From assembly GCF_900129775.1 (NCBI RefSeq), contig NZ_FQWV01000002.1:248001-312000 (forward strand): a DNA stretch of 64,000 bases, written 5' to 3'. Below the pieces are notes generated by a model. It was not told the origin of the DNA. It ran no database searches and was given only the letters and a program-made list of their open reading frames with translations. Positions 1-64,000 of this stretch are shown here, piece by piece. Source of the DNA: Halobaculum gomorrense (GTDB lineage: Archaea; Halobacteriota; Halobacteria; Halobacteriales; Haloferacaceae). Both the position numbers and the translations under genes were made by a program. Positions within the stretch are counted from its first letter, which is position 1; every line of letters begins with the position of its first letter.

Positions 1-231
1 GACTCCCGACCCGAGCACGTGGTCGACAAGCGGAAGTACTGTCAGCGCTGCCCGTACCTCTCGGACCCTCCGAACGTCGTGTGCGGCCGCGACGGCACCG
101 ACATCATCGAGGTCGTCGACGCCGAGCGCTTCCGGGTTCGCGGCTGTCCAATGGTGACGACCGAGGTGAAGCCGAACTTCGCCGCCGCCGAGGAGGCCGA
201 GGGCGGGCCGCCGCCGGGCGACGACGCGTAA
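1..231 (+). CDS. Small four-cysteine protein, 5' end outside window
   Basis: The reading frame is open to the left edge, so the true start is probably outside the window; a GTG at 19 is the first internal alternative. The protein has a C-x2-C pair (CQRC), a single Cys about 14 residues on and a further Cys in RGCP, a pattern that suggests a small zinc-binding protein. The C-terminus is a low-complexity Ala/Glu/Gly/Pro tail. I recognise the style from haloarchaeal genomes but know no function. It lies 32 bp upstream of TFS on the same strand and could share its transcript. Confidence 0.6.
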   Translation, partial: DSRPEHVVDKRKYCQRCPYLSDPPNVVCGRDGTDIIEVVDAERFRVRGCPMVTTEVKPNFAAAEEAEGGPPPGDDA

Positions 232-263
232 CACATACCGGTGCGGCCCGAGTAGCGCGGGGT

Positions 264-587
264 ATGCAGTTTTGCGACGACTGCGGCTCGATGATGCGCA
301 CCGAAGACGGGGTGATGGTGTGCGCCTCCTGCGGCGCGACCGCCGACCGCGACGAGGATCTGGCCGCGCGGTACGTCTCCACCGAGGAGCAAACCGACGA
401 TGACGTGATTGAGACCGAGGAAGGCGCGAACTTCGAGGGGAAGCCTACCTCCGACGACGTGATCTGCGACGAGTGCGGTCACACCGTCGCCTGGTACACG
501 ATCAAACAGACCGGCGCCGCCGACGAGCCGCCGACGCGCTTCTTCAAGTGCAAGGAGTGCGGCTACCGCTGGAGAGAATACAACTGA
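264..587 (+). CDS. tfs: Transcript cleavage factor TFS (TFIIS-like)
   Basis: 107 residues, the usual size of archaeal TFS. The N-terminal zinc ribbon uses C4/C7 and C20/C23 and resembles RNA polymerase subunit RPB9. The C-terminal TFIIS-type ribbon uses C68/C71 and C96/C99. Between the last two pairs the acidic D-E dipeptide (residues 87-88) sits where TFIIS inserts its catalytic hairpin into the polymerase secondary channel. The family rescues backtracked RNA polymerase by stimulating transcript cleavage. The start is the ATG at 264, which places the first Cys pair at the expected position; longer frames upstream lack homology. Confidence 0.93.
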   Translation: MQFCDDCGSMMRTEDGVMVCASCGATADRDEDLAARYVSTEEQTDDDVIETEEGANFEGKPTSDDVICDECGHTVAWYTIKQTGAADEPPTRFFKCKECGYRWREYN

Positions 588-605
588 TGGTCTAGCGGGA
601 CCGGC

Positions 606-1241
606 TCACAGCGCGTCCGACAGCCACGCTCCGACCGCGTCGCCGACCTTCCCCGCCTGGCCGACGAAGAAGTGGTCGGCAGACCACTCCACCGTCTCGA
701 CCCCCAGTTCCCGCGCGCGTTCGACGACGGGCTTCCAGTCGGCAGTGTCGTCGCGGGTCGCGTACACCACCTGCGTGGGACAGTCGATGTCCTCCAGCGC
801 CGCGACGGCGTCCAGATCGGAGGCGATCCGTGCCGTGGGCGCGAGCGCCGAAACGGCGTCCACGTCGCCCTCGCTCGCTCCGCTCTCGCTGGCGACGAGC
901 AGCGCGAGCGTCCCCCCGAAGCTGAAGCCGAACAGGCCGACGCGGTCGTACCGTTCGCGCGCCCATGCGACGGCGTTGCGTGCGTCGGCGCGCTCGCCGT
1001 ACCCTCCGTCCCAGTCGCCGTAGTCGAACCGGAAGCAGTCGACGCCGCCGGCGGTGAGTGCCGACGAGACCGCGCGGAGCCGCTCGTCGCCGCGGTGGCC
1101 GCGGTGCTGCGGATGTGGCGGGCACGCGACGACGCAGGCGTCGGCGTCGCTCGCCGTCGAGGCCGCGCCTCGCTTGGCCTCGCTCGTACGGTCCAGCGAC
1201 CCCCGAACGTCGCGGCCGCCGGGGACGAGTACGTCGGTCAC
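606..1241 (-). CDS. Alpha/beta hydrolase (dienelactone hydrolase-like)
   Basis: About 211 residues from a GTG at 1241. The frame is open to 1322, but that extension would overlap the pspA promoter and looks non-coding. The nucleophile elbow is GFSFGG; an HPQHRGHRGDERLR segment follows the first core strand; the Asp (ATRDDTADW) and the final His (SADHFFVGQ) complete a plausible Ser-Asp-His triad. This is a compact soluble hydrolase of the kind that acts on small esters or lactones; the substrate cannot be read from sequence. It is divergent from pspA. Confidence 0.8.
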   Translation of the reverse strand: MTDVLVPGGRDVRGSLDRTSEAKRGAASTASDADACVVACPPHPQHRGHRGDERLRAVSSALTAGGVDCFRFDYGDWDGGYGERADARNAVAWARERYDRVGLFGFSFGGTLALLVASESGASEGDVDAVSALAPTARIASDLDAVAALEDIDCPTQVVYATRDDTADWKPVVERARELGVETVEWSADHFFVGQAGKVGDAVGAWLSDAL

Positions 1242-1303
1242 GCCGTCGCCCTCGCTCGCGCGGGTGAAAATGGTAGCGGGTGGCGTCTTCTCGGCCGGGT
1301 GAG

Positions 1304-1310
1304 ATTTATA
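1304..1310 (+). promoter_or_regulatory. TATA box of pspA
   Basis: The heptamer ATTTATA stands out in G+C-rich DNA and ends 24 bp before the pspA ATG. With the usual archaeal spacing of 22-27 bp to the start site, transcription would begin at or next to the start codon, giving a leaderless mRNA. Confidence 0.55.
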
Positions 1311-1334
1311 CGGCCAGTTCACCTACTTCGGGTT

Positions 1335-2171
1335 ATGGGTATCCTCTCGCGCACCTCCTACGTCATCCGCTCGAAGATCAATTTGATCCTCAACCGAGCG
1401 GAGGACCCGACGGAGACGCTCGACTACAGCTACGAACAGATGCGCGACGAGCTGCAGGATGTCAAGCAGGGCATCGCCGACCTGACGACCCAGAAGAAGC
1501 GCCTCGAGATCCAGAAGCGCCGACTGGAAGAGAACGTCGAGAAGCACAACGAGCAGGCGCGAGAGGCCGTCCAGCAGGACCGCGACGACCTCGCGCGAAA
1601 GGCGCTGGAAAAGAAGAAGTCGAAGATGAACCAGATCGAGGACTTGGAGTCGCAGATCGCCGAGCTGCAGAACACCCAGGATCAGCTCGTCGATAAGAAA
1701 GATGAGCTCCAGGGTCGCATCGAGGAGTTCAAGACAAAAAAGGAGACGATGAAGGCGCGCTACGAGGCCGCCGAGGCGTCGACGAGGGTGTCGGAGGCGA
1801 TGTCGGGCGTCGGCGACGAGATGGAAGACGTCGGGCGCGCGATCGAGCGCGCCGAGGACCGCACCGAGGAGATGGAGGCGCGCTCGCAGGCGATGGACGA
1901 ACTGCAAGACTCTGGCGCGTTCGACGACGCGCTCTCCGACGAGGACGAGATCGACCGGGAACTGGAGTCCGGGCGAACCGACCGCGAGGTCGACGCCGAG
2001 TTGGAGACGCTGCGCGCCGAGCTGGGGAAGGGATCGGCCGAGGACGACGGCGAGGCGGGCGCAGGCGCGGACGCCGACGTGGACGTGGAGGCTGAGCCCG
2101 TCCCAGACGAGGAGGTCGAGGCCGAACTGGAGGAGCTCCGCGAGGAGGAGGACGCCGACGCCTCGAAGTAG
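1335..2171 (+). CDS. pspA: PspA/IM30-family membrane-stress protein
   Basis: 278 residues. It begins MGILSRTSYVIRSKIN, matching the amphipathic N-terminal helix of PspA/Vipp1 proteins, followed by NRAEDPTETLDYSYEQM, a family hallmark. Residues about 30 to 220 are an almost uninterrupted Gln/Lys/Glu-rich coiled coil, the ESCRT-III-like fold that polymerises on damaged membranes. The last 60 residues form a very acidic tail (repeated E/D) of the kind added in halophiles. The role is inferred from the family: membrane maintenance under stress. The gene stands alone with its own promoter; no pspF-type regulator is adjacent. Confidence 0.88.
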   Translation: MGILSRTSYVIRSKINLILNRAEDPTETLDYSYEQMRDELQDVKQGIADLTTQKKRLEIQKRRLEENVEKHNEQAREAVQQDRDDLARKALEKKKSKMNQIEDLESQIAELQNTQDQLVDKKDELQGRIEEFKTKKETMKARYEAAEASTRVSEAMSGVGDEMEDVGRAIERAEDRTEEMEARSQAMDELQDSGAFDDALSDEDEIDRELESGRTDREVDAELETLRAELGKGSAEDDGEAGAGADADVDVEAEPVPDEEVEAELEELREEEDADASK

Positions 2172-2253
2172 CGCCGACGCCCCGCCCCCGCCGTGACTCG
2201 CCGCCGAAGGGTCGGCCGCCCCGCTTTTTACCGACCGTCTCGACCGTCGCCCC

Positions 2254-3291
2254 ATGACCGACGACTCTGACCAGCCGAGCGACCGGCTGCGCGAGCGGGC
2301 AGAGGAGAGCCGCTGGAAGCTATGGCTCCTGTTGGAGGCGGACCGGCGGCTCGTCGTCGCCGGGTTCGTGGCCGCGGTGTTCGCCGTGGTGCTCGCCTCG
2401 GGGCTGTTGTACCCGCCGGCCGAGGGCTCGATCCGAACGAGCGACTCCATCGACACGGTGTTTCAGGGGTTCCTCACGGCGACGATCACCGGCGTGACGC
2501 TCGTGCTCACGCTGAACCAGCTCGTGCTCTCCCAGGAGCTGGGGGCCGTCGGCGACCAGCGCGAGCGGATGCGCGGGGCCATGGAGTTCCGGGAGGACGT
2601 CGCCGACCTGATCGACGCGCCGGTCAGCCCTGCGCGGCCGGCACAGCTCCTCCGCGCGCTCGTGCAGGTGTCGGCCGACCGCGCCCGCGAGGTGCGCGAG
2701 GCCGCCGCCCGCACCGGCGACGACGCGGCGACCGAGGCGGTCGATGACCTGACGGCGAGCCTCGTCGGAAACGCAGAGACGGTCTCGGCCGGCCTGGACG
2801 ACGCGCGCTTCGGCGAGTTCGACGTGATCTCCTCGGCGCTGAACTTCAACTACTCGTGGAAGGTGTTCGCGGGGAACCGGATCCGCGCTGAATACGGCGA
2901 CGTGCTCGACGAGGAGGGGCGGGAGGCGCTCGACCGGCTCACCGAGACGCTCGAGCTGTTCGGACCGGCGCGTGAGCACTTCAAGACGCTGTACTTCCAG
3001 TGGGAGCTGATCAACCTCTCGCGGTCTATCCTCACGTGGGCGATCCCCGCACTGCTGGTGTCGGTGTTCATGATTGCGTTCTTCAACGACGCCACCTACT
3101 CGTACACGCCGTTCGGCGTGGAGACGCTGGTGCCCGTGGTCGCGACCGCCGCGACCGTCGCGACGCTCCCGTTTCTCGTGTTGATCGCGTACATTCTCCG
3201 GATCGCGACCGTGACGAAGCACACGCTGTCGATCGGACCATTCATCCTCCGGGAGACCGACGAGGTGTCGGAGATCGAGTGGGAGGGATGA
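2254..3291 (+). CDS. Haloarchaeal integral membrane protein, function unknown
   Basis: 345 residues with two hydrophobic segments near the N-terminus (about residues 34-54 and 72-92), a soluble acidic helical middle (about 95-250), and two further segments (about 255-275 and 288-310). The middle contains several Asp/Glu/Arg-rich helices and a conserved-looking SALNFNYSWKVFAGNRIR stretch. I recognise no catalytic motif. The layout of two pairs of membrane helices around a long cytoplasmic or extracellular domain could suit a sensor or channel-like protein, but this is only a description. It lies 82 bp after pspA on the same strand. Confidence 0.75.
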   Translation: MTDDSDQPSDRLRERAEESRWKLWLLLEADRRLVVAGFVAAVFAVVLASGLLYPPAEGSIRTSDSIDTVFQGFLTATITGVTLVLTLNQLVLSQELGAVGDQRERMRGAMEFREDVADLIDAPVSPARPAQLLRALVQVSADRAREVREAAARTGDDAATEAVDDLTASLVGNAETVSAGLDDARFGEFDVISSALNFNYSWKVFAGNRIRAEYGDVLDEEGREALDRLTETLELFGPAREHFKTLYFQWELINLSRSILTWAIPALLVSVFMIAFFNDATYSYTPFGVETLVPVVATAATVATLPFLVLIAYILRIATVTKHTLSIGPFILRETDEVSEIEWEG

Positions 3292-3361
3292 CATCCGGGC
3301 GACCGACGGGCTCTCGTGGTGGCACCGACAGACGAAAGTCGCCCCGGGCGGAAGGACGGGT

Positions 3362-3703
3362 ATGAGCGACCTCGACGCGGAGGTACAGACCGCCAGCGAT
3401 GTCGGCGGCGACGGGCCGCCGGTGGAGGAGAAACCCTACAAGATCATCTTCGAGGCGAACGCCTGCTTCGGTGCGGGTAAGTGCGCGGAGGTCGCGGACA
3501 ACTGGGAGATGGACATCGCCAGCGGTATGGCGAAGCCGACGTCGTACTACATCGGCGAAGACGAGTTGGCGGAGAACATCCGCGCGGCCGAGGTGTGCCC
3601 CGCGAAGAAGGACGTGGGCTGTATCCACGTCGTCGACCGACGAACCGACGAGGAGCTGTCGCCGGACCCGCACGGCGACGGCACGCTGAGCGTCGACTGG
3701 TAG
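3362..3703 (+). CDS. Small ferredoxin-like iron-sulfur protein
   Basis: 113 residues. Cysteines occur at 35 and 41 (CFGAGKC) and at 79 and 87 (CPAKKDVGC); the CP dipeptide and the spacing resemble single-cluster 3Fe-4S/4Fe-4S ferredoxins related to Fer4_13 and Fer4_15 domains. It is distinct from the 2Fe-2S plant-type ferredoxin that is the main haloarchaeal ferredoxin. An acidic N-terminal extension of about 22 residues precedes the domain. Electron transfer is the expected role; the partner is unknown. The gene is monocistronic, 70 bp after the membrane protein and just before tRNA-Leu. Confidence 0.75.
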   Translation: MSDLDAEVQTASDVGGDGPPVEEKPYKIIFEANACFGAGKCAEVADNWEMDIASGMAKPTSYYIGEDELAENIRAAEVCPAKKDVGCIHVVDRRTDEELSPDPHGDGTLSVDW

Positions 3704-3746
3704 GAACCGAAAACACCAACCGCCCCACCGCGCTACGACCGGACGC

Positions 3747-3831
3747 GCGAGGGTGGCTGAGCTTGGCCAAAGGCGGCGGACTTAAGATCCGCTCCCTCAG
3801 GGGTTCAAGGGTTCAAATCCCTTCCCTCGCA
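3747..3831 (+). tRNA. tRNA-Leu, anticodon UAA
   Basis: An 85-nt class II tRNA. The 7-bp acceptor stem pairs GCGAGGG (3747-3753) with CCCTCGC (3824-3830), with A as discriminator at 3831. The anticodon stem is GCGGA/TCCGC with loop CTTAAGA, so the anticodon is TAA, reading UUA. A long variable arm (CCCTC/GAGG-like region) and a GGTTCAAATCC T arm follow, as expected for leucine. CCA is not encoded and no intron is visible. The 3' half is repeated in decayed form just downstream. Confidence 0.95.
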
Positions 3832-3930
3832 GTCGCGACGAGCGAAGCGAGAAGTGCTGAGAAGGAAGAGATTCTGAACCGGAGAGGTCGCGCGCAGGCG
3901 AGCGCGAGCGAGCCGAGCACGTCCGACCGT

Positions 3931-4161
3931 GGTTCAAATCCTGTCCCTCGCATCGCAGCGAGGTCCCTCGGGAACCGAGCAAGCTGCACGCAAGGACGGA
4001 TCTGAAGCAGGGAGCAGCTCGCTGCGACCGTGGTTCACATCCCTCCTCTCGTATTCCGGATCGAACGGACGCGAGGGCGGTGAATATCGGTCTGAGCGAG
4101 TTGCAGTCGACGGCGCCGAGCACCGCGATTCGACGGCGTGGTTCGGATCCCCTCTCTCGCG
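3931..4161 (+). repeat. Three decayed copies of the tRNA-Leu 3' end
   Basis: The last 22 nt of tRNA-Leu (3810-3831, T arm through acceptor) recur at 3931-3952 (20/22 identical), 4032-4053 (18/22) and 4140-4161 (17/22). Spacing is 121, 101 and 108 bp, and identity falls with distance. None has a D arm, anticodon arm or 5' acceptor strand, so they are not tRNA genes. They look like attachment-site remnants left by successive integrations and losses at this tRNA, or a slowly diverging tandem duplication. The 480 bp from 3832 to 4311 holds no convincing gene. Confidence 0.7.
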
Positions 4162-4311
4162 GTTCGCATCGTCGCGGCGCTCGCGGTCGGCGCTGGTGTC
4201 GGACTGGCGGTGCGGCACACGCACTGGCGATGCGGTACATGCGCCGCCGGGGTCCCCCTGGCCGTGACAGCGTCCGGAACGCCTTTGAGGCTGTAATGAG
4301 ATGTAATTAGC

Positions 4312-4500
4312 ATGCTTCCGACCGACGCGCCGTCGCGGCCGGACGCGCTGCTGGCCGTCGTGGGGGTGGCGCTCGTCGCGGCGACACTCGCGACCGTGGC
4401 GTTCGGCATGCCGTTTCGGGTGACAGGCGCCGCCGGTTCAGTTATCGGCGCGGTCGCCATCGCCGACGGCGTGTTCCGAAACCCACCCACCGACGGGTGA
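4312..4500 (+). CDS. Small two-helix membrane protein
   Basis: 62 residues. Two hydrophobic stretches (about residues 12-31 and 37-54) are separated by a short PFRVTG turn, giving a helical hairpin. The start ATG at 4312 follows an A/T-rich stretch (about 4294-4311) that could hold its promoter. Such tiny membrane proteins are common in haloarchaea; no function is evident. It stands alone, between the tRNA-Leu repeats and a 350-bp spacer. Confidence 0.6.
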   Translation: MLPTDAPSRPDALLAVVGVALVAATLATVAFGMPFRVTGAAGSVIGAVAIADGVFRNPPTDG

Positions 4501-4848
4501 CCACTCGGCGCGCTCAGGGCGCGATCGTTGGCGGACCAGTCCGACGGATCGACGAGAACCGGTATCGATCGCTCCCGAATTTCTGATTCATCCCGACCGC
4601 GATAGCGGCGGCTCAGAACTGTGAAACGTGGGCCGAACGCGCGCCGGTGAAAAGAGCGGCGCGCGTTCCGCCCTGAATTGGTCCCCGCTGACGCTTCGGC
4701 CCTCCAGACGAAGCGTCACCTATCCCAAACGGGTCCGACTACTTAACCATGTTGGCGCCGGCCGTACCGTCCCCGACCGTAACTGTCGGTCGTGCGCGAC
4801 AGACGCCACAGCGAGGGGGATCCGCGATCGTTTCGGACGGGGAAGCGT
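4501..4848. other. Intergenic spacer between convergent genes
   Basis: 348 bp between the small membrane protein and the 3' end of the monooxygenase gene. It has no frame that looks coding, no tRNA-like fold and no long repeat. Short A/T-rich patches occur near 4577-4590. I see nothing further. Confidence 0.5.
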
Positions 4849-6210
4849 TCATTTTAGCTGCTGTCGCGCGGGGTGGGTCGCGGACAGCCTGGAGCCGTCG
4901 CCGATGAGGCGCTCGCGGAGGGTCTCTCCGGGTGTCGGCTCCACGAGCAGGTCTCGCGCGCGCAGTTCCGGCACGAGGAGGTCGACCACGTCGTCGAGGC
5001 TCCCCGTCCGCAGGACCTCCTTCACGTTGAAGCCGTCGACGCCGACCGCCTCGTGCCAGTACTGGAGTTCGTCGGCCACCTGCTCGGGCGTCCCGACGAC
5101 GACCGGCGAGGTGGTGCCCAGCCCGGAGAACTGTGCGACCTCCCGGACGGTCCACTCGCGGTCCGGGTCGGACTTCGTGAAGGCGTTCATCGTCCCCTGG
5201 ATCGCGCCGGTCTCGATGTGCTCGATCTTCTGATCGGGGTCGAGTTCCGAGAGGTCCATGTCGAGAAAGCCCGACAGCAGCGCGAGCGTCGCCTCCACGT
5301 CGACCGTCTCCAGCAGGCGCTCGTACTTCGCCTGTGCGGCCTCCTCCGTCTCGGCGACGATGGGGACGATGCCGGGGAAGAACGCGAGGTCGTCGGGGTC
5401 CCTGCCGAGGTCGGCGGCCCGGTCGCGCAGGTCGTCCATGTACTCGCGGACGCCGCGCTCGGTGGGCTGCGAGCAGAACACCGCCTCGGCGTTGGCGGCG
5501 GCGAAGTCGCGCCCGCGGTCGGAGGAGCCCGCCTGGAAGATCACGGGACTCCGCTGCGGCGACGGCTCGCAGCCGTGCGGGCCGGGCACGTCGAAGAACG
5601 CGCCCTCGTGGTCGATGTCGTGGACCTTCGCGGGATCGGTGAAGACGCCTGACTCGCGGTCGCGGACGACGGCGCCCTCCTCCCACGAGTCCTCCCACAG
5701 CGCGTAGCAGACGTCCATGAACTCGTCCGCGCGGTCGTATCTGGTCTTCTTGTCCATCCGCTCGTCGAGGCCGAGGTTCGCCGCCGCCGACTCCAGGTAG
5801 GAGGTGACGACGTTGAACGCGATGCGGCCGTCCGTGAGGTGGTCGAGCGTGGAGAACTCCCGCGCGAGCTGGTACGGGTGGGTGTAGGTGGTCGACTTCG
5901 TCACCGCGAACCCGAGCGAGTCCGTCACCTCCGCCATCGCGGGCACGAGATACCCGGGGTCGTTCGAGGGGGTCTGGACGGCCTTCTCGATCGCCGTGGA
6001 GCGGTCGCCGCCGTACACGTCGTAGACGCCGCGCACGTCCGCGAAGAACACCGCCGCGAAGCCGCCGCGCTCGGCGGTCCTGGCCACGTCGGTCCAGTAC
6101 TCCCTGTCCCTGTACTCGGCGGAGCGGTCCGCCGGGTGTCGCCACGAGCCCGGCGAGACGTGCTCCACGGAGTTCATCGTGAAGAGGTTGAGGTGGATCC
6201 CGTCGCTCAT
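4849..6210 (-). CDS. FMN-dependent luciferase-like monooxygenase (NtaA/SnaA/DszA type)
   Basis: 453 residues, the typical length for the NtaA/SnaA/DszA/SfnG branch of the bacterial luciferase superfamily. Family features are the N-terminal FTMNSVEHVSPGSWRHP strand-loop, the YWTDVARTAERGGFAAVFFAD helix with a following DVYGG, the substrate-shaping PSNDPGYLVPAMA, the NVVTSYLESAAANLG segment and the late SPVIFQAGSSDRGRDFAA flavin-phosphate loop. These enzymes need a separate flavin reductase and oxidise organic N or S compounds; the substrate is unknown and no reductase gene is adjacent. The ATG at 6210 fits the family start. Confidence 0.88.
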   Translation of the reverse strand: MSDGIHLNLFTMNSVEHVSPGSWRHPADRSAEYRDREYWTDVARTAERGGFAAVFFADVRGVYDVYGGDRSTAIEKAVQTPSNDPGYLVPAMAEVTDSLGFAVTKSTTYTHPYQLAREFSTLDHLTDGRIAFNVVTSYLESAAANLGLDERMDKKTRYDRADEFMDVCYALWEDSWEEGAVVRDRESGVFTDPAKVHDIDHEGAFFDVPGPHGCEPSPQRSPVIFQAGSSDRGRDFAAANAEAVFCSQPTERGVREYMDDLRDRAADLGRDPDDLAFFPGIVPIVAETEEAAQAKYERLLETVDVEATLALLSGFLDMDLSELDPDQKIEHIETGAIQGTMNAFTKSDPDREWTVREVAQFSGLGTTSPVVVGTPEQVADELQYWHEAVGVDGFNVKEVLRTGSLDDVVDLLVPELRARDLLVEPTPGETLRERLIGDGSRLSATHPARQQLK

Positions 6211-6324
6211 TGGGTTGGTCCTGGAGTGGTAGCGGGGTAAGAGGCGGTGGAATCGGCCGACTGTGCCTGTATTCGGATCGTTCGTTGATCGTGTGGTGTG
6301 GACGCTGTGGGTTCGGCGGAGAAC

Positions 6325-6758
6325 ACGACCGCGAAAGCCCCCGGGCGGGTCGTGGTCGACGGGCGGCAGAGCCGCCCGTCTGCAAGCGGGACCTTCGGTC
6401 CCGCCCAGCCTGCGACTCGCTGCGCTCCTCGCTCGCTTCGCTCGCTGTGGTGCTTACGTCGTCATCAGAACGCGACGCGTTCTGATTGGCTCACGAGAGC
6501 AAAGCTCTCGTGAACGTCTCGGCTCACGACCCGCCCGGCCCCTTTCAGTCCCACCCAACCGCACCGCAGCCTCGTCCTCCCCAGCCGACTCGTTCGTCGC
6601 TTCGCTCCTCACTCGTCCCTCGCGCGCACCCGGCCGACACGGAGGTCGGCCCGCGCGCGCCACCACGGTACGTGTACACCGTGCGGACGGGTACGTCGCT
6701 CGGCTCGTCCAACTGACGGGGCGGGACTGAAAGGGGCCGCGGGGGCTTTCGCGGTCGT
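6325..6758. repeat. 434-bp element bounded by 19-bp inverted repeats
   Basis: The ends are perfect 19-nt inverted repeats at 6325-6343 and 6740-6758 (ACGACCGCGAAAGCCCCCG and its complement). A second, nested 16-nt perfect inverted repeat lies at 6537-6552 and 6723-6738 (GGCCCCTTTCAGTCCC). The part between 6537 and about 6668 resembles another locus at 27,272-27,465. No transposase or credible gene is inside. It occupies most of the 707-bp gap 6211-6917 and looks like a small non-autonomous, MITE-like sequence. Confidence 0.65.
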
Positions 6759-6917
6759 CACCACGGTCGTCGTGACCGTCGTCGCAGTCGCGGTCATCTC
6801 CACGGTTGTCGCTACCGAAACTGTGGTCACCCGGCCACACCGACCGCACAGTCGAAGTATCCGGCCGAACCGACCGGGTGGGTCCGATTTAAGCCAAGCC
6901 CTCACGCACCTACGTCC

Positions 6918-7940
6918 ATGCCCGACCGCGTCGCCGTCCTCGCCCACGAGAAGTTCCCCGACCGCTCGAAGACCGCCAACGGCGTGCTCCGGTACGCAGA
7001 CTACGAGGTCGCCGCCGTCCTCGACCGCGACCGGCCTGGCGAGCGTGTCGCCGACCAGCTTCCCGACGTGCCCGACGCGCCGATCGTGGAGTCGTTCGCG
7101 GACGTGCCCGGGGAGGTGGACGCGCTGATCGTCGGGATCGCGCCCATCGGCGGCGGCTTCGACGAGTCGTGGCGCCCCGACGTGCGCGCGGCCATCGAGG
7201 CCGGCTGCGACGTGGTCTCGGGTCTCCACTACTTCTTGAACGACGACGAGGAGTTCGCCGCGCTCGCGGCCGAACACGGCGTCGAACTGCGCGACGTGCG
7301 CGAGCCACACGACGGCCTCACCGTCGCACAGGGTCGTTCGGACGAGGTGAGCGCCGACGTGGTGCTGACGGTTGGCACGGACTGCTCGGTGGGGAAGATG
7401 ACGGCGACGATGGAGATCGTCGAGGCCGCCCGTGAGGCCGGGATCGACGCGTGCGCGATCCCGACCGGCCAGACCGGGATCATGATCGAGGGGTGGGGGA
7501 ACCCCGTCGACCGCGTCGTCTCGGATTTCACCGCCGGCGCCGTCGAGGAGATGATCCTGGAGCGGGGCGACGAGTACGACCTGCTCGTCGTCGAGGGACA
7601 GGGCAGCATCGTCCATCCCGCCTACTCGGCGGTCACCTGCGGCATCCTCCACGGCGCGATGGCGGACGAACTGGTCCTGTGTCACGCCGCCGGCAGGGAG
7701 GCGATCCACGGCTACGAGGACACCGCGCTCCCGCCGATCGAGGAGTACGTCGACCTCTACGAGTCGCTCGCGGCGCCCGTCCACGAGGCCGAGGTCGTCG
7801 CCGGCGCGCTCAACACCGCCGGCATCGCGGACGACGCGGCCGCCCGGGAGGCGGTCGACGAGTTCGCCGACGAGATCGATGCGCCCGCGACGGACCTCAT
7901 CCGCTTCGGCGCCGAGGCGATCGTGGAGGCGATCCGGTGA
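6918..7940 (+). CDS. dgcN: DUF1611 P-loop protein, DgcN-like D-glutamate N-acetyltransferase
   Basis: 340 residues. The N-terminal Rossmann-like half (to about 145) is followed by a P-loop NTPase-like domain with GTDCSVGK at 153-160 and the downstream motifs PTGQTGIMIEGWG and VEGQGSIVHPAYS, all typical of DUF1611. In marine bacteria the family member DgcN acetylates D-glutamate, and the neighbouring DgcA then racemises N-acetyl-D-glutamate. The same gene pair is found here with a one-base overlap, so I transfer that role by context. The ATG at 6918 follows a TTTAA-rich box about 30 bp upstream, suggesting a leaderless mRNA. Confidence 0.8.
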   Translation: MPDRVAVLAHEKFPDRSKTANGVLRYADYEVAAVLDRDRPGERVADQLPDVPDAPIVESFADVPGEVDALIVGIAPIGGGFDESWRPDVRAAIEAGCDVVSGLHYFLNDDEEFAALAAEHGVELRDVREPHDGLTVAQGRSDEVSADVVLTVGTDCSVGKMTATMEIVEAAREAGIDACAIPTGQTGIMIEGWGNPVDRVVSDFTAGAVEEMILERGDEYDLLVVEGQGSIVHPAYSAVTCGILHGAMADELVLCHAAGREAIHGYEDTALPPIEEYVDLYESLAAPVHEAEVVAGALNTAGIADDAAAREAVDEFADEIDAPATDLIRFGAEAIVEAIR

Positions 7941-9010
7941 TGCCGGGGCCCTCGCTTTCGGCCTCGTTCGAGCGCGTCTCGCTCCCGCTGGAACACGACT
8001 TCACCATCTCCCGGGGCACCACTGTCGCCGCCGAGAACGTGATCGTGCGTATCGAGAACGAGGACGGCACGGTCGGCGTCGGCGCTGCCGCACCCTCCGC
8101 CCACTACGGCGAGACCGTCGACACGGTCGTCGCGGTGCTGCCAGACCTGCTCGCCGAGGTCGAGACCATCGGCGACCCGCACGCGCTCGCGGAGATCGAG
8201 AAGCGCATGGGGGCGGTCGTCGCCGACAACCCCGCCGCTCGCTGTGCGGCGAGCATCGCGGTTCACGATCTGGCGGCGAAGCGACTCGGCGTTCCTCTCT
8301 ACCGACTGTGGGGGCTGAACCCGGCGGACGCACCCGACACTTCCTACACCATCGGGATCGACGACACCGAGACCATGCGCGGGAAGACCCGCGCGGCCGT
8401 CGAGGCGGGCTACGGCACGCTGAAGCTGAAGCTGGGCACCGACCGCGACCGCGAGGTCGTCGAGGCGGTCCGCGAGGAGGCGCCCGACGCCACCCTCCGT
8501 GTCGACGCCAACGAGGCGTGGACCCCCCGCGAGACCGCCCGCAAGAGCGAGTGGCTGGCGGATCTGGGCGTCGAGTTCATCGAACAGCCGGTCCCCGCGG
8601 GCGACCCGGGGGGGCTGAGAGACGCTTTTGAACGCTCGGTCCTCCCGATCGCGGCCGACGAGTCGTGCGTCACGCTGGACGACGTCCCACAGATCGCCGA
8701 CCGCTGCGACATCGCGAACCTGAAGCTGATGAAGTGCGGCGGCCTGCTGGAGGCGAAGCGGATGGTCCACGCGGCCCGCGCACACGGGCTCGAAGTCATG
8801 CTCGGCTGCATGGTCGAATCGAACGCCGCCATCGCCGCGGGCTGTCAGCTGGCGCCGTTTCTCGACTACGCCGACCTCGACGGAAGCCTGCTGCTCGCCG
8901 AGGAGGCGGACCCCTTCGAGGGCGTGCCGATGGACGAGGGACGGATCGACGTGGCGGCGGTCGACCGACCCGGGACGGGCGCGGTTGAGCGAGACGAGGG
9001 CGAGCGATAG
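7940..9010 (+). CDS. dgcA: Enolase-superfamily epimerase, DgcA-like N-acetyl-D-glutamate racemase
   Basis: 356 residues; the ATG shares its A with the dgcN stop (TGATG), so the two are translationally coupled. Muconate-lactonising/dipeptide-epimerase subgroup signatures are present: KLK at 162-164 (acid/base Lys), metal ligands D189 (VDANEAW), E215 (FIEQP) and D240-E241 (ADES), and the second acid/base Lys in NLKLMKCGG. Homologues are often labelled dipeptide epimerase; the dgcN partner favours racemisation of N-acetyl-glutamate. The last codons and stop lie inside a dispersed hairpin repeat (8981-9036), so the acidic C-terminal tail is probably repeat-derived. Confidence 0.82.
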   Translation: MPGPSLSASFERVSLPLEHDFTISRGTTVAAENVIVRIENEDGTVGVGAAAPSAHYGETVDTVVAVLPDLLAEVETIGDPHALAEIEKRMGAVVADNPAARCAASIAVHDLAAKRLGVPLYRLWGLNPADAPDTSYTIGIDDTETMRGKTRAAVEAGYGTLKLKLGTDRDREVVEAVREEAPDATLRVDANEAWTPRETARKSEWLADLGVEFIEQPVPAGDPGGLRDAFERSVLPIAADESCVTLDDVPQIADRCDIANLKLMKCGGLLEAKRMVHAARAHGLEVMLGCMVESNAAIAAGCQLAPFLDYADLDGSLLLAEEADPFEGVPMDEGRIDVAAVDRPGTGAVERDEGER

Positions 9011-9036
9011 CGAGCCCTCGATGCGAGCGGGGAGCG
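8981..9036 (+). repeat. Dispersed hairpin repeat, copy 1 (3' end of dgcA)
   Basis: A 56-nt sequence sharing about 48 positions with 11,421-11,476. Its core is a perfect 7-bp stem, CGAGGGC (8995-9001) with GCCCTCG (9014-9020), around a 12-nt loop. It supplies the last codons and stop of dgcA. Both copies lie at the 3' end of a plus-strand gene, so the hairpin may act in transcript end formation, but no T-run follows. Confidence 0.55.
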
Positions 9037-9116
9037 AAGCGACCCGCGAGCGAACGGAGCGGGCGGTCGAACGGATCTGGGACCGCGACGACGAACGGAC
9101 CGTCCGTCGGCCGCGA

Positions 9117-10187
9117 CTACTCCCCGACCAGTTCCTCGTACTGCGCGCCGGTCTGCTTCAGCGTCGCCGTCGAGTACAGCCGCTCGTGTTCGAACGGGAG
9201 GTAGTCGGCGGCCAACTCGTCGATCTTCGCGTCGACGGCCTCGGCCTCCCGGCCGTGGACCATCGTGAAGAGGTTGTACTCCCAGTCCTGCTCACGTCGG
9301 CGCGGCCGGTGGTAACACAGTGTCACGTACGGGAGTTCGCCCACCGACTCACCCAACTCGTCGAGGCGGTCGTCGGGCACGTCCCACACGACCATGCAGT
9401 TGTTCCGGAAGCCGGTGACGATGTGGTTGACGACGCAGCCGATCCGCTTGATGCAGCCGTCCGCGAGCAGGTGCTCGACGGCCGCGAGCACGTCGTCCAC
9501 GTCGGCGCCGACGGCGTCGGCGATGTCGCGGTACGGCGTCGCGGTGAGGGGGAAGCCGTCCTGGATCTCGACCAGCAGCGCCCGCTCCAACCCGGAGAGA
9601 TCGCCGGTCGCGTTCTCGGAGATGCGAGTCGCCCCGGCGTCCGTCGAGTCGAGCGACTCTCTGGCGAAGGCGTCGTCGTTCCAGACGGGGAACTCGAGAT
9701 CGATGTAGTAGTCCGTCAACATCGGGAGGTTCAGCACCCCGCAGCCGGTCTGTTCCTCGATCTCCGCGAGGATCCGATCGCGGGTCTCGCGACTGGCGGC
9801 GGTGACGACGAACCACTGGTTCCACTCGTGGTCGCGGCGGTAGTTGTGGTTCACCTGTCGGTAGCCGTTGATCACCGCCGCGACCTCCTCGAAGCGGTCC
9901 TCCGGCGCCGAGACGGCCGCCAGCGTCGACGACCCGATCACCGGCGGGTTGAGCACCGCGCCGAACCGCCGGAACACGCCGCGCTCGCGCAGGCGTTCCA
10001 CCCGCTCGAGCGCCTCGTCCTCGCCGACCCCGAGATCGTCGGCGACGACCCGGAACGGTCGCTCGGCGACGGGGAAGCCGCTCTGGTAGTCGTCGATCAG
10101 TCGCGCGTCGACGTCGTCGAGGCCGGCCCGCCAGTCGTCGACCGCGTTCGTGTTCGCGTCCGCGCCATCGCCCTCGGCGCCACTCAT
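9117..10187 (-). CDS. ahbAB: Fused siroheme decarboxylase (AhbA-AhbB), Lrp/AsnC fold
   Basis: 356 residues made of two related halves, each a winged helix plus Lrp-type alpha/beta domain: half one runs through VNHNYRRDHEWNQWFVVTA, half two through CYHRPRRREQDWEYNLFTMVHG. These HNYxR and CYxRxR motifs carry the His/Tyr/Arg residues of AhbA/AhbB, which convert siroheme to didecarboxysiroheme on the alternative haem pathway used by archaea. Usually the two subunits are separate genes or two adjacent genes; here one chain holds both. The ATG at 10,187 is chosen because a longer open frame runs antisense through the divergent gene at 10,305. Confidence 0.82.
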   Translation of the reverse strand: MSGAEGDGADANTNAVDDWRAGLDDVDARLIDDYQSGFPVAERPFRVVADDLGVGEDEALERVERLRERGVFRRFGAVLNPPVIGSSTLAAVSAPEDRFEEVAAVINGYRQVNHNYRRDHEWNQWFVVTAASRETRDRILAEIEEQTGCGVLNLPMLTDYYIDLEFPVWNDDAFARESLDSTDAGATRISENATGDLSGLERALLVEIQDGFPLTATPYRDIADAVGADVDDVLAAVEHLLADGCIKRIGCVVNHIVTGFRNNCMVVWDVPDDRLDELGESVGELPYVTLCYHRPRRREQDWEYNLFTMVHGREAEAVDAKIDELAADYLPFEHERLYSTATLKQTGAQYEELVGE

Positions 10188-10304
10188 TAACCGTCGTAGG
10201 GACCGGCGGCACCTACCGGTTTCGCTCGTACTCGCGCCCGCAACCCCGCCCGCGACGTTCGGGGGATCGGGTGGTTTTTGCGCCGCACGCACCTGGGATC
10301 GGGT

Positions 10305-11414
10305 ATGGCGAAGGCGACCACCGAGGAGGATGAGACGTTCGGCGAGTGGCCGCTCAAGCGGCTGATGACTGAGGTCTGCGGCTCCGGCCCCAAGTCGGCC
10401 GACGACATGACCCGCGCACAGGCGACCGAGGCCATGCGCCGGATCTTCGCGGGCGAGCCCGACCACACGACGCTGGGTGCCTTCTGGCTGGCCAACCGCT
10501 GGAAGCGCAACAATCCCGAGGAGCTGGCCGCGTACGTCGACGAGATGTGCGCGCGCGTCGAGTACGTCGAGCCCGACGCCGACCCCATCGACTGCGGCGC
10601 CAACTACGACGGGAAAGGCGAAACGGCGATCCTCGGCGCCGCCGCGGGCATCGTCGCCGCCGGCGCCGGCACGCCCGTCGTCGTCCACTCCGGTGACCGC
10701 GTCCCGACGCAGAAGCAGGACGCCTACAAGCACGTCCTCGACGAGCTGGGGATCGCGACCGAGCTGACGCCGCGCGACTCCGCGGAGATGGTTGACGAGA
10801 CCGGGTTCGGCTTCTACTACCAGCCGGCGTTCAACCCCGCGATCGACGACCTGTGGGAGCGCCGCGACATGATGGGCGTGCGCTCGTTCGTGAACACGAT
10901 CGAGACGCTCGCGAACCCCGCGGGCGCCTCCACGCACCTCGGCTCGTTCTACCACCTCGCGTTCGCGAAGAAGGTCGTCGACACGTTCGTCGACAGCGAG
11001 TTCCACGACCTCGACCGGGTCATCATGTTCCAGGGGATGGAAGGGTACGACGACATTCGCCCCGGCTACACAAAGGTCGCCGAGTGGAACGCGGGAGGCG
11101 ACGCGGACGGCGACGGCGGCAGCGAGAGCGACTCGTTCACCGACTACGAGATCGAGACGCCCGAGTACGGCATGGACTTCGAGGAGGCGGATCTGGAGGT
11201 CGACGACGTGGCGGTCGACTCCGCGACGCTCACCGAGGAGGTCGTCACCGGCGAGCGCGACGACCACTGGCGTGACGCGGTCGCGCTGAATGCGGCGTTG
11301 CGCATCTACGCCCGCGGCGACGCCGACGGCATCGACGAGGGGATCGACCTCGCGCGCGAGGCGATCGACGACGGCTCTGCGGCCGACGTGCTGGCGGCTC
11401 TGCGCGAGTTCTGA
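10305..11414 (+). CDS. TrpD-like glycosyl/phosphoribosyltransferase homologue
   Basis: 369 residues of the anthranilate phosphoribosyltransferase fold: an N-terminal helical domain (WPLKRLMTEVCGSG to about 75), then a core with DCGANYDGKGETAILGAAAGIVAAGAGTP and HSGDRVPTQKQDA. In true TrpD the glycine loop reads DTCGTGGD and the loop KHGNYSVSS follows; here these are altered, so anthranilate is probably not the substrate. An acidic insertion rich in Asp/Gly/Ser lies near residues 265-285. The genuine trpD lies at 18,759-19,757. The gene is divergent from the siroheme decarboxylase with a 117-bp shared promoter region. Confidence 0.75.
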   Translation: MAKATTEEDETFGEWPLKRLMTEVCGSGPKSADDMTRAQATEAMRRIFAGEPDHTTLGAFWLANRWKRNNPEELAAYVDEMCARVEYVEPDADPIDCGANYDGKGETAILGAAAGIVAAGAGTPVVVHSGDRVPTQKQDAYKHVLDELGIATELTPRDSAEMVDETGFGFYYQPAFNPAIDDLWERRDMMGVRSFVNTIETLANPAGASTHLGSFYHLAFAKKVVDTFVDSEFHDLDRVIMFQGMEGYDDIRPGYTKVAEWNAGGDADGDGGSESDSFTDYEIETPEYGMDFEEADLEVDDVAVDSATLTEEVVTGERDDHWRDAVALNAALRIYARGDADGIDEGIDLAREAIDDGSAADVLAALREF

Positions 11415-11420
11415 GAAGCG

Positions 11421-11476
11421 CGGTCGAGCGGGGCGAGGGCGAGTGATAGCGAGCCCTCGTTGCGAACGGCGAGCGG
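11421..11476 (+). repeat. Dispersed hairpin repeat, copy 2
   Basis: Second copy of the 56-nt sequence seen at 8981-9036. The stem CGAGGGC (11,434-11,440) pairs with GCCCTCG (11,453-11,459). It begins only 7 bp after the TrpD-like gene's stop. Differences between copies are mostly outside the stem, as expected if the fold is what is kept. Confidence 0.5.
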
Positions 11477-11620
11477 CGCGGCCGTGAGCGAGCGAGACCG
11501 CGGGACACAGCGGAGCGACACATGGACCGTCCCGCCCGTGAACGAGGCGCGGCCGTGGTTCTCACCGCTGAGACGCGGCGCCAGAGGTTTATTATCGGTC
11601 GCGCGTCCCGTTCACCCAGT

Positions 11621-12145
11621 ATGGCCGTGGGACCGGCGAGCCTGTACCAGCTGTTCTTCCTCGCGGCCAGCGCCGTGGTCGTCCTGCTCGCGCTCTCGAC
11701 GTACGTCCTCGGCAGGCTGATCGGCCACGACCGTGCGCTCGGTGCGATGCTCGCGCTGGTCGCGATCTTCACCGGCGTCGGCGCGGGCTTCGGGCTGCCG
11801 GCGTCGGCGGCGACGCTCCCGCTCGCGCTCGGGTTCGCGTTTCTCTACGTTCCGGTCGGCGTCGGCGGACTCCTCACGAAGGTGGGTTCGCCGGCGCCGT
11901 GGCGGGAGGTGTGTCGCCTCCTCATCGGCGGCTGGATGGCCGCGCTCGTCGTCGCGCTCGTCACGCAGGCGGGCGGCGCGTCGCTGCCGGCGCTCATCGG
12001 CTGGACGCCCGGACTGCTCGGCGTGGAGTGGTACGTCGGCTTCCTCGGATATATGACGCTGCTCGGCGTCGTCGCCGGCGGCGTCACGCTCGTCCTGCTC
12101 AGGCGCGGCGACGGCGAGGCGCAGCCGGTCGCAGTCGGCGGCTGA
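11621..12145 (+). CDS. Small polytopic membrane protein
   Basis: 174 residues with about five or six hydrophobic helices (roughly residues 10-32, 40-60, 64-82, 100-120 and 145-167). A TTTATTATC box (about 11,588) lies 25-30 bp upstream of the ATG, consistent with a short or absent leader. No transporter or enzyme motif is visible. The next gene is convergent. Confidence 0.65.
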   Translation: MAVGPASLYQLFFLAASAVVVLLALSTYVLGRLIGHDRALGAMLALVAIFTGVGAGFGLPASAATLPLALGFAFLYVPVGVGGLLTKVGSPAPWREVCRLLIGGWMAALVVALVTQAGGASLPALIGWTPGLLGVEWYVGFLGYMTLLGVVAGGVTLVLLRRGDGEAQPVAVGG

Positions 12146-12187
12146 CCCGCCACGGCCGGTCACGCGGCCCCGACGCCGCGTTCTGCG

Positions 12188-13252
12188 TCACTCGATCTCC
12201 CGCTCCTCGTCGTCCAACCGGATCGCGATGCCGACGAGCGTCTGGCCCGCGGTGACGGTCGCCTCGCGGGCGACCGAGTAGACGACGCCCGAACGGTCGG
12301 CGGTCGCCTCCTGGAGCACCTCGTAGGTCGTCGGGTCGTACACTTCGCCGACGTACTTCCCCTCGACGACCTCGTCGCCGATAGCCAGGTCGGCGGCCGC
12401 GCGAAAGAGGCCGGACTCGCTCGCGGTCACCCGCCCGAGGTGGTTGCGCGCGCGGGTGCCGTCCCACGCCGGCACGGACGCCTCCTCTCCGTCCCGGTCG
12501 TCGAGGACGCCGGCGTGCCGGAGCGCGCGCGTCGTGCCGTCGACGCCCGCCTCGATGGCGTCGTCGACGAGCTCCTTGTTGTGCGCGAGTTCGGGCGTGA
12601 TCGATGGGATCCCTTCGCGGGTCGCGGCGACGCGGAGCTTCCCGCCGAAGTTGCGGCTGGCCCACTCCTCGTCGGCGTCCTCGCCCGCGGACTCCGCGAG
12701 CAGGAGGTCCGTGCCGAACGCCTCCGCGAGCCGGCGGCAGTCGTCGTCGCCGCGGAGGTACACCGTGTGGGTGAGCATGTCGCGGCTGCCGGTGTGCAGA
12801 TCGACGATGAAGTCGGCGTCGCCGGCGTACGCCCACAGCGTCGCCGCCATGCGCTCGTGGAGCGTGCCGTCGGGGTCGCCGGGCCAGCAGCGGTTCATGT
12901 TCGGGTTCACCGAGTCGTACGCCTCCGGCGTGGTGTACGAGACGGTGTCGAACGTGAGCGGGTCCGCGACGGGGACGACATGGGCCGTCCCCGCCAGGTC
13001 GGCGGCGACGAGGTCGTCGTGGAGTTGGCGGCACACCGCGGCGCCGTTGATCTCCCGACCGTGCTGGGCCGCCTGGACGTAGACGGTCGGGCCCTCGGCG
13101 GCGTCGGCCCCGGCGGTCCGGTCCGTGTCGTCCGCGCCGTCGGCGCCGGCGTCGCCCGCCGACTCGGGCGCGTACGTGTGAACGGTCGTCTTGAGTGCGA
13201 CGCCCGAGGGGAGGCGCGCGAGTGTGACGCGCTCGGCTTCGTGGTCGGCCAT
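12188..13252 (-). CDS. Succinylglutamate desuccinylase/aspartoacylase-family zinc hydrolase
   Basis: 354 residues. Zinc ligands are H64 and E67 in QHGREINGAA and H153 in VDLHTGSRD; the catalytic Glu is likely E221 in TPELAHN. NPNMNRCWPGDPDGT is the arginine- and substrate-binding loop of the M14-like AstE/AspA family. The C-terminal domain (about 255-354) is a beta-rich barrel of the type with EGKYVGEVYDP. The enzyme hydrolyses an amide of a small N-acylated amino acid, exact substrate unknown. An acidic low-complexity insertion occurs near residues 31-54. Confidence 0.82.
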   Translation of the reverse strand: MADHEAERVTLARLPSGVALKTTVHTYAPESAGDAGADGADDTDRTAGADAAEGPTVYVQAAQHGREINGAAVCRQLHDDLVAADLAGTAHVVPVADPLTFDTVSYTTPEAYDSVNPNMNRCWPGDPDGTLHERMAATLWAYAGDADFIVDLHTGSRDMLTHTVYLRGDDDCRRLAEAFGTDLLLAESAGEDADEEWASRNFGGKLRVAATREGIPSITPELAHNKELVDDAIEAGVDGTTRALRHAGVLDDRDGEEASVPAWDGTRARNHLGRVTASESGLFRAAADLAIGDEVVEGKYVGEVYDPTTYEVLQEATADRSGVVYSVAREATVTAGQTLVGIAIRLDDEEREIE

Positions 13253-13357
13253 GGTTCACTCTCCCGGCCCTGCGGCTTGTAGCTGTGGCCCGCCGCCCGG
13301 CGACCGCCCGCCCCCGAAGTCGAACGACTTTCCCCCCTCCGCGGTCTGGATGGGGGT

Positions 13358-13909
13358 ATGAGCGACGACCTGCCACACGTCACGCTGCACACGACCCACG
13401 GCGACATCGAGATCGAACTGTACGCCGAACGCGCGCCCCGGACGGTCGAGAACTTCCTCAACCTCGCGGAGCACGACCCCGCCGCCGGCGAGGAGCCGGC
13501 CGTCGGAACGACGACGTGGGAGGACCCCGAGTCGGGCGAGATCCGCGGCGACTCGCTGTTCGAGGGCGTCGTCTTCCACCGGATCATCTCCGAGTTCATG
13601 ATCCAGGGCGGCGACCCGACCGGCACGGGCCGCGGCGGCCCCGGCTACGAGTTCGACGACGAGTTCCACGACGACCTCACCCACGACGGTCCCGGCGTCC
13701 TCTCGATGGCCAACTCCGGCCCGAACACGAACGGCTCGCAGTTCTTCATCACGCTGGCGGCCCAGCCGCACCTCGACGGCAAGCACGCCGTCTTCGGCAA
13801 GGTCGTCGACGGGATGGACGTGGTCGAGGAGATCGGCTCGCTGCCGACCGGGCGCAACGACGAGCCCCGCGAGGACGTGGAGATCGAGGGCGTCACCGTC
13901 GACCGGTAG
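13358..13909 (+). CDS. Cyclophilin-type peptidyl-prolyl isomerase
   Basis: 183 residues with all cyclophilin core motifs: RAPRTVENFLNL, FHRIISEFMIQGGDPTGTGRGGPGYEF, LSMANSGPNTNGSQFFIT and HLDGKHAVFGKVVDGMDVV. The active-site Arg (HRI), Phe/Met/Gln (FMIQGG) and His (HAVFGKV) are present. There is no signal peptide, so it is cytoplasmic. An acidic insertion (about residues 45-66, AGEEPAVGTTTWEDPESGE) is typical of haloarchaeal versions. It assists protein folding by isomerising prolyl bonds. It is monocistronic and divergent from the zinc hydrolase. Confidence 0.93.
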   Translation: MSDDLPHVTLHTTHGDIEIELYAERAPRTVENFLNLAEHDPAAGEEPAVGTTTWEDPESGEIRGDSLFEGVVFHRIISEFMIQGGDPTGTGRGGPGYEFDDEFHDDLTHDGPGVLSMANSGPNTNGSQFFITLAAQPHLDGKHAVFGKVVDGMDVVEEIGSLPTGRNDEPREDVEIEGVTVDR

Positions 13910-14181
13910 ATCGCGACGAGAGCCCAACAGGATAGCTGAACAGCCACGCGGGGAGCTGATCCCGTTGTTCTCACGAAGCGCCCAACGTCGTCGAATCACT
14001 CGGTACCGATATCCGAACTTCGTGTCTGAATCCCGGTTTCGACACCCGAATCCTATCTCCGGTCGTGAGTGCGGATTCGGAATCGTCTGGCCCCGTTGAA
14101 CTTCCGTTGCTGAAACAGTTGGCGTGCTCCGGTACGTACAGTGGACTCGCTGACCGACTCTGTGGGCTAGTAGGGGCCAGT

Positions 14182-15387
14182 CTACGATTCAGGCGCTCGC
14201 CACGAGAGGACGACCCCCGCGACGGCAAGCATCCCCGCGAAGGTGAACGCTGAACTGTACGACCCCGTCCGATCGATGAGCCACCCCGTGAACGCGGGTG
14301 TGAGGAACGCACCGGTGATACAGGCGGTCACCAGTATTGAGAGCGCTGTTCCGGTCCGTGTCGTCTCGACCACCTCGCGGACATAACTGTAGAAGATACC
14401 GATGGAAAGCTGGACGGTGAAACCGGCCGCGACGAGCAGCGCGACGAGGAACCCCACTTCCGCGGTGACGCCGATGCCGACGACTAGGGGTGCGGTGGAG
14501 AGGAACGAGAGCCGAATAACGGGGCGTCGACGACCATCGAGGAAGCGATCCGAGATGACGCCCCCGCCAGCCCGCGAGACGATTCCTACGGCCGGGAACA
14601 GCGCGACGAAGAGGCTGCTCATCGTCAGCGAGAGGGTAAACTCCTGAGCGAGGTAGGTCGGCATCCAGCTATTGAAAAAGAGGAAGAGCGAGTAGGCGAG
14701 AAATCCGAGCACGGAGCCGTAGGCGACCGCGGGCTGGCGGACGACGCCGAGTAGGTCGGTGAGCCCCGGAACTGAACGCTCCACCTCGGCGAAGTCCGTG
14801 CGCCAATAGCCGACGAAGAACAGAACGAACCCGCAGAGCGTCGCGATCCCGAACCCGAGGAAGTTGGCGGGCCACCCCCAGCGAACGGCGACAAGTGGAC
14901 CGAGGAGTTGCCCAATCCCGAGCCCAGCGGGCGCACTAGTCGTGAAAACGCCCAGCGCTGTCCCCTGGGCCCCGTGGGAGAACGCACGGCCGACGAGGTT
15001 CGCTCCCGTCGTCCAGACGGCTCCGATGGCGATGCCCGCGAGCGCCCGCGAGCTCACGAGTGACCAGAAGTGCCCGTCGAGTCCGGCCTGCCACCCCCAG
15101 ACGCCGGCAACGGCGATCAGGAGGGTAGCGGCCGTTGCCACCGCGAAGTCGCTCGTTCGGTCGATGGCCAACCCGACGCCGAAGTTCGAGAGGGCCCACG
15201 CCGCGAACGCGGCGCTCACCACCCAAACGGTTAGCGCGGGTCCGGTCCCGAACGTTTCCATCATCGGCGGGAGGATCCCCGCGGGAACGATGAGGAGAGC
15301 GTTGGCCGCGACGCTCAACAGCCACGCACCGGCGAGACACCCCCACCGCCCGCTTGTCCCAGGGGACCCCGTACCGTCGTCGACCAT
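14182..15387 (-). CDS. MFS transporter
   Basis: 401 residues with about 12 membrane helices in two six-helix halves. Between helices 2 and 3 the loop GLAIDRTSD matches the MFS G-x3-D-R signature; the second half repeats it as GGVISDRFLDGRRR, and near the C-terminus FTGWLIDRTGSYSS. Substrate cannot be assigned; organic anion or oxalate/formate-type carriers have a similar look. G+C content appears a little lower than in the neighbouring trp genes. It stands alone with about 270 bp of featureless spacer on its 3' side. Confidence 0.82.
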   Translation of the reverse strand: MVDDGTGSPGTSGRWGCLAGAWLLSVAANALLIVPAGILPPMMETFGTGPALTVWVVSAAFAAWALSNFGVGLAIDRTSDFAVATAATLLIAVAGVWGWQAGLDGHFWSLVSSRALAGIAIGAVWTTGANLVGRAFSHGAQGTALGVFTTSAPAGLGIGQLLGPLVAVRWGWPANFLGFGIATLCGFVLFFVGYWRTDFAEVERSVPGLTDLLGVVRQPAVAYGSVLGFLAYSLFLFFNSWMPTYLAQEFTLSLTMSSLFVALFPAVGIVSRAGGGVISDRFLDGRRRPVIRLSFLSTAPLVVGIGVTAEVGFLVALLVAAGFTVQLSIGIFYSYVREVVETTRTGTALSILVTACITGAFLTPAFTGWLIDRTGSYSSAFTFAGMLAVAGVVLSWRAPES

Positions 15388-15531
15388 CTCCGTGGATTTC
15401 CATCGGTCACACTGAAAAGTATCTGGGTAGCTGCAACCCCGAACGAGCCGTCCGGATTCAGGCCCGTGATGGGCTTCCTTGGACTGTTGTCTGTTGTCTT
15501 TGTTGAACGCTGGGTGATCTCGCGGACAGAA

Positions 15532-15699
15532 TCAAGGATCACATGCGTCGGGTCGGGTCACTTCGACGCCCGGTCCGCCACCGCGTCGGGCACAGGGCTG
15601 TCGGCTCGATCGCGCCGATGCCCACGTGGCGCCGGCGAGTGTGAGCCCGCCGCCCGCGAGGACGGCGCGTCTGCTCGGGGAGGAGCGGTCGGGGACCAT
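15532..15699 (-). pseudogene. Truncated Tat-signal ORF
   Basis: A 55-codon frame starting MVPDRSSPSRRAVLAGGG and continuing LTLAGATWAS, a good twin-arginine export signal (S-R-R-x-x-L plus Ala/Gly-rich core). After about 30 residues it becomes low-quality sequence and stops. It lies 56 bp downstream of trpG in the same direction. I read it as the 5' remnant of a Tat substrate gene. It and its flanks are the only content of the 368-bp gap 15,388-15,755. Confidence 0.35.
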
Positions 15700-15755
15700 A
15701 CGAGTCGGGTGCTCGGCCGCGGCGCAAGTGTCTTGTCGTGGCGGGCGCGCTCGGC

Positions 15756-16394
15756 CTACACACCGCGCAGGAAGTTCTCGATCACGTCGTGGCCGACCGC
15801 TGTCAACACCGACTCGGGGTGGAACTGCACCGCCTCGATCGGGTGCTCGCGGTGGCGCACGCCCATCACCAGCTCCTCGCCTTCGCCGGACTCGGTCCGG
15901 CATCCCTCCGCGTGTGACGCGGAGACGTCGTGGTCGGTCGTCGCCGTGACGGCGAAGCAGTCGGGAACCTCGGTGGCGATCAGCGAGTGGTACCGCCCGG
16001 CCCGGAAGCCCTGCTCCAGTCCGGCGAACACCCCCTCCCCGTCGTGGTCGACGGGGAACGCCTTCCCGTGGATCGGCTCGGGCGCGTGGCCGACGGCGCC
16101 GCCGTACTCGTAGACGGCCGCCTCCAGACCGAGGCAGACGCCGAGCGTGGGAACCTCTGGAGACAGCTCCCGGAGCACGGGCATCGTTACGCCCACGTCG
16201 CGGTCGTTCCTCGGGTGGCCCGGTCCCGGCGAGATGAGCAGCGCGTCGGGGTCGGTGTCGCGGACCGCCTCCAGCGTCGCGGCGTTCTTCAACACCGTGA
16301 TGTCCGGAGGCTCGCCGTCGATCCGGAGGTCCGAGACGTACTCCACGAGGTTGTACGTGAACGAGTCGTAGTTGTCGACGACGGTGACGTTCAC
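15756..16394 (-). CDS. trpG: Anthranilate synthase glutamine amidotransferase subunit
   Basis: 212 residues, class I glutamine amidotransferase. The nucleophile lies in TLGVCLGLEAA and the His-Glu pair in VQFHPESVLT; the N-terminal VVDNYDSFTYNLVEY and SPGPGHP are classic TrpG/PabA signatures. It delivers ammonia from glutamine to TrpE. The GTG start at 16,394 overlaps the trpE stop by 4 bases (GTGA), so translation is coupled. It is the last gene of the trpDFEG operon. The position after trpE, with no pab genes nearby, favours tryptophan rather than folate synthesis. Confidence 0.93.
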   Translation of the reverse strand: MNVTVVDNYDSFTYNLVEYVSDLRIDGEPPDITVLKNAATLEAVRDTDPDALLISPGPGHPRNDRDVGVTMPVLRELSPEVPTLGVCLGLEAAVYEYGGAVGHAPEPIHGKAFPVDHDGEGVFAGLEQGFRAGRYHSLIATEVPDCFAVTATTDHDVSASHAEGCRTESGEGEELVMGVRHREHPIEAVQFHPESVLTAVGHDVIENFLRGV

Positions 16395-18103
16395 TCGTCC
16401 ACCTCCGAGGTCGCAGCGGCGTCCGCGGCCGTCCCGCCCGTGCGGATCCGGTCGACGGCGTTGAGCACGCCCGCCATCTTCTGTTCGGTCTCCTCGAACT
16501 CGCTGGCGGGGTCGGAGTCGGCGACGACGCCGGCGCCGGCGCGGACCGTCAACTCGTCGGGGGCACCGTGCTCCACAGTCGCCGTCCGGATCACGATGGC
16601 GAAGTCGGCGTCGCCGGTCCACGAGTAGTAGCCGACGCCGCCGCCGTACACGCCCCGCGGCTCCGGTTCGAGGTCGTCGATCAGCTCCATCGCGCGCACC
16701 TTCGGCGCTCCGGTGAGCGTGCCCGCTGGGAACGTCGCCCGCGTCGCGTCGAAGGCGTCCGCGTCCGCGGCGAGCGTCCCCGTCACAGTCGACTCGATGT
16801 GCTGGACGTGGCTGTACTTCAGGACGTTCATGAACTCCTCGACGCGGACGCTGCCGGCCTCGCTCACGCGGCGCACGTCGTTGCGCGCGAGGTCCACGAG
16901 CATCGTGTGCTCGGCGCGCTCCTTCCCGTCGGCGAGCAGTTCGCCAGCGAGACGGCGGTCCTCGACAGGCGAGGCGCCACGGCGGATGGTGCCCGCGATG
17001 GGGTTGGAGACGACGCGGTCGCCGTCAACCGAGACGAGCGTCTCCGGCGAGGCGCCGATCACCGATCGGTCGCCGTGGCGCAGGAGGTACATGTACGGCG
17101 AGGGGTTCACCGCCCGTAGCGACTCGTACAGGCCGAGGTCGTCGACCTCACCCTCCAGCGTCCGCGTCCGGGAGACGACCCCCTGGTACACCTCGCCGTC
17201 GAGGACGGCCTCCTTCGTCTCGCGGACGGCGTCCTCGTACTCCTCGCGCGGGCCGGCGGTCTCGCGGTCGACGCGGACGCCGCCCGCCTCGGGCGGGTCG
17301 GCGTCGCGCAGGGTCGCCGCCACGTCGGCAGCCTCGTCGGCGAGGCGGTCGTACACCGCGCCGGGGTCGTCGTCGGGGCCGACGATCGGGGTGAATACCA
17401 GCGAGACGCTGTCCTCCCGGTCGTCGAACGCGAGCGTCCGCGTCGTGAGCACGAACTCGGCGTCCGGCACCACCGGGTCCGGACGGTCGACGCCGACCTC
17501 CTCCAGCCACAGGTCGTACACCGCGTCGTACGCGAGGAAGCCGACGAAGCCGCCGTCGAGCGTCTGGCGGTCGTTATCGGGGAAGCCGACGCGCGTCACG
17601 TCGGGCAGGGCCGCGCGCACCCGGTCGACCGTGTCGCCGGCGTCCGGGCCGCACACGTCGACGTGGTCGGCGGCCGGCCCCAGCCGCTGGAGGTCGGTGC
17701 CGTCGGGGCCGACCGCGATCACCGCCTCGGGGTCGTAGCCGACGAACGAGTAGCGCGCGTGGCGCGCCGCGGTGCCGTCGGTGCCGCCGTCGCTCCTCGC
17801 GTCGTCGTCGGCGCCGCGGTCGCGGCCGTGACCGCGCGAACTTGGCGCGAACGCGCCGTCCGGGTCGCTGGAGGCGACCTTCTCGGCGCTCTCGAGCAGG
17901 AACGAGTGGTCCGAGCGGTCCGCGAGCGCGGCGTAGGCGGTCAGCGGCTCCACGTCCACGTCGAGCGCCGCCGTCGCGTGGACGACGCACGGACCCCCGG
18001 CGTCGGCCGACTCGACGAGGTCGACGAACGCCTCGCGCGAGCGCGAGAGGACCGCGTCGCCGTCGGTCGACCGCCCCCGTCCGCCCTCGCCCGCCTCGCT
18101 CAC
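16391..18103 (-). CDS. trpE: Anthranilate synthase component I
   Basis: 570 residues. The catalytic C-terminal two thirds contain the chorismate-binding motifs: RTKEAVLDGEVYQGVVSR-like helix, PSPYMYLLRHG, IGASPETLV, NPIAGTIRRG, EHTMLVDLARNDVRRV and TFPAGTLTGAPKVRAMELI, ending in GGGVGYYSW. The N-terminal regulatory domain is longer than usual because of an acidic insertion (about residues 90-120, rich in Asp/Arg/Gly). It converts chorismate to anthranilate with TrpG. The GTG start at 18,103 overlaps the trpF stop by 4 bases. Feedback inhibition by tryptophan is expected in the family. Confidence 0.93.
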   Translation of the reverse strand: MSEAGEGGRGRSTDGDAVLSRSREAFVDLVESADAGGPCVVHATAALDVDVEPLTAYAALADRSDHSFLLESAEKVASSDPDGAFAPSSRGHGRDRGADDDARSDGGTDGTAARHARYSFVGYDPEAVIAVGPDGTDLQRLGPAADHVDVCGPDAGDTVDRVRAALPDVTRVGFPDNDRQTLDGGFVGFLAYDAVYDLWLEEVGVDRPDPVVPDAEFVLTTRTLAFDDREDSVSLVFTPIVGPDDDPGAVYDRLADEAADVAATLRDADPPEAGGVRVDRETAGPREEYEDAVRETKEAVLDGEVYQGVVSRTRTLEGEVDDLGLYESLRAVNPSPYMYLLRHGDRSVIGASPETLVSVDGDRVVSNPIAGTIRRGASPVEDRRLAGELLADGKERAEHTMLVDLARNDVRRVSEAGSVRVEEFMNVLKYSHVQHIESTVTGTLAADADAFDATRATFPAGTLTGAPKVRAMELIDDLEPEPRGVYGGGVGYYSWTGDADFAIVIRTATVEHGAPDELTVRAGAGVVADSDPASEFEETEQKMAGVLNAVDRIRTGGTAADAAATSEVDE

Positions 18104-18759
18104 TCGTACACCTCCTCGGCCTCGCCGAGCGCGCGCCCGGCGTTGCGGACGAACCGCGAGACGGCCGCGTGGTCCTTCGCGCCGGGCGAGCGCTCCACGC
18201 CGGAGGCCACGTCGACGGCGAACGGTTCGACGGTCGCGGCGGCGTCGACCACGTTCTCCGGCGTCAGCCCGCCCGCGAGCACGACCGGGGAGACGAGGTC
18301 GCGACGCAGTTCCGCGGCCGCCTCCCAGTCGCCCGTCTCGCCGGTACCGCCGCCGCCGTCCTCGTCTGTGGAGTCGACCACCAGCGCGTCGGCGGCCTCG
18401 TCGAGTTTCCGCGCCCGTTCGGGCTCGTCGTAGTCGACGACCGGGATCACCTTCGTCTCGGTCTCCGCCCGGATGTAGCCGATCTCCTCGGGCGAGAACT
18501 CGCCGTGGAGTTGGACCACGTCCGGCGTCACGGTCCGGACGGCGTCGACGGCATCCTCGGGCGTCTCGGGCATCGTCACCAGCACCGTCGTCAGGAACGG
18601 CGGCGCCATCGACGCGAGGTCGGCCGCCTGCGCGAGGTCGACCTCGCGCGGGGAGTCGACCGGGATCGCCGAGATGACGCCCACGGCGTCGGCGCCGGCG
18701 TCGGCGACCGCGCGGAGGTCGGCGCCGTTGGTGACGCCGCAGATCTTCACGCGCACCAT
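18100..18759 (-). CDS. trpF: Phosphoribosylanthranilate isomerase
   Basis: 219 residues, a TIM barrel. It begins MVRVKICGVTNGADLRA, with the catalytic Cys in KICG; VQLHGEFSPEE carries the barrel strand with the His; VVLAGGLTPENV and VDVASGVERSPGAKD form the phosphate-binding loops and hold the catalytic Asp. It isomerises PRA to CdRP, the third tryptophan step. The ATG shares one base with the trpD stop. An acidic Gly-rich insertion (DEDGGGGTGETGDW) sits near residue 145. trpC, trpB and trpA are not in the window. Confidence 0.93.
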   Translation of the reverse strand: MVRVKICGVTNGADLRAVADAGADAVGVISAIPVDSPREVDLAQAADLASMAPPFLTTVLVTMPETPEDAVDAVRTVTPDVVQLHGEFSPEEIGYIRAETETKVIPVVDYDEPERARKLDEAADALVVDSTDEDGGGGTGETGDWEAAAELRRDLVSPVVLAGGLTPENVVDAAATVEPFAVDVASGVERSPGAKDHAAVSRFVRNAGRALGEAEEVYE

Positions 18760-19757
18760 CAGCTCCGGAGCGCCTCGAACGTCGCGGCGGCGTCGCCCTC
18801 GTCGATCGCGTTCGCAGCCACCGCAGTCCCCTCCTCGATCGAGTCGGCGAGGCCGGCGACGTGGATCGCCGCGCCCGCGTTCGCGAGGATCACGTCCCGC
18901 TTCGGGCCGGTCACGTCGCCGCGGACGATCCCCGCCAGGTCCTCGGCGTTCTCTTCGGGCGTGCCGCCGGCGATGTCGGCGACGGGCGCGCGGTCCAGGC
19001 CGAGATCCTCGGGGGTGAGCGTGAACTCGGTCACCTCGTCGCCGTCGACCTCGGCGACGGTCGTCGGCCCGTGGAGGCCGATCTCGTCGGCGCCGTCGCC
19101 GTGGACGACCAGCGCGCGCTCGACGGGCATGTGCGTGAGCGACTCGGCGATCATCGGGACGAGGTCGGGGTCGTACACGCCGAGCACCTGCGCGTCGGCG
19201 CCCGCGGGGTTGGTGAGCGGGCCGAGGACGTTGAAGATCGTGCGCATGCCCAGCTCCTTGCGCGGGCCGATGACGGCCTTCATCGCGGGGTGGAACACCG
19301 TCGCGAGCATGAAGCCGATCCCGTCGCGCTCGATGGCGGCTTCGACCGCCGGCGGTTCGGCGTCGACCTCGACGCCCGCCACCTCCAGCACGTCCGCCGA
19401 GCCCGACGACGACGAGACGGAGTAGTTGCCGTGCTTGGCGACGGTGACGCCCGCGCCCGCGGCGACGATCGCCGACGTGGTCGAGACGTTGATCGTGTCG
19501 TAGTCGTCGCCGCCGGTGCCGCAGGTGTCGACGAGCGGGCCGGCGTCGGGGTCGATCGTCCGCGCGGCCTCGCGCATCCCTTGCGCGAACCCGGCGATCT
19601 CGGCTTCGGTCTCTCCTTTCGCGCGCAGCCCCGCCAGCAGCGCGCCGATCTGCGCCTCCGTCGCCCCCTCGAACACCGCCGTCGACGCCGCCCGTGCCTC
19701 CTCGACGCTCAAATCCTCCCCCTCGGTCACGCGCTCGATGTAGTTTTGGATACTCAT
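18759..19757 (-). CDS. trpD: Anthranilate phosphoribosyltransferase
   Basis: 332 residues, the usual length. The PRPP-binding glycine loop is VDTCGTGGDDYDTINVST, followed by VAKHGNYSVSSSSGSADVLE and NVLGPLTNPAGA, all canonical, in contrast to the divergent homologue at 10,305. It transfers phosphoribose to anthranilate. It is the first gene of the trpD-F-E-G operon, whose genes overlap by 1 to 4 bases. A palindrome and A/T-rich promoter sequence lie 25-60 bp upstream. Confidence 0.95.
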   Translation of the reverse strand: MSIQNYIERVTEGEDLSVEEARAASTAVFEGATEAQIGALLAGLRAKGETEAEIAGFAQGMREAARTIDPDAGPLVDTCGTGGDDYDTINVSTTSAIVAAGAGVTVAKHGNYSVSSSSGSADVLEVAGVEVDAEPPAVEAAIERDGIGFMLATVFHPAMKAVIGPRKELGMRTIFNVLGPLTNPAGADAQVLGVYDPDLVPMIAESLTHMPVERALVVHGDGADEIGLHGPTTVAEVDGDEVTEFTLTPEDLGLDRAPVADIAGGTPEENAEDLAGIVRGDVTGPKRDVILANAGAAIHVAGLADSIEEGTAVAANAIDEGDAAATFEALRS

Positions 19758-19782
19758 TGTAAACCACCGTTGTCGGTGTTGG

Positions 19783-19797
19783 TCGTACGATGTACGA
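19783..19797 (-). promoter_or_regulatory. Palindrome in the trp promoter, candidate operator
   Basis: TCGTAC-GAT-GTACGA is a perfect 6-3-6 inverted repeat centred 33 bp upstream of the trpD ATG. A TTATTG box (complement of 19,808-19,815) lies just upstream and could be the TATA element, so the palindrome would overlap the transcription start, where a repressor could act. Identity of the regulator is unknown. Confidence 0.4.
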
Positions 19798-19912
19798 ATG
19801 TGTGCATCGCAATAAGGCTGTCGCGGCCGATCACGACCACCCGGCGGACGTACTGGCCGCTCTCAGGCCGGGATCGTCGGCGAGCGCGTCCGCTCGTCGA
19901 TCCATGGGGTCG

Positions 19913-20257
19913 CTACTCGTCGCCGCCTGCGCCGTCCACCGGGAGGGTCTCCACCTCGGCGGCGAGACGGGCGGCGTCGGCGGCGACCGTTTCGTAGTCG
20001 ACGCCGGCCTCGTCGGCGACCGTGCGCAGGTGCGAGGCGAGCAGCGTCAGCGCCTCCAGGCCCGCCCGTTCGCCCTCGCTGCGGCGCGCGGCCGTGGAGT
20101 TCACCCGCTCGCCGCGCACTACCCCGACGTGGAGCGCGGTGATCGCTTCGGCGTCGCCGTCGAGCAGCGCGCGCGCGGTCGCCAACTCCCGCTCGAACGC
20201 CGCGTCCTCGGCGGTCACGTCCCCGTCGTCGGTCGGCTCGTCGATGTCGTCGCTCAC
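19913..20257 (-). CDS. Small acidic helical protein, unknown
   Basis: 114 residues, almost wholly predicted helical, with an acidic N-terminus (SDDIDEPTDDGDVTAED) and a core of ALLDGDAEAITALHVGVVRGERVN and GERAGLEALTLLASHLRTVADEAG. No cysteines, no membrane segment and no recognised domain. It resembles haloarchaeal conserved hypothetical proteins. It lies 72 bp downstream of the Rieske gene's opposite side neighbour region, in the same direction as the Rieske gene upstream of it. Confidence 0.55.
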   Translation of the reverse strand: MSDDIDEPTDDGDVTAEDAAFERELATARALLDGDAEAITALHVGVVRGERVNSTAARRSEGERAGLEALTLLASHLRTVADEAGVDYETVAADAARLAAEVETLPVDGAGGDE

Positions 20258-20329
20258 GGCCGTCGAGTGGGGGAGCGGAACGAAAAGCGGTCGGGTGCGG
20301 CCGAGTTGGTTCTGGCCGCGGCGGTCACG

Positions 20330-21220
20330 TCACTCGCTCGGGCGCGGGCGCGCGGTGAACAGTGTCGGGACGATGCTGAACGGCTCGTAGATGGACTGGT
20401 GGCACGGGCAGTACACTTCGTTGGCGGCGTTGAACTTCACGCCGCCCTCGGACTTCCACTTCGGGACGCAACAGAAGTGGGTGCACTTGTTGAGCCACGC
20501 CATGAACCCCTGCGCGGTGGACGCTTGGAGCCAGGTCTGCACGTTCGAGGGCACCTCGTACGTCTCGCCGTCGGCGCCACGGGCCTGGCCGTCCTCGGCG
20601 AGCTGTTCGATGACCGGCGACCGGAGGATCGTGACCGGGATCGTGTCCTCGGTGTCCTGCGAGCGCCAGTTGCCGGTCGCGGGCTTGCCGAGCCCCTGGA
20701 CGCCGACGCCGTTGCCCCAGCTCTCGTAGTTGGAGAACAGGTCGACGTTGAAGCGGTCGCCGGCGCTCATCTGCTCGCTTTGCCACTGGTAGGCGGGGCT
20801 GGAGCCGACGTGGAAGTAGTTCTGCGACTCGTAGGTCGGTTGGATCCCCTGATACGTCTCGACACCGCAGTACTGGAACCACTCGGAGGAGTACGTCTGC
20901 CCGCCGAGTTCCATCTCAGCGACCTTGATCTGCACCCCGCCCTGCGTCTCCGTTTTGACCTCGGGCCAGACGCCCTTAATCAGGCCGTCGGAGTCGATCT
21001 CGACAGGGATCTGCGGCATCCCCCGCGGCGCCGGCCCGTCGGTGTTCTCGATGGCCATCGCCTGCGTCTGCCCGCCACCCTTCCCCGGGGAGGTGGTGAG
21101 GCTGTTGACGGCCGCCGACCCGGTGGCCCCGACGCCCGCGAGGGCCGCCCCGCCCACGACGCCCTTGACGAACCGGCGACGACCGGACTCGCCGGGGTAC
21201 TTGTCGTCGTCTGCGCTCAT
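20330..21220 (-). CDS. petA: Tat-exported Rieske 2Fe-2S protein
   Basis: 296 residues. A twin-arginine signal (GRRRFVKGVVGGAALAG, residues 13-30) is followed by a probable membrane anchor. Cluster ligands are C246-T-H248 and C271-P-C273-H274, with C251 and C273 positioned to form the usual disulfide; the canonical G after CTHx is replaced by Cys (CTHFCC). The domain should pass electrons from quinol to a halocyanin or cytochrome at the outer membrane face. No cytochrome b gene is adjacent, so the partner subunit is encoded elsewhere. The ATG at 21,218-21,220 gives the correct Tat signal. Confidence 0.87.
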   Translation of the reverse strand: MSADDDKYPGESGRRRFVKGVVGGAALAGVGATGSAAVNSLTTSPGKGGGQTQAMAIENTDGPAPRGMPQIPVEIDSDGLIKGVWPEVKTETQGGVQIKVAEMELGGQTYSSEWFQYCGVETYQGIQPTYESQNYFHVGSSPAYQWQSEQMSAGDRFNVDLFSNYESWGNGVGVQGLGKPATGNWRSQDTEDTIPVTILRSPVIEQLAEDGQARGADGETYEVPSNVQTWLQASTAQGFMAWLNKCTHFCCVPKWKSEGGVKFNAANEVYCPCHQSIYEPFSIVPTLFTARPRPSE

Positions 21221-21661
21221 AGCCGTCTCTCGGTGGGCGCCACGCAAAAGCCTGACGAACGGCCGATCCCGGGCCGTCTTCCGTCGGTTCTGGCGCGCGC
21301 CGACGGGGTGGTACGAACCGCCGCTCGCCCACCGGCTCTCGTTCGGGACGGCTTCTTTCCGACTCGTTCGGATCCGGTCCTCCCGGGAGCGCTCGGGAGC
21401 ACTCTACACCCCTCATAGCGAGGTATTTGACGCGAGGGCCGCTCGTATCCACCGGCGACCGCGTCGCGCCGACCCGGTCCGCCAGTTCCGTGTCCACAGC
21501 CCGCCGGGTGCCGCAGCCACCCCCGGTTGGGCGTTCCGAGGTACTCGTCGATCGGCGGCGCGTCCGCCGGTTCGACAATCTACTTACTCGATCGTGAAGG
21601 AATTTCTCGCAATATTGCCCACTACCGGGAGCGTTGTGACCCCTGGAGGGCATGAGACTGT
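21221..21661. other. Divergent intergenic region upstream of ppc
   Basis: 441 bp between petA and ppc. The perfect palindrome GCAATATTGC lies at 21,609-21,618, about 45 bp before the ppc start, in a locally A/T-rich stretch (21,575-21,620) that probably contains the ppc promoter. The remaining G+C-rich part shows no credible gene or RNA. Confidence 0.45.
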
Positions 21662-24364
21662 ATGTCATTCGACGCGCGGGATGTCGGTCGCGACATCCGC
21701 GAGTTGGCCGCGTTACTCGGCGAGGTGCTCGAGCGACAGACATCGACTGACGCGTTCGACACCGTCGAAGAGGTCCGACGCGCCTCCATCGATTACCGAC
21801 GCGGCGACGCTCCGTCGCGCGACCCGGTTCGCGACCGGCTCTCGGGGCTGGACTCGGAGACGACCCGGACGGTCGCGCGGGCGTACGCCGCCTACTTCGA
21901 ACTCGTCAACGTCGCCGAGGAGCGCGAGCGCGTCCGGGCGGTCCGCCGCGGCCGGGCCGAGGGCGACCTGGGAGACGGCCTCGACCGAACCGCCGAGGCG
22001 CTCGCGGCGGTCGACGCAGAGACCGCCCAACAGGTGCTGGAGGACGTACGGGTCGTCCCGACGTTCACCGCCCACCCGACGGAGGCGCGCCGGAAGACGG
22101 TGAAAGCGAAGCTCCGACGGGTCGCGGAGATCCTCCGCGATCTGGACGAGCGCCGGCTCACCGACGGCGAACTCGACGAGTTGGACCGCGACCTCGAATC
22201 GGAGGTCGAGACGCTGTGGTCGACCCGGCAGGTTCGTCCCCGTCGACCGACGCCGACCGACGAGGCGCGCGACGTGCGCTGGTATCTGGAGAACACGCTG
22301 TTCGACGTGGCCGCCGAGGCCGAGGCCGCGCTCACCGACCGCGTGGTCGAGGCGCACCCCGACCTGGACGCGAGCGACGCGGCCGACGCGGCGGGCACGC
22401 TCGACTTCCGCTCGTGGGCCGGCTCCGACCGCGACGGCAACCCCTTCGTCACGCCGGAGGTGACAAGCGACACACTGGAGGCGCAGCGCGAGGCGGTGCT
22501 CGACCGCTACGTCGACGCCCTGACCGACGTGCGGGGCGCGCTCAGCCACGAGGGCGAGCGGCTCGACCACACCGACGAGTTCGAGGCGCGCGTCGCCGCC
22601 GACCGCGAGGCGGTGCCGGCGGTCGCCGCCGACGCCGACGAGCGCTACCCCGAGGAGCCGTACCGCCGCGCCGCCACCGCCGTCCGCGCCCGCGTCGAGC
22701 GCGTCGACGACCTGCGCCCCGGCGGCTACGACGACCCCGACGACCTCGTCGCCTCGCTTCGGGCGCTCGCGGCCGACCTGCGCGCGAACGGCCACGAGAC
22801 GACCGCCGCCGAGCGCGTCGACCCGCTGGTGCGGCGCGTCGAGACGTTCGGCTTCTCGCTGGCGGCGCTTGACCTGCGCGACCACCAGGAGAACCACACC
22901 GAGACCGTTGCGGACGTGCTCGCGCGCGAGGGACTCGACTACGAGGCGATGGACGAAGGCGAGCGCGTCGCCGTGCTCACCGAGTCGGTCGTCGACGATT
23001 CGATCGGCAGCCTCGACTCTGGGGAGGGGCTCTCCGAGACGAGCGAGCGCGTCTGCCGACGGTTTCGGGCGCTGGCCGACTGGCACCGCGAGTACGGAGA
23101 AGAGGCAATCGACGCCTACTGCATCTCCATGACGGAGGAACCGTCGCACGTCCTGGAGGTACTGTACCTCGCGGATCTGGCTGGCGTGGTCGACCTCCCG
23201 GACCACTGCGGGCTCGACGTGGTGCCCCTGCTGGAGACAGCGTCGGCGCTCGCGAACGCCCGCGATATCCTCGGCACGCTCGTCAACAACGACGCCTACG
23301 GCGCGGCGCTGTCGGCCCGCGGCGACGTGCAGGAGGTGATGCTCGGCTACTCCGACTCCAACAAGGAGAACGGTCCGCTCGCGGCCGCGTGGGACCTTCA
23401 CCAGAACGCGCGCCGGCTCGCGGAGGTCGCCGACGATCTCGGCGTCGAGCTGCGGCTGTTCCACGGCCGCGGCGGCTCGATCTCCCGCGGCGGCGGCCCG
23501 ATGAACGAGGCGATGCTCGCGCTGCCGCCGGAGACCGCGACCGGGGAGATCAAGTTCACCGAGCAGGGCGAGGCGATCGCCGAGAAGTTCGCCAACCCCC
23601 GCGTCGCCGAGCGCGAACTGGAGCAGATGCTCGACGCGCAGGTGCGCGCCCGCCTTCGTGCGCTCCAGGGGAACGCTCAGGAGGTCCACGACGAGTGGGA
23701 GGCGGCGATGGACGCCGCCGGCGAGGGCGCGCGCGCGGCGTATCAGGACCTGCTGGAGACCGACGGCTTCGTCGAGTTCTTCGAGACTGCGACGCCGATC
23801 ACCGTCATCGAGGACCTCAACATGGGATCGCGGCCGGCCTCGCGGTCGGGCGAGCGAACCGTCGAGGACCTCCGCGCCATCCCGTGGGTGTTCTCGTGGA
23901 CACAGAGCCGCGCGATCCTCCCCGGCTGGTTCTCCTCGGCGTCGGGACTCGACGCGTACCTGTCGGACGGCGGCGACCTCGACACGCTGCGGGAGATGTA
24001 CGAGGAGTGGCCGTTCTTCCGGACGACGATCGACCACATCGCGCTGTCGCTGGCGCGCACGGAGCTGGAGATCGCCGCCGAGTACGCCGACCTCGCGCCC
24101 GAGCACCTCCGCGAGGAGTTCTTCGCCCGCATCGAGGCCGAGTACGAGCGCGCCGTCGAACTGGTCCGGGAGATCACCGGCCACGACGAGCTGGTCCGCC
24201 GCGAGTGGCTCGCCGAGAGCCTCCAGCGCCGGAACCCCTACGTCGACCCGCTGAACCTCCTGCAGGTGGACCTGCTCTCGCGGACGCACCTCACCGAGGC
24301 GGAGGAGCGCGCGCTGCGGCTCACGGTGAAGGGGATCGCCGCCGGAATGAAGAACACCGGGTAG
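21662..24364 (+). CDS. ppc: Phosphoenolpyruvate carboxylase
   Basis: 900 residues, the full bacterial-type length. Catalytic H138 lies in TFTAHPTEARR; further signatures are WAGSDRDGNPFVTP, GYSDSNKENGPLAA, LFHGRGGSISRGGGP and DLNMGSRPASR, and the chain ends in GMKNTG as in the family. It carboxylates PEP to oxaloacetate to refill the citric acid cycle. Compared with bacterial enzymes it has extra Asp/Glu on surface helices. It is monocistronic; the stop codon is overlapped antisense by a small membrane-protein frame. Confidence 0.97.
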   Translation: MSFDARDVGRDIRELAALLGEVLERQTSTDAFDTVEEVRRASIDYRRGDAPSRDPVRDRLSGLDSETTRTVARAYAAYFELVNVAEERERVRAVRRGRAEGDLGDGLDRTAEALAAVDAETAQQVLEDVRVVPTFTAHPTEARRKTVKAKLRRVAEILRDLDERRLTDGELDELDRDLESEVETLWSTRQVRPRRPTPTDEARDVRWYLENTLFDVAAEAEAALTDRVVEAHPDLDASDAADAAGTLDFRSWAGSDRDGNPFVTPEVTSDTLEAQREAVLDRYVDALTDVRGALSHEGERLDHTDEFEARVAADREAVPAVAADADERYPEEPYRRAATAVRARVERVDDLRPGGYDDPDDLVASLRALAADLRANGHETTAAERVDPLVRRVETFGFSLAALDLRDHQENHTETVADVLAREGLDYEAMDEGERVAVLTESVVDDSIGSLDSGEGLSETSERVCRRFRALADWHREYGEEAIDAYCISMTEEPSHVLEVLYLADLAGVVDLPDHCGLDVVPLLETASALANARDILGTLVNNDAYGAALSARGDVQEVMLGYSDSNKENGPLAAAWDLHQNARRLAEVADDLGVELRLFHGRGGSISRGGGPMNEAMLALPPETATGEIKFTEQGEAIAEKFANPRVAERELEQMLDAQVRARLRALQGNAQEVHDEWEAAMDAAGEGARAAYQDLLETDGFVEFFETATPITVIEDLNMGSRPASRSGERTVEDLRAIPWVFSWTQSRAILPGWFSSASGLDAYLSDGGDLDTLREMYEEWPFFRTTIDHIALSLARTELEIAAEYADLAPEHLREEFFARIEAEYERAVELVREITGHDELVRREWLAESLQRRNPYVDPLNLLQVDLLSRTHLTEAEERALRLTVKGIAAGMKNTG

Positions 24365-24642
24365 CCGCCGGTTCGGCCGCGGTCAGTCGGTTGGTCCGCC
24401 GGCCCTCTCCGCCCCAGTACGCGCAGCGCCGTCTCCACCGCGTCGGCGCCGAACAGCGTGACGGCCGCGACGACGACTACCGACAGCGCCGCCCACAGGA
24501 CGCCCGGCGGCGGCTCGCCGGTCGCGAACCGAACGAGTGCGCCGCCGAGCACCGCGAACACCACCGCGATCGCGAGCACTTGCCGGGACGCCGGTCCGAC
24601 GGGCCCCGCCCGTCCGCCATCTCCGTTGGAGGATCGTCGCAT
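24238..24642 (-). CDS. Small membrane protein overlapping the ppc 3' end
   Basis: 134 codons. Residues about 20-40 (RQVLAIAVVFAVLGGALV) and 48-70 (VLWAALSVVVVAAVTLFGADA) are good membrane helices, followed by ETALRVLGRRG. The last 40 residues are antisense to the end of ppc and are basic and Ser/Arg-rich, unlike the rest, so a real product might only be informative up to about residue 95. I include it because the hydrophobic part lies in otherwise empty sequence. Confidence 0.4.
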   Translation of the reverse strand: MRRSSNGDGGRAGPVGPASRQVLAIAVVFAVLGGALVRFATGEPPPGVLWAALSVVVVAAVTLFGADAVETALRVLGRRGPADQPTDRGRTGGYPVFFIPAAIPFTVSRSARSSASVRCVRESRSTCRRFSGST

Positions 24643-24790
24643 CGTCTCGGAACGATGTCCGCCTCCGAATTAGACATCGGCCTCGTACGGAGTGAAAATA
24701 AAAGTGGAACCGCGATCGGGTACGGTCGGTCGAGCGCGGGCGGCCGACGGCGGTCGTGGATGGGGCCGGCGCCAGCGGTGACCGTGGGTT

Positions 24791-25597
24791 TCAGGCGTCG
24801 ATCTGGTTCCAGGGCGCCTCCTCGAAGTCGACGATGCGGTGTTGCTCAGAGAGGCCGTCGATGGTCGCGACCTCCTCGTCGGTCAGCTCCAGCTCCGTCG
24901 CCGCGAGGTTGTCGCGGATGTGCGCCTCGCTCGTCGCCTTCGGGATCGCAGCGAGTTCGTCGTGGGCGAGCAGCCACGCGATCGACACCTGCGCGGGGGT
25001 GGCGTCGTGGGCCTCGGCGATCGCGGCGATCTCATCGATGTCGGCGACCTGATTGCGCGCGATGGGGCAGTAGGCGACCAGCCAGTAGCCGGCCTCGCAG
25101 GCGTACTCCCGGAGTTCCTCCTGCTGGAGCATCGGGTGGCACTCGACCTGGTGGGCGAAGATCTCCACGTTGAGCTGCTCGCGCGCCTCGTCCAGCTGGT
25201 CCGGGCGGAAGTTCGAGAGGCCGACCCGGTCGACGGTGCCCTCCTCGACCAAGTCGTTCAGCGCGCGCGCCGTCTCCTCGGCGTCGTAGCTGTTGATCGG
25301 CCAGTGGACGTACAGCAGGTCGATGGCGTCGACGCCGAGGCGTGCGGCCGACTCGTGGGCGGTGTCGTAGGCGTCCTCGTAGCTCAGGTTGTCCGTCTGG
25401 AGCTTCGTCGCGACGAAGAGGTCCTCGGGGTCGCGGCCGGCGGCCTCGATCCCCGCGCGGACGAGCGCCTCGTTCTGGTAGCCCTGGGCGGTGTCGATCG
25501 CCTCGTAGCCGGCCTCGACGGCCGTCCGGACGCTCTCGACGCACTGCGGGCCGGTGAGCTGGTAGGTGCCGAGGCCGAACCGCTGGAAGTCGGACAT
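24791..25597 (-). CDS. Aldo-keto reductase
   Basis: 268 residues, a TIM-barrel NADPH-dependent oxidoreductase. Catalytic residues are recognisable: Asp in EAIDTAQGY with the Tyr four residues later, Lys in FVATKLQTD, His in DLLYVHWPI. The strand GLSNFRPDQLDEA and the cofactor loop IPKATSEAHIRDNL are typical of AKR family members. It reduces small aldehydes or ketones. The ATG at 25,595-25,597 leaves the expected short N-terminus before GLGTYQL. A longer frame to 25,678 lacks homology. Confidence 0.9.
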   Translation of the reverse strand: MSDFQRFGLGTYQLTGPQCVESVRTAVEAGYEAIDTAQGYQNEALVRAGIEAAGRDPEDLFVATKLQTDNLSYEDAYDTAHESAARLGVDAIDLLYVHWPINSYDAEETARALNDLVEEGTVDRVGLSNFRPDQLDEAREQLNVEIFAHQVECHPMLQQEELREYACEAGYWLVAYCPIARNQVADIDEIAAIAEAHDATPAQVSIAWLLAHDELAAIPKATSEAHIRDNLAATELELTDEEVATIDGLSEQHRIVDFEEAPWNQIDA

Positions 25598-25752
25598 ACT
25601 CGACGCTTCGCGGCAGCGGCCCTCAAGGCGTCGGTGTCGGCGGGCGCCGTCGGATCGGGAGACGGATCCGGGGATCACCCGCGCCGACCGGATTTTCGGA
25701 GGGCGAGAATCGGCGCGCTCGGAATGCGGTCCGAGTTAATGGTTCGTGCTAA

Positions 25753-25761
25753 CGTTTATCA
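25753..25761 (+). promoter_or_regulatory. TATA box of the DUF5802-like gene
   Basis: CGTTTATCA lies about 30 bp before the ATG at 25,792, the spacing expected for a leaderless haloarchaeal mRNA. This supports the ATG rather than the GTG nine bases upstream as the start. Confidence 0.5.
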
Positions 25762-25791
25762 CCCTAAACGATCGCGTATTCGGTGTACCGC

Positions 25792-26166
25792 ATGTTCGAA
25801 CGGTTCTCACACGGCTACTACCTGGGCGAGCTGTACGTGCAGCCCAGCGGAGACGACGGCGCGGCGGCGATCAAGCGGGCCGACCACGAGCGCGTGAACG
25901 AACAGCTGTACGCGGACGAGGAGGGAATCGCCCGACTCGACAACCCGCTCGTGATGAAGGTCGGGACCAAGCACTTCCCGGTCGTCGGCGATGACGACGT
26001 ACCATCCGGGACGCTCGCGCTCCCTGAGTCGTCGGTGCCGGCGGACCTCAAGTTCCGCTTGCCGGGCCGCAGCGAGGTGTTCCTCGCCGACGCCGAGCAT
26101 GCCGGCGATCTGCTCCGGTTCACCGGGTGGGAGGGCGACACCGGCGACCCCGTCGAGTACGCCTGA
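25792..26166 (+). CDS. DUF5802-like conserved haloarchaeal protein
   Basis: 124 residues beginning MFERFSHGYYLGELYVQP, then ADHERVNEQLYADEEGIARLDNPLVMKVGTKHFPV, a pattern I associate with the haloarchaea-specific family DUF5802. It is soluble, without cysteines or membrane segments, and ends with a LLRFTGWEGDT stretch. Function is unknown. The start is set at the ATG at 25,792 because of the TATA box spacing. It precedes the Vms1-like gene by 75 bp on the same strand. Confidence 0.7.
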   Translation: MFERFSHGYYLGELYVQPSGDDGAAAIKRADHERVNEQLYADEEGIARLDNPLVMKVGTKHFPVVGDDDVPSGTLALPESSVPADLKFRLPGRSEVFLADAEHAGDLLRFTGWEGDTGDPVEYA

Positions 26167-26241
26167 GCGACGGGGCGGCCCCGTCCGTGCCGCCACCCGA
26201 TCCCCGCACCGTTTTTGCCCCGGGGGCTCGCCGACTCGCGT

Positions 26242-27153
26242 ATGATCGACCGACTCCTCGGCCGCGAACGGCTCAAGAAGCGCATCGCCGAGTTGGAAGA
26301 AGAGCGCGACGATGCCGTCGCGCGCATGGAGGCCGAGGAGGAGCGACGCGCCGAGGCCGCCCGCAAGCGCCAGGCGGCCGAAAAGCGGGTCAACGAGCTG
26401 GAGACGCGGATCACGGAGCTGGAGGACCGCCTCGAGCGCGCACAGCAGCGGGAGGCCGACGCCGACGCCGGCGTCGAGTTCCGCGGCACCGAGGCGCTTC
26501 GACCCGGCCGCCGCGACGAGGTGCTCGCGCGCCTGCGGAGCGTCGAGACCGCCCCCGAGGGCGCGCTGTCGGCGTTCGTCGCCCACGGCGGCGACGTGCC
26601 CGAGGCGGTCACGGACGCGCTCGGTGAGCGCGCGTCGCTGGTGCGCCGCGCGGCCCCGACGCTGGTGTACGTCGACGACGCGGGGCTGGTGTCGTGCGCG
26701 CTGGAGCCGCCGATCGACCCCGAGCCGTTCTGCGAGTGGTCCGACGGCTTTCGGGTCGAGGAGGGGTGGTTCCGCCCGACGGGGCGGTTCGCATTCGGGC
26801 TGGCGCGCTCGGACACGTTCGGCCTCGGCGTGTACGAGAGCGACGAGCGCGTCGCCATGCAGACGGTGCGCACGGACGTGATGGACGAGCACGACAAGGG
26901 CGGCTTCTCGCAGGCGCGCTACGAGCGACTGCGCGAGGAGCAGATCGACGAGCACCTCGACGAGTGCCGCGAGGCGCTGGCGGGGCTCCCCGCGGATCTG
27001 GACCACGTGGTGCTGGTCGGCGAGACGGGGATCGTGAAGCGGCTGGCGGAGCACGCCGACTACACCGCAAGCAGCGACGCGACGGGGAAGCCGGAAGCGG
27101 CGTTGGCGGAGGCGTTCTCGGGGTTCTGGACGGCGCGGCTGCGGCTGATTTGA
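26242..27153 (+). CDS. Vms1/VLRF1-like release factor homologue
   Basis: 303 residues. An N-terminal coiled coil (about 5-75) precedes an eRF1-like domain. The segment DKGGFSQARYERLREEQI holds the GGFSQ-type catalytic loop with the conserved Gln used by Vms1/ANKZF1 to release peptides from stalled 60S tRNA; DHVVLVGETGIVKRL is the following core strand. Archaeal members (aVLRF1) are proposed to act on stalled 50S-peptidyl-tRNA. The eukaryotic ankyrin and zinc-finger parts are absent. No ribosome rescue partner is adjacent. Confidence 0.75.
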   Translation: MIDRLLGRERLKKRIAELEEERDDAVARMEAEEERRAEAARKRQAAEKRVNELETRITELEDRLERAQQREADADAGVEFRGTEALRPGRRDEVLARLRSVETAPEGALSAFVAHGGDVPEAVTDALGERASLVRRAAPTLVYVDDAGLVSCALEPPIDPEPFCEWSDGFRVEEGWFRPTGRFAFGLARSDTFGLGVYESDERVAMQTVRTDVMDEHDKGGFSQARYERLREEQIDEHLDECREALAGLPADLDHVVLVGETGIVKRLAEHADYTASSDATGKPEAALAEAFSGFWTARLRLI

Positions 27154-27271
27154 CGGGAGTGACCGAACCGGCGCCGGGTTCGGTGTCGTCGCGGTGGGGT
27201 GTCGTTGCGGTCGGATCAAAGACGGCTCCGATGACCGGGGCGGCGACCGCGGGAGCTCGCATATCTCTCGT

Positions 27272-27465
27272 GGCCCCTCCGGTCCCGTCCACGGCGACGG
27301 CACCGCGGCCACTCCCTCCCCAGCCGATTCCCTCGGTCGTGGCGCTCACGGCGTACTGCGTACGCCGTTCGCATCGAGACCTCGCTCCGCTCGGTCTCGC
27401 ACTCCTCGGTCATCCCTCGCGCGCGTCCGGCCGACACGGAGGTCGACCGGCACGCGCCACCGCGG
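27272..27465 (+). repeat. Dispersed intergenic repeat related to 6537-6668
   Basis: The segment begins TGGCCCCTCC and ends GCGCCACCGCGG. Its most conserved block, 27,413-27,445, matches 6617-6649 at 31 of 33 positions; both also share CTCCCCAGCCGA-like blocks upstream. It lies in the 331-bp gap 27,154-27,484 between convergent genes, and no gene is visible there. The inverted repeats that flank the first copy are not preserved here. Confidence 0.55.
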
Positions 27466-27484
27466 GGCCTCGGGCGTCGACGCC

Positions 27485-28741
27485 TCAGCAGGAACAGTAG
27501 TACTCGCGGTCGGCGAACTCGCCGGTCAGGTACTTCACCGCGGGCGCCGGGTCGCTCGGGCGGTAGACGCCGGTCGTCAGTTCGTCCTCGCTCGCCTCGA
27601 ACTCACCCGACAGGATGCTCGCCCAGTCGGCGTCGGAGAGCACGTCCCAGAACGCCTCGTCGGTGAGACAGCGCTGGAGGTAGTCGGGGAGGTACACCCA
27701 GCGGGCGTCTCGGGGGCCGCCGTCGCGGACCGTCGCCTCGTACTCGGCGCCGTCGACGGCGTCGGCGTAGGCGGCCATCGGGAGGTTCGCGCCGGCGGCG
27801 ACGGGCATCGAGATCCACTTCCAGGGGCGCGTGTTCACGTCGAGCAGCACGTACGCCTCGCGGTCGGTGTCGTAGACGAACTCGGCCTCGCTGATGCCGT
27901 GGTACCCCGTCTCCTCCAGCACCGTCAGCGCGTGCTCGCGCACCGCGGGCTCCTCGACGCGCTCGACGAGACAGGAGCTCCCGAACGCGGGGTAGCGGAC
28001 GGCGGCGTTGCCGACGACGGCGAGGGGGTCGCGGTCGGCGGACTCGGGCGGCACGTAGCTCGCGAGCGAGGTGTCCCGGCCGACCTCCGCGTTCACCTTC
28101 TCTTGTGCGAGCACGGTCGCGTCGTGCTCGCGGGCCTCTGCGACCACCTCCTCGAACGCCTCGCGGTCGTCGACCTCGATGACGTTGGTGCCGAATGCCT
28201 CCTCGAACTTCCGCTTGTGCGCGGGCTTGACGACGAACGGGAACGCCAGCGCCTCGACGATCTCGTCGACGCCGACCGCGCCGACCTCGTACGTCTCGGG
28301 GTAGGGCACCCCGAGATCCGCACACAGCGCGTAGAGGTTCGCCTTGTCGAGCACGCGCTCGACGCCCGCCAGCTCCGAGAACGGCAGGCGGACGCCGTCG
28401 GGTTCGGTCTCGGCGAATCCGCGCACCCACTCGTCCATGCAGGCGAACGCGACCGGGTCGTGCTCCAGCGCCGCTGCGATCCGCTCCACGTCCGCTCGGA
28501 AGCCGTCGAGGTCGTCCAGCGGGTAGGTGACGAGGCCGGCGTAGTCGACGGCCTCCGAGGGGGGCGCCAGCCCCGAATCGGTGCGGTCGAGCGCGATCAC
28601 GGGCACGTCGTGGGCGGCGAGCGCGCGGGCGACACTCACGCCCGTGATGTGCGCGTTGGCGACCAGCGCCGGCGGGCGGTCGAAGTCGACGTTCGAGAGC
28701 GCGTCGACGAGCGCGTCGGTGTCGTGGACGGTATCGGCCAT
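27485..28741 (-). CDS. ATP-grasp carboxylate-amine ligase
   Basis: 418 residues. An N-terminal pre-ATP-grasp domain (VANAHITGVSVARALAAHDVPVIALD) is followed by the ATP-grasp core: FPFVVKPAHKRKFEE (ATP-binding Lys), VLAQEKVN, and metal-binding EAEFVYDTDREAYVLLDVNTRPWKW. Such enzymes join a carboxylate to an amine through an acyl phosphate; the substrates are unknown. The C-terminus YYCSC is unusual and could be a metal-binding or processed end. The frame extends to 28,831, but the ATG at 28,741 matches the family start. Confidence 0.78.
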   Translation of the reverse strand: MADTVHDTDALVDALSNVDFDRPPALVANAHITGVSVARALAAHDVPVIALDRTDSGLAPPSEAVDYAGLVTYPLDDLDGFRADVERIAAALEHDPVAFACMDEWVRGFAETEPDGVRLPFSELAGVERVLDKANLYALCADLGVPYPETYEVGAVGVDEIVEALAFPFVVKPAHKRKFEEAFGTNVIEVDDREAFEEVVAEAREHDATVLAQEKVNAEVGRDTSLASYVPPESADRDPLAVVGNAAVRYPAFGSSCLVERVEEPAVREHALTVLEETGYHGISEAEFVYDTDREAYVLLDVNTRPWKWISMPVAAGANLPMAAYADAVDGAEYEATVRDGGPRDARWVYLPDYLQRCLTDEAFWDVLSDADWASILSGEFEASEDELTTGVYRPSDPAPAVKYLTGEFADREYYCSC

Positions 28742-28944
28742 GCGCGGCCGTTCGGGCGAGCGGGCTAAAGCTCCGCGTTCGCCGGCGTCGCCTGCCGCCG
28801 CCGGTGACGGCGTCGCCGCGCTCGCGAGCACGGCCCGACGGCCGGGACCGCGCGACCGGGACGACGCCGGCCGGCCGGCCGGACCGACGCCGCCCCCGCT
28901 CCGCGAGCACGCCGCTTATCCGGGCACCGGCCCTGTAAGTGGGC

Positions 28945-29514
28945 ATGAACGACACCGACGACACCCCGGACGAGGGCACCACCGACGACTCCGCACTCCC
29001 CGGACGCGTCCGCCGCGCCGCCCGCGACCACGATGCCGTCGACGCCGGGGCCCCCGACGATCCTCCCCACCCCAACGCCACCCTCGCGGTCACCTCCACG
29101 CCGTTCGAGGCCGCGGTCGCCGTCGCGGAGGCCGACGACGGCCGCGTCGCGTTCGACGTGACCGTCTCGGTCCCGACGCTGTCGGCCGTCGCGGCCGAGG
29201 AGGTCGCCGACGTGGTCGAGGACGGCTGGCTCGACACCTTCGAGCGCCGGATCGCGATCATCGGCGACGTGACCGCCGCCGGCCACGATCTGGACCCCGC
29301 CGTCGAGCGCCGCGGCGACGAGGTCACGGTCACCGAGTCGCTACGCGACGTGAACGAGCGCCGCGGGCTGAACGACGCCGTCGCCGTCGTCGACTTCGTC
29401 GAGGGGACGTACGTGCAGGGGGTGATCCCGGGCTATGAGTACGGCGAGCCCGTGACCGGCCTGATCGGCCGCGCGCGCGCCGCCGGCGGCGACGAAGGGA
29501 CCGGCGCGTTCTGA
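28945..29514 (+). CDS. DUF5813-like conserved haloarchaeal protein
   Basis: 189 residues. Core sequence NATLAVTSTPFEAAVAVAEADDGRVAFDVTVSVPTLSA, then DGWLDTFERRIAIIGDVTAAG and NDAVAVVDFVEGTYVQGVIPGYEYGEPV, which I associate with the haloarchaeal family DUF5813. It is soluble and acidic, without metal or nucleotide motifs. Function unknown. The ATG at 28,945 is preferred to a GTG six bases upstream. Confidence 0.65.
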   Translation: MNDTDDTPDEGTTDDSALPGRVRRAARDHDAVDAGAPDDPPHPNATLAVTSTPFEAAVAVAEADDGRVAFDVTVSVPTLSAVAAEEVADVVEDGWLDTFERRIAIIGDVTAAGHDLDPAVERRGDEVTVTESLRDVNERRGLNDAVAVVDFVEGTYVQGVIPGYEYGEPVTGLIGRARAAGGDEGTGAF

Positions 29515-29562
29515 GGCGCCGCGACGGCGTCGAGGCGGACGCCTCCGGTCGGACCCCGGCGC

Positions 29563-29793
29563 TCACCCCATCGCGATGTACGTCTGCGTGTCCTCGACGC
29601 CGGATATCGCCTGGACCCCGTCGGCGGCGACGCGCTTCACGTCGGTCGGGTCCGCCACGTCGACCTTGACGACGAAGTCCATGTCGCCGGCGACGATGTG
29701 GGCCTCGGCGACGCCGTCGAGGTCGCGGATCGCCTCGCGGATGCGGTCGGCGTCGCCGGAAGCGGCCTTCACCATCACGTACGCGACGACCAT
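29563..29793 (-). CDS. Stand-alone Lrp/AsnC ligand-binding (RAM) domain protein
   Basis: 76 residues comprising just the beta-alpha-beta-beta-alpha-beta effector domain of Lrp/AsnC proteins; no helix-turn-helix. Key segments are AYVMVKAASGD, HIVAGDMDFVVKVDVAD and GVEDTQTYIAMG, where the Gly-Asp-Met/Asp loop lines the amino-acid or small-ligand site between dimers. It starts directly after the trkA stop with no gap, so it is probably co-translated with the TrkA protein and may modulate it. A second copy lies divergently at 30,582. Confidence 0.82.
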   Translation of the reverse strand: MVVAYVMVKAASGDADRIREAIRDLDGVAEAHIVAGDMDFVVKVDVADPTDVKRVAADGVQAISGVEDTQTYIAMG

Positions 29794-30498
29794 TCAGGCA
29801 CCACCTCCCGCGCTCGCGGCCGAGGCGAGCGTCCCGCCGGCGTCGTCGCCGACGAGCAGCTGGCGCACGTCGTCGAGCACGTCGAAGTCCGCGAGGACGG
29901 CGACCCGGTCGCCCGCCTCCAGCGAGTCGTCGGGCAACGGGATCCCCATCGGCTCGCCGCGCTTGCCGAACGCCAACAGCCGCGCGTTCGCGGGCAGTTC
30001 GACCTCCGAGAGCGTGTAGCCGCGCATCGGCGAGCCATCGGTGATCGTGAACAGCAGCACCTGGAGGTGCTCGGCGATGTCGGCGATGGCCTGGATGTTG
30101 CCGCCCAGCAGGGCGTTCTTCGCGCCGATGGCACCCAGCCGCTCGGGGTAGATGATCTCGTCGACCTCGTCGGCGTACTTCTGGTAGATCTCCTCGCGGT
30201 AGTCCTCGTCGATGCGCATCACGGTGCGGCAGCCGTGGTGCTTCGCGATCATGCACGCCGCGAAGTTGACGTTCAGATCGCCGGTCAGCGCCCCGATGGC
30301 GTCGACCCCCTCGACGCCCGCCTCCGACAACACCTCTTCGCGGGAGCCGTCGCCCTCGACGACGGTGAAGCCGGCGGTTCGGGCTCGACTCGCTCGGTCC
30401 GCGTCTCGCTCGACGACCGTCACATCGTGCCCCTCCTCGCGGAGCACTCGCGCCGTGCGCAGTCCGACGCGGCCCCCGCCGATGACGATGAATCGCAT
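29794..30498 (-). CDS. trkA: TrkA-type potassium uptake regulator (RCK N + RCK C)
   Basis: 234 residues. RCK-N begins MRFIVIGGGRVGLRTARVL with the G-x-G-x-x-G nucleotide-binding loop and acidic VVERDADR strand end; EALTGDLNVNFAACMIAKHHG-like region follows. RCK-C (about 150-220) contains GYTLSEVELPANARLLAFGKRGE and LEAGDRVAVLADFDVLDDV. NAD(H) or ATP/ADP binding gates a TrkH/KtrB channel in response to energy state. No TrkH gene is in the window. Its operon partner is the stand-alone RAM-domain protein. Confidence 0.87.
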   Translation of the reverse strand: MRFIVIGGGRVGLRTARVLREEGHDVTVVERDADRASRARTAGFTVVEGDGSREEVLSEAGVEGVDAIGALTGDLNVNFAACMIAKHHGCRTVMRIDEDYREEIYQKYADEVDEIIYPERLGAIGAKNALLGGNIQAIADIAEHLQVLLFTITDGSPMRGYTLSEVELPANARLLAFGKRGEPMGIPLPDDSLEAGDRVAVLADFDVLDDVRQLLVGDDAGGTLASAASAGGGA

Positions 30499-30581
30499 GT
30501 GCTACCGATTGGCACGGGAGACTATAATGCTATCTCCGACGCGCAGGAACGCTTTTTACCGTGGTACTTGTTCACACACAT
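30499..30581. promoter_or_regulatory. Shared promoter region of trkA and the divergent RAM-domain gene
   Basis: 83 bp with A/T-rich elements for both directions: GACTATAATGC (about 30,521-30,531) serves the trkA side, and CTTTTTACC (about 30,551-30,559) lies 23-31 bp before the ATG at 30,582 for the plus strand. The arrangement would let one regulator control both genes. Confidence 0.5.
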
Positions 30582-30818
30582 ATGGTTCATGCGTTCGTGA
30601 TGGTGAAGGTGGACGGCGACGCGGACACCGGGGGCGTCGCCGACGCAATCTCGGGGATCGAGACCGTGACCGAGGCGCACGTCGTCGCGGGCGACTTCGA
30701 CGTGGTCGCGGAGGTCGACGCGCCCGACATGTACACCGTCCTCGACACCGTCGCAGACGCGGTCCGCGGCGTCGACGGCGTCACCGACACGCGGACGTAC
30801 GTGTCGATGACCGAGTGA
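30582..30818 (+). CDS. Stand-alone Lrp/AsnC ligand-binding (RAM) domain protein, second copy
   Basis: 78 residues, a paralogue of 29,563-29,793 with the same size and fold: MVHAFVMVKVDGDADT, HVVAGDFDVVAEVDAPDM and VTDTRTYVSMTE. Phe replaces Met in the GD[F/M]D ligand loop. It lacks a DNA-binding domain, so it is probably an effector sensor acting by oligomerisation. It is divergent from trkA. The ATG at 30,582 is preferred because it aligns with the paralogue and with the TTTTTA box. Confidence 0.82.
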   Translation: MVHAFVMVKVDGDADTGGVADAISGIETVTEAHVVAGDFDVVAEVDAPDMYTVLDTVADAVRGVDGVTDTRTYVSMTE

Positions 30819-30893
30819 ACGTCTACCACCGAGTGAACGATCGCAGGCGGGCCAGGTGAGCGGGACCATCGAGGTAGGTGTCGCGTAGCCGGG

Positions 30894-30980
30894 GTCACCT
30901 GTCCAGTTCGTACGTCCCGGGAGTCACCTGTCCAGTTCGTACGTCTCGGGAGTCACCTGTCCAGTTCGTACGTCTCAGGG
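30894..30980. repeat. Three tandem 29-bp repeats spanning the E1 alpha stop codon
   Basis: Units at 30,894-30,922, 30,923-30,951 and 30,952-30,980, nearly identical (one or two substitutions each). The third unit contains the last codons and stop of the E1 alpha gene (ending YELDR); the other two repeat that sequence beyond the stop. The array is a duplication of the gene's 3' end and has not altered the protein. Confidence 0.9.
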
Positions 30981-32023
30981 TGCTCGTCTGCGGCCGCGCG
31001 GGCGGCCTCGCGCTGTCGACGCACGTCCCCCGACAGATTCGCGTACAGCGAGTCGAACACGTCCTCCGGTTCCGGTCGAGGGACCGATTCCGCGGTCTCG
31101 ACGGCCTCGGCCAGTTCCTCGTTCGCCGCCTCCGTGACCTCGTCGACGAAGTCCCCGTCGACGATTCTCTGATCGCGACACCACTCGGCGAACCGGTCGA
31201 GGGGGTCTCGCAGGCGCCACGCCGGCATCTCGGGGTCGCCGTCGCGGTACTGGCTGGGGTCGTCAGCCGTCGTGTGGGCCCCCCGGCGGTACGTCAATGC
31301 CTCAACGAGCACGGGGTCGCCGTCGCGGGCGCTCGCCAGCGCGTCCGCGACGACCGCCCGCGTGGCGAGCGGGTCGTTGCCGTCGACGCGCACGCCCTCG
31401 ATGCCGTAGGCGTCGGCTTTGATCGCGATCGACTCGCTGGCCGTCTGGCGCTCGCGGGGCAGCGAGATAGCCCAGCCGTTGTTCTCACAGAAGAAGACCG
31501 TCGGGGCGTCGAACACGCCCGCGACGTTCAGCCCCTCGTGGAAGTCTCCCTCCGAGGTCGCGCCGTCGCCGAAGCACACGAGCGCGGCCCAGTCCTCGTC
31601 GCGGTAGGTCGCGGCTATGCCCGCGCCGGCGGCATGCGGGATCTGGCTGGCGATCGGGACCGCCTGGGGGAAGACGGGGAGGTCGTGATCGGAGTGGTAC
31701 TCGGGGAAACCGCGCCGGAACAGGAGGATGTCGCTCATGGGAACGCCGCGGGCGATCTGGAGCGCGTTCGAGCGGTAGGTCGGGAACAGGTGATCGTCGT
31801 CGCGCATCGCGTGGGCGGCCCCGACCTGCGCGGCCTCCTGCCCCTCGTACGGCGGGTAGCCGCTCATCCACCCCCGCCGCTGGAGGGAGAGCGCGCGCTC
31901 GTCGAACTGGCGGGTGCGGACGATGTCGCGAAGCGCCGCGCGGGCGTCCTCGGTCTCGAAGCGCGTCTCGTCGAGGTCTCGGGCCCCGACGATCCGCGTC
32001 ACGTCGTCGCTCTCGTCGCTCAT
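30953..32023 (-). CDS. Thiamine-diphosphate 2-oxoacid dehydrogenase E1, alpha subunit
   Basis: 356 residues. The ThDP/Mg motif runs GDGATSEGDFHEGLN to FFCENNGWAIS; GWMSGYPPYEGQEAAQVG and FPTYRSNALQIARG are the early E1 alpha signatures; TYRRGAHTTADDPSQYRD is the phosphorylation-loop-like region. It belongs to the pyruvate or branched-chain 2-oxoacid dehydrogenase group. E1 beta, E2 and E3 genes normally follow directly in haloarchaeal operons but none is here, so this is an orphan alpha subunit. The ATG at 32,023 is favoured over one 27 bp upstream. The stop lies in a tandem repeat. Confidence 0.87.
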   Translation of the reverse strand: MSDESDDVTRIVGARDLDETRFETEDARAALRDIVRTRQFDERALSLQRRGWMSGYPPYEGQEAAQVGAAHAMRDDDHLFPTYRSNALQIARGVPMSDILLFRRGFPEYHSDHDLPVFPQAVPIASQIPHAAGAGIAATYRDEDWAALVCFGDGATSEGDFHEGLNVAGVFDAPTVFFCENNGWAISLPRERQTASESIAIKADAYGIEGVRVDGNDPLATRAVVADALASARDGDPVLVEALTYRRGAHTTADDPSQYRDGDPEMPAWRLRDPLDRFAEWCRDQRIVDGDFVDEVTEAANEELAEAVETAESVPRPEPEDVFDSLYANLSGDVRRQREAARAAADEHPETYELDR

Positions 32024-32158
32024 GGCCGCACCTGCCGCGCCATCCGGCATAAATTGCGGCGGGACGGCCGCGGGGGTGAGTTCGAGGGCCGTCGATGTCG
32101 CGCCGCCGACACCGCCAGTCCCCGACAGGCCAAAGAGCGCCCGCGCCCTACGCGCGGT

Positions 32159-32476
32159 ATGGCCTCTGCGCTCGCGCTCGTGCTCACCGTCGTCGCGCTC
32201 GCGGTGAACACGCTCGTCGTCGCGGTGCTCTCGCGCTTCTTCCGCATCCGACTGAAGACGCAGTGGGGCTGGGTGACGTACACGGTGCTCGTCTCCCCCG
32301 TCGTGCTGGTTGTTCTCGGACTGGTCGAGGGGGTGGTCATCCGCTCCCCGCTGTTCGAGGGCGCCGCGGGGCTGTTTCTCGCGGTGTTCGTCGGCGTCCC
32401 GCTCGCGCTGGGGTTCACCATCGACCTGCTGTACGTTCCCCCGCCCGAGGAGTACGACCTCCCGGCGACGGAGTGA
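32159..32476 (+). CDS. Small three-helix membrane protein
   Basis: 105 residues with hydrophobic helices at about 4-26, 40-62 and 68-92 and an acidic end (PPPEEYDLPATE). A basic RFFRIRLKTQWGW segment links helices 1 and 2. Likely a haloarchaeal conserved membrane protein; no function is evident. It ends 12 bp before the convergent lipoprotein gene. Confidence 0.65.
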   Translation: MASALALVLTVVALAVNTLVVAVLSRFFRIRLKTQWGWVTYTVLVSPVVLVVLGLVEGVVIRSPLFEGAAGLFLAVFVGVPLALGFTIDLLYVPPPEEYDLPATE

Positions 32477-32488
32477 GGCCCCGCCCGA

Positions 32489-33334
32489 CTACCCGTCAGA
32501 CCGGTTGTCGCTCCGTCGCGCCTCGTCGATCCACGCGGGCGGCGCCGCCGCGGTGTCGTTCGTCGTCACGCGGAAGCGTTCGACCGTCCGCGCGGTGACG
32601 CGGCCGTCGCCGGAGCCGTACGTCGCGACGTAGCGCAGTTCGTACTCGCCGACGACGCCGTCGTCGGTGACGTACGCGACGACGCTGACGTCCTCTATCG
32701 GTCGCCGACCGGAGCGGGCGAGCCGGTCGTGCCGAGCGCTGAGCACGTACAGCCGCTCGGCGCCGACCGAGATCGTATCGGAGAGCCGGAGGTTCGTCCC
32801 GTCGAACGCGGCGAACAACACTCCCTCGCCGCTGTCGTCGACGCTCGCGACCGCCGGCGGCTGGCCCGGGACGACCTGGTAGCTGACGGCGCCGTCGTCG
32901 TCGACCGTCCGGAGGGCGGTGACGCTCCCGTTGGTCCAGAACGCGAACGCGCGGATCGGCGGGGTGGTCTCCCCGGGCGGGGAGCCGCGTTGCACGTAAT
33001 CGAATCCGAGTCTGTCGCCGGCACTCTCGGTGACGCTGCGGCGCGTCGAGAGCACGGTGCCGTTCGCGGCGGTGACGGTTCGTCGGAACCGAACGGTCGA
33101 GTTCACGCCGCGCAGCGCCCGGTCGTGGGCGGTCGCGAGCGTCGCCACGTCGACGCCGGTGACGGCCACGCCCGGCGGGTAGTCGGGCTCGGGAGTCGGC
33201 GTCGGCGAGGCCGTCGGCGTGTTCGCGAGCGCGGGGTTCACGGTCCGGCCGCCCGCGCCGCCGCCGGGCGCGGCGCCGCAGCCGGCGAGGACGACGGCGA
33301 CGGCGAGGACGAGCGCGGCGGCGGCGCGGTGCAT
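32489..33334 (-). CDS. Haloarchaeal lipoprotein A
   Basis: 281 residues. The signal AAALVLAVAVVLAGCG has a lipobox (LAGC), so the Cys is probably lipidated. The mature start, GRTVNPALANTPTA, is shared with the adjacent paralogue and is followed by a Pro/Thr linker. The body is beta-rich with repeated motifs: STVRFRRTVTAANGTVLSTRR, DDGVVGEYELRYVATYGSGDG and a conserved PPAWIDEAR near the C-terminus, a layout similar to LolA/LppX-type folds. Function unknown. The ATG at 33,334 is preferred; one 12 bp upstream is possible. Confidence 0.72.
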   Translation of the reverse strand: MHRAAAALVLAVAVVLAGCGAAPGGGAGGRTVNPALANTPTASPTPTPEPDYPPGVAVTGVDVATLATAHDRALRGVNSTVRFRRTVTAANGTVLSTRRSVTESAGDRLGFDYVQRGSPPGETTPPIRAFAFWTNGSVTALRTVDDDGAVSYQVVPGQPPAVASVDDSGEGVLFAAFDGTNLRLSDTISVGAERLYVLSARHDRLARSGRRPIEDVSVVAYVTDDGVVGEYELRYVATYGSGDGRVTARTVERFRVTTNDTAAAPPAWIDEARRSDNRSDG

Positions 33335-33416
33335 TACCGTCGGCACGTGCGCGGGGCGGATAAGTCCGGGCGTGCCAGCGACCGGCGACCCGTGCCGACC
33401 ACGACGCCCCGGATTG

Positions 33417-34298
33417 TCAGCCGGACGCGCTGTCGGCGTCGCCGTCGCCGCCGGTTCCCGTCCCGCCGTCGGCAGTCGCGTTCGCCAGCGCGCGATCGAC
33501 CCACTCCGGCCGGGGGACGGTCGTCGATCCGACGGCGGTTGTCCGGAGTTCGACCCTGACGACGCCGGGGTCGCCGCCGAGGAACACCTCGTACCGGAGC
33601 GTCAGCGACCGAACGACGCCGTCGGCGCCGATGCGCGCGCGGAGACGGACCTTCCGTCGGTCGGGGAGCCCGGCGCGTTCGAGCCGGCCCGCCGTGGCTC
33701 GAAGGACGGTCACGCTCCCGGCGTCGGTCGGCTCGGTGCCGGCGTAGACAGGGTCGGTGTCGAGGAAGGCGGCGTACAGCCAGGCACCGCCGGTCGGGTC
33801 GAGCCCCGCCGGAACCCCCGGGTCGTTCGGGTGTCCCTCCAGGCGAACGGCGCCCTCCCAGCCGACGCGACGACTCGCGGCGGCGGTGGCGTTGGTCCAG
33901 TGACTCGACGTGAGGCGGTCGTCGCCGCGGAGGCGTTCGACCGTCGACAGCGTCCGCGAGCCGGACACGAGCACGCGGGCGCGGCTCCGCTCGACGGTGC
34001 CGTTCGGTCCGGAGACGGTCCGTGTGATCGTGACGGTCCACGAGTCGTTCGCCAGCGCCGCGCGGTGGGCGTCGATGACGCGCTCGATGTCGACCCCGTC
34101 GCGGTCGACGCCGGCAGGGAACCCGCCCGGGGGCGTCGACGCCGCCGTCGGCGTGTTCGCGAGTGCGGGGTTCACGGTCCGCCCGTCGCCGTCGCCGCCG
34201 GGCGCGGCGCCGCAGCCGGCGAGCACGAGGAGGAGCGCGAGCGCGACGGCCGCGGGGCCGCGGCGCCGGCGGACCGAGCCACGCTCGCAGGCGAACAC
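33417..34298 (-). CDS. Haloarchaeal lipoprotein B, paralogue of lipoprotein A
   Basis: 293 residues. A basic N-terminus (RGSVRRRRGPAAVALALLLVLAGC) leads to the lipobox, then GRTVNPALANTPTA as in the neighbour. The body again has paired beta strands: SWTVTITRTVSGPNGTVERSR, ADGVVRSLTLRYEVFLGGDPG and PRPEWVDRAL, aligning with lipoprotein A from end to end. The C-terminus is a Gly/Asp-rich tail. Tandem arrangement and similar signal-peptide DNA show a local duplication. Start uncertain by a few codons; an internal start would give a shorter signal. Confidence 0.72.
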   Translation of the reverse strand: MFACERGSVRRRRGPAAVALALLLVLAGCGAAPGGDGDGRTVNPALANTPTAASTPPGGFPAGVDRDGVDIERVIDAHRAALANDSWTVTITRTVSGPNGTVERSRARVLVSGSRTLSTVERLRGDDRLTSSHWTNATAAASRRVGWEGAVRLEGHPNDPGVPAGLDPTGGAWLYAAFLDTDPVYAGTEPTDAGSVTVLRATAGRLERAGLPDRRKVRLRARIGADGVVRSLTLRYEVFLGGDPGVVRVELRTTAVGSTTVPRPEWVDRALANATADGGTGTGGDGDADSASG

Positions 34299-34378
34299 GC
34301 CAGTACCACGGGTCGAGTGGGCAAAAACGAAGGGGTGGGTGGCGTCGCCGGGATCGCCCCGATCCTCGCGCGGTCGCC

Positions 34379-34987
34379 TCAGTCACGGTCGCCGTCGCGG
34401 TGCGCGTCGACGAGCCGCGCGACGGCGTCCTCGACGGCATCGATCACCGCCTCGGGGGAGCGACCGGCGTCGACGCGGACGAACCGCTCGGGCTCGGCGT
34501 CGATGAGCCGCTCGTAGTTCGACTGCACCTCCGCCAGGAAGGCGGTTCGCTCGTACTTGTCGGTCGCGCCGGCGCGCGCGGCGGCGGTCTCCGGGTCGAC
34601 GTCGAGGTAGATGGTCGCGTCGGGCTCGCGCGTGAACGCCCCGTGGACGCCGCGGATATACTCCAGGGGCCGGGCGAGGTCGGCGTCGGCGAGCATCGCC
34701 GCCTGGTACGCGTACCGGGAGTCCGTGTAGCGGTCGGAGATCACGAGATCGCCGTCGGCCAGCGCGGGGCGGATCACGCGCGAGAGATGATCGGCGTGGT
34801 CGGCGATGTAGAGGAACAACTCGGCCAGCGGGTCAGCGTCCTCCTTGGCGATTGACCGGTAGACGGCGTCGCCGTACCACGAGTCGGTCGGCTCGCGGGT
34901 GAACGTCGCCTCGGGGTACGCCGGCCGGAGCGCCTCCCAGGCGGTGGTCTTCCCGCTCCCGTCGAGCCCTTCGAGCGTGAGGAGCAT
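34379..34987 (-). CDS. tmk: Thymidylate kinase
   Basis: 202 residues. P-loop [11 protein letters not shown] (residues 4-14), EPTDSWYG, the catalytic [15 protein letters not shown] region and [17 protein letters not shown] are typical. It phosphorylates dTMP to dTDP for DNA synthesis. It lies about 700 bp from the ribonucleotide reductase gene but on the opposite strand. The lid region is short, as in other archaeal type enzymes. Confidence 0.92.
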
Positions 34988-35120
34988 CTGTCGGTCGTGA
35001 CTGGTCCCGCCGGGGATTTACCGCTACCGCTTGCGCGCGACCCGCCGGTCGCCGTGCGGCCCCGTAGCGGTCCGGCTCCACGTCATTCCCGCGGCATCCG
35101 ATGTCGCCTGTCGCGTCGCG

Positions 35121-35339
35121 TCACACGACGTACGTCGTCACGAGGAGGAAGACGCCGGCGGCGACGGCCGCGATCAGCGCCACCCGCCACGCGATGCTGA
35201 GGACGATCCGGCCGACGAACAGGACGACCAGAAACCCCATCAGCGCGAGGAACACGGTTCCCAAGGTCGAGTCGAGCGGTCCGGGAAGTTGCAGGAGCGC
35301 GGTCGAGGCGGCGAGCGTGAGGGTCTCCAGGGCGAGCAT
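35121..35339 (-). CDS. Small membrane protein
   Basis: 72 residues: an N-terminal semi-hydrophobic helix (ETLTLAASTALLQL), then two membrane helices (about 28-48 VFLALMGFLVVLFVGRIVL and 52-71 VALIAAVAAGVFLLVTTYVV). Short haloarchaeal membrane proteins of this type are usually conserved hypotheticals. No function assigned. Confidence 0.6.
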   Translation of the reverse strand: MLALETLTLAASTALLQLPGPLDSTLGTVFLALMGFLVVLFVGRIVLSIAWRVALIAAVAAGVFLLVTTYVV

Positions 35340-35707
35340 GCCACCGCCTTCTCACCCGACTGTGGTATCCCTTTCCCTCACGTGTCGGACAATCGAAACG
35401 AACTGCGATGTCGACTCCGCGGTGCCGGGCGTCGAGGGCGTCCTCCGCGTCTGTGCCTCTCACGATCCCGGAACACCGATGCCGTCCCCCGGTTCCGCGG
35501 TCGTCCCCGCACGTGATCACTTTCACTCCGGTCTGAACACGCTTATACTGCCGCTCGTATAACGTCGATACGGACCCGATCAGACCCGTTCAGACTCACA
35601 CCGGTAAGCTGCGCCTACATCAAGCGAGTTTGAACTAGCACAAACCGACCGGAACCCACGCCGTTTATTTGCGTGGCTCCGGTACCGAACGTCCGTCCGA
35701 ACCTACA
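35340..35707. promoter_or_regulatory. Upstream region of the nrdJ operon with TATA box
   Basis: 368 bp without a gene. GTTTATTT at 35,663-35,670 is a strong TATA element; with usual spacing transcription would begin near 35,692-35,697, giving a leader of about 12 nt before the small ORF at 35,708. Further A/T-rich sequence lies at 35,536-35,560. I looked for an adenosylcobalamin riboswitch-like fold and found no convincing one; a leader this short would not hold it. Confidence 0.5.
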
Positions 35708-35779
35708 ATGAAACGCCACGACACCCACACCCACGTCTGCCGATTCGGCGGTCTTACCGAGGAGGAACGCGACGAATGA
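35708..35779 (+). CDS. 23-codon ORF coupled to nrdJ
   Basis: ATG at 35,708 opens a frame encoding MKRHDTHTHVCRFGG followed by LTEEERDE and a TGA at 35,777-35,779 that overlaps the nrdJ ATG (ATGA). It is the first ORF after the TATA box, so ribosomes should translate it before reaching nrdJ. It has three His and one Cys within eight residues (H-x3-H-x-H-x-C), a possible metal-binding cluster, and an acidic tail. It may be a leader peptide or a real microprotein. It is too short for usual gene calling. Confidence 0.55.
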   Translation: MKRHDTHTHVCRFGGLTEEERDE

Positions 35780-38700
35780 GTCGCGCCGACCTCGACGCCG
35801 ACGAGCTCGAACTGCCGATCAAACGAACCGAGGGCGACACGCTCGAAGACCGCCTCACCTCCAACGCCTACGACAACATCCTGCCCGCCCGCTACCTCCG
35901 CAAGGACGCGGACGGCAACCCCGACGAGACGCAGGAGGAGCTGTTCGAGCGCGTCGGCCGTAACGTCGCGCTCGCGGAGGCGGTCTACGAGGCCGACGAG
36001 CCGGTCACCGTCACGCCCGCCCAACTCAAGCCCGACCACCCCCGGCGGGACGAACTCGCCGAGGAGGTCTTCGGGAAGGGCGTCACCGCCACCGACGAGG
36101 GCTCCGAGACCGAGCTGACCGTCTACAACGTCAACAAGTTCGCCTACGAGACGGTCGTCCCCGAGCTCCCCGACGACGTGCGCGACCACGTCGAGGAGAC
36201 CGCCGACGAGTTCCAAGAGCTGATGGAGCGGCTCTCCTTCATGCCGAACTCGCCGACGCTGATGAACGCCGGCGACGAACTCCAGCAGCTCTCCGCGTGT
36301 TTCGTCGACTCGCCGGACGACGACATCGACGACATCCACCAGACCGCCAAGGAGGCCGCGCAGGTCTTCCAGTCCGGCGGCGGGATGGGGTACGCGTTCT
36401 GGAAGCTCCGCCCGTACGGCGACGCGGTCGGTAGTACCGGAGGGATCGCCTCCGGACCGATCACGTTCATGCGGACCTTCGACCAGATGTGCGAGACGAT
36501 CGCGCAGGGCGGCGCCCGACGCGGCGCCCAGATGGGCGTCATGCGCGTCTCGCACCCGGACGTGATCCAGTTCATCCACGCGAAGAACAAGGACGTGAGC
36601 CTCGCGAACACGCTCCGGCTCAACGACCCCGACGACTTCACGCACACGTCGTTCGCGGACGCGCTGGACGAGGCGCGCGAGCTCATCGACGACGACGGCA
36701 AGGTGCCCAAGCACCTCCGCAACGCCGTCGAGGGTCACCTCTCGAACTTCAACATCTCCGTCGGCGTCACCGACGACTTCATGAAGGCGCTCCAGAACGG
36801 TGAAGAGTTCACGTTCACTAACCCCCGAACCGAGGAGCCCCACGTCGCCACCCCCGAGACGAAGGAACTGTACGAGATGTTCGGCCTCGGCGAGCACGTC
36901 GAGGTCGGCGAGACCCTGTCGGTGCCGGCCGCGGACCTGTGGGAGCACATCGTCGAGGGTGCCCACGAGAACGGCGAGCCCGGCGTCGTCTACCTCGAAC
37001 GGATCAACAAGCTCCACAGCTTCGACGTCGAAGAAAATCCCGAGCACAGAATTCTTGCAACAAATCCCTGTGGCGAGCAGCCGTTGGAAGAGTACGAGGC
37101 CTGTAACCTCGGGCACATCAACCTCTCCACGCTCGCGGACCTGGACGCGCCCGACTGGCGCGTCTGGTCGGCCGAGCACGGCGACGAGTACGACTCTGAG
37201 TCCGCGGCCGTCGAGGCGTTCCTCGAGGACGCCATCGACTGGGCGGAGTTCGACTACCGCATCGAGATGGGGACGCGCTTCCTCGAGAACGTCGTCACCA
37301 TGTCGGACTTCCCGGTGCCGAAGATCGAGGAGAAGGTCCGCGACATGCGGAAGATCGGCCTCGGCGTGATGGGCCTGGCGCAGCTGTACATCCAGCTCGG
37401 CGTCCGCTACGGCTCCGAGACCGGCAACCTGATCGCCGAGGAGCTGATGACCCACATCAACCACGGGTCGAAGGCCGCCAGCCACGACCTCGCGGAGGAG
37501 CGCGGGGTCTTCAACGACTGGGAGGACTCGAAGTACGCCGATCCCGTCCGCTACGCCGACTGGTTCGAGCAGTACGTCGGCGAGGACCCCGAAGACTGGG
37601 CGGATGGCTACCCGATCCGCAACCACAACACGACGACCATCGCCCCGACGGGCACCACGTCGATGGTGGGCAACACCACCGGCGGCTGCGAGCCCATCTA
37701 CAACGTCGCCTACTACAAGAACGTCTCCGACGACGTGCAGGGCGACGAGATGCTCGTCGAGTTCGACGACTACTTCCTGCGCACGCTGGAGGCGAACGAC
37801 ATCGACGTCGACGCCGTGAAAGCGGAGGCACAGGAGCAGATGGCGAGCAACGAGTTCGACGGCGTCGACGGGCTGGAGACCGTCCCGGACGCCATCGGTG
37901 AGCTGTTCGTCGTCACCGGCGACCTCACTGCGAAGGACCACGCGGGCGTGCAGGTCGCCTGCCAGACGGGCGTCGACTCGGCCATCTCGAAGACGGTCAA
38001 CGCGCCGAACGACTCCACGCTCGAGGACGCACAGGAGGTCTTCGAGTACATCTACGAGCACGGCGGCAAGGGCGTCACCTACTACCGCGACGGCACCCGC
38101 TCGAAACAGGTGCTCACCACCCGCGCCGACAACACGGAGTTCGCCGACGAGAGCGAGGCCGCCGAGGCGCTCGTCGAGCAGATCACCGACGTGTTCGGCG
38201 GCATCGAGGGCTTCCTCGACAACGAAGACGTGCAGGCCGCCCTCGACGAGGAGGTCTCCGAGCTGCTGGAGGCCGCCGACGAGCGGACCATCAACATCGA
38301 CTACACCGAGAAGCGCGCCCGTCCGGACTCCCTGCGCGGGGTCACCCAGCTCATCGAGACCGGCTACGGGAAGATGTACATCACCATCAACGAGGACCCC
38401 GAGACCGGCGAGCCGTTCGAGCTGTTCGCCAACATCGGCCACTCGGGCGGCTTCACGAACTCCTTCACGGAGTCGCTGGCGAAGGTCATCTCGACGGCGC
38501 TGCGCTCGGGCGTCGACCCGCGCGAGATCGTCGACGAGCTGCAGGGCACCCGCAGCCCCAAGATCGCCTGGGACAAGGGCGAGCAGATCCAGTCGATCCC
38601 GGACGCGATCGGCACGGCGATGCGCCGCTACCTCGACGACGAGGTGGAGAAGGGCTACCCCGAGCAGACGAGCCTCGACGAGGTCGGCACCGACGCCGAC

Positions 38701-38925
38701 GCCGTCTCCGGCCCCGAGGCCGACGGCGGCGCCGCAGTCGACGCGAGCGCGGACGCGACCGCGCCCGGGCCCGAGGACGCCGGCGACGTCGAGCAGACGA
38801 CCGACGCGGTGGACGAACTCATCGCCAACGGCGAGTCGCCCGAATGTCCCGACTGCGGCAGCATGACGCTGTACTACTCCGAGGGCTGCAAAACCTGCGA
38901 GAGTTGCGGGTGGAGCGAGTGCTGA
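35776..38925 (+). CDS. nrdJ: Adenosylcobalamin-dependent (class II) ribonucleotide reductase
   Basis: 1049 residues. Core motifs include NSPTLMNAG, LSACFV (redox Cys), the radical-site NPCGEQPLEEYEACNLG, and PTGTTSMVGNTTGGCEP. The C-terminus ends in a zinc-ribbon-like CPDCGSM...CKTCESCGW, which includes the redox-shuttle cysteines, after an Ala/Asp-rich linker (about 975-1015). It reduces ribonucleotides using a cobalamin radical. A block of unusual A/T-rich codons (about 37,029-37,084) spans exactly the NPCGEQ site, a known intein insertion point; no intein is present. Start fixed by ATGA overlap with the small ORF. Confidence 0.96.
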   Translation: MSRADLDADELELPIKRTEGDTLEDRLTSNAYDNILPARYLRKDADGNPDETQEELFERVGRNVALAEAVYEADEPVTVTPAQLKPDHPRRDELAEEVFGKGVTATDEGSETELTVYNVNKFAYETVVPELPDDVRDHVEETADEFQELMERLSFMPNSPTLMNAGDELQQLSACFVDSPDDDIDDIHQTAKEAAQVFQSGGGMGYAFWKLRPYGDAVGSTGGIASGPITFMRTFDQMCETIAQGGARRGAQMGVMRVSHPDVIQFIHAKNKDVSLANTLRLNDPDDFTHTSFADALDEARELIDDDGKVPKHLRNAVEGHLSNFNISVGVTDDFMKALQNGEEFTFTNPRTEEPHVATPETKELYEMFGLGEHVEVGETLSVPAADLWEHIVEGAHENGEPGVVYLERINKLHSFDVEENPEHRILATNPCGEQPLEEYEACNLGHINLSTLADLDAPDWRVWSAEHGDEYDSESAAVEAFLEDAIDWAEFDYRIEMGTRFLENVVTMSDFPVPKIEEKVRDMRKIGLGVMGLAQLYIQLGVRYGSETGNLIAEELMTHINHGSKAASHDLAEERGVFNDWEDSKYADPVRYADWFEQYVGEDPEDWADGYPIRNHNTTTIAPTGTTSMVGNTTGGCEPIYNVAYYKNVSDDVQGDEMLVEFDDYFLRTLEANDIDVDAVKAEAQEQMASNEFDGVDGLETVPDAIGELFVVTGDLTAKDHAGVQVACQTGVDSAISKTVNAPNDSTLEDAQEVFEYIYEHGGKGVTYYRDGTRSKQVLTTRADNTEFADESEAAEALVEQITDVFGGIEGFLDNEDVQAALDEEVSELLEAADERTINIDYTEKRARPDSLRGVTQLIETGYGKMYITINEDPETGEPFELFANIGHSGGFTNSFTESLAKVISTALRSGVDPREIVDELQGTRSPKIAWDKGEQIQSIPDAIGTAMRRYLDDEVEKGYPEQTSLDEVGTDADAVSGPEADGGAAVDASADATAPGPEDAGDVEQTTDAVDELIANGESPECPDCGSMTLYYSEGCKTCESCGWSEC

Positions 38926-39786
38926 GTGAGCGTTAAGCCGGGATTAAGCGCCAACCCTTCCGATATTCTCTTTCGCGCGTCGCTGGAGACCGAGCAACTG
39001 CTATTCTCGTCCGGCGCGTACCGATCGGGCACGCCTACCGCGGAGACAAATGGTGTCGAGACGTACTACGAGCGCCGCGGCGACGGCCCGCCGGTCGTGT
39101 TCGTCCACGGGGCGGCCGTCGACCACACGCAGTGGGCGCCGCAGTTCGACGCGCTCGGCCTCCACCGACCCGTCGTCTGCGGGCTGTCGATGGGCGGGTG
39201 CATCGCGATGACGTACGCCGCGCGGTACCCCGACGGGCTGTCGGGACTCGTGCTCGCGGACACCTTCGGTCCGGTGCCGCTCACCCTCGGCGAGCGCCTC
39301 CAGCGCGCGGCGCTTCGGCTCACGGTCCCGCCCGCGCGGCTGCTCGGATACCAGCGCGTCGAGCGCGCGATGGTGTGGCTCCAGGAACGCGTCTCCGGCG
39401 AGGGCGTCGGCGGCGACTACGACCGGATCGAGGCGATCCGGGAGTCCGGGCCGCTGCTGGCGACCGAGGAGTTGGCGAAGGTGATCCGGGCGCTGTCGAC
39501 GTTCCACCGGACCGAACTCGACTACGCGGGAATCGCCGTCCCGACGCTCCTGCTGTACGGCGAACACGAGGCGACGTTCGTCCGCCGGCAGATGCACAGC
39601 CTCGCGGTGGTGCTTCCGCACGCGACCCTGCTGGTCGTCCCGGACGCAGGCCACGCGTCGAACCTCGACAACGAGGCGTTCGTCGACGGCGCAATTCGCG
39701 GTCACCTCCGGCGCCTGTGGCCCGAACACGACCCGAGCCACGAGGGCGCGGCTCCGCCGCCGTCGAGGCCGGACGCCGGCGACTGA
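38926..39786 (+). pseudogene. Alpha/beta hydrolase with internal deletion, probably decayed
   Basis: The frame encodes a hydrolase with VVFVHGAAVDHTQWAPQFDAL followed directly by GLHRPVVCGLSMGGCIAMTYA. In intact family members about 35-40 residues (strand 4 and the preceding helix) separate the HG oxyanion loop and the GxSxG nucleophile; only about 30 residues lie between them here instead of about 70. The His and Asp of the triad (DAGHASNL, YGEHEATF) remain. The family start would align with ACG rather than ATG at about 39,031 (TPTAETNG); the GTG at 38,926 adds unrelated residues. Likely a pseudogene; expression of a shortened protein cannot be excluded. Confidence 0.55.
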
Positions 39787-39851
39787 GCCGCCTGCGGCCA
39801 CGACGGGACGCGCGGTCGCTTCGGTCGAACCGACCCGGCTCTCGGGCGCGG

Positions 39852-41687
39852 TCAAACGTTCGGCGTCGACGGCCGCTGCCGGGGCGAGTCGGCTGCGGAG
39901 TCGACGACGGGGAACCGCACGACGACCGTGGTTCCCCTGTCCGTGTCGTCGACGGTCACCGACCCGCCAGACGCCTCGACGATCCGGCTGATCAGCCACA
40001 GCCCCAGGCCGTTGGCCTCGTCGAGCGACCGCTCGTCTCCCACGAGGACCGCCCGGTCGACCGCGGAGAGCCCCGGCCCGTCGTCGGCGACGCGGAGGTC
40101 GACGGTCGAGCCGTCGTCGGCGACCTCGACGCGCACGTCGAGGAAAGGAGAGTCGGCGTCGGCGTGTTCGATCGCGTTCTCAATCAGGTTGTCGACGGCC
40201 GACGGGAACACCGAGACGGCGGCGATCGTGACCGGCGACTCCGGAATCCGCACGTCGAGCCGCACCTCGGGGTGTTCGGCCCTGACCTGCTCTACCCGTT
40301 GGCGAACCACGGTCGCCAGGTCGAACCGCCGTACGGCCGGTTCACCGTCCGCGAGCGTCTCGGCGAGCGCGGCCTGTTCGGTCACCTCGATCATCCCGTC
40401 GGTTCGCGCGGACAGCACGTCCAGTGCGTCCCGCACGGCCGGCGAGGCGTCCTCGTCGAGTTCCTCCCGAAGCAGGCGCAGGTAGCCGTCGATCACCGAG
40501 ATGTCATTCCGGAGGTCGTGCCGCAACACCCGGTTGAGCACCTCGACGCGCCGCTCGGCCGCCCGGCGCTCGGTGATGTCCCTGAACACGAGCACGGTCG
40601 CGTTCGTGCCCTCGAGCGACCCAACCGAGGTGGTGAACGTCCGGCGCACGGACGCGCTCGCGTCGTCGGCACCGGTCGGCGTCCCCCGCGCCGGCTCCGT
40701 CGTCGCGTCGTCCGACCCGGAGGATCCGACCGACCTCGCGGGCTCGTCCACGTCCAGCGCGACGGTCACGTCGTCCGTACCGCGGCCCGGACAACGCCTG
40801 ACTACCTCGACGAGGTCCGGCTGCGACCGGAACACCTTCTTGACCGGGCGGCCGATGGGGTCCCGGTCTGCGAACAGCCGCGCGGCCGCCGCGTTCGCCG
40901 CCCGAACCGTCCCGTCGCCGTCGACGATCACCACCGGGTCGGAGAGGTGGGCAACGATGTGGTCTTGTGCGACCGCGATCGAGTCGAGGAGCCGATAGCG
41001 GGTGATCGCGACGCCGGTGAGGACCGTGGTCACCGAGAACAGCACCGGCGTGAAGTCGATCGGCGGGCCGCTGGCGGGCCGGGCCGCGATGCTCGCCACG
41101 CCGGCGATCATCGGCAGCAGACCGGCCCCGAAGACCGCGAGACGGCGCGACCGGGTGACCCCGGTCGAGCGACGCCAGCTGCGCGCGAGCCGCCAGAGGA
41201 CGTACGTGTTCACCGCGAACGACCACAGGAGGAACAGCCCGAACCCGATCCCGGGCGTCACCGTCGACCGGACAACCTCACCCGTGGTGAGCGTCACGTC
41301 GGCGTAGATCAGTTTGTGGGCGGGGTTCGAGACCGCGAGCAGGGCGAACGCCAGCGGGACGCCGGAGACGACCGGGATCCGCCGGCGCGTGAGCCAGCGG
41401 TCGTCCCCGGCGACCGCGAACGCGAAGACCGGCCACGACGCCCCGACGAGCCCCGTCCCCAGCCAGAGGAGGTCGTTGAACGCGAGGATCACCGGGAGGG
41501 TCGACGCCCGCAGCTGGAGCGCGTACGACCACGACCACAGCGTCGCGCCGAGAGACAAGCCGAGGAAGCCGACGACCTCCGGCCCGCCGAGCGACACCGG
41601 CCGCCGCCACAGCACGAGCAGCAGCATGCCCGCCGAGGCGGCGCCGCCGAGCACCAGCAGCGGGACGACAACGGAGATGAGTGTCAT
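39852..41687 (-). CDS. Membrane sensor histidine kinase with PAS domain
   Basis: 611 residues. Residues 1-230 form seven membrane helices of the histidine-kinase N-terminal 7TM sensor type. A PAS domain follows (about 240-375, VVIVDGDGTVRAANAAAARLF to LVFRDITERR) with an acidic low-complexity insertion near 310-345. The phosphoacceptor is H390 in RVLRHDLRNDI; the ATPase domain has N box NLIENAIEHA, G1 DDGPGL and G2 GLGLWLI. No response regulator gene is adjacent, as is usual in haloarchaea. The signal is unknown. Confidence 0.88.
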   Translation of the reverse strand: MTLISVVVPLLVLGGAASAGMLLLVLWRRPVSLGGPEVVGFLGLSLGATLWSWSYALQLRASTLPVILAFNDLLWLGTGLVGASWPVFAFAVAGDDRWLTRRRIPVVSGVPLAFALLAVSNPAHKLIYADVTLTTGEVVRSTVTPGIGFGLFLLWSFAVNTYVLWRLARSWRRSTGVTRSRRLAVFGAGLLPMIAGVASIAARPASGPPIDFTPVLFSVTTVLTGVAITRYRLLDSIAVAQDHIVAHLSDPVVIVDGDGTVRAANAAAARLFADRDPIGRPVKKVFRSQPDLVEVVRRCPGRGTDDVTVALDVDEPARSVGSSGSDDATTEPARGTPTGADDASASVRRTFTTSVGSLEGTNATVLVFRDITERRAAERRVEVLNRVLRHDLRNDISVIDGYLRLLREELDEDASPAVRDALDVLSARTDGMIEVTEQAALAETLADGEPAVRRFDLATVVRQRVEQVRAEHPEVRLDVRIPESPVTIAAVSVFPSAVDNLIENAIEHADADSPFLDVRVEVADDGSTVDLRVADDGPGLSAVDRAVLVGDERSLDEANGLGLWLISRIVEASGGSVTVDDTDRGTTVVVRFPVVDSAADSPRQRPSTPNV

Positions 41688-41955
41688 GTGAGTCGAGGTA
41701 CGTCAGTCGGTTCGAAGGTGTCCGTCGAAGCGGTTCCCGATGGCGTGGTGACGTATACACCTCTCTCACGGGTGCCGAATTTAAAAATAACGTCCGATCC
41801 CGCCCCGCCACCCGCCCGGGGGCGGCAAACGAGACCGAGCGCGACCGTGTCGGCGACGACGCCGGCGATGGCGTCGGCGAAGGCTGTCCGTCGAAGCCGA
41901 CAGCAACATCTGTTCGGGTGCGGCAGTTTATCAGGGCGGACGCCGACCCCGAGGT

Positions 41956-43749
41956 ATGAGCAAGCAGGAGCCGTCGGAGCGCGACCGCGCCGACGACGCC
42001 GGCGACGACGCCGCGGACGCGGACGCGTTCGCCGGCGAGAAAGACGAGTCCCTTCGAAGTCGCGAGGTGACGGCGGGCGCCGAGCGCGCCCCGCACCGCG
42101 CGATGTTCCGCGCGATGGGGTACGACGATCAGGACCTCTCCTCGCCGATGGTCGGGATCCCGAACCCCGCAGCCGACATCACGCCGTGTAACGTCCACCT
42201 CGACGACGTGGCCGACGCCGCCCGAGAGGGGATCGAGGACGCGGAGGGGATGCCCATCGAGTTCGGGACGGTCACCATCTCCGACGCCATCTCGATGGGG
42301 ACCGAGGGGATGAAAGCGAGCCTCGTCTCCCGCGAGGTGATCGCCGACTCGGTGGAGTTGGTCTCGTTCGGCGAGCGCATGGACGCGCTCGTGACGGTCG
42401 CGGGCTGCGACAAAAATCTCCCAGGCATGCTGATGGCGTCGATTCGGACTGACCTGCCGTCGGTGTTCCTGTACGGCGGGTCGATCAAGCCCGGCGAGCA
42501 CGAGGGCCGCGACGTGACCGTCCAGAACGTCTTCGAGGGCGTCGGCACCTACGCCGAGGGCGACATGAGCGCCGAGGAACTCGACGACATGGAGCGCCAC
42601 GCCTGCCCCGGCGCGGGCTCGTGCGGCGGGATGTTCACCGCGAACACGATGGCGAGCATCTCGGAGGCGCTCGGAATGGCGCCGCTGGGCTCCGCCTCGC
42701 CGATGGCCGAGTCGGAGGAGCGCTACGACGTGGCCGAGCACGCGGGCGAACTCGCGCTGGAGTGCGTCCGCGAGGACCGCCGCCCCTCGGACATCCTCTC
42801 GAAAGAGTCGTTCGAGAACGCCATCGCGGTGCAGGTGGCGATGGGCGGGTCGACGAACGCCGTGCTCCACTTGCTCGCGCTCGCCGCCGAGGCCGACATC
42901 GACTTGGAGATCACCGAGTTCGACAAGATCTCGCGGCGCACCCCCAAGATCGCGAACCTCCAGCCTGGCGGCACGCGCGTCATGCAGGACCTGGACGCCG
43001 TCGGGGGCGTCCCCGTCGTGATCCGCCGCCTGATCGAGGGCGGCTACATGCACGGCGACGCCATGACGGTGACCGGGCGGACGATGGCCGAGGAGATCGC
43101 CCGCTTGGAGGAGACGGGCCAGATCCCCGCGGACGACGACATCGACGCGGACTTCCTGTACAGCGTCGACGAGCCGTACAGCGAGGAGGGCGCGATCAAG
43201 ATCCTGACCGGGAATCTCGCGCCCGACGGCGCCGTCCTGAAGGTGACCGGCGACGACGCGTTCCACCACGAGGGCCCCGCCCGCGTGTTCGAGGCCGAGG
43301 AAGACGCCATGGAGTACGTCCAGTCGGGCGAGATCGAGTCGGGCGACGTGATCGTCATTCGCAACGAGGGCCCCCGCGGCGGCCCCGGGATGCGCGAGAT
43401 GCTCGGCGTCACCGCCGCCGTCGTCGGCGCGGGCCACGAGGACGACGTGGCGCTGCTCACGGACGGCCGCTTCTCGGGGGCCACGCGCGGGCCGATGGTC
43501 GGTCACGTCGCCCCCGAGGCCGTCGAGGGCGGCCCGATCGGCCTCGTCGAGGACGGCGACACGGTGACGGTGGACATCCCGAATCGCGACCTCTCGGTCG
43601 ACGTGGGCGACGAGGAACTCGACGCGCGCGCGAACGCGTATGAGGCGCCGGAGCCGCAGTACGCCGGCGGCGTGTTCGCGAAGTTCGCTCGCGACTTCGG
43701 CAGCGCCGCCAACGGCGCCGTCACGAACCCGAAGGCGAAACGGGACTGA
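41956..43749 (+). CDS. ilvD: Dihydroxyacid dehydratase
   Basis: 597 residues. The Fe-S cysteines lie in [19 protein letters not shown] and [18 protein letters not shown]; the Mg and substrate residues are in [10 protein letters not shown] and GRFSGATRG. It makes 2-oxo acids for valine, isoleucine and leucine synthesis. The first 35 residues are an acidic extension ([18 protein letters not shown]) not seen in bacterial homologues. Monocistronic; no other ilv genes are nearby. The 268-bp spacer before it contains a TTTAAAAATAA box at about 41,779. Confidence 0.95.
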
Positions 43750-44048
43750 TCGGTCGGGGGAATACCCGACGGTGCGGTCTTCGGTCGAACCACGATCGAC
43801 CCGACGCACTCGCTGCTTGCCGTCCGACTCGCGGAACGATTCAAGTGGTAGAGGGCCGTACGAACGGTGTGTGCTCCGCAGGTGACCGATCCGGGCGGCC
43901 CGACGGGGCCGACCGACCAGCGTTGGGAGGCGGACCTCCTGAGAGGGGATCGTCCGGCGACGACCGGAGCGAGGGACGGACCCGCGCCGCCTCTCCGTCG
44001 GCCGGTGGCGCACGCGTGAGCGGTCGTGACCGCGGCGTCGAGTCCGCC
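43750..44048. other. Spacer upstream of a small membrane-protein gene
   Basis: 299 bp. A frame open from 43,845 could extend the next gene by 68 residues, but its translation is Gly/Arg/Asp-rich low complexity and I regard it as non-coding. Nothing else is visible. Confidence 0.4.
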
Positions 44049-44231
44049 ATGCTGATCCCGGGATTGCTTTTGACGATCGCGCTCCAAGCGGTGTCCTGGA
44101 TCGCCCTCGACTGGGGCGGAGTGATCGGGTTCGTCCCCGGGGTACTCTCGTCGGTGCTCGCGATCGGCGGCGGCTTCGCCCTCACCGCGCTGTACTTCAG
44201 ACACTCGACGGTGGCTCCCGTCGTTAAGTGA
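44049..44231 (+). CDS. Very small two-helix membrane protein
   Basis: 60 residues from the ATG at 44,049: MLIPGLLLTIALQAVSWIALDWGG, then VLSSVLAIGGGFALTALYF, two membrane helices joined by a short loop, and a polar end. The open frame continues upstream to 43,845 with low-complexity sequence. Function unknown. Confidence 0.5.
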   Translation: MLIPGLLLTIALQAVSWIALDWGGVIGFVPGVLSSVLAIGGGFALTALYFRHSTVAPVVK

Positions 44232-44238
44232 CCCCGGA

Positions 44239-45438
44239 TCACTCCTCGCGCCCCGCTCGGCCGTCGCCGTGCAGCGTCTCGTGAACGCCGAGCACCACCG
44301 CCGGCACGACGATCATGAACAGGTGTTCCTCCAGCGGGATCCCAAGCAGCTCGATCCCCGTCCGCATCGGGATCGAGAACACGCCCACCTTCAGGGTGTA
44401 CCAGTCCCAGACGTACGCGATCGGGTAGACGGCGGCCACGGTGCGCGCGGCGCGCCACTGCGCGGCCCTCCCTGCACGGACGAGCAGCACGGCCGCCGCC
44501 GCGCCGAACAGTGCCTCCGTCGCGAGGTAGGTGTACGGCCCGAACGTGGTCACGTCCGGGAGTGCGACGCCCGCGCCCGCCAACGGCCGGAAGAAGACGG
44601 CCACGAGCAGGCCCGCGAGGAACAGGTACGCGCCCCTGACGAGCAGCATCGTCGCCGTCGCCGCGTCCTTCCGAACCGCGACGGCGACGACGGCGCCGAA
44701 CGCGAGACTGGCGGCGGGAGCGCTCGGCGGCAACACCCCGGTGAGCGTCAACGGGACGACCGCGAACACCCCGACCGCGAGGGCGCCGACCGCGAGTCGC
44801 CTGGCTCGCTCGGGACCGAGCGCGACGGCGACAGTTCGCTTGTCGATGGAGCGGTCGTAGTCGTAGTCTTGGGTGTCATCGACGATCTTCACGCCCGCGA
44901 GCGTGACGACGAGCACGAGCGTCAGCGCCAGCGGCGCGACTGCGAGTGACCCCGTCTGCGCCGCGTATCCCCCGAGGAGACACAGGCCGATGCCGACGGG
45001 GTAGCCGAGTGTCGTCGTCACCGGGTTCGTGTCGAACTGCGGGGCGTGGAGGTAGCCGATGAGCCACATCGGCACAGCGACGGCGACCGCGAGGGGCGCG
45101 GCCGCCGGTTCCGCGAGGAGGGCCACGCCTGCGAGGCACGCGAGGAAGCCGACGGTCGCGCCCGCGAGGCCGAGACGACAGCCGCGCTCGGTCATCGGGT
45201 GGTCGTCGTCCTCGCCGCGGCGGTGGAAGTCCACGTAGCCGTCCTTCACGTGGGCGGTGTAGACGGCGAAGAACGCCGCGCCAGCGTACACGAGCGCGAC
45301 CGTCGGCTCGAAGTCCCCGGCCAACGCCGCGCCGAACAGCGCCGTCGCCACGGGCGGGAGCATGAACACGGGGTGGACCTGCGATGCGTACGCTCGCGCG
45401 ACGGCCGCCGGGCCGCGCCCGTGCCGGGCGATTGCCAT
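44239..45438 (-). CDS. UbiA prenyltransferase fused to a lycopene-cyclase-type domain
   Basis: 399 residues, almost all membrane helices. The N-terminal 240 residues are a UbiA enzyme: first Asp-rich motif near HVKDGYVDFHRRGED, second in KIVDDTQDYDYDRSIDKR. The C-terminal part (about 280-390) contains YVWDWYTLKVGVFS and GIPLEEHLFMIVVPAVV, where the PLEE-LF motif marks the CrtYc/CrtYd (heterodimeric-type) lycopene cyclase family. Both families act on C40 carotenoids in haloarchaea (lycopene elongase; beta-cyclase), so a role in bacterioruberin or carotene branches is likely. An A/T-rich promoter lies at 45,441-45,470. Confidence 0.78.
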   Translation of the reverse strand: MAIARHGRGPAAVARAYASQVHPVFMLPPVATALFGAALAGDFEPTVALVYAGAAFFAVYTAHVKDGYVDFHRRGEDDDHPMTERGCRLGLAGATVGFLACLAGVALLAEPAAAPLAVAVAVPMWLIGYLHAPQFDTNPVTTTLGYPVGIGLCLLGGYAAQTGSLAVAPLALTLVLVVTLAGVKIVDDTQDYDYDRSIDKRTVAVALGPERARRLAVGALAVGVFAVVPLTLTGVLPPSAPAASLAFGAVVAVAVRKDAATATMLLVRGAYLFLAGLLVAVFFRPLAGAGVALPDVTTFGPYTYLATEALFGAAAAVLLVRAGRAAQWRAARTVAAVYPIAYVWDWYTLKVGVFSIPMRTGIELLGIPLEEHLFMIVVPAVVLGVHETLHGDGRAGREE

Positions 45439-46049
45439 GAGGTGTCATGGTACTATTACAAAATAAAGCACCCGTCGGATCCCGCGCCTCGGCATTCGAG
45501 CGGTCGCGGTGAAGCAGACGGACAGAGGGGCGCTCGGTCAGCGCCGATCGCGGAGCAGGAGGGCGCCGGCGAGCAGGCCGAACGACCCGGCCGCGAGGAT
45601 CGATTGCGGCGGGAACCGGCTGGACTGGCCCGAGAGATCGGGGTTCGGCGACGAATCGCACGTCTCTACGGTTCCCTCGGTCGCGTTGTCGTAGGTGACC
45701 GTGCAGGTCTGCCCGCCTGTACCGACGACCGCGCCGGAGACGGTGTAGGTTCCCGACGACCACTCGGCCTCGACGGGCTCGCTCGGGTCGTTGTCTTTGA
45801 ACGCGGTTGCGGTCATCGTCGTGCCGTCGGCGTCATCTTCGGGCGCGAACGAGGTTCCCGTCCACTCCCACCGCACGAACGGCGTTCCGCCGTTGGGGCA
45901 CTCAGTAGCGCCGGCACCGCCGGACCCGATCGCTTCGGCTCCTGGATCCTGCGTGCAGAGGATCACGAAGCTGATCGCGGACCGTCTGTCGGGCGTGTCT
46001 GTCGTTGTGGTGGTCGTTGTTGTAGTCGTAGTCGTAGTGGTCGTAGTCG

Positions 46050-46275
46050 TTATTGTCGGAGTTGGCGTCGCGGTCGGCGTCGGCGTGGGCGTCGGCGTTG
46101 CCGTGGGTGTCGGAGTTGGCGTGGGCGTCGCGGTAGGAGTCGGCGTCGGAGTTGCGGTTGGTGTAGCAGTCGGGGTTGCGGTCGGCGTCGCAGTGGGCGT
46201 AGCTGTAGGAGTGGGAGTCTTGGTGGGTTTCTCGGTCGGTGTCTCGGTCGGGGTATTCGTCGGTTTCTCAGTGGG
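46050..46275 (-). repeat. Simple-sequence region encoding a Pro/Thr linker
   Basis: Repeating GT-G-rich hexamers and nonamers encode alternating TPT/TAT units on the minus strand, preceded by a run of Thr codons (about 46,000-46,050). It forms the extended, probably O-glycosylated stalk between the propeller and the C-terminal domain of the FG-GAP protein. The antisense Val/Gly frame is an artefact of this repeat. Confidence 0.75.
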
Positions 46276-47665
46276 TGTCGGCGTGGCTGGTGGTTCGGCT
46301 GTTTCAACCGCACACCGACCGTTGACGATGTAACCGGCGCCCGACTGGTTCTCGCCGTAGCCGGGCGCACCGATGAAGATGTCTTCGCGCTCGTCACCCG
46401 AGGTATCGTTGACGCCGGTGACGGTCCAGCCCGCGCGGTCGCCGGCGGACTCGCCGACGAACGTGGCGTCGGCCTTATCCAGACTGCGCGCTCCGTCTAG
46501 CTGCCCGCCGTACACGAGGTAGGCCGCGCCGGAGTTGTTCCCGGTCGAATCGTTGTACGGCGCCCCGACGAGGACGTCGTCGTAGTCGTCACAGTTCACG
46601 TCACCGGAACCGGCGGCCGCGACGTCCCAGCCGGCCTTGTCGCCGGCATCGACGCCTCGAAGCGTCACGCCTGCCTCGTCGAGGCGCTCGTCGTCGTCGA
46701 TGGGACCTGCGACGAGGTAGGCGGCGCCGGAGTTGTTCCCGGACGAGTCGCTGTACGGCGCGTCGACGATGATGTCGTCGTAGCCGTCAGCGTCCGTGTC
46801 GCCCGCGCTGGCGACCGACCAGCCGGCGTGGTCGCCCCGCGCGATGCCGGCGAGCCGGACGCCCTCGGTGACGGAGGCGTTCGAGTTGCCCTCTGCGTCG
46901 AGCACATAGGCCGCCCCCGCGCCCGGCCCGGTGGAGTTGTTCGAGGGCGCTCCGATCACCAGATCCGCGTCGTCGTCCCCGTCCGTATCGCCGGCGCTCG
47001 CCACGTCGAACCCCGCGAGGTCGCCCGCGCCTGCGCCGCCGAACGTCCGATCGGCCACGTCCGCGAGCGTGTCCGGCTCCGCTGGCGGCTGGATGCCGTC
47101 CGCGAGCGTGTTGCTAACGAGATAGACCACCCCGGCGTTCGTACCCCGCTAATTGTCGTTGCGCGGCGCCCCTACCAGCAGCGCGTCGACATCGGCAGCC
47201 GCACCGGTGCCGTCGTCGCTATCGCTGTCCGCCTCCGTGACGGGGAGCGACGCGACCGGGAACCCGACCATGTCCCCTTCGCCGACACCGGTCAGTATCG
47301 CGTCAGCCTCGGCCAAGAGATTGGCCGTCCCGGAGCGTTCGGTCTCGTTCGACAGCAGCAGGTACACCGCGCCGACGTCCTCGGCCGCGCTGTCGTTCTC
47401 GGGTGCGCCGACGGCGATGTCGCCGTCGCCGTCGAACTCGCCGGCAGTAACCGCGAAGCCGGCCCGATCACCGGCGACGCCGAGGAGGCGTGCGTCAGCC
47501 TCGCTCACGTTCAGCGTTCCCTCGGGGACGGGCCCGTAAAACACGTACGCCGCTCCACTGTCGTTCCCGTTCGTGTCGTTCGAGGGTGCCTCGATGAGGA
47601 GGTCCGTCTGGCCGTCGCCGTTCAGATCAGCCTCACCGCGGGCCGCGTACGCGAGCGAATCGTTC

Positions 47666-47731
47666 CTCGCCCCGACGAACTTCGTGGCTCGCCCCGACGA
47701 ACTTCGTGGCTCGCCCCGACGAACTTCGTGG
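47666..47731. repeat. Three perfect 22-bp tandem repeats in the FG-GAP gene
   Basis: Units at 47,666-47,687, 47,688-47,709 and 47,710-47,731, each starting CTCGCCCCGACG and identical. Because 22 is not a multiple of three, one (or four) copies keep the reading frame and two or three do not. In-frame reading gives ATKFVGARNDSLAYAARGEAD, running into the next FG-GAP blade. The array can expand or shrink by slippage and so could act as an on/off switch. Confidence 0.9.
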
Positions 47732-48029
47732 CCGCGTCGCCCACGTTGATCGTTCCTCGCAGTGGTCCGGTCTGGCTCAGCCCGCGAGCGTCGGTCCGTC
47801 CCGGCGTCGACACCGCGCTCGATGACGGGCCCGCTCCCGAGTCGGCCTCGCCGATCGATTCTGAACCGTGTGTCACGTTCGAAGCGGCGTCCGTTGCCGC
47901 GGTCGACCCCGCGTCGGGTGTCGTGACCCCGCTGCCGAACGTCACCACGGCGCCGACGTTACCGATCATCAGCAACGAGAGCACCACGGCGAGCATCGCG
48001 CGTCGCTGTCGAACGTCCTCCAGTGTCAT

Positions 48030-48468
48030 ACCGGAGGGTCGCTACCGATTTAAATTGTTATATTTGAGCTGTTATTTATCTAGTACGGATATGTTTCGGC
48101 ACCTGCGCTAGTAGTGTCCTGAAACAAATGATTCTCGCTGCGGACGCCTTACCTCGACCGACGGCTCTGGACGGTCTTCGCGGCAGTAGGGAGTTCTTTG
48201 AGACCGTAGTATACGAATGGTGTCATTTTCCAACGGGTACCTCGCCCAATTCCGAGCGAGACGCGACCGTGCTCGATAAGCGGCGGTCAGGGACGGTACC
48301 GTACGAGACCCGGGAAATCGAACCACTTTCGCTTTCTACCGTACTGGTTCCGGGGTGAACCGCCAGTAATCGGCAGGCAACAGTTTGAGAAGTGGGACCG
48401 CCGAGTGGGTAACCCGCCTTCTTCAACTACAATCCAACTAAGTTCAAGCTCTGAAAATGCAGTTTCTA
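48030..48468. other. Spacer between the FG-GAP gene and the integrase; probable left boundary
   Basis: 439 bp. 48,045-48,085 is A/T-rich and includes, on the minus strand, an AATATA box about 30 bp before the FG-GAP start. A 76-codon plus-strand frame (48,128-48,358) has no recognisable features. No tRNA lies here. The integrase stop is at 48,469, and mobile-element attachment sites normally lie next to the integrase, so the boundary is probably within this spacer; I could not identify a repeat core because the other end is not in the window. Confidence 0.4.
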
Positions 48469-49512
48469 TCATAGGCCCGCCTCCCTGATCTCATCCCGAC
48501 GGCGAGCCAGCTCCTCGTCGAGATTCGGTTTGTCGTAGTACGCTCTGATCGTATCCGGCAGCGCGTCGACACGCCCTGCGACCTTCTGGATCCGAACCCC
48601 CCGATTCCGAAGGTCAGTGATCCGTCCCGTCCGAATCGGATGCGGACTCAACGCCGACGGGCACTTGCTCTCGTGACCGTGCTCCAAGTACAGGCACGTC
48701 GCCGGATCCTCGTCGTGCGGACAGCCGCCCCGGAAACACGGGTGCGTGAGATTGTACGAAGTCCGCCGGAACGTCGACGAAGTCGGCCGGCCGAACTTCG
48801 ACGTGAACAACGGCGAGCGGCCAAAATCGTCCTCAACGTCTTTCCGGTGCTCACGAATGTAGTCGCGAAGCACCTCGACCGTCGTCTCGTTGAGAACGTT
48901 CAATCGCTCGCCCGTGAGGCCGTTCTTCAGCCGCGTCTCCGACTCCTCACGACTGACGAACTGAACCGTGCCCTCCTCCGGATCGAAGTCCTCGACATCC
49001 AGCGCCCGAAGCCCAGAGATCCGCGCGCCCGTATCCCACATCGTGAGGAACAGGGCGTGATCTCGTGTCGCGTACCGGAACTTCTCAAGGTGATCGAGGA
49101 TCGCGTGAACGCGCTCCCGGCTGATCATCAAGTCGCTCGACACCTCCCCCTTCGTAAGCGAGGGGATGTGAGCCGAGAACTTCTCGACGAGCGCCGGCTC
49201 GACGGCCTCGAGCGCGACGCCGTAGCTCATGAACTGCCGGACCGTCCGGAGTTCGTTCTTCATCGACGTGTTGTTCAGCGCCGTCGCGCGGTGGTCCCTG
49301 TACGCCTTGATGTCGCGACCGTCGACGACGTTCAGGTTCAGGATATCCTCCGACTCCAGCCACTGAACGAACTGCCGGACGCGACGCCTGTACGAGTGAG
49401 CAGTACTCCCCGACGTGTCCGACTCGATCACGTCGAGCCACTCCTCCATCGCCTGTCGCGGCGTGATCGGTTGGAGGTCTCCCCGGCCAACCGACGATGC
49501 GTCGAAACTCAT
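48469..49512 (-). CDS. Tyrosine recombinase (integrase)
   Basis: 347 residues. An N-terminal SAM-like core-binding domain (about 20-115, TAHSYRRRVRQFVQWLE) precedes a catalytic domain with the first Arg in DTGARISGLRALD, HxxR in SPHPIRTGRI and the Tyr near the C-terminus in DTIRAYYDKP. A Cys/His-rich insertion (CFRGGCPHDEDPATC...HGHESKC) before the HxxR suggests a bound zinc, a feature of many haloarchaeal XerC/D-like integrases. It is the last gene of the seven-gene operon; its ATG overlaps the preceding stop by four bases. Confidence 0.9.
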   Translation of the reverse strand: MSFDASSVGRGDLQPITPRQAMEEWLDVIESDTSGSTAHSYRRRVRQFVQWLESEDILNLNVVDGRDIKAYRDHRATALNNTSMKNELRTVRQFMSYGVALEAVEPALVEKFSAHIPSLTKGEVSSDLMISRERVHAILDHLEKFRYATRDHALFLTMWDTGARISGLRALDVEDFDPEEGTVQFVSREESETRLKNGLTGERLNVLNETTVEVLRDYIREHRKDVEDDFGRSPLFTSKFGRPTSSTFRRTSYNLTHPCFRGGCPHDEDPATCLYLEHGHESKCPSALSPHPIRTGRITDLRNRGVRIQKVAGRVDALPDTIRAYYDKPNLDEELARRRDEIREAGL

Positions 49513-49814
49513 CGCGACCCCTCGAAGCGACCGCTCTCGTCTCGAAGCACGTCGCGATCTCCGTGGCGCTCCGCGGCGGCACCGGATGGTTCGACCGACT
49601 TCGGACGATGCGGACACCGTCCGTCAGCCACACCGTAGGAGCGACCCTTCCACCTGCAGTGGCCCAACTCCCGACCGTCGGGGGTGATCGTAATCCACCG
49701 CCGACAGACGCGGCACTTGATGTCGCCACGTCGCTTCGGGGGTGACGACTCACGCAACAGGTGTGCCGGGAGATCGTCGAGGACCTCGCCAGGGGAGCGC
49801 GGAACGGTGCTCAC
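49509..49814 (-). CDS. Small zinc-finger protein
   Basis: 101 residues. IKCRVCRRWITITPDG has a CxxC pair; GHCRWKGRSYGVADGRCPHRP supplies two more Cys and a His, fitting one zinc site. The N-terminal 30 residues are helical (GEVLDDLPAHLLRES). It probably binds DNA or protein in element biology. The stop overlaps the integrase ATG (ATGA), and its own ATG overlaps the stop of the gene before it. Confidence 0.65.
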   Translation of the reverse strand: MSTVPRSPGEVLDDLPAHLLRESSPPKRRGDIKCRVCRRWITITPDGRELGHCRWKGRSYGVADGRCPHRPKSVEPSGAAAERHGDRDVLRDESGRFEGSR

Positions 49815-50173
49815 TGCTTCTCACCCTCCTCGTGGCGCGGCAGAACGTACGCGGAGTGTCCCGTCGTCTCGCGGTGGCTCTTCACCTTCGTCTCGGCGGC
49901 GGGTTCGCCGCGGAACCCACCGAGGCGACCGCACGCGTCGTCGCACCAGGCGACGTACTCGACTTCGTCGGGATCGGGTTCGCCGCCGTCAGCGACGAGC
50001 CGCTCGCACGACGCCCGGCAACCTTTCACCGCCGCGATCTCGGCGGCCACGTCGCGGAACCACTCGCGGGCGAACTCGGCTGTGCCCGCGGAGCCGATCG
50101 CGATCGACACCTCGAACGCACGCCGCGCCGACTTACGCTCCTCGCGCAGCTCGGCGAGATCGTCGTCGACCAC
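49811..50173 (-). CDS. Unknown small protein of the integrase operon
   Basis: 120 residues. The first half is a charged helix (ELREERKSARRAFEVSIAIG...FAREWFRDVAAEIAAVKG); the second half has CRASC and WCDDACGRLGG cysteine pairs that could bind one metal, then a polar tail HRETTGHSAYVLPRHEEGEK. No family recognised. Its stop overlaps the next start by four bases. Confidence 0.6.
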   Translation of the reverse strand: MVDDDLAELREERKSARRAFEVSIAIGSAGTAEFAREWFRDVAAEIAAVKGCRASCERLVADGGEPDPDEVEYVAWCDDACGRLGGFRGEPAAETKVKSHRETTGHSAYVLPRHEEGEKQ

Positions 50174-50174
50174 G

Positions 50175-50363
50175 TCAGATCACCTCGTAGTCCGCGGCGC
50201 CGCACTCGCCGCACCAGGCCATGTACACCACGTCGAGGCGGTCGCCCGGCTCGCACGGGTCTTCCCGCACGACAGGACGGCACGCGCTGTACTCCTGCCC
50301 GTCACAGCCGTCCGCGTGCAGGTCGTGCAGCAGGCCGCGGAACTCGGAGCCGTTTCGACTCAC
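50175..50363 (-). CDS. Small Cys-rich protein of the integrase operon
   Basis: 62 residues with six Cys: GCDGQEYSACRPVVREDPC and a CxxC pair in AWCGECGAADYEV. The AWC/WCDDACG-like segment resembles part of the neighbouring 120-residue protein (VEYVAWCDDACG versus VVYMAWCGECG), so the two may be related. Probably zinc-binding. The gap to the next gene is one base, and the start overlaps the upstream stop. Confidence 0.55.
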   Translation of the reverse strand: MSRNGSEFRGLLHDLHADGCDGQEYSACRPVVREDPCEPGDRLDVVYMAWCGECGAADYEVI

Positions 50364-50692
50364 CGCTCGTCACCTCCGTCACCGTCGACGAACAGGTCGT
50401 CAAGCGTTCCCTCGTCGTCGGTGTCGGTCGGTTCGACGCCGAGGTCTGCCGTGTAGGTCTCGATCTCGTCGACGAGGAGGTCGAGCGCCTCCTCGATCGA
50501 GTCCTTCGAGCGGATGGACCCGTGACGCGTCGTGATCGACGAGACGAGGTTCTGGTAGATCGCGTCGTCCTCTTTGAGGACCTCGATGCCCTGCGCGAGC
50601 CGGCGGTACTTCGCGGCCTTCTGGAACGCCGCGGAGTTCAGCACCGCCTCGATTTCCTCCTCGGACAGCTCCTCGACCGAGAAATCGCTCAC
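50360..50692 (-). CDS. Acidic helical protein of the integrase operon
   Basis: 110 residues, acidic and mostly helical: VEELSEEEIEAVLNSAAFQKAAKYRRLAQGIEVLKEDD, then SIEEALDLLVDEIETYT, and a very acidic tail. No cysteines and no recognised domain. The first helices could form a dimerisation or partner-binding surface. Four-base overlaps with both neighbours show coupled translation. Confidence 0.6.
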   Translation of the reverse strand: MSDFSVEELSEEEIEAVLNSAAFQKAAKYRRLAQGIEVLKEDDAIYQNLVSSITTRHGSIRSKDSIEEALDLLVDEIETYTADLGVEPTDTDDEGTLDDLFVDGDGGDER

Positions 50693-50985
50693 GCCGACTC
50701 ACCTCCGGTGCGACGACAGTTTGCGCGGTGGCGCGCGATCCCGAGCGGGGTGCGCCGCTTCGCGCCGCACTCGCACTCGAAGCCGCCGTCGACGGCGCGG
50801 TGTTCCAGGCGCCCGCCGTCGGCGATCGCGCGTCTTGACTCCTCGGCGTCCTCGAACTCCTCGAGGCGGTACGACCCGACCCGGCAGCCGCACGGGGTGG
50901 CGCGGTGGTCGTCCGGGCCGCGCGTCGTGATGAACAGGACCAGCTCGCCGCACTTCGGACAGTACCGCAGTCTGTCGGCGTTCAC
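50689..50985 (-). CDS. Two-site zinc-ribbon protein
   Basis: 98 residues. YCPKCGELVLF and TPCGCRVG give one ribbon; FECECGAKRRTPLGIARHRANC gives a C-x-C...H-x3-C site resembling a C2H2-like finger. Such small zinc proteins are common in haloarchaeal viruses and integrative elements, where they act as DNA-binding or regulatory factors. It overlaps both neighbours by four bases. Confidence 0.65.
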   Translation of the reverse strand: MNADRLRYCPKCGELVLFITTRGPDDHRATPCGCRVGSYRLEEFEDAEESRRAIADGGRLEHRAVDGGFECECGAKRRTPLGIARHRANCRRTGGESA

Positions 50986-51335
50986 GCGGAGTCACCCCCG
51001 ACGACTGCGTCGGCGAGCAGGTCGATCCGTTCGCGGAGCAGGTGGTAGCCGACCTCGGTCAGTTCGTACTCGTTCGTGCGCTTGTCGAGTTCGGACTTCT
51101 CGATCAGCCCGTACTCGGCGAGGTCGTCGAGCGCCGGGTAAAGCCGGCCGTGATTGATCTCTGTTTCGTAGAGGTCCTGCAGGACGCGTTTGATCGCAAG
51201 CCCGTAGGACGTCTCCTCGTCGCCCTGAAGCCGGGCGATAGCGTAGAGGACGTTCCCCTCGAACGCGGTGAGGTCGGTCCATCGCGGGTAGTTACTCTCG
51301 GTACACTTTTTCGACTGCGTGGATTGACTAGACAT
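50982..51335 (-). CDS. PadR-family transcriptional regulator
   Basis: 117 residues, winged helix-turn-helix: DLTAFEGNVLYAIARLQGDEETSYGLAIKRVLQDLYETEINHGRLYPALDDLAEYGLIEKSE with the wing at NEYELTEVGYHLLRER. The GRLYPAL motif is a PadR signature. It is the first gene of the seven-gene operon that ends with the integrase, so it probably controls its own operon. Two stem-loops and a palindrome lie in the 415-bp region upstream. Confidence 0.85.
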   Translation of the reverse strand: MSSQSTQSKKCTESNYPRWTDLTAFEGNVLYAIARLQGDEETSYGLAIKRVLQDLYETEINHGRLYPALDDLAEYGLIEKSELDKRTNEYELTEVGYHLLRERIDLLADAVVGGDSA

Positions 51336-51401
51336 TGCTCTGGTCGTGTTGTGGAGCGCGCGCTCTGCGCGTGGTCTGCGGGCGATTCAGGGTGACCCTC
51401 G

Positions 51402-51442
51402 CCGCGACGCCCTCGTCTTTGGAAGGGTGAGGGGCGTCGCGG
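51402..51442. other. Stem-loop upstream of the PadR operon
   Basis: CCGCGACGCC (51,402-51,411) pairs perfectly with GGCGTCGCGG (51,433-51,442) around a 21-nt loop, with further CTC/GAG pairing after a one-base bulge. It lies 67 bp before the PadR start, within the likely leader or promoter of the operon. Confidence 0.55.
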
Positions 51443-51570
51443 TTGGTCAGGTCACTCGCGGGACGAGAGACTCGTCGAGGAGGCGGCGGTGCGTCCGGTC
51501 GTGCGGGGCCTTCAAGTCGCCCCGGCGTGCATTTCGACATGGGTCTCGTACCTGGATTACGGGACCACAC

Positions 51571-51599
51571 GCGGACTGGTGCTCTAACACCGAGTCCGC
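51571..51599. other. Strong 11-bp hairpin in the intergenic region
   Basis: GCGGACT plus GGTG pairs with CACC plus AGTCCGC, one bulged base, loop CTCTAA. It is the most stable local structure of the region 51,336-51,750, which otherwise contains no credible gene. Role unknown: candidates are a small RNA, a recombination site or an operator. Confidence 0.5.
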
Positions 51600-51675
51600 T
51601 TCTCACGACACCGCGTTCGGCAGCGGCGCGTGTTCGTCCCGTAACAGGTCCTGTGAACGGGGGCCACTTAGTTGT

Positions 51676-51690
51676 ACTGCTCAAAGCAGT
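51676..51690 (+). promoter_or_regulatory. Palindrome upstream of the winged-helix gene
   Basis: ACTGCT-CAA-AGCAGT, a perfect 6-3-6 inverted repeat, lies about 15 bp upstream of a CATTATTT box (51,705-51,712), which is 38 bp before the ATG at 51,751. Its position is right for an activator or repressor site. Confidence 0.45.
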
Positions 51691-51750
51691 TGGAGCACTC
51701 AATCCATTATTTCGGTGATACTTTGTCGGAGAGGGATTACCGGACTTGTA

Positions 51751-51990
51751 ATGGCTGGCCGGAAGGAAACGGTGTCCGACGAGGAGATCTTGCAGATATT
51801 CCTCAACTCCGGTGAGCACATCATGACCACCAGAGAGGTGTCTGATGCTCTCGGATTCTCTCTTGAAGGTACCCGAAATCGTCTTTACCCCCTTGCTGAC
51901 CAAGGACTTCTTGCTCAGAAGAAGGTCGGGAACAGCCCTGCGTGGTGGCTCACGGACGCTGGCCGGGAGTTTCTCGCCGAGTCGGAGTAG
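51751..51990 (+). CDS. Small winged-helix DNA-binding protein
   Basis: 79 residues. SDEEILQIFLNSGEHIMTTREVSDALGFSLEGTRNRLYPLADQGLLAQKKVG is a winged helix-turn-helix with the recognition helix at LEGTRNRLYPLADQG; the wing ends in NSPAWWLTDAGREFL. It is the size of autonomous repressors that guard defence or toxin loci. The ATG follows a TATA box and palindrome; the open frame upstream of it is non-coding. It faces convergently toward TcmP. Confidence 0.8.
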   Translation: MAGRKETVSDEEILQIFLNSGEHIMTTREVSDALGFSLEGTRNRLYPLADQGLLAQKKVGNSPAWWLTDAGREFLAESE

Positions 51991-52033
51991 CTGTACGAGC
52001 ACGCATCGTCAGCGTAGAGCGTTTCGGTGATAA

Positions 52034-52060
52034 GGCAGAGCCTTGGGCGGAGTGAAAGTA
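52034..52060. repeat. Element-specific repeat, divergent copy
   Basis: GGCAGAGCCTTGGGCGGAGTGAAAGTA resembles, with several changes, the sequences at 62,765-62,793 and 63,112-63,138 that precede two small genes. Here it lies between the winged-helix gene and the 3' end of tcmP, with no obvious gene start downstream. Confidence 0.45.
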
Positions 52061-52107
52061 GAAGTTCACCCATTTGTAACTAGTCAATAAGATTCTATGG
52101 AACTATT

Positions 52108-53271
52108 TTAGTCCGCAAAGTCGCCTAACCGCTGATTCTGCTGGGTAAATCTGAAGATAGTTTTGTCTTCCTTGTAACCTCCCTGTGATCCGGTCCTCTT
52201 CGCGACAACTCTATCACACTCTTCCAAGTGCTGTAGAGCATCTCTACAATGGCTCTTTACCAGATCCGTGCTCGTATAGGCGTATTCAATCAGATACTCG
52301 TAACTGTGTTCCATTCCTTCAAATTCTTCGTAGAGATGATCAGCAAACTCTACTGACTTCTGGTCGTCCTCATTACCTCCATTCGTAGCATCGAACAGTG
52401 TCATCTGTTCATTTTCATACTTGTAGTGGTCCGGACCAAGGTACGCAAATAGATCGCTGTCACCCTCGTTGAACATGACGTCTTTCATAGCTCTGAGTCC
52501 ACGGAAGTGGTTCGAGGCAAAAATCAGGTAGTAGACGGTGACATTCTTATCTGGATGCTTCATTTGGAACGGAAAGACGTACTCAACTCCTGCTTCTTCC
52601 CGTAGTTGTGAAACGTACAGATGCAGTAGTTCCTTCTCTTGGTCCCTTCTATCTTCTATGTCTCTGATATATTTCCAACTATCACTACCAAATGCACGTG
52701 TAATTGTATCTGCCTTTTCGTCGTCATTCACGAATCTACGAATCTTGTCCACCATGAAATTGAAGAATACTTCATCTCCCGAGTCGCGGATGTTCATAAT
52801 CTCTGATATAGTTTGGAAAGGAGTTCCCTTGTACCCAAATGGGTCAATGAAAACAAGACTCGGGAGGTGTCGGTACTTACTACTGGTCAGAATATCCAGA
52901 GCAATGTCTTCGAATTTCCCATTATAGAACTCGGTGCCAATCTTGTCCGGATTTCCACAATTCTGTTTCTCTTCATTCACTTCCTGTTTCAGGACTTCAA
53001 AATTTGTAGGATTTAGCTCATTAAGTGTACAATGAAATTTATCAATTTGGTCTAAATGCCTATTGGCCACGTCAATTGCCAGAAGGGGAGATCCAGGTTC
53101 ACCGTCTTTGTACCGTCCTCTTCCCGCAAATCCGTCGAAGTAGTGAACTTCCGGATTCGTACTACCTAGGATTCTGGTCCATATAACGAGATATTTCCGG
53201 AGAATCCGATGCTTCACTTCCGTATGTTCCCTCATCTCCCATTTTTCAATGTTATCATCATCTAATGGCAT
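52108..53271 (-). CDS. tcmP: Three-Cys-motif partner protein TcmP
   Basis: 387 residues from the ATG at 53,271 (a TTG at 53,295 is the only longer start). HYFDGFAGRGRYKDG resembles the AdoMet-binding motif I of methyltransferases and LVFIDPFGYKGTP resembles motif IV, so I infer a Rossmann methyltransferase-like core. The family TcmP is defined by regularly neighbouring a radical-SAM (three-Cys) protein, as it does here, divergently. The C-terminal 80 residues include a possible winged helix (YTSTDLVKSHCRDALQHLEECDRVVAKRTG). G+C is far lower than the host. Biochemical role unknown to me. Confidence 0.8.
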   Translation of the reverse strand: MPLDDDNIEKWEMREHTEVKHRILRKYLVIWTRILGSTNPEVHYFDGFAGRGRYKDGEPGSPLLAIDVANRHLDQIDKFHCTLNELNPTNFEVLKQEVNEEKQNCGNPDKIGTEFYNGKFEDIALDILTSSKYRHLPSLVFIDPFGYKGTPFQTISEIMNIRDSGDEVFFNFMVDKIRRFVNDDEKADTITRAFGSDSWKYIRDIEDRRDQEKELLHLYVSQLREEAGVEYVFPFQMKHPDKNVTVYYLIFASNHFRGLRAMKDVMFNEGDSDLFAYLGPDHYKYENEQMTLFDATNGGNEDDQKSVEFADHLYEEFEGMEHSYEYLIEYAYTSTDLVKSHCRDALQHLEECDRVVAKRTGSQGGYKEDKTIFRFTQQNQRLGDFAD

Positions 53272-53378
53272 AGAAAGATTGCTTAGAGATGACAATCGGT
53301 CCCACCTACATTACTTTGCCGACTAGTTAGAATTGAACCACCATTCTCCGAGCGAACGATTATAGGAACTGTGCGAAT

Positions 53379-54707
53379 ATGGTGGCAACAATGAAGAATA
53401 ATAGGTCTGCCAACCGTGGTTTGACACTGCGCAGATCCGGTTCAGAGAGTGGCGATAGTTCCGGATATTCGCTATTTGGGGATGAAGGGAAACATCTCGA
53501 TGAAGTATCTGGGTTACCTCAATTGAAAGATCTGAGAGAGATGAGCCGAGACTACGGTGAGGCCTTAGAAAGGGTAGATATATTGAATTCTGATCTGAGT
53601 TGTTCCAGTTGTTCAGATGAGATTCAGGACAGATTCAGTGCGACTTCAGACAGTCATCTTTTGTGCTGGGACTGTGCGATGGAGCGTGTTGAAGAAGTTG
53701 ATCAACGGGGTGTGACTCACACAACTGATCCCACCAAGGCTGTCTTGTCGAACTCTGCCCTCCACCACAAGAATCTCTGCAACTACGTTATCAACGTCGC
53801 AACCGGCTGTACCCACGGTTGCAAATTCTGCTACGTCCCCAGTACGCCGAACATCAAGACTCGCGGTAAGATGCTCAAGGAGCAAGCAGGAGTGGAAAGC
53901 GGACAGAAAGAGTGGGGCAGCTATCTCCTCTACCGCGACGACCTTCCAGAACGCCTCGCTCGGAAACTCGACCGCAAGCGGAAGTGGGAGGAAACCGAAG
54001 ATGGCCGCGGCGTCGTGATGATCTCCAGCGGAACGGACTGCTATCAGGATCGCCGCGCCGCTCAGATCACCCGAGAGTGCGTCATCGAGCTAGTCAACCA
54101 CGGACGTCCGGTTCGTATCCTCACGCGGAGCCCGGCAGTAGTCCGCGATATCGACGTCTTCCAGGCGGCCGACGGCTACGTTACCGTCGGGTCCTCGATC
54201 CCTTGCCTCGACGACGAGTTGGTCCGGTCCATCGAGCCAGGAGCGCCCGCGCCGACGGCCCGCCTGAACGCCCTCGAAGAGATCAGTAACGCCGGAGTCC
54301 CGGTCTACGTCTCGATGTCGCCAACCTATCCGACACAGGATCGGGAGGACCTCCGAGCACTGCTCACCGAGTTCAAGGAACGACTCGACCCGGACGTGGT
54401 GTTCCACGAGCCGATCAACCCCCGTGGCGGGAACTTCCAGATGACCGTCCAAGCCGCGCGCGATGCCGGACAGACAGAACTCGCGGACGAACTCGACAAG
54501 CTCCGCGACCGTGAGAACTGGATCGAGTACTCGAAAGAGCAGCTCCTCGCGGTTCGCGATATCGGCGAGGACATCGGCGTCCCAATCCATCTGTGGCCAG
54601 ACAAGGAGTTCATCAAGCACGCTGGGGAAGATTCGGAGTTCTTCCGTCAGGAGCGGGAGAAGATGGACTCACCGGAGGATTACCCGAAGCCTCCGGCTCC
54701 CGTCTAA
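53379..54707 (+). CDS. Zinc-ribbon radical-SAM protein A (SplB/Gp37-Gp68-like)
   Basis: 442 residues. An N-terminal zinc ribbon (CSSCSDEIQDRFS...LLCWDC) precedes a radical-SAM domain with the cluster motif C-x3-C-x2-C in TGCTHGCKFCYVPSTP, then VVMISSGTDCYQDRRAAQITREC, PVRILTRSPAVVRDID and FHEPINPRGGNFQM. The fold resembles spore photoproduct lyase-like/DUF5131 proteins. It is divergent from tcmP with a 107-bp shared promoter region. The first 370 bp are A/T-rich and the rest G+C-rich, so the gene is a mosaic. An ATG 12 bp downstream is an alternative start. Confidence 0.82.
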   Translation: MVATMKNNRSANRGLTLRRSGSESGDSSGYSLFGDEGKHLDEVSGLPQLKDLREMSRDYGEALERVDILNSDLSCSSCSDEIQDRFSATSDSHLLCWDCAMERVEEVDQRGVTHTTDPTKAVLSNSALHHKNLCNYVINVATGCTHGCKFCYVPSTPNIKTRGKMLKEQAGVESGQKEWGSYLLYRDDLPERLARKLDRKRKWEETEDGRGVVMISSGTDCYQDRRAAQITRECVIELVNHGRPVRILTRSPAVVRDIDVFQAADGYVTVGSSIPCLDDELVRSIEPGAPAPTARLNALEEISNAGVPVYVSMSPTYPTQDREDLRALLTEFKERLDPDVVFHEPINPRGGNFQMTVQAARDAGQTELADELDKLRDRENWIEYSKEQLLAVRDIGEDIGVPIHLWPDKEFIKHAGEDSEFFRQEREKMDSPEDYPKPPAPV

Positions 54708-54784
54708 CGGTTCGGTTGGCTACTTCCACTTCCACCGTGGATGGCGGAGTTCTATTTATGTAGAGCGTGTAGCAAACGGTAGAG

Positions 54785-56062
54785 ATGAGCGTGCGCCTTG
54801 ACACGAAGCGCGACCCTGACGGCGGGTGGTACGACCGCTACGTCGAACTCGTCGACGATGAGGGTCGCGTCGTCAAGGAGTTCGGAAAGAACCCGACGCT
54901 CAACGAGCTCCGCGAGGCAGAGCGCGAATACGGCGAGCGAATCAACCTCTGGCAGCAGGGCCTGATTTGTTCCGATTGCGGGAACCAGATCAACGAGCGA
55001 TTTAGTGCCGACCTCGAGGGGAATCTACTCTGTTGGGATTGCGCTTCTGAGGAGGATAGTTCAGACCAGTCCGGTCTCCGAGTCAATGCGGACCCAACGA
55101 AATCGGTCCTCAGCGAGTCCAAGCTCTACGAAAAGAGCCTCTGCGACTACGTGATCAACGTCGCGACAGGATGCCGTCACGGCTGCAAGTTCTGCTATGT
55201 ACCGAGTACCCCTGCTATCCAGAACAGAGAGGAGATGCTGGGAGACAAGGCCGGCGTCGAGGACGGACAACAAGAGTGGGGTAGCTACCTCCTCTATCGC
55301 GACGATCTCCCAGAGCGACTGAACGAAGGGCTGCAGGACAATCCGTGGGAAGATTGGGACAAGACTGACCGAGGTCGTGGCGTCGTGATGCTCTCAAGCG
55401 GAACCGACTGCTACCAGGACAAACGGGCAGCACAGATCACGAGATCGTGTGTTCACGAACTCGTCAGTAACGACGTTCCCGTACGGATTCTGACTCGCAG
55501 CCCGAATCTGCTCCGAGATATGGACTTGTTCCGCAAGGCAGGAGAGTACGTCACAGTCGGCATGTCGATACCGTCTTTCGACGACGAGTTGGTACGAGCG
55601 ATGGAACCGAATGCCCCGCCACCAATGCAGCGTTGGAAGGCGCTTGAGAAGCTCTCGAAGAATCAAGTACGCCGATTCGTATCCTTCTCACCGACGTACC
55701 CAACGATGGACGAAGAGGAGATCCACGAGGCGCTTTCGTGGTTCTCCGCTCTCGGCCCGGAAGTCGTGTTCCATGAACCGATCAATCCTCGCGGAGCCAA
55801 CTTCGAGATGTGCGTCGAGGCAGCTGAGAATGCCGGGCGGCAGCAACTCGCCGACGATCTACGCTCGATGGAGGATGAAAGCATCTGGAAGGAATATGCC
55901 TTAGAGCATATCAAACTGGTCAGAGACTGCGCCCGGCGGTTCGACAATATCCAAATACATTCGTGGCCAAGTAGGGACTTGGTTCGAGCAACCAAGGGCG
56001 AGACGCGGAGTTGGCTGCTTACACTTCGTGAGGAGGTCTCACCAGAGCAACACCCTCAATAA
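54785..56062 (+). CDS. Zinc-ribbon radical-SAM protein B, paralogue of A
   Basis: 425 residues aligning with protein A over its full length: zinc ribbon CSDCGNQINERFS...LLCWDC, cluster motif TGCRHGCKFCYVPSTP, VVMLSSGTDCYQDKRAAQITRSC, PVRILTRSPNLLRDMD and FHEPINPRGANFEM. The N-terminal segment LDTKRDPDGGWYDRYVELVDDEGR differs and looks like a small beta domain. A TATTTATG box about 30 bp before the ATG gives it its own promoter despite the 77-bp gap to A. Substrate unknown. Both copies retain all cluster cysteines, so the pair has probably specialised rather than decayed. Confidence 0.83.
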   Translation: MSVRLDTKRDPDGGWYDRYVELVDDEGRVVKEFGKNPTLNELREAEREYGERINLWQQGLICSDCGNQINERFSADLEGNLLCWDCASEEDSSDQSGLRVNADPTKSVLSESKLYEKSLCDYVINVATGCRHGCKFCYVPSTPAIQNREEMLGDKAGVEDGQQEWGSYLLYRDDLPERLNEGLQDNPWEDWDKTDRGRGVVMLSSGTDCYQDKRAAQITRSCVHELVSNDVPVRILTRSPNLLRDMDLFRKAGEYVTVGMSIPSFDDELVRAMEPNAPPPMQRWKALEKLSKNQVRRFVSFSPTYPTMDEEEIHEALSWFSALGPEVVFHEPINPRGANFEMCVEAAENAGRQQLADDLRSMEDESIWKEYALEHIKLVRDCARRFDNIQIHSWPSRDLVRATKGETRSWLLTLREEVSPEQHPQ

Positions 56063-56149
56063 TTGATAATTCAACGCACACCAAAGAAGTGAGCACACAC
56101 AATTCGGGATTTAGAGGAGTCAAGCCCTTTATTTATGGATACTCTCGAA

Positions 56150-57847
56150 TCAGAGCGACCAGATATTGACGCACGCCTGCGCCAGTTCCTTCGTCCGCGT
56201 GTCAATGTTCTCCCCAGACCACTCGTCGTAGTCTTCCCCAACCGCCTTCGTCATCTCGTACTCGGACGTTGAGTACACGTCCTTCTTGTTCTCGAAGGGG
56301 TCCGCGCCGATCGACGCGTTTCGGTCAGGTTCGAGCAGCGTGAGATTGCCCAGTCGGTCACGGACCTGAGTGAACTCTCCTTCGGTCATGTCCAACTGTA
56401 CGGGCCACGCGCTGTACTTCTTCGCGCTGAACGCGGCGCGAGGCGCGATGTGTTCTCGCTCCGGCTCCGAGAAATCGACCTGTGACCCGTCGTAATAGTC
56501 CTCTTCGATACGGATCAGCATGTACTTCGTCTGGTCGTTCAGCCGCATCCGCTTGTTCTCCAAGCTCGTCCGGAATTCGCCGTCGCTCGGCCATCGATCG
56601 GTGAACAAATCACGGAGTTCATCTGCGACTTCACTCTCATCGTCGAAGCACTCCGAGCAGGCTCGCGAGTAGATCCGGTCGATCTCGCCACCAGTCGGGT
56701 AGTTCGCCGCCTTCCAGCGGATGACGAACGCCTCGAGGACTCGTAGGGCTTCCATCACCCGGTTCGCGGAATCGAGCTCGTCGATGATCCGCAGGAGGAT
56801 AGTGCGGGCTTGGGTGATGCTGAGCATCTCGAGGTCGTCCAGCTTGTCGTTCACTGCCGCGTTCCCGTTGGAATCGTACTTACTGACGGAGTGGTCGATG
56901 AGATCCGAGTAGATCGACGCGCTCCGCAACATGTCGGCGACGTACTCCTCAAGAGAGATACCTGCCTTGTCCAGTTTGTTATCGACGATATCTTGGAAGG
57001 TGTCGTAGAGCTTGTAGTCCGAAACGTCACCGTCGTGGTCGGGCTCCGAAGCCGACATGATGTAGTGCCGGAAGAACCGACTCGGTTTGGAAAGCTTTGG
57101 TACGATCTGCTCAACGATCGCCTCCCAGTCGTCACGAATCCGATCGTAATCGATGGAGGGATCCGTTGCCGCCGTGCTGAACACGTAGTTCTTCATCAAG
57201 TCGACTGCGGAGAGTTCGAGGCCACGATCGTTGAGTGTCTCGAACAGCCTGAAGGCCGACTGCTCACCGTCGGTCGTTATCGAGACTGCGGTGACGCTCC
57301 GGAGCAGTTTATTGCGTATCTCGTTGATCTCCTCGGCATCCAAGCTATCCATCTTGTTTGCGTAGAATTGGAAGCCTTCTTTCAGGTTCGAGTCACTCAC
57401 TTTGTCGAACCGTTGATCGAGGACCGCCCGGTAATCGTCGTTATCGAACTTACTCAAGCTTAGATTGGGATATCGAGCGGTATCGATATCCTCCTGCCAG
57501 AGGTATTTGTCGTTTATTGAGTCCGCTTGTTTCTCCAGATCCTCGTTGAGGTACTTCTGGCGCATCACTGCTAGGATCAACGAGATCGTCGTCAGCCGTT
57601 GCTGACCGTCGACCACCTCTAATTGGTCGAGGTCGTTGAGACCTTGGCTGCGTTCGATGAGTACGATCGAACCTACAAAATGAGTGTCTCCTTCTTCGAT
57701 CGCTTGGATGTCGGACCACAGCGCAGCCCACTGTTCTTCGTTCCATGCGTACCGCCGCTGGTAGTCGGGAACGGTGTACCGATATTGCCGCGTGAGGATA
57801 CTCTCGATCCGGTCTTCAGTGGCAGTCAACCCAATACCGCTACTCAT
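56150..57847 (-). CDS. DUF262-DUF1524 nuclease (GmrSD-like)
   Basis: 565 residues. N-terminal DUF262 has YTVPDYQRRYAWNEEQW, FVGSIVLIE and the nucleotide-binding VVDGQQRLTT. The middle is helical. C-terminal DUF1524 has EREHIAPR and LGNLTLLEPDRN, the His-Asn-His-like nuclease core. This fusion is found in type IV restriction enzymes (GmrSD, cutting glucosylated DNA) and SspE-like effectors of phosphorothioate systems. Which modification it senses here is unknown. It faces convergently toward radical-SAM B and lies downstream of the type IIG gene in the same direction, with an 80-bp gap. Confidence 0.85.
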   Translation of the reverse strand: MSSGIGLTATEDRIESILTRQYRYTVPDYQRRYAWNEEQWAALWSDIQAIEEGDTHFVGSIVLIERSQGLNDLDQLEVVDGQQRLTTISLILAVMRQKYLNEDLEKQADSINDKYLWQEDIDTARYPNLSLSKFDNDDYRAVLDQRFDKVSDSNLKEGFQFYANKMDSLDAEEINEIRNKLLRSVTAVSITTDGEQSAFRLFETLNDRGLELSAVDLMKNYVFSTAATDPSIDYDRIRDDWEAIVEQIVPKLSKPSRFFRHYIMSASEPDHDGDVSDYKLYDTFQDIVDNKLDKAGISLEEYVADMLRSASIYSDLIDHSVSKYDSNGNAAVNDKLDDLEMLSITQARTILLRIIDELDSANRVMEALRVLEAFVIRWKAANYPTGGEIDRIYSRACSECFDDESEVADELRDLFTDRWPSDGEFRTSLENKRMRLNDQTKYMLIRIEEDYYDGSQVDFSEPEREHIAPRAAFSAKKYSAWPVQLDMTEGEFTQVRDRLGNLTLLEPDRNASIGADPFENKKDVYSTSEYEMTKAVGEDYDEWSGENIDTRTKELAQACVNIWSL

Positions 57848-57926
57848 TGATGGCTTGAAACAGTAATTTCACTAATATCATGCGATAACGAATTTGGTAT
57901 TGAACGTCGGTGAGTCTTAACCAGAA

Positions 57927-60900
57927 CTATTCATTCACCGCCTCCTCCACGATAGCGATCTCTTCGTCGGTCAGGCCGTAGAGTTCGTAGACAATCTCGT
58001 CGATTAGGTCGTCGGTGCGTTCGATCTGCTCCTCGAGTTCCTCGGCACGGGCCTTCGTCTCCTTGTAGCTCTCCAGTCCGTCGCGTACGTCGTCGACGTC
58101 CGGGAGCGTGAGCGCACGGAGCCGGTCGACGAGCGAGTTCGTCTTCGTCGCGGTCTCGCGGAAGTTCGCAAAGCCGCCAGCTTCGTCTACGGCGACCGGG
58201 ACGAAGTGCTCGATCAGATCTGCCTCCATCTCGGTGAGGTCGGTGATGCGAAGCGCCGGCAGAGATTCGGTCTCGGTGTAGCCCCACTGATCGGTCTCGT
58301 AGGCGTCCTCGTCGTCGGGTTTGTACCGGGCAGTCAGGCTGATCTGGATCGTGCTGTCGGACTCACGGATTACGTCTACTTGACCAACACGGAGGTTCGG
58401 CTTCTGCTCAGCAGTTTCTTGCAGAATAGAGTCAGCTGCGTTCTGTGGGGGCTGAGTGAGGCCAATACCCGAGATTACTGGGCCGTCAGAGTACGTACCG
58501 AGGTGATCTAACAGGAAGAGGTTCAATGAATCTAGATCACTGTGAAGGTCGATCATCTCCTCGGCCAGCAGGGGTAAGATGTCGCCCGAATGGCCAAGGA
58601 GGTAGTCTCGATCGAAGACCTCTGTTACTTGAGATCCATTCATAAAATCGTCGTAATGAGACTCAAAGACACTCGGATCGAACGAATCTGTGTTTTTCTC
58701 TGGGGGTAGCGGGATCGAGAATGGATTTAGGTAGTCTGTCTTGAAAGTGAAATATCCTCCCCGGAGCGCGTATCCAGTGTTTTTGAGGAAGAACCACAAA
58801 ACCTCAGTGTTGATGATCGGAAGCAGATACTTCTCATCAATGACGTCGTCCTCCGTTTTGACGCCGTAGACCTTCGTTTTATGATATAACCCATCTGGAT
58901 CGTAAGTGAAGTTCGTCCCGTAGCTAATCTCTGGCGTTACGATTTTTTCTTCAGCAAATTCTGTGAGATTCTTCGGGTAGACGTAGTCGTACCAGCCTTC
59001 ACGGTCCATCTTTCCGTTTTCACGGGCTCGAATCTTCGCTTCGTGCGCTTTGAGATATTCATAGAGTCGCGGATACGACTCACGAAGGGTATCCTCATCA
59101 ACGAAATTTGTGACGAGTTCACCTCCTTCTTCGGTTAGCTTGTACGGGAATATTACGAAGTACTTCGGGTCGAGCGGCTCGTATCTATGTACGTCTTCGC
59201 CTTTTAATAAGGGCTTCAGCAGTTCCGCTTCAACAGTCCATTCTTCGCCATCTTCCTGGCTTCGGACTGTTATCAGATCTCCATTACGCTCCTCAATCTT
59301 TTCCAGCAGATAGATTGAATCCCCGCTCGTAACCAAGCCTTGGTATATGCGGTCCGTGACCTGTTCTAGGTTTGGTCCAGACTGATCGATTTTTCTAAGA
59401 ATCGCTTCCGTCTCTGCATCACGGAAGATCCAAGGCGATTCGTTATACTCAGCAGGGATTTCCCGAAACACCGGCTTGCCACCCCCGACCAAGTCCTCGG
59501 GTTTGACTTCTGCGTATTTGAAACTCTCCTGCCCGCTCTTGGTCAAGAATACCATACAGGTATAGACTGAAGCTCCTTCGAAGACCTGTTCGTGCTCGAA
59601 AGAGACGATTTCGTAGAGTGAATTACGCTCTGAGAGGTACTTCCTAAGACCTGTTCCGAAGTCACTCTGGAAGAACTTATGAGGTTCAATGTACCCGAGC
59701 TTCCCTCGGTCTGAGAGCAACTGCTGACCCTTCTCTGTGAAATTCGCGTAGATATCGAAGTTCCCGGTAGCAGATTCGTACTTTTCAGTGAAGTATGATG
59801 CCTGCTTCGGTGTGTGCTCGCGGAGGGATTGAATTCTGATGTATGGAGGATTCCCAACGATCGCATTAAATCCAGCATCACTACGCCTCTCGCCATCTTC
59901 TCCGAAGAAAACCTCTGGATACTCTAGTTCCCAGTGGAAGAAGTTCTCCTCTTCCGCCATCGTCTGCGCTGTCTTGAACCAGTCCCCCTCGCGCAACTCA
60001 TCCCACTCACCTTCGTCTTCGATCGCGCCGGCCATCACCTCATATACGTCCTCGAATCCCTCGTAAGCGTCGCTCGGGATGTCCAACCCAAACTGCTCCG
60101 CCGTATGCACGTTCGCCAACTCGAACAGCCGCCCGTACAGCGGGTCGTCGCGGATCTCCTCGTACAGATCCTCCATCGACTTGATGTCCTCGTACTGTTC
60201 GTTGTCGGTAGCGAGCAGGTCGGCCATGAGGTCCATCACGTGTTCGAGCGTGCGCTGACGGGCCTGGGCGGCGACCTGAAACAGCGTGATTTGTCCGTCC
60301 TCCTCGTCTCCGCCGTCGTCCGAGAGGGCCTCCGTGATATCCGACCCAACCAGTGAGTTCCCGTCCTTGAGGTGGTGGTCGAGGAACGCGAGCGGCTTCT
60401 CCTCCGCGAGCGTCTCAAGCCACATCGACAGCTTCGCCAGCTCGACGGCCATCCCGTTGATGTCGACACCGTAGATGCACTCGCGAGAGACGCGCCGCCG
60501 GACCTCCTGCTCGTCGAAGACGTCGGTCGTCTCGTCGACTTCACGGGCCCGCCGCGCAACGTGGTTCCCGAGGTAGCCTGTCGCCTTCGTGAGGAAGTGC
60601 CCCGACCCCATCGCCGGGTCAAGAACCGTGAGGTCCGTCACGCGTTCGATGAACGCCTCGACGTACCGCTCGGTCCCCTCGCGGATCCCGCGACTCGCGA
60701 GGTCCTGTTCGATGTCCTCGATCAGCGGGTCAATCGTCTCCTCGACGATGTACGTCACGACGTAGTCGGGCGTGTAGTACGCGCCTGTGGCCTTCCGCTC
60801 GCCGTCGTCGTTCACCACGTACAGTTCGCCCTCGTTGACCGTCTCGATCGCGTCGTCATCCACCTCGCTGGACAGTTTCCAAACCTGTCCGCCATCTTCG

Positions 60901-62249
60901 GCGACGGCAGCGTAGTCCTCCGGCGCGATCCGGAATTCGTGCTCAAGTAGCCCCTCGTAGATGGTTCCGAGGTGTCGCGTGTCCAAGTCGGCGTAGTCCG
61001 CCGGGACACGTCCGTCTTCGCTCTCAGAGTCGGTCGTCCCGACTTGGTAGATGACCTCGGCGATGTACCGGTTCGAGACCTCGTACTCCGTGAGGTACGC
61101 GTGCTCGTCGGGGTCGAACAGTCCCCCGTTGTACGGCGGGATGCTCAGGGCTTCCTCACCAGCGTCGACGAGACTGAACAGGTCCTCGAGTTGGCTCCAC
61201 ATCGAGGTCGAGTACTCGCTGTACTCGTCGAACCGCTTCCCCTCGTCCTCGACCTGGGTCACGATCTCTTGGCGGAGGACGTCGAGGCTGAAGTTCTCGT
61301 CGTACTCCTGTCGCTTCCCCGGGTCGTTGGGACTGATCAGACCGCGAGACTCGGCGTACAGTACGAACATCAGCCGATACAGCAGGACCAGCGATTGCTC
61401 CTTCAGTTCTTCTAGGGCCTCTTCGCGGTCTGAACCTGTCTTCGGATTGATGCCGAGATCGTTCGACTCGACGAAGCCCTCCCCGAGGATTCGGAGCGCG
61501 GTGAAGACGTTATCTTGGAGATCTTCGCCGAGTTCTTGCGCGGCCGTCTCGGACTCGTTCCAGACTTCGTCGAGGAACGAGGTTCCCGAGATCTCATGGA
61601 ACGCCTCTGGCCGGAAGAATACGTAAAAGTATTTGAATTGCTCAAGACTCCCGGATTCGAGCAGCTCAGGAAGATCGACCTCGTAGTACGTCTCAGTCTG
61701 GTAGTCTTTGGTCCCGTAGAGTCGCCACTTCCGGCCGTTCGTCAGGATACCCCACCGGAGCTGGTCGGGCGTCCGTTCGAGGTAGTACTTGACTTGGTGG
61801 GACGCATCGCGGTACTGTCGCTGGACGCCGAATTCCTCGTCGAAGTCGGCATCCCACTGCTTGGCCTCCAGCAGCGAAGACGCTCGGGCGAACGTCGCGT
61901 TGTACATACCGTCCTGCTGCATCTCCATCGCTTCCCGGCGGGTCTCGGGCGAGTCGAATAGTACCCTGTCGATGCGGCCGTTCGTTTCTGGAAGGGGTGT
62001 TTCCTCAACTGTGTCGTGTCCGAGTCCCCGGAGAACCTTGTCTATCCACTGGCTCAGGAGGGTGCTCTCGTTGTAACCACCCACCAGCGATTTCTCGTCT
62101 TCCCACAGGGTTTGGAGTGCCTGGAACGCTGCTTCCGCTTCCTCGTCGCAGTCCCACGCGTCGCGGTCGGCGACACGCTCATCAAGATAGTAGCCGGAGA
62201 AGAGGCTCGAATTCCGGTATGGCTCCGGGCCGAGCGTAGCTTGACTCAT
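57927..62249 (-). CDS. Type IIG restriction-modification enzyme (Eco57I-like)
   Basis: 1440 residues. A PD-(D/E)xK nuclease is at the N-terminus (D94 in GRIDRVLFD, E128-x-K130 in LLEAKQW). A helical connector follows, then the adenine methyltransferase: YYTP (491-494), motif I DPAMGSG (544-550) and motif IV NPPY (800-803). The C-terminal 600 residues should contain the target recognition domain and coiled coils (ETKARAEELEEQIERTDDLIDEIV). One chain thus methylates and cuts DNA. Residues about 760-1270 are encoded by DNA of clearly lower G+C. No separate BREX or DISARM genes are present. Confidence 0.9.
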   Translation of the reverse strand: MSQATLGPEPYRNSSLFSGYYLDERVADRDAWDCDEEAEAAFQALQTLWEDEKSLVGGYNESTLLSQWIDKVLRGLGHDTVEETPLPETNGRIDRVLFDSPETRREAMEMQQDGMYNATFARASSLLEAKQWDADFDEEFGVQRQYRDASHQVKYYLERTPDQLRWGILTNGRKWRLYGTKDYQTETYYEVDLPELLESGSLEQFKYFYVFFRPEAFHEISGTSFLDEVWNESETAAQELGEDLQDNVFTALRILGEGFVESNDLGINPKTGSDREEALEELKEQSLVLLYRLMFVLYAESRGLISPNDPGKRQEYDENFSLDVLRQEIVTQVEDEGKRFDEYSEYSTSMWSQLEDLFSLVDAGEEALSIPPYNGGLFDPDEHAYLTEYEVSNRYIAEVIYQVGTTDSESEDGRVPADYADLDTRHLGTIYEGLLEHEFRIAPEDYAAVAEDGGQVWKLSSEVDDDAIETVNEGELYVVNDDGERKATGAYYTPDYVVTYIVEETIDPLIEDIEQDLASRGIREGTERYVEAFIERVTDLTVLDPAMGSGHFLTKATGYLGNHVARRAREVDETTDVFDEQEVRRRVSRECIYGVDINGMAVELAKLSMWLETLAEEKPLAFLDHHLKDGNSLVGSDITEALSDDGGDEEDGQITLFQVAAQARQRTLEHVMDLMADLLATDNEQYEDIKSMEDLYEEIRDDPLYGRLFELANVHTAEQFGLDIPSDAYEGFEDVYEVMAGAIEDEGEWDELREGDWFKTAQTMAEEENFFHWELEYPEVFFGEDGERRSDAGFNAIVGNPPYIRIQSLREHTPKQASYFTEKYESATGNFDIYANFTEKGQQLLSDRGKLGYIEPHKFFQSDFGTGLRKYLSERNSLYEIVSFEHEQVFEGASVYTCMVFLTKSGQESFKYAEVKPEDLVGGGKPVFREIPAEYNESPWIFRDAETEAILRKIDQSGPNLEQVTDRIYQGLVTSGDSIYLLEKIEERNGDLITVRSQEDGEEWTVEAELLKPLLKGEDVHRYEPLDPKYFVIFPYKLTEEGGELVTNFVDEDTLRESYPRLYEYLKAHEAKIRARENGKMDREGWYDYVYPKNLTEFAEEKIVTPEISYGTNFTYDPDGLYHKTKVYGVKTEDDVIDEKYLLPIINTEVLWFFLKNTGYALRGGYFTFKTDYLNPFSIPLPPEKNTDSFDPSVFESHYDDFMNGSQVTEVFDRDYLLGHSGDILPLLAEEMIDLHSDLDSLNLFLLDHLGTYSDGPVISGIGLTQPPQNAADSILQETAEQKPNLRVGQVDVIRESDSTIQISLTARYKPDDEDAYETDQWGYTETESLPALRITDLTEMEADLIEHFVPVAVDEAGGFANFRETATKTNSLVDRLRALTLPDVDDVRDGLESYKETKARAEELEEQIERTDDLIDEIVYELYGLTDEEIAIVEEAVNE

Positions 62250-62374
62250 TTGTTACTCTGTACCCGTTATTCTACATTCATGAATTGAGGGGGTTTACTC
62301 AATTGTCACTGGACTGTTGACCACCAGTGGACAATTCCTACAACTGTTACACGTGAATGGGGGATATCTCTCTG

Positions 62375-62734
62375 TTACTCCCCACGCCACTGATGCCGTG
62401 GGTGAGCCCAATCCCACGATCCAAGATCAACCCCGTCGAAGTACTCACCCAGCCCCGCATAGCGGATCTCCTCGGGAGCCTCCCGACGGAGATCGCCGAC
62501 GCCGTCCGTATCGAACCGGGCTGCGACGACGTGGTTCCAGAAGTAATCCCAGTAGAGCGCGACCTCGCAGTCGTTGACGAGTCCGAGTAGTTCGAAGCGG
62601 CCTTCGTCGGCGTCGGTGAGGTGCCGGGTCATCGCGACCGCGTCGCTCGGTGACCGGCACTCGGCGAGCGTCCACGCCAGTTCGCCCTTGATGTGTGTGA
62701 ATGCCCGGTTGTCTTCCGTCGTCGTCTTCGACAT
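62375..62734 (-). CDS. Unknown accessory protein of the element
   Basis: 119 residues, soluble and acidic: AFTHIKGELAWTLAECRSPSDAVAMTRHL, LLGLVNDCEVALYWDYFWNHVVAARFDTDG and a Trp-rich end LGSWDWAHPRHQWRG. No family recognised. An element-specific repeat lies about 30-60 bp upstream of its ATG. It is separated from the type IIG gene by 125 bp. Confidence 0.6.
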   Translation of the reverse strand: MSKTTTEDNRAFTHIKGELAWTLAECRSPSDAVAMTRHLTDADEGRFELLGLVNDCEVALYWDYFWNHVVAARFDTDGVGDLRREAPEEIRYAGLGEYFDGVDLGSWDWAHPRHQWRGE

Positions 62735-62764
62735 CGAGTGATCGACGGGGCGGGGAGATGATAG

Positions 62765-62793
62765 GGGCGAGCCATGGACGCGCGGTGGAAGTG
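62765..62793 (-). promoter_or_regulatory. Repeat upstream of the 119-residue gene
   Basis: On the minus strand it reads CACTTCCACCGCGCGTCCAT followed by GGCTCGCCC and ends 30 bp before the ATG at 62,734. It matches 63,112-63,138, which lies 33 bp before the next gene's ATG. The shared position suggests a promoter or operator. Confidence 0.5.
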
Positions 62794-62832
62794 GTCGGTG
62801 TGCAGTTCGTATATCGGCTGTTTCACTGCCCC

Positions 62833-63078
62833 CTACACCGGCTCTTCGCCGTGTACGTCGCGGTAGGGGCCGGCGGAAGTGATCAGCCGGACTTCGTCAC
62901 GACTCAACAACTCGCGGTCCTTCGCGTCCCGAAGTTCGTGAAACACGCCGTCGACGCCCTTCTGGCGTGCGCACTCACAGCACCAGAAGTGGTTGTTCGT
63001 CGCTTCCCAGTTTCGGTGCCCTCGAGGACAGGTGTATCGCCACCGGTCGATCTGGTCGTCGAGGTTGATCTCGCGCAT
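62833..63078 (-). CDS. Small zinc-binding protein
   Basis: 81 residues. WRYTCPRGHRNWEATNNHFWCCECARQKG has a C-x3-H and C-C-x-C pattern of a zinc ribbon similar to those in haloarchaeal virus and plasmid proteins. The C-terminal half (VFHELRDAKDRELLSRDEVRLI) is helical. Role unknown. The shared repeat at 63,112-63,138 precedes it. Confidence 0.65.
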   Translation of the reverse strand: MREINLDDQIDRWRYTCPRGHRNWEATNNHFWCCECARQKGVDGVFHELRDAKDRELLSRDEVRLITSAGPYRDVHGEEPV

Positions 63079-63111
63079 TCTACGTCGAGACGACGCACGA
63101 GTCCCACAAGA

Positions 63112-63138
63112 GGGCGAGCCATGGGCGGAGTGGAAGTG
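63112..63138 (-). promoter_or_regulatory. Repeat upstream of the 81-residue gene
   Basis: On the minus strand it reads CACTTCCACTCCGCCCATGG followed by CTCGCCC, preceded by a further CACTTT unit, and ends 33 bp before the ATG at 63,078. It corresponds to the copy at 62,765-62,793. Confidence 0.5.
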
Positions 63139-63155
63139 AAAGTGAAACCGACTCC

Positions 63156-63944
63156 CTACGCAGTCTCCGGGTCGAAGTTCATCAGCAGATTCTCACGCGC
63201 CACTTTCGTGCTTCCTGAAACGCCGTTTCCGAGGAATCGCTTCTCGTCGCGACCGACGAGGTGGAGTCCGTCGACGTTCTCCGGGAGTTCGTCATACGAG
63301 CAGATGCATCGACCGTCGAGCGTTTTGATCTGCTGGACGAGCTCCTCGTGGTCGATATCGGAAACTGGGTACGCGTCTTCTGACCCGACGTACGGCGGAT
63401 CGCAGTAGAACACCGTCTCCGGCTGGTCGTACTTGTCGAACACCTCGCTCCAGTCGAGCGACTCGACGACGACGTCCTCGAATCGCTCGGCGAACTCGTG
63501 GAGCCGGTCGACCTTGTTCGAGTAGCTGAGCGCCTGGTTGCTGACCTTGCTCGTTCCGAACCCACCCGGGTCGCTGCACTTCGCCCCGAACTGCGAGTAG
63601 CGGAGGTAGAAGAACCGTCCTGCTCGCTCGACGTCGTCGAGGGGGCGGTACCCGCGGAAGAACAGTTCTGCCCACCGACCGTGGATCTCACGCGAGTACG
63701 GGACTGCTTCGAGCCACTCGACCAGCTCCGCTCGCTGCTCGCGTAGGGTTTCGAAGAAGTGGACGAGGTCGCCGTCCTTGTCGTTGTAGACCTCGACGGT
63801 ACTCGTGCTCGGATCCTTGTTCACGAGGACGCCGGCGGCGCCGCCGAACACGGTAACGAAGCACTCGTGCTCTGGGACATGACTGAGGATCCACGAGGCG
63901 AATCGGGACTTTCCACCAGGGTACGGGAAAACCGCATCCGGCAT
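63156..63944 (-). CDS. D12-class DNA adenine methyltransferase (Dam-like)
   Basis: 262 residues from the ATG at 63,944. AdoMet motif FPYPGGKSRFASWIL at the N-terminus, VFGGAAGVLVNKDPS (motif I-like) and catalytic DPPYVGS identify N6-adenine methylation of the Dam/DpnM type. Motif order fits the alpha class. The frame remains open upstream to the window edge (R-K-H-S-Y-R...), so a longer protein is possible, but the family starts just before PYPGGK. As an orphan on a mobile element it may protect against host restriction. Confidence 0.85.
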   Translation of the reverse strand: MPDAVFPYPGGKSRFASWILSHVPEHECFVTVFGGAAGVLVNKDPSTSTVEVYNDKDGDLVHFFETLREQRAELVEWLEAVPYSREIHGRWAELFFRGYRPLDDVERAGRFFYLRYSQFGAKCSDPGGFGTSKVSNQALSYSNKVDRLHEFAERFEDVVVESLDWSEVFDKYDQPETVFYCDPPYVGSEDAYPVSDIDHEELVQQIKTLDGRCICSYDELPENVDGLHLVGRDEKRFLGNGVSGSTKVARENLLMNFDPETA

Positions 63945-64000
63945 CACGCGCACCTCGCTATCGAATCGGTAGCTGTGCTTGCGCTTTGGATTTCGTTGCC

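What the first reader, a model, noticed from the sequence alone, without database searches (positions are those of the whole stretch)
52108..56062. TcmP with two tandem radical-SAM paralogues: candidate nucleic-acid modification or defence system
Seen: a methyltransferase-like TcmP (motifs FDGFAGRG and FIDPFG) is divergent from two full-length radical-SAM paralogues, each with a zinc ribbon and an intact C-x3-C-x2-C site, and is flanked by a small winged-helix gene and, convergently, by a DUF262/DUF1524 nuclease. Known: TcmP proteins are named for their regular neighbour, a radical-SAM three-Cys protein. Inference: one module with two radical-SAM enzymes, possibly acting on different sites or as a heterodimer, modifies DNA or RNA, and the nuclease or type IIG enzyme beside it may read or complement the mark. 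The duplication is what looks undescribed.
Basis: partly seen in the sequence, partly recalled or inferred. Interest (0 to 1): 0.75.

Follow-up and report, generated by a model that had tools for sequence, protein, structure and literature searches.

The report
TcmP module with paired radical-SAM enzymes
A salt-loving archaeon carries a mobile three-gene cassette, found again in about twenty relatives, in which a fixed pair of radical-SAM enzymes is combined with a freely exchanged methyltransferase-like partner; it probably modifies DNA or RNA, perhaps as antivirus defence.

Summary
tcmP (52108-53295, -) lies divergent to two intact radical-SAM paralogues, rsamA (53379-54707) and rsamB (54785-56062), 54% identical. 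The arrangement is not strain-specific. Of 293 genomes of the order, 20 carry TIGR04474; all 20 have a radical-SAM gene of this family in the same locus, and 17 have both A and B. An 18th pair sits beside a TcmP that the family model missed. A tree supports the split of A and B as ancient. A and B co-vary (Mantel r = 0.84), but neither co-varies with TcmP (r = 0.08 and 0.02): two loci with 93% identical rSAMs carry TcmPs 16% identical. The conserved unit is thus the rSAM pair, with TcmP swapped against it. The TcmP model is closest to the rRNA m6A methyltransferase RlmJ; the rSAM-A model is closest to spore photoproduct lyase. In bacteria TcmP pairs with one DUF5131 protein, the untested PADLOC defence candidates PDC-M30/M41; the archaeal module is a two-rSAM variant. 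The neighbouring GmrSD nuclease is not a conserved part. Most likely it is a mobile nucleic-acid-modifying, probably defensive module whose TcmP sets the target. Substrate and phenotype are untested.

The parts
52108..53295 (-). tcmP: RlmJ-like class I methyltransferase domain (about residues 14-287) plus a C-terminal domain with winged-helix-like secondary structure (about 308-383); likely start ATG 53271
   Evidence: TIGR04474 216.8 bits; PADLOC PDC-M30A; AF2 pLDDT 81, best PDB fold RlmJ; invariant K28, D54, G58, G68-S69, D151
53379..54707 (+). rsamA: zinc-ribbon + spore-photoproduct-lyase-like radical-SAM enzyme, CTHGCKFC
   Evidence: PF04055; AF2 pLDDT 85, best PDB fold spore photoproduct lyase; A group of the tree
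54785..56062 (+). rsamB: paralogue of rsamA, zinc ribbon + radical-SAM enzyme, CRHGCKFC
   Evidence: PF04055; 54% identical to rsamA; B group supported 99/100
53296..53378 (.). 83-bp gap between the divergent tcmP and rsamA genes; presumed shared promoter region (inferred)
   Evidence: ORF coordinates
56150..57847 (-). GmrSD-like DUF262/DUF1524 nuclease: neighbour, not a conserved part of the module
   Evidence: PF03235, PF07510; recurs in no other locus
57927..62249 (-). type IIG-like restriction-modification protein: neighbour; relatives near three other module loci
   Evidence: PF07669 and others; PADLOC; loci L029, L046, L114

Best explanation
This is a mobile three-gene nucleic-acid-modification module, most likely an antivirus defence system. 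Two spore-photoproduct-lyase-like radical-SAM enzymes, A and B, form a conserved catalytic pair, possibly a heterodimer or two successive steps. TcmP, an RlmJ-like SAM-binding protein that in this subtype has a C-terminal winged-helix-like domain, selects the target and may carry out a first methyl transfer. Exchange of TcmP changes the specificity while the rSAM pair stays. Shown: gene structure, conservation, ancient A/B split, co-variation of A and B, exchange of TcmP, fold relationships, patchy spread. Inferred: that the substrate is nucleic acid, that TcmP is the specificity part, that A and B act together, that the outcome is defence. DNA is slightly favoured over RNA as substrate.
For: 20 of 20 TIGR04474 loci in the order have an adjacent rSAM, 17 of them both A and B; an 18th pair, G152, has a TcmP that TIGR04474 missed. 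B group 99/100, A group distinct. Mantel A-B r = 0.84 (0 of 5000 permutations), A-TcmP 0.08 (p 0.17), B-TcmP 0.02 (p 0.37). Between Haloarcula-like genomes carrying different TcmPs, DNA identity covers only the roughly 2.5-kb A-B unit and ends about 45 bp before the stop of rsamA. TcmP fold RlmJ, Z 18.7 against 14.7 for the next family, with an invariant Lys and Asp at the expected places of RlmJ K18 and D164, which are needed for catalysis (PMC3814359). rSAM fold spore photoproduct lyase, Z 18.8 against 15.5. Bacterial counterpart TcmP + DUF5131 = PADLOC PDC-M30/M41. Some loci lie beside BREX, CRISPR-Cas or type IIG enzymes. tcmP is 43% G+C in a 67% window.
Against: No substrate, product or phenotype has been shown. 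Motif IV is DPFG here and DNQ(G/E)L in many relatives, not RlmJ's DPPY, so adenine-N6 methylation cannot be assumed. The PDC label rests on guilt by embedding. Three loci have only one rSAM (L027, L028, L033), as do the cyanobacteria, so the pair is not always needed. Most neighbours are unannotated, so defence-island enrichment was not measured. TcmP alignments near 16% identity are noisy, although membership is clear from the profiles.
Confidence: 0.5

Rival explanations
1. The module modifies host RNA (rRNA or tRNA), as RlmJ does, for example to protect translation from a toxin or to change it during infection; the zinc ribbon binds RNA.
For: Best fold of TcmP is an rRNA methyltransferase, followed by the tRNA methyltransferase Trm1; zinc ribbons are common in RNA-binding proteins (general knowledge).
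Against: Swapping of TcmP against constant rSAMs is unexpected for a fixed rRNA or tRNA site; the best rSAM fold is a DNA-lesion enzyme, not RlmN/Cfr or MiaB; the C-terminal part of TcmP looks like a winged helix.
Confidence: 0.25
2. It is a DNA-repair system for UV lesions, in which SPL-like enzymes reverse pyrimidine photoproducts of sun-exposed haloarchaea.
For: Spore photoproduct lyase is the best fold of rSAM-A.
Against: Patchy presence (20 of 293 genomes, none of the four listed same-genus relatives), plasmid and island locations, fixed link with a fast-swapping methyltransferase-like protein.
Confidence: 0.08
3. It is a viperin-like system: the radical-SAM enzymes act on free nucleotides to make a chain terminator or signal, and TcmP is a second small-molecule step.
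For: Viperins are among the fold matches (Z about 14) and are defence rSAMs.
Against: Viperin-like folds rank well below spore photoproduct lyase and level with many other rSAMs; TcmP resembles nucleic-acid methyltransferases.
Confidence: 0.07
4. It is a selfish or toxin-antitoxin-like cargo of mobile elements in which TcmP and the rSAMs poison and protect the host, without a dedicated antiviral role.
For: Mobile, patchy, low G+C, next to integrases in several loci; TcmP is split in L039.
Against: No toxin-like family is matched; rSAM genes persist without TcmP in some genomes.
Confidence: 0.1

Closest known systems
TcmP + DUF5131 (phage Gp37/Gp68, PF07505) pair; PADLOC candidates PDC-M30 and PDC-M41
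   Same: Same TcmP family; DUF5131 is the regular partner in bacteria and is co-linear with rSAM-A/B in a profile alignment (weak on its own).
   Different: Here DUF5131 is replaced by a separate, larger SPL-like rSAM family, normally as two ancient paralogues, most with an added zinc ribbon; rSAM-A/B match neither PF07505 nor PDC-M30B/M41B.
Radical SAM mobile pair A/B (TIGR04471/TIGR04470), Bacillota
   Same: Two adjacent radical-SAM genes on mobile DNA; mobile pair protein B is homologous to rSAM-A/B (hhalign E 9e-18).
   Different: The pair has a MarR regulator and no TcmP nearby; protein A aligns only at the cluster motif; rSAM-A/B score far below the TIGR04470 cut-off (70 and 55 bits against 410).
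Spore photoproduct lyase
   Same: Best solved fold of rSAM-A (Z 18.8).
   Different: Only about 15% identity; zinc ribbon added; works with TcmP; no spores.
RlmJ, 23S rRNA m6A2030 methyltransferase
   Same: Best solved fold of TcmP (Z 18.7); shares the DxxAGxG motif; Lys and Asp at the expected catalytic places.
   Different: Motif IV is DPFG or DNQG rather than DPPY; extra C-terminal domain; mobile and swapped, not a housekeeping gene.

Membership tests
TcmP (TIGR04474) | Score over the curated cut-off | tested here: met
   216.8 bits against 53
TcmP (TIGR04474) | Neighbouring three-Cys or radical-SAM partner | tested here: met
   All 20 loci of the order
PADLOC PDC-M30/M41 | A component (TcmP) | tested here: met
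   PDC-M30A, E 8.9e-43
PADLOC PDC-M30/M41 | B component (DUF5131 type) | tested here: not met
   rsamA and rsamB have no PADLOC match and no PF07505 match; so a variant, not a member
Radical SAM superfamily | PF04055 with intact CxxxCxxC | tested here: met
Spore photoproduct lyase | SPL family score over cut-off | tested here: not met
   PF20903 22.4 and 12.4 bits against 27; TIGR04070 16.5 bits against 400
Spore photoproduct lyase | Hydrogen-donor Cys | tested here: inconclusive
   A Cys lies in the loop SSGTDCY, but equivalence could not be checked without coordinates
Radical SAM mobile pair | TIGR04470 over cut-off | tested here: not met
   69.8 and 55.3 bits against 410
RlmJ (m6A methyltransferase) | DPP(Y/F) motif IV | tested here: not met
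   DPFG in the window, DNQ(G/E)L in relatives
RlmJ (m6A methyltransferase) | Motif X Lys and motif IV Asp | tested here: inconclusive
   K28 and D151 are invariant in 19 sequences; equivalence to K18 and D164 is by position only
Anti-phage defence system | Protects against infection | not testable with these tools
   Needs plaque assays

The most novel reading that the evidence does not exclude
A new kind of modification-based immunity: two paralogous radical-SAM enzymes install (or remove) a carbon-centred nucleobase modification at sites chosen by an exchangeable RlmJ-like subunit, so that specificity is changed by swapping TcmP, much as type I restriction systems swap HsdS.
Probability: 0.25. 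Interest if true: 0.9.

Novelty: new variant of a known kind. Interest (0 to 1): 0.62.

Why it matters
TcmP is named only for its neighbour, and its pairing with DUF5131 is an untested defence candidate present in many bacteria (PDC-M30 in 32 of 100 P. aeruginosa isolates in PMC10855318). The archaeal version adds two clues that make the function testable: a fixed pair of paralogous radical-SAM enzymes, and a TcmP that is swapped against it, as expected of a specificity part. No radical-SAM-made base modification is known to me as the basis of an immune system; if confirmed it would be a new chemistry in defence.

Tried and rejected
GmrSD nuclease, winged-helix gene and PadR gene as module parts: rejected, not constant beside the module. 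Recent local duplication of one rSAM: rejected by the tree. Membership in the spore photoproduct lyase or RlmJ families proper: rejected on family scores and motif IV. Viral contig search: 16 loci, most matching only the cluster motif; two closer solo rSAMs (L123, L124) and no pair. Sequence search of solved structures with the rSAM profile gave nothing significant. Literature: no paper in the library names DUF5131 or 'radical SAM mobile pair', and none that I found treats TcmP of this kind functionally. Verrucomicrobial matches (L054, L056) showed no TcmP by profile search.

Full report
Observation. tcmP matches TIGR04474 strongly (216.8 bits, cut-off 53). The two radical-SAM proteins match PF04055, are 54% identical, and keep both the cluster motif and an N-terminal CxxC..CxxC ribbon. 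The neighbours are a GmrSD-type nuclease and a type IIG-like enzyme.

Is the arrangement conserved? I searched 293 genomes of the order with TIGR04474. Twenty have a match, and the four listed relatives of the same genus have none. I then fetched up to 20 kb around each. All 20 loci carry a relative of these rSAMs next to tcmP; 17 have both A and B, and three (L027, L028, L033) have A only (L039 has a split tcmP). Searching the same genomes with the rSAM profile adds G152, which has the pair and a TcmP that the family model missed. It also adds three genomes with a divergent solo rSAM: G102 in a virus-like cluster, G212 and G155. Named relatives include Halorubrum kocurii, Natrialba asiatica, Halopiger goleimassiliensis and Haladaptatus salinisoli. 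Three main architectures occur: tcmP divergent from tandem A-B (window, L026), tcmP-A-B in line (L022, L031, L040, L042), and A divergent from B with tcmP beyond A (L021, L023, L035 and others). The last has a short A of about 350 aa without a zinc ribbon. L030 has tcmP between the two rSAMs.

History of the pair. In a tree of 58 rSAMs, B is one group (99/100) and A another, into which the solo haloarchaeal forms fall (the A group as a whole is not strongly supported). Both are spread over several haloarchaeal families, so the split is old. Cyanobacteria (L052, L057, L111) and an uncultured archaeon (L059) have TcmP with a single rSAM.

TcmP is exchanged. Over the 20 loci with all three genes, A and B distances correlate (Mantel r = 0.84, 0 of 5000 permutations), while A-TcmP (0.08, p 0.17) and B-TcmP (0.02, p 0.37) do not. 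L023 and L038 have A and B 93% identical and TcmP 16% identical. The reverse also occurs: the window's TcmP is 62% identical to L021's although their rSAMs are only 57% identical. At DNA level, in Haloarcula-like genomes with different TcmPs, similarity covers about 2.5 kb from near the 3' end of rsamA to the end of rsamB and stops there. In all but one of the loci measured tcmP is the poorest in G+C; in the window it is 43% against 57% for the rSAMs and 67% for the window.

What the proteins are. The TcmP model (pLDDT 81) matches RlmJ best (Z 18.7, 2.7 A over 211 residues; next family 14.7), and the TcmP profile finds RlmJ weakly in PDB sequences (E 0.005). K28 and D151 are invariant and lie where RlmJ has K18 and D164, both needed for activity (PMC3814359); this equivalence is by position, not by superposition. 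Motif IV differs: DPFG here, DNQ(G/E)L in many relatives. The C-terminal part has winged-helix-like secondary structure, and bacterial TcmPs show sub-threshold matches to the GMT-wHTH family there. The rSAM-A model (pLDDT 85) matches spore photoproduct lyase best (Z 18.8; next 15.5).

Known relatives. In actinobacterial and proteobacterial plasmids TcmP sits next to a DUF5131 (Gp37/Gp68) protein; PADLOC calls these PDC-M30A/B and PDC-M41A/B. These are unvalidated candidates found by guilt by embedding; PDC-M30 was predicted in 32 of 100 P. aeruginosa strains, 68.8% of which were phage-resistant (PMC10855318). The profile of rSAM-A/B aligns with DUF5131 over 164 columns with co-linear motifs, but weakly, and with mobile-pair protein B strongly (E 9e-18). 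In S. meliloti a TcmP gene is listed together with the Hna defence gene among genes changed in expression (PMC12445080).

Surroundings. No further gene family is constant. A phage-type HTH occurs in 8 of 28 loci, an integrase in 6, PadR in 5, type IIG in 4, and GmrSD only in the window. Individual loci lie beside BREX (L111), CRISPR-Cas (L119) or a helicase with DUF499/DUF1156 proteins (L115). I did not test enrichment.

Mechanism. I favour a nucleic-acid-modifying, probably defensive module in which the rSAM pair is the constant chemistry and TcmP the exchangeable specificity part. The conservation, co-variation and exchange are shown; the substrate, the partner complex and the phenotype are inferred. 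Novelty: a new, conserved two-rSAM variant of a known candidate pair, not a categorically new system on present evidence.

Noticed in passing
L094-L105 (Haloarcula-like genomes): ORFs of about 150-208 aa that are 3' remnants of rsamB. Six break within about 15 bp of the same site (codon about 289, CACCGATGACTCGCTGGCAGGC), mostly with unrelated upstream DNA: a possible recombination or integration hotspot inside rsamB.
   Followed up: partly
L107:2394-5796: A Rhodococcus plasmid carries two different tcmP genes with one Gp37/Gp68 gene.
   Followed up: no
rSAM loop around residues 216-222 (alignment A2): A Cys sits at SSGTDCY in nearly all haloarchaeal TcmP-linked rSAMs, at CSGTDPY in three cyanobacterial ones, and is missing in the chromosomal solo forms L092 and L093: perhaps a functional Cys.
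   Followed up: no
L048:2356-4920: A solo B-type rSAM in a Halobacteria MAG lies divergent to a protein that looks like a nuclease; no TcmP was found on the short contig.
   Followed up: no
L121:8004-9074, L123, L124: Solo rSAMs in virus-like clusters or viral contigs, without TcmP by profile search.
   Followed up: partly
window 48469-49617: Tyrosine-recombinase integrase about 2.5 kb from tcmP; G+C falls from about 70% to 44% at tcmP, so an integrated element is likely; its ends were not mapped.
   Followed up: no
window 45538-47130: Predicted repeat-containing protein (GDxxGWxVA-type repeats) with long TP-rich and poly-T tracts.
   Followed up: no
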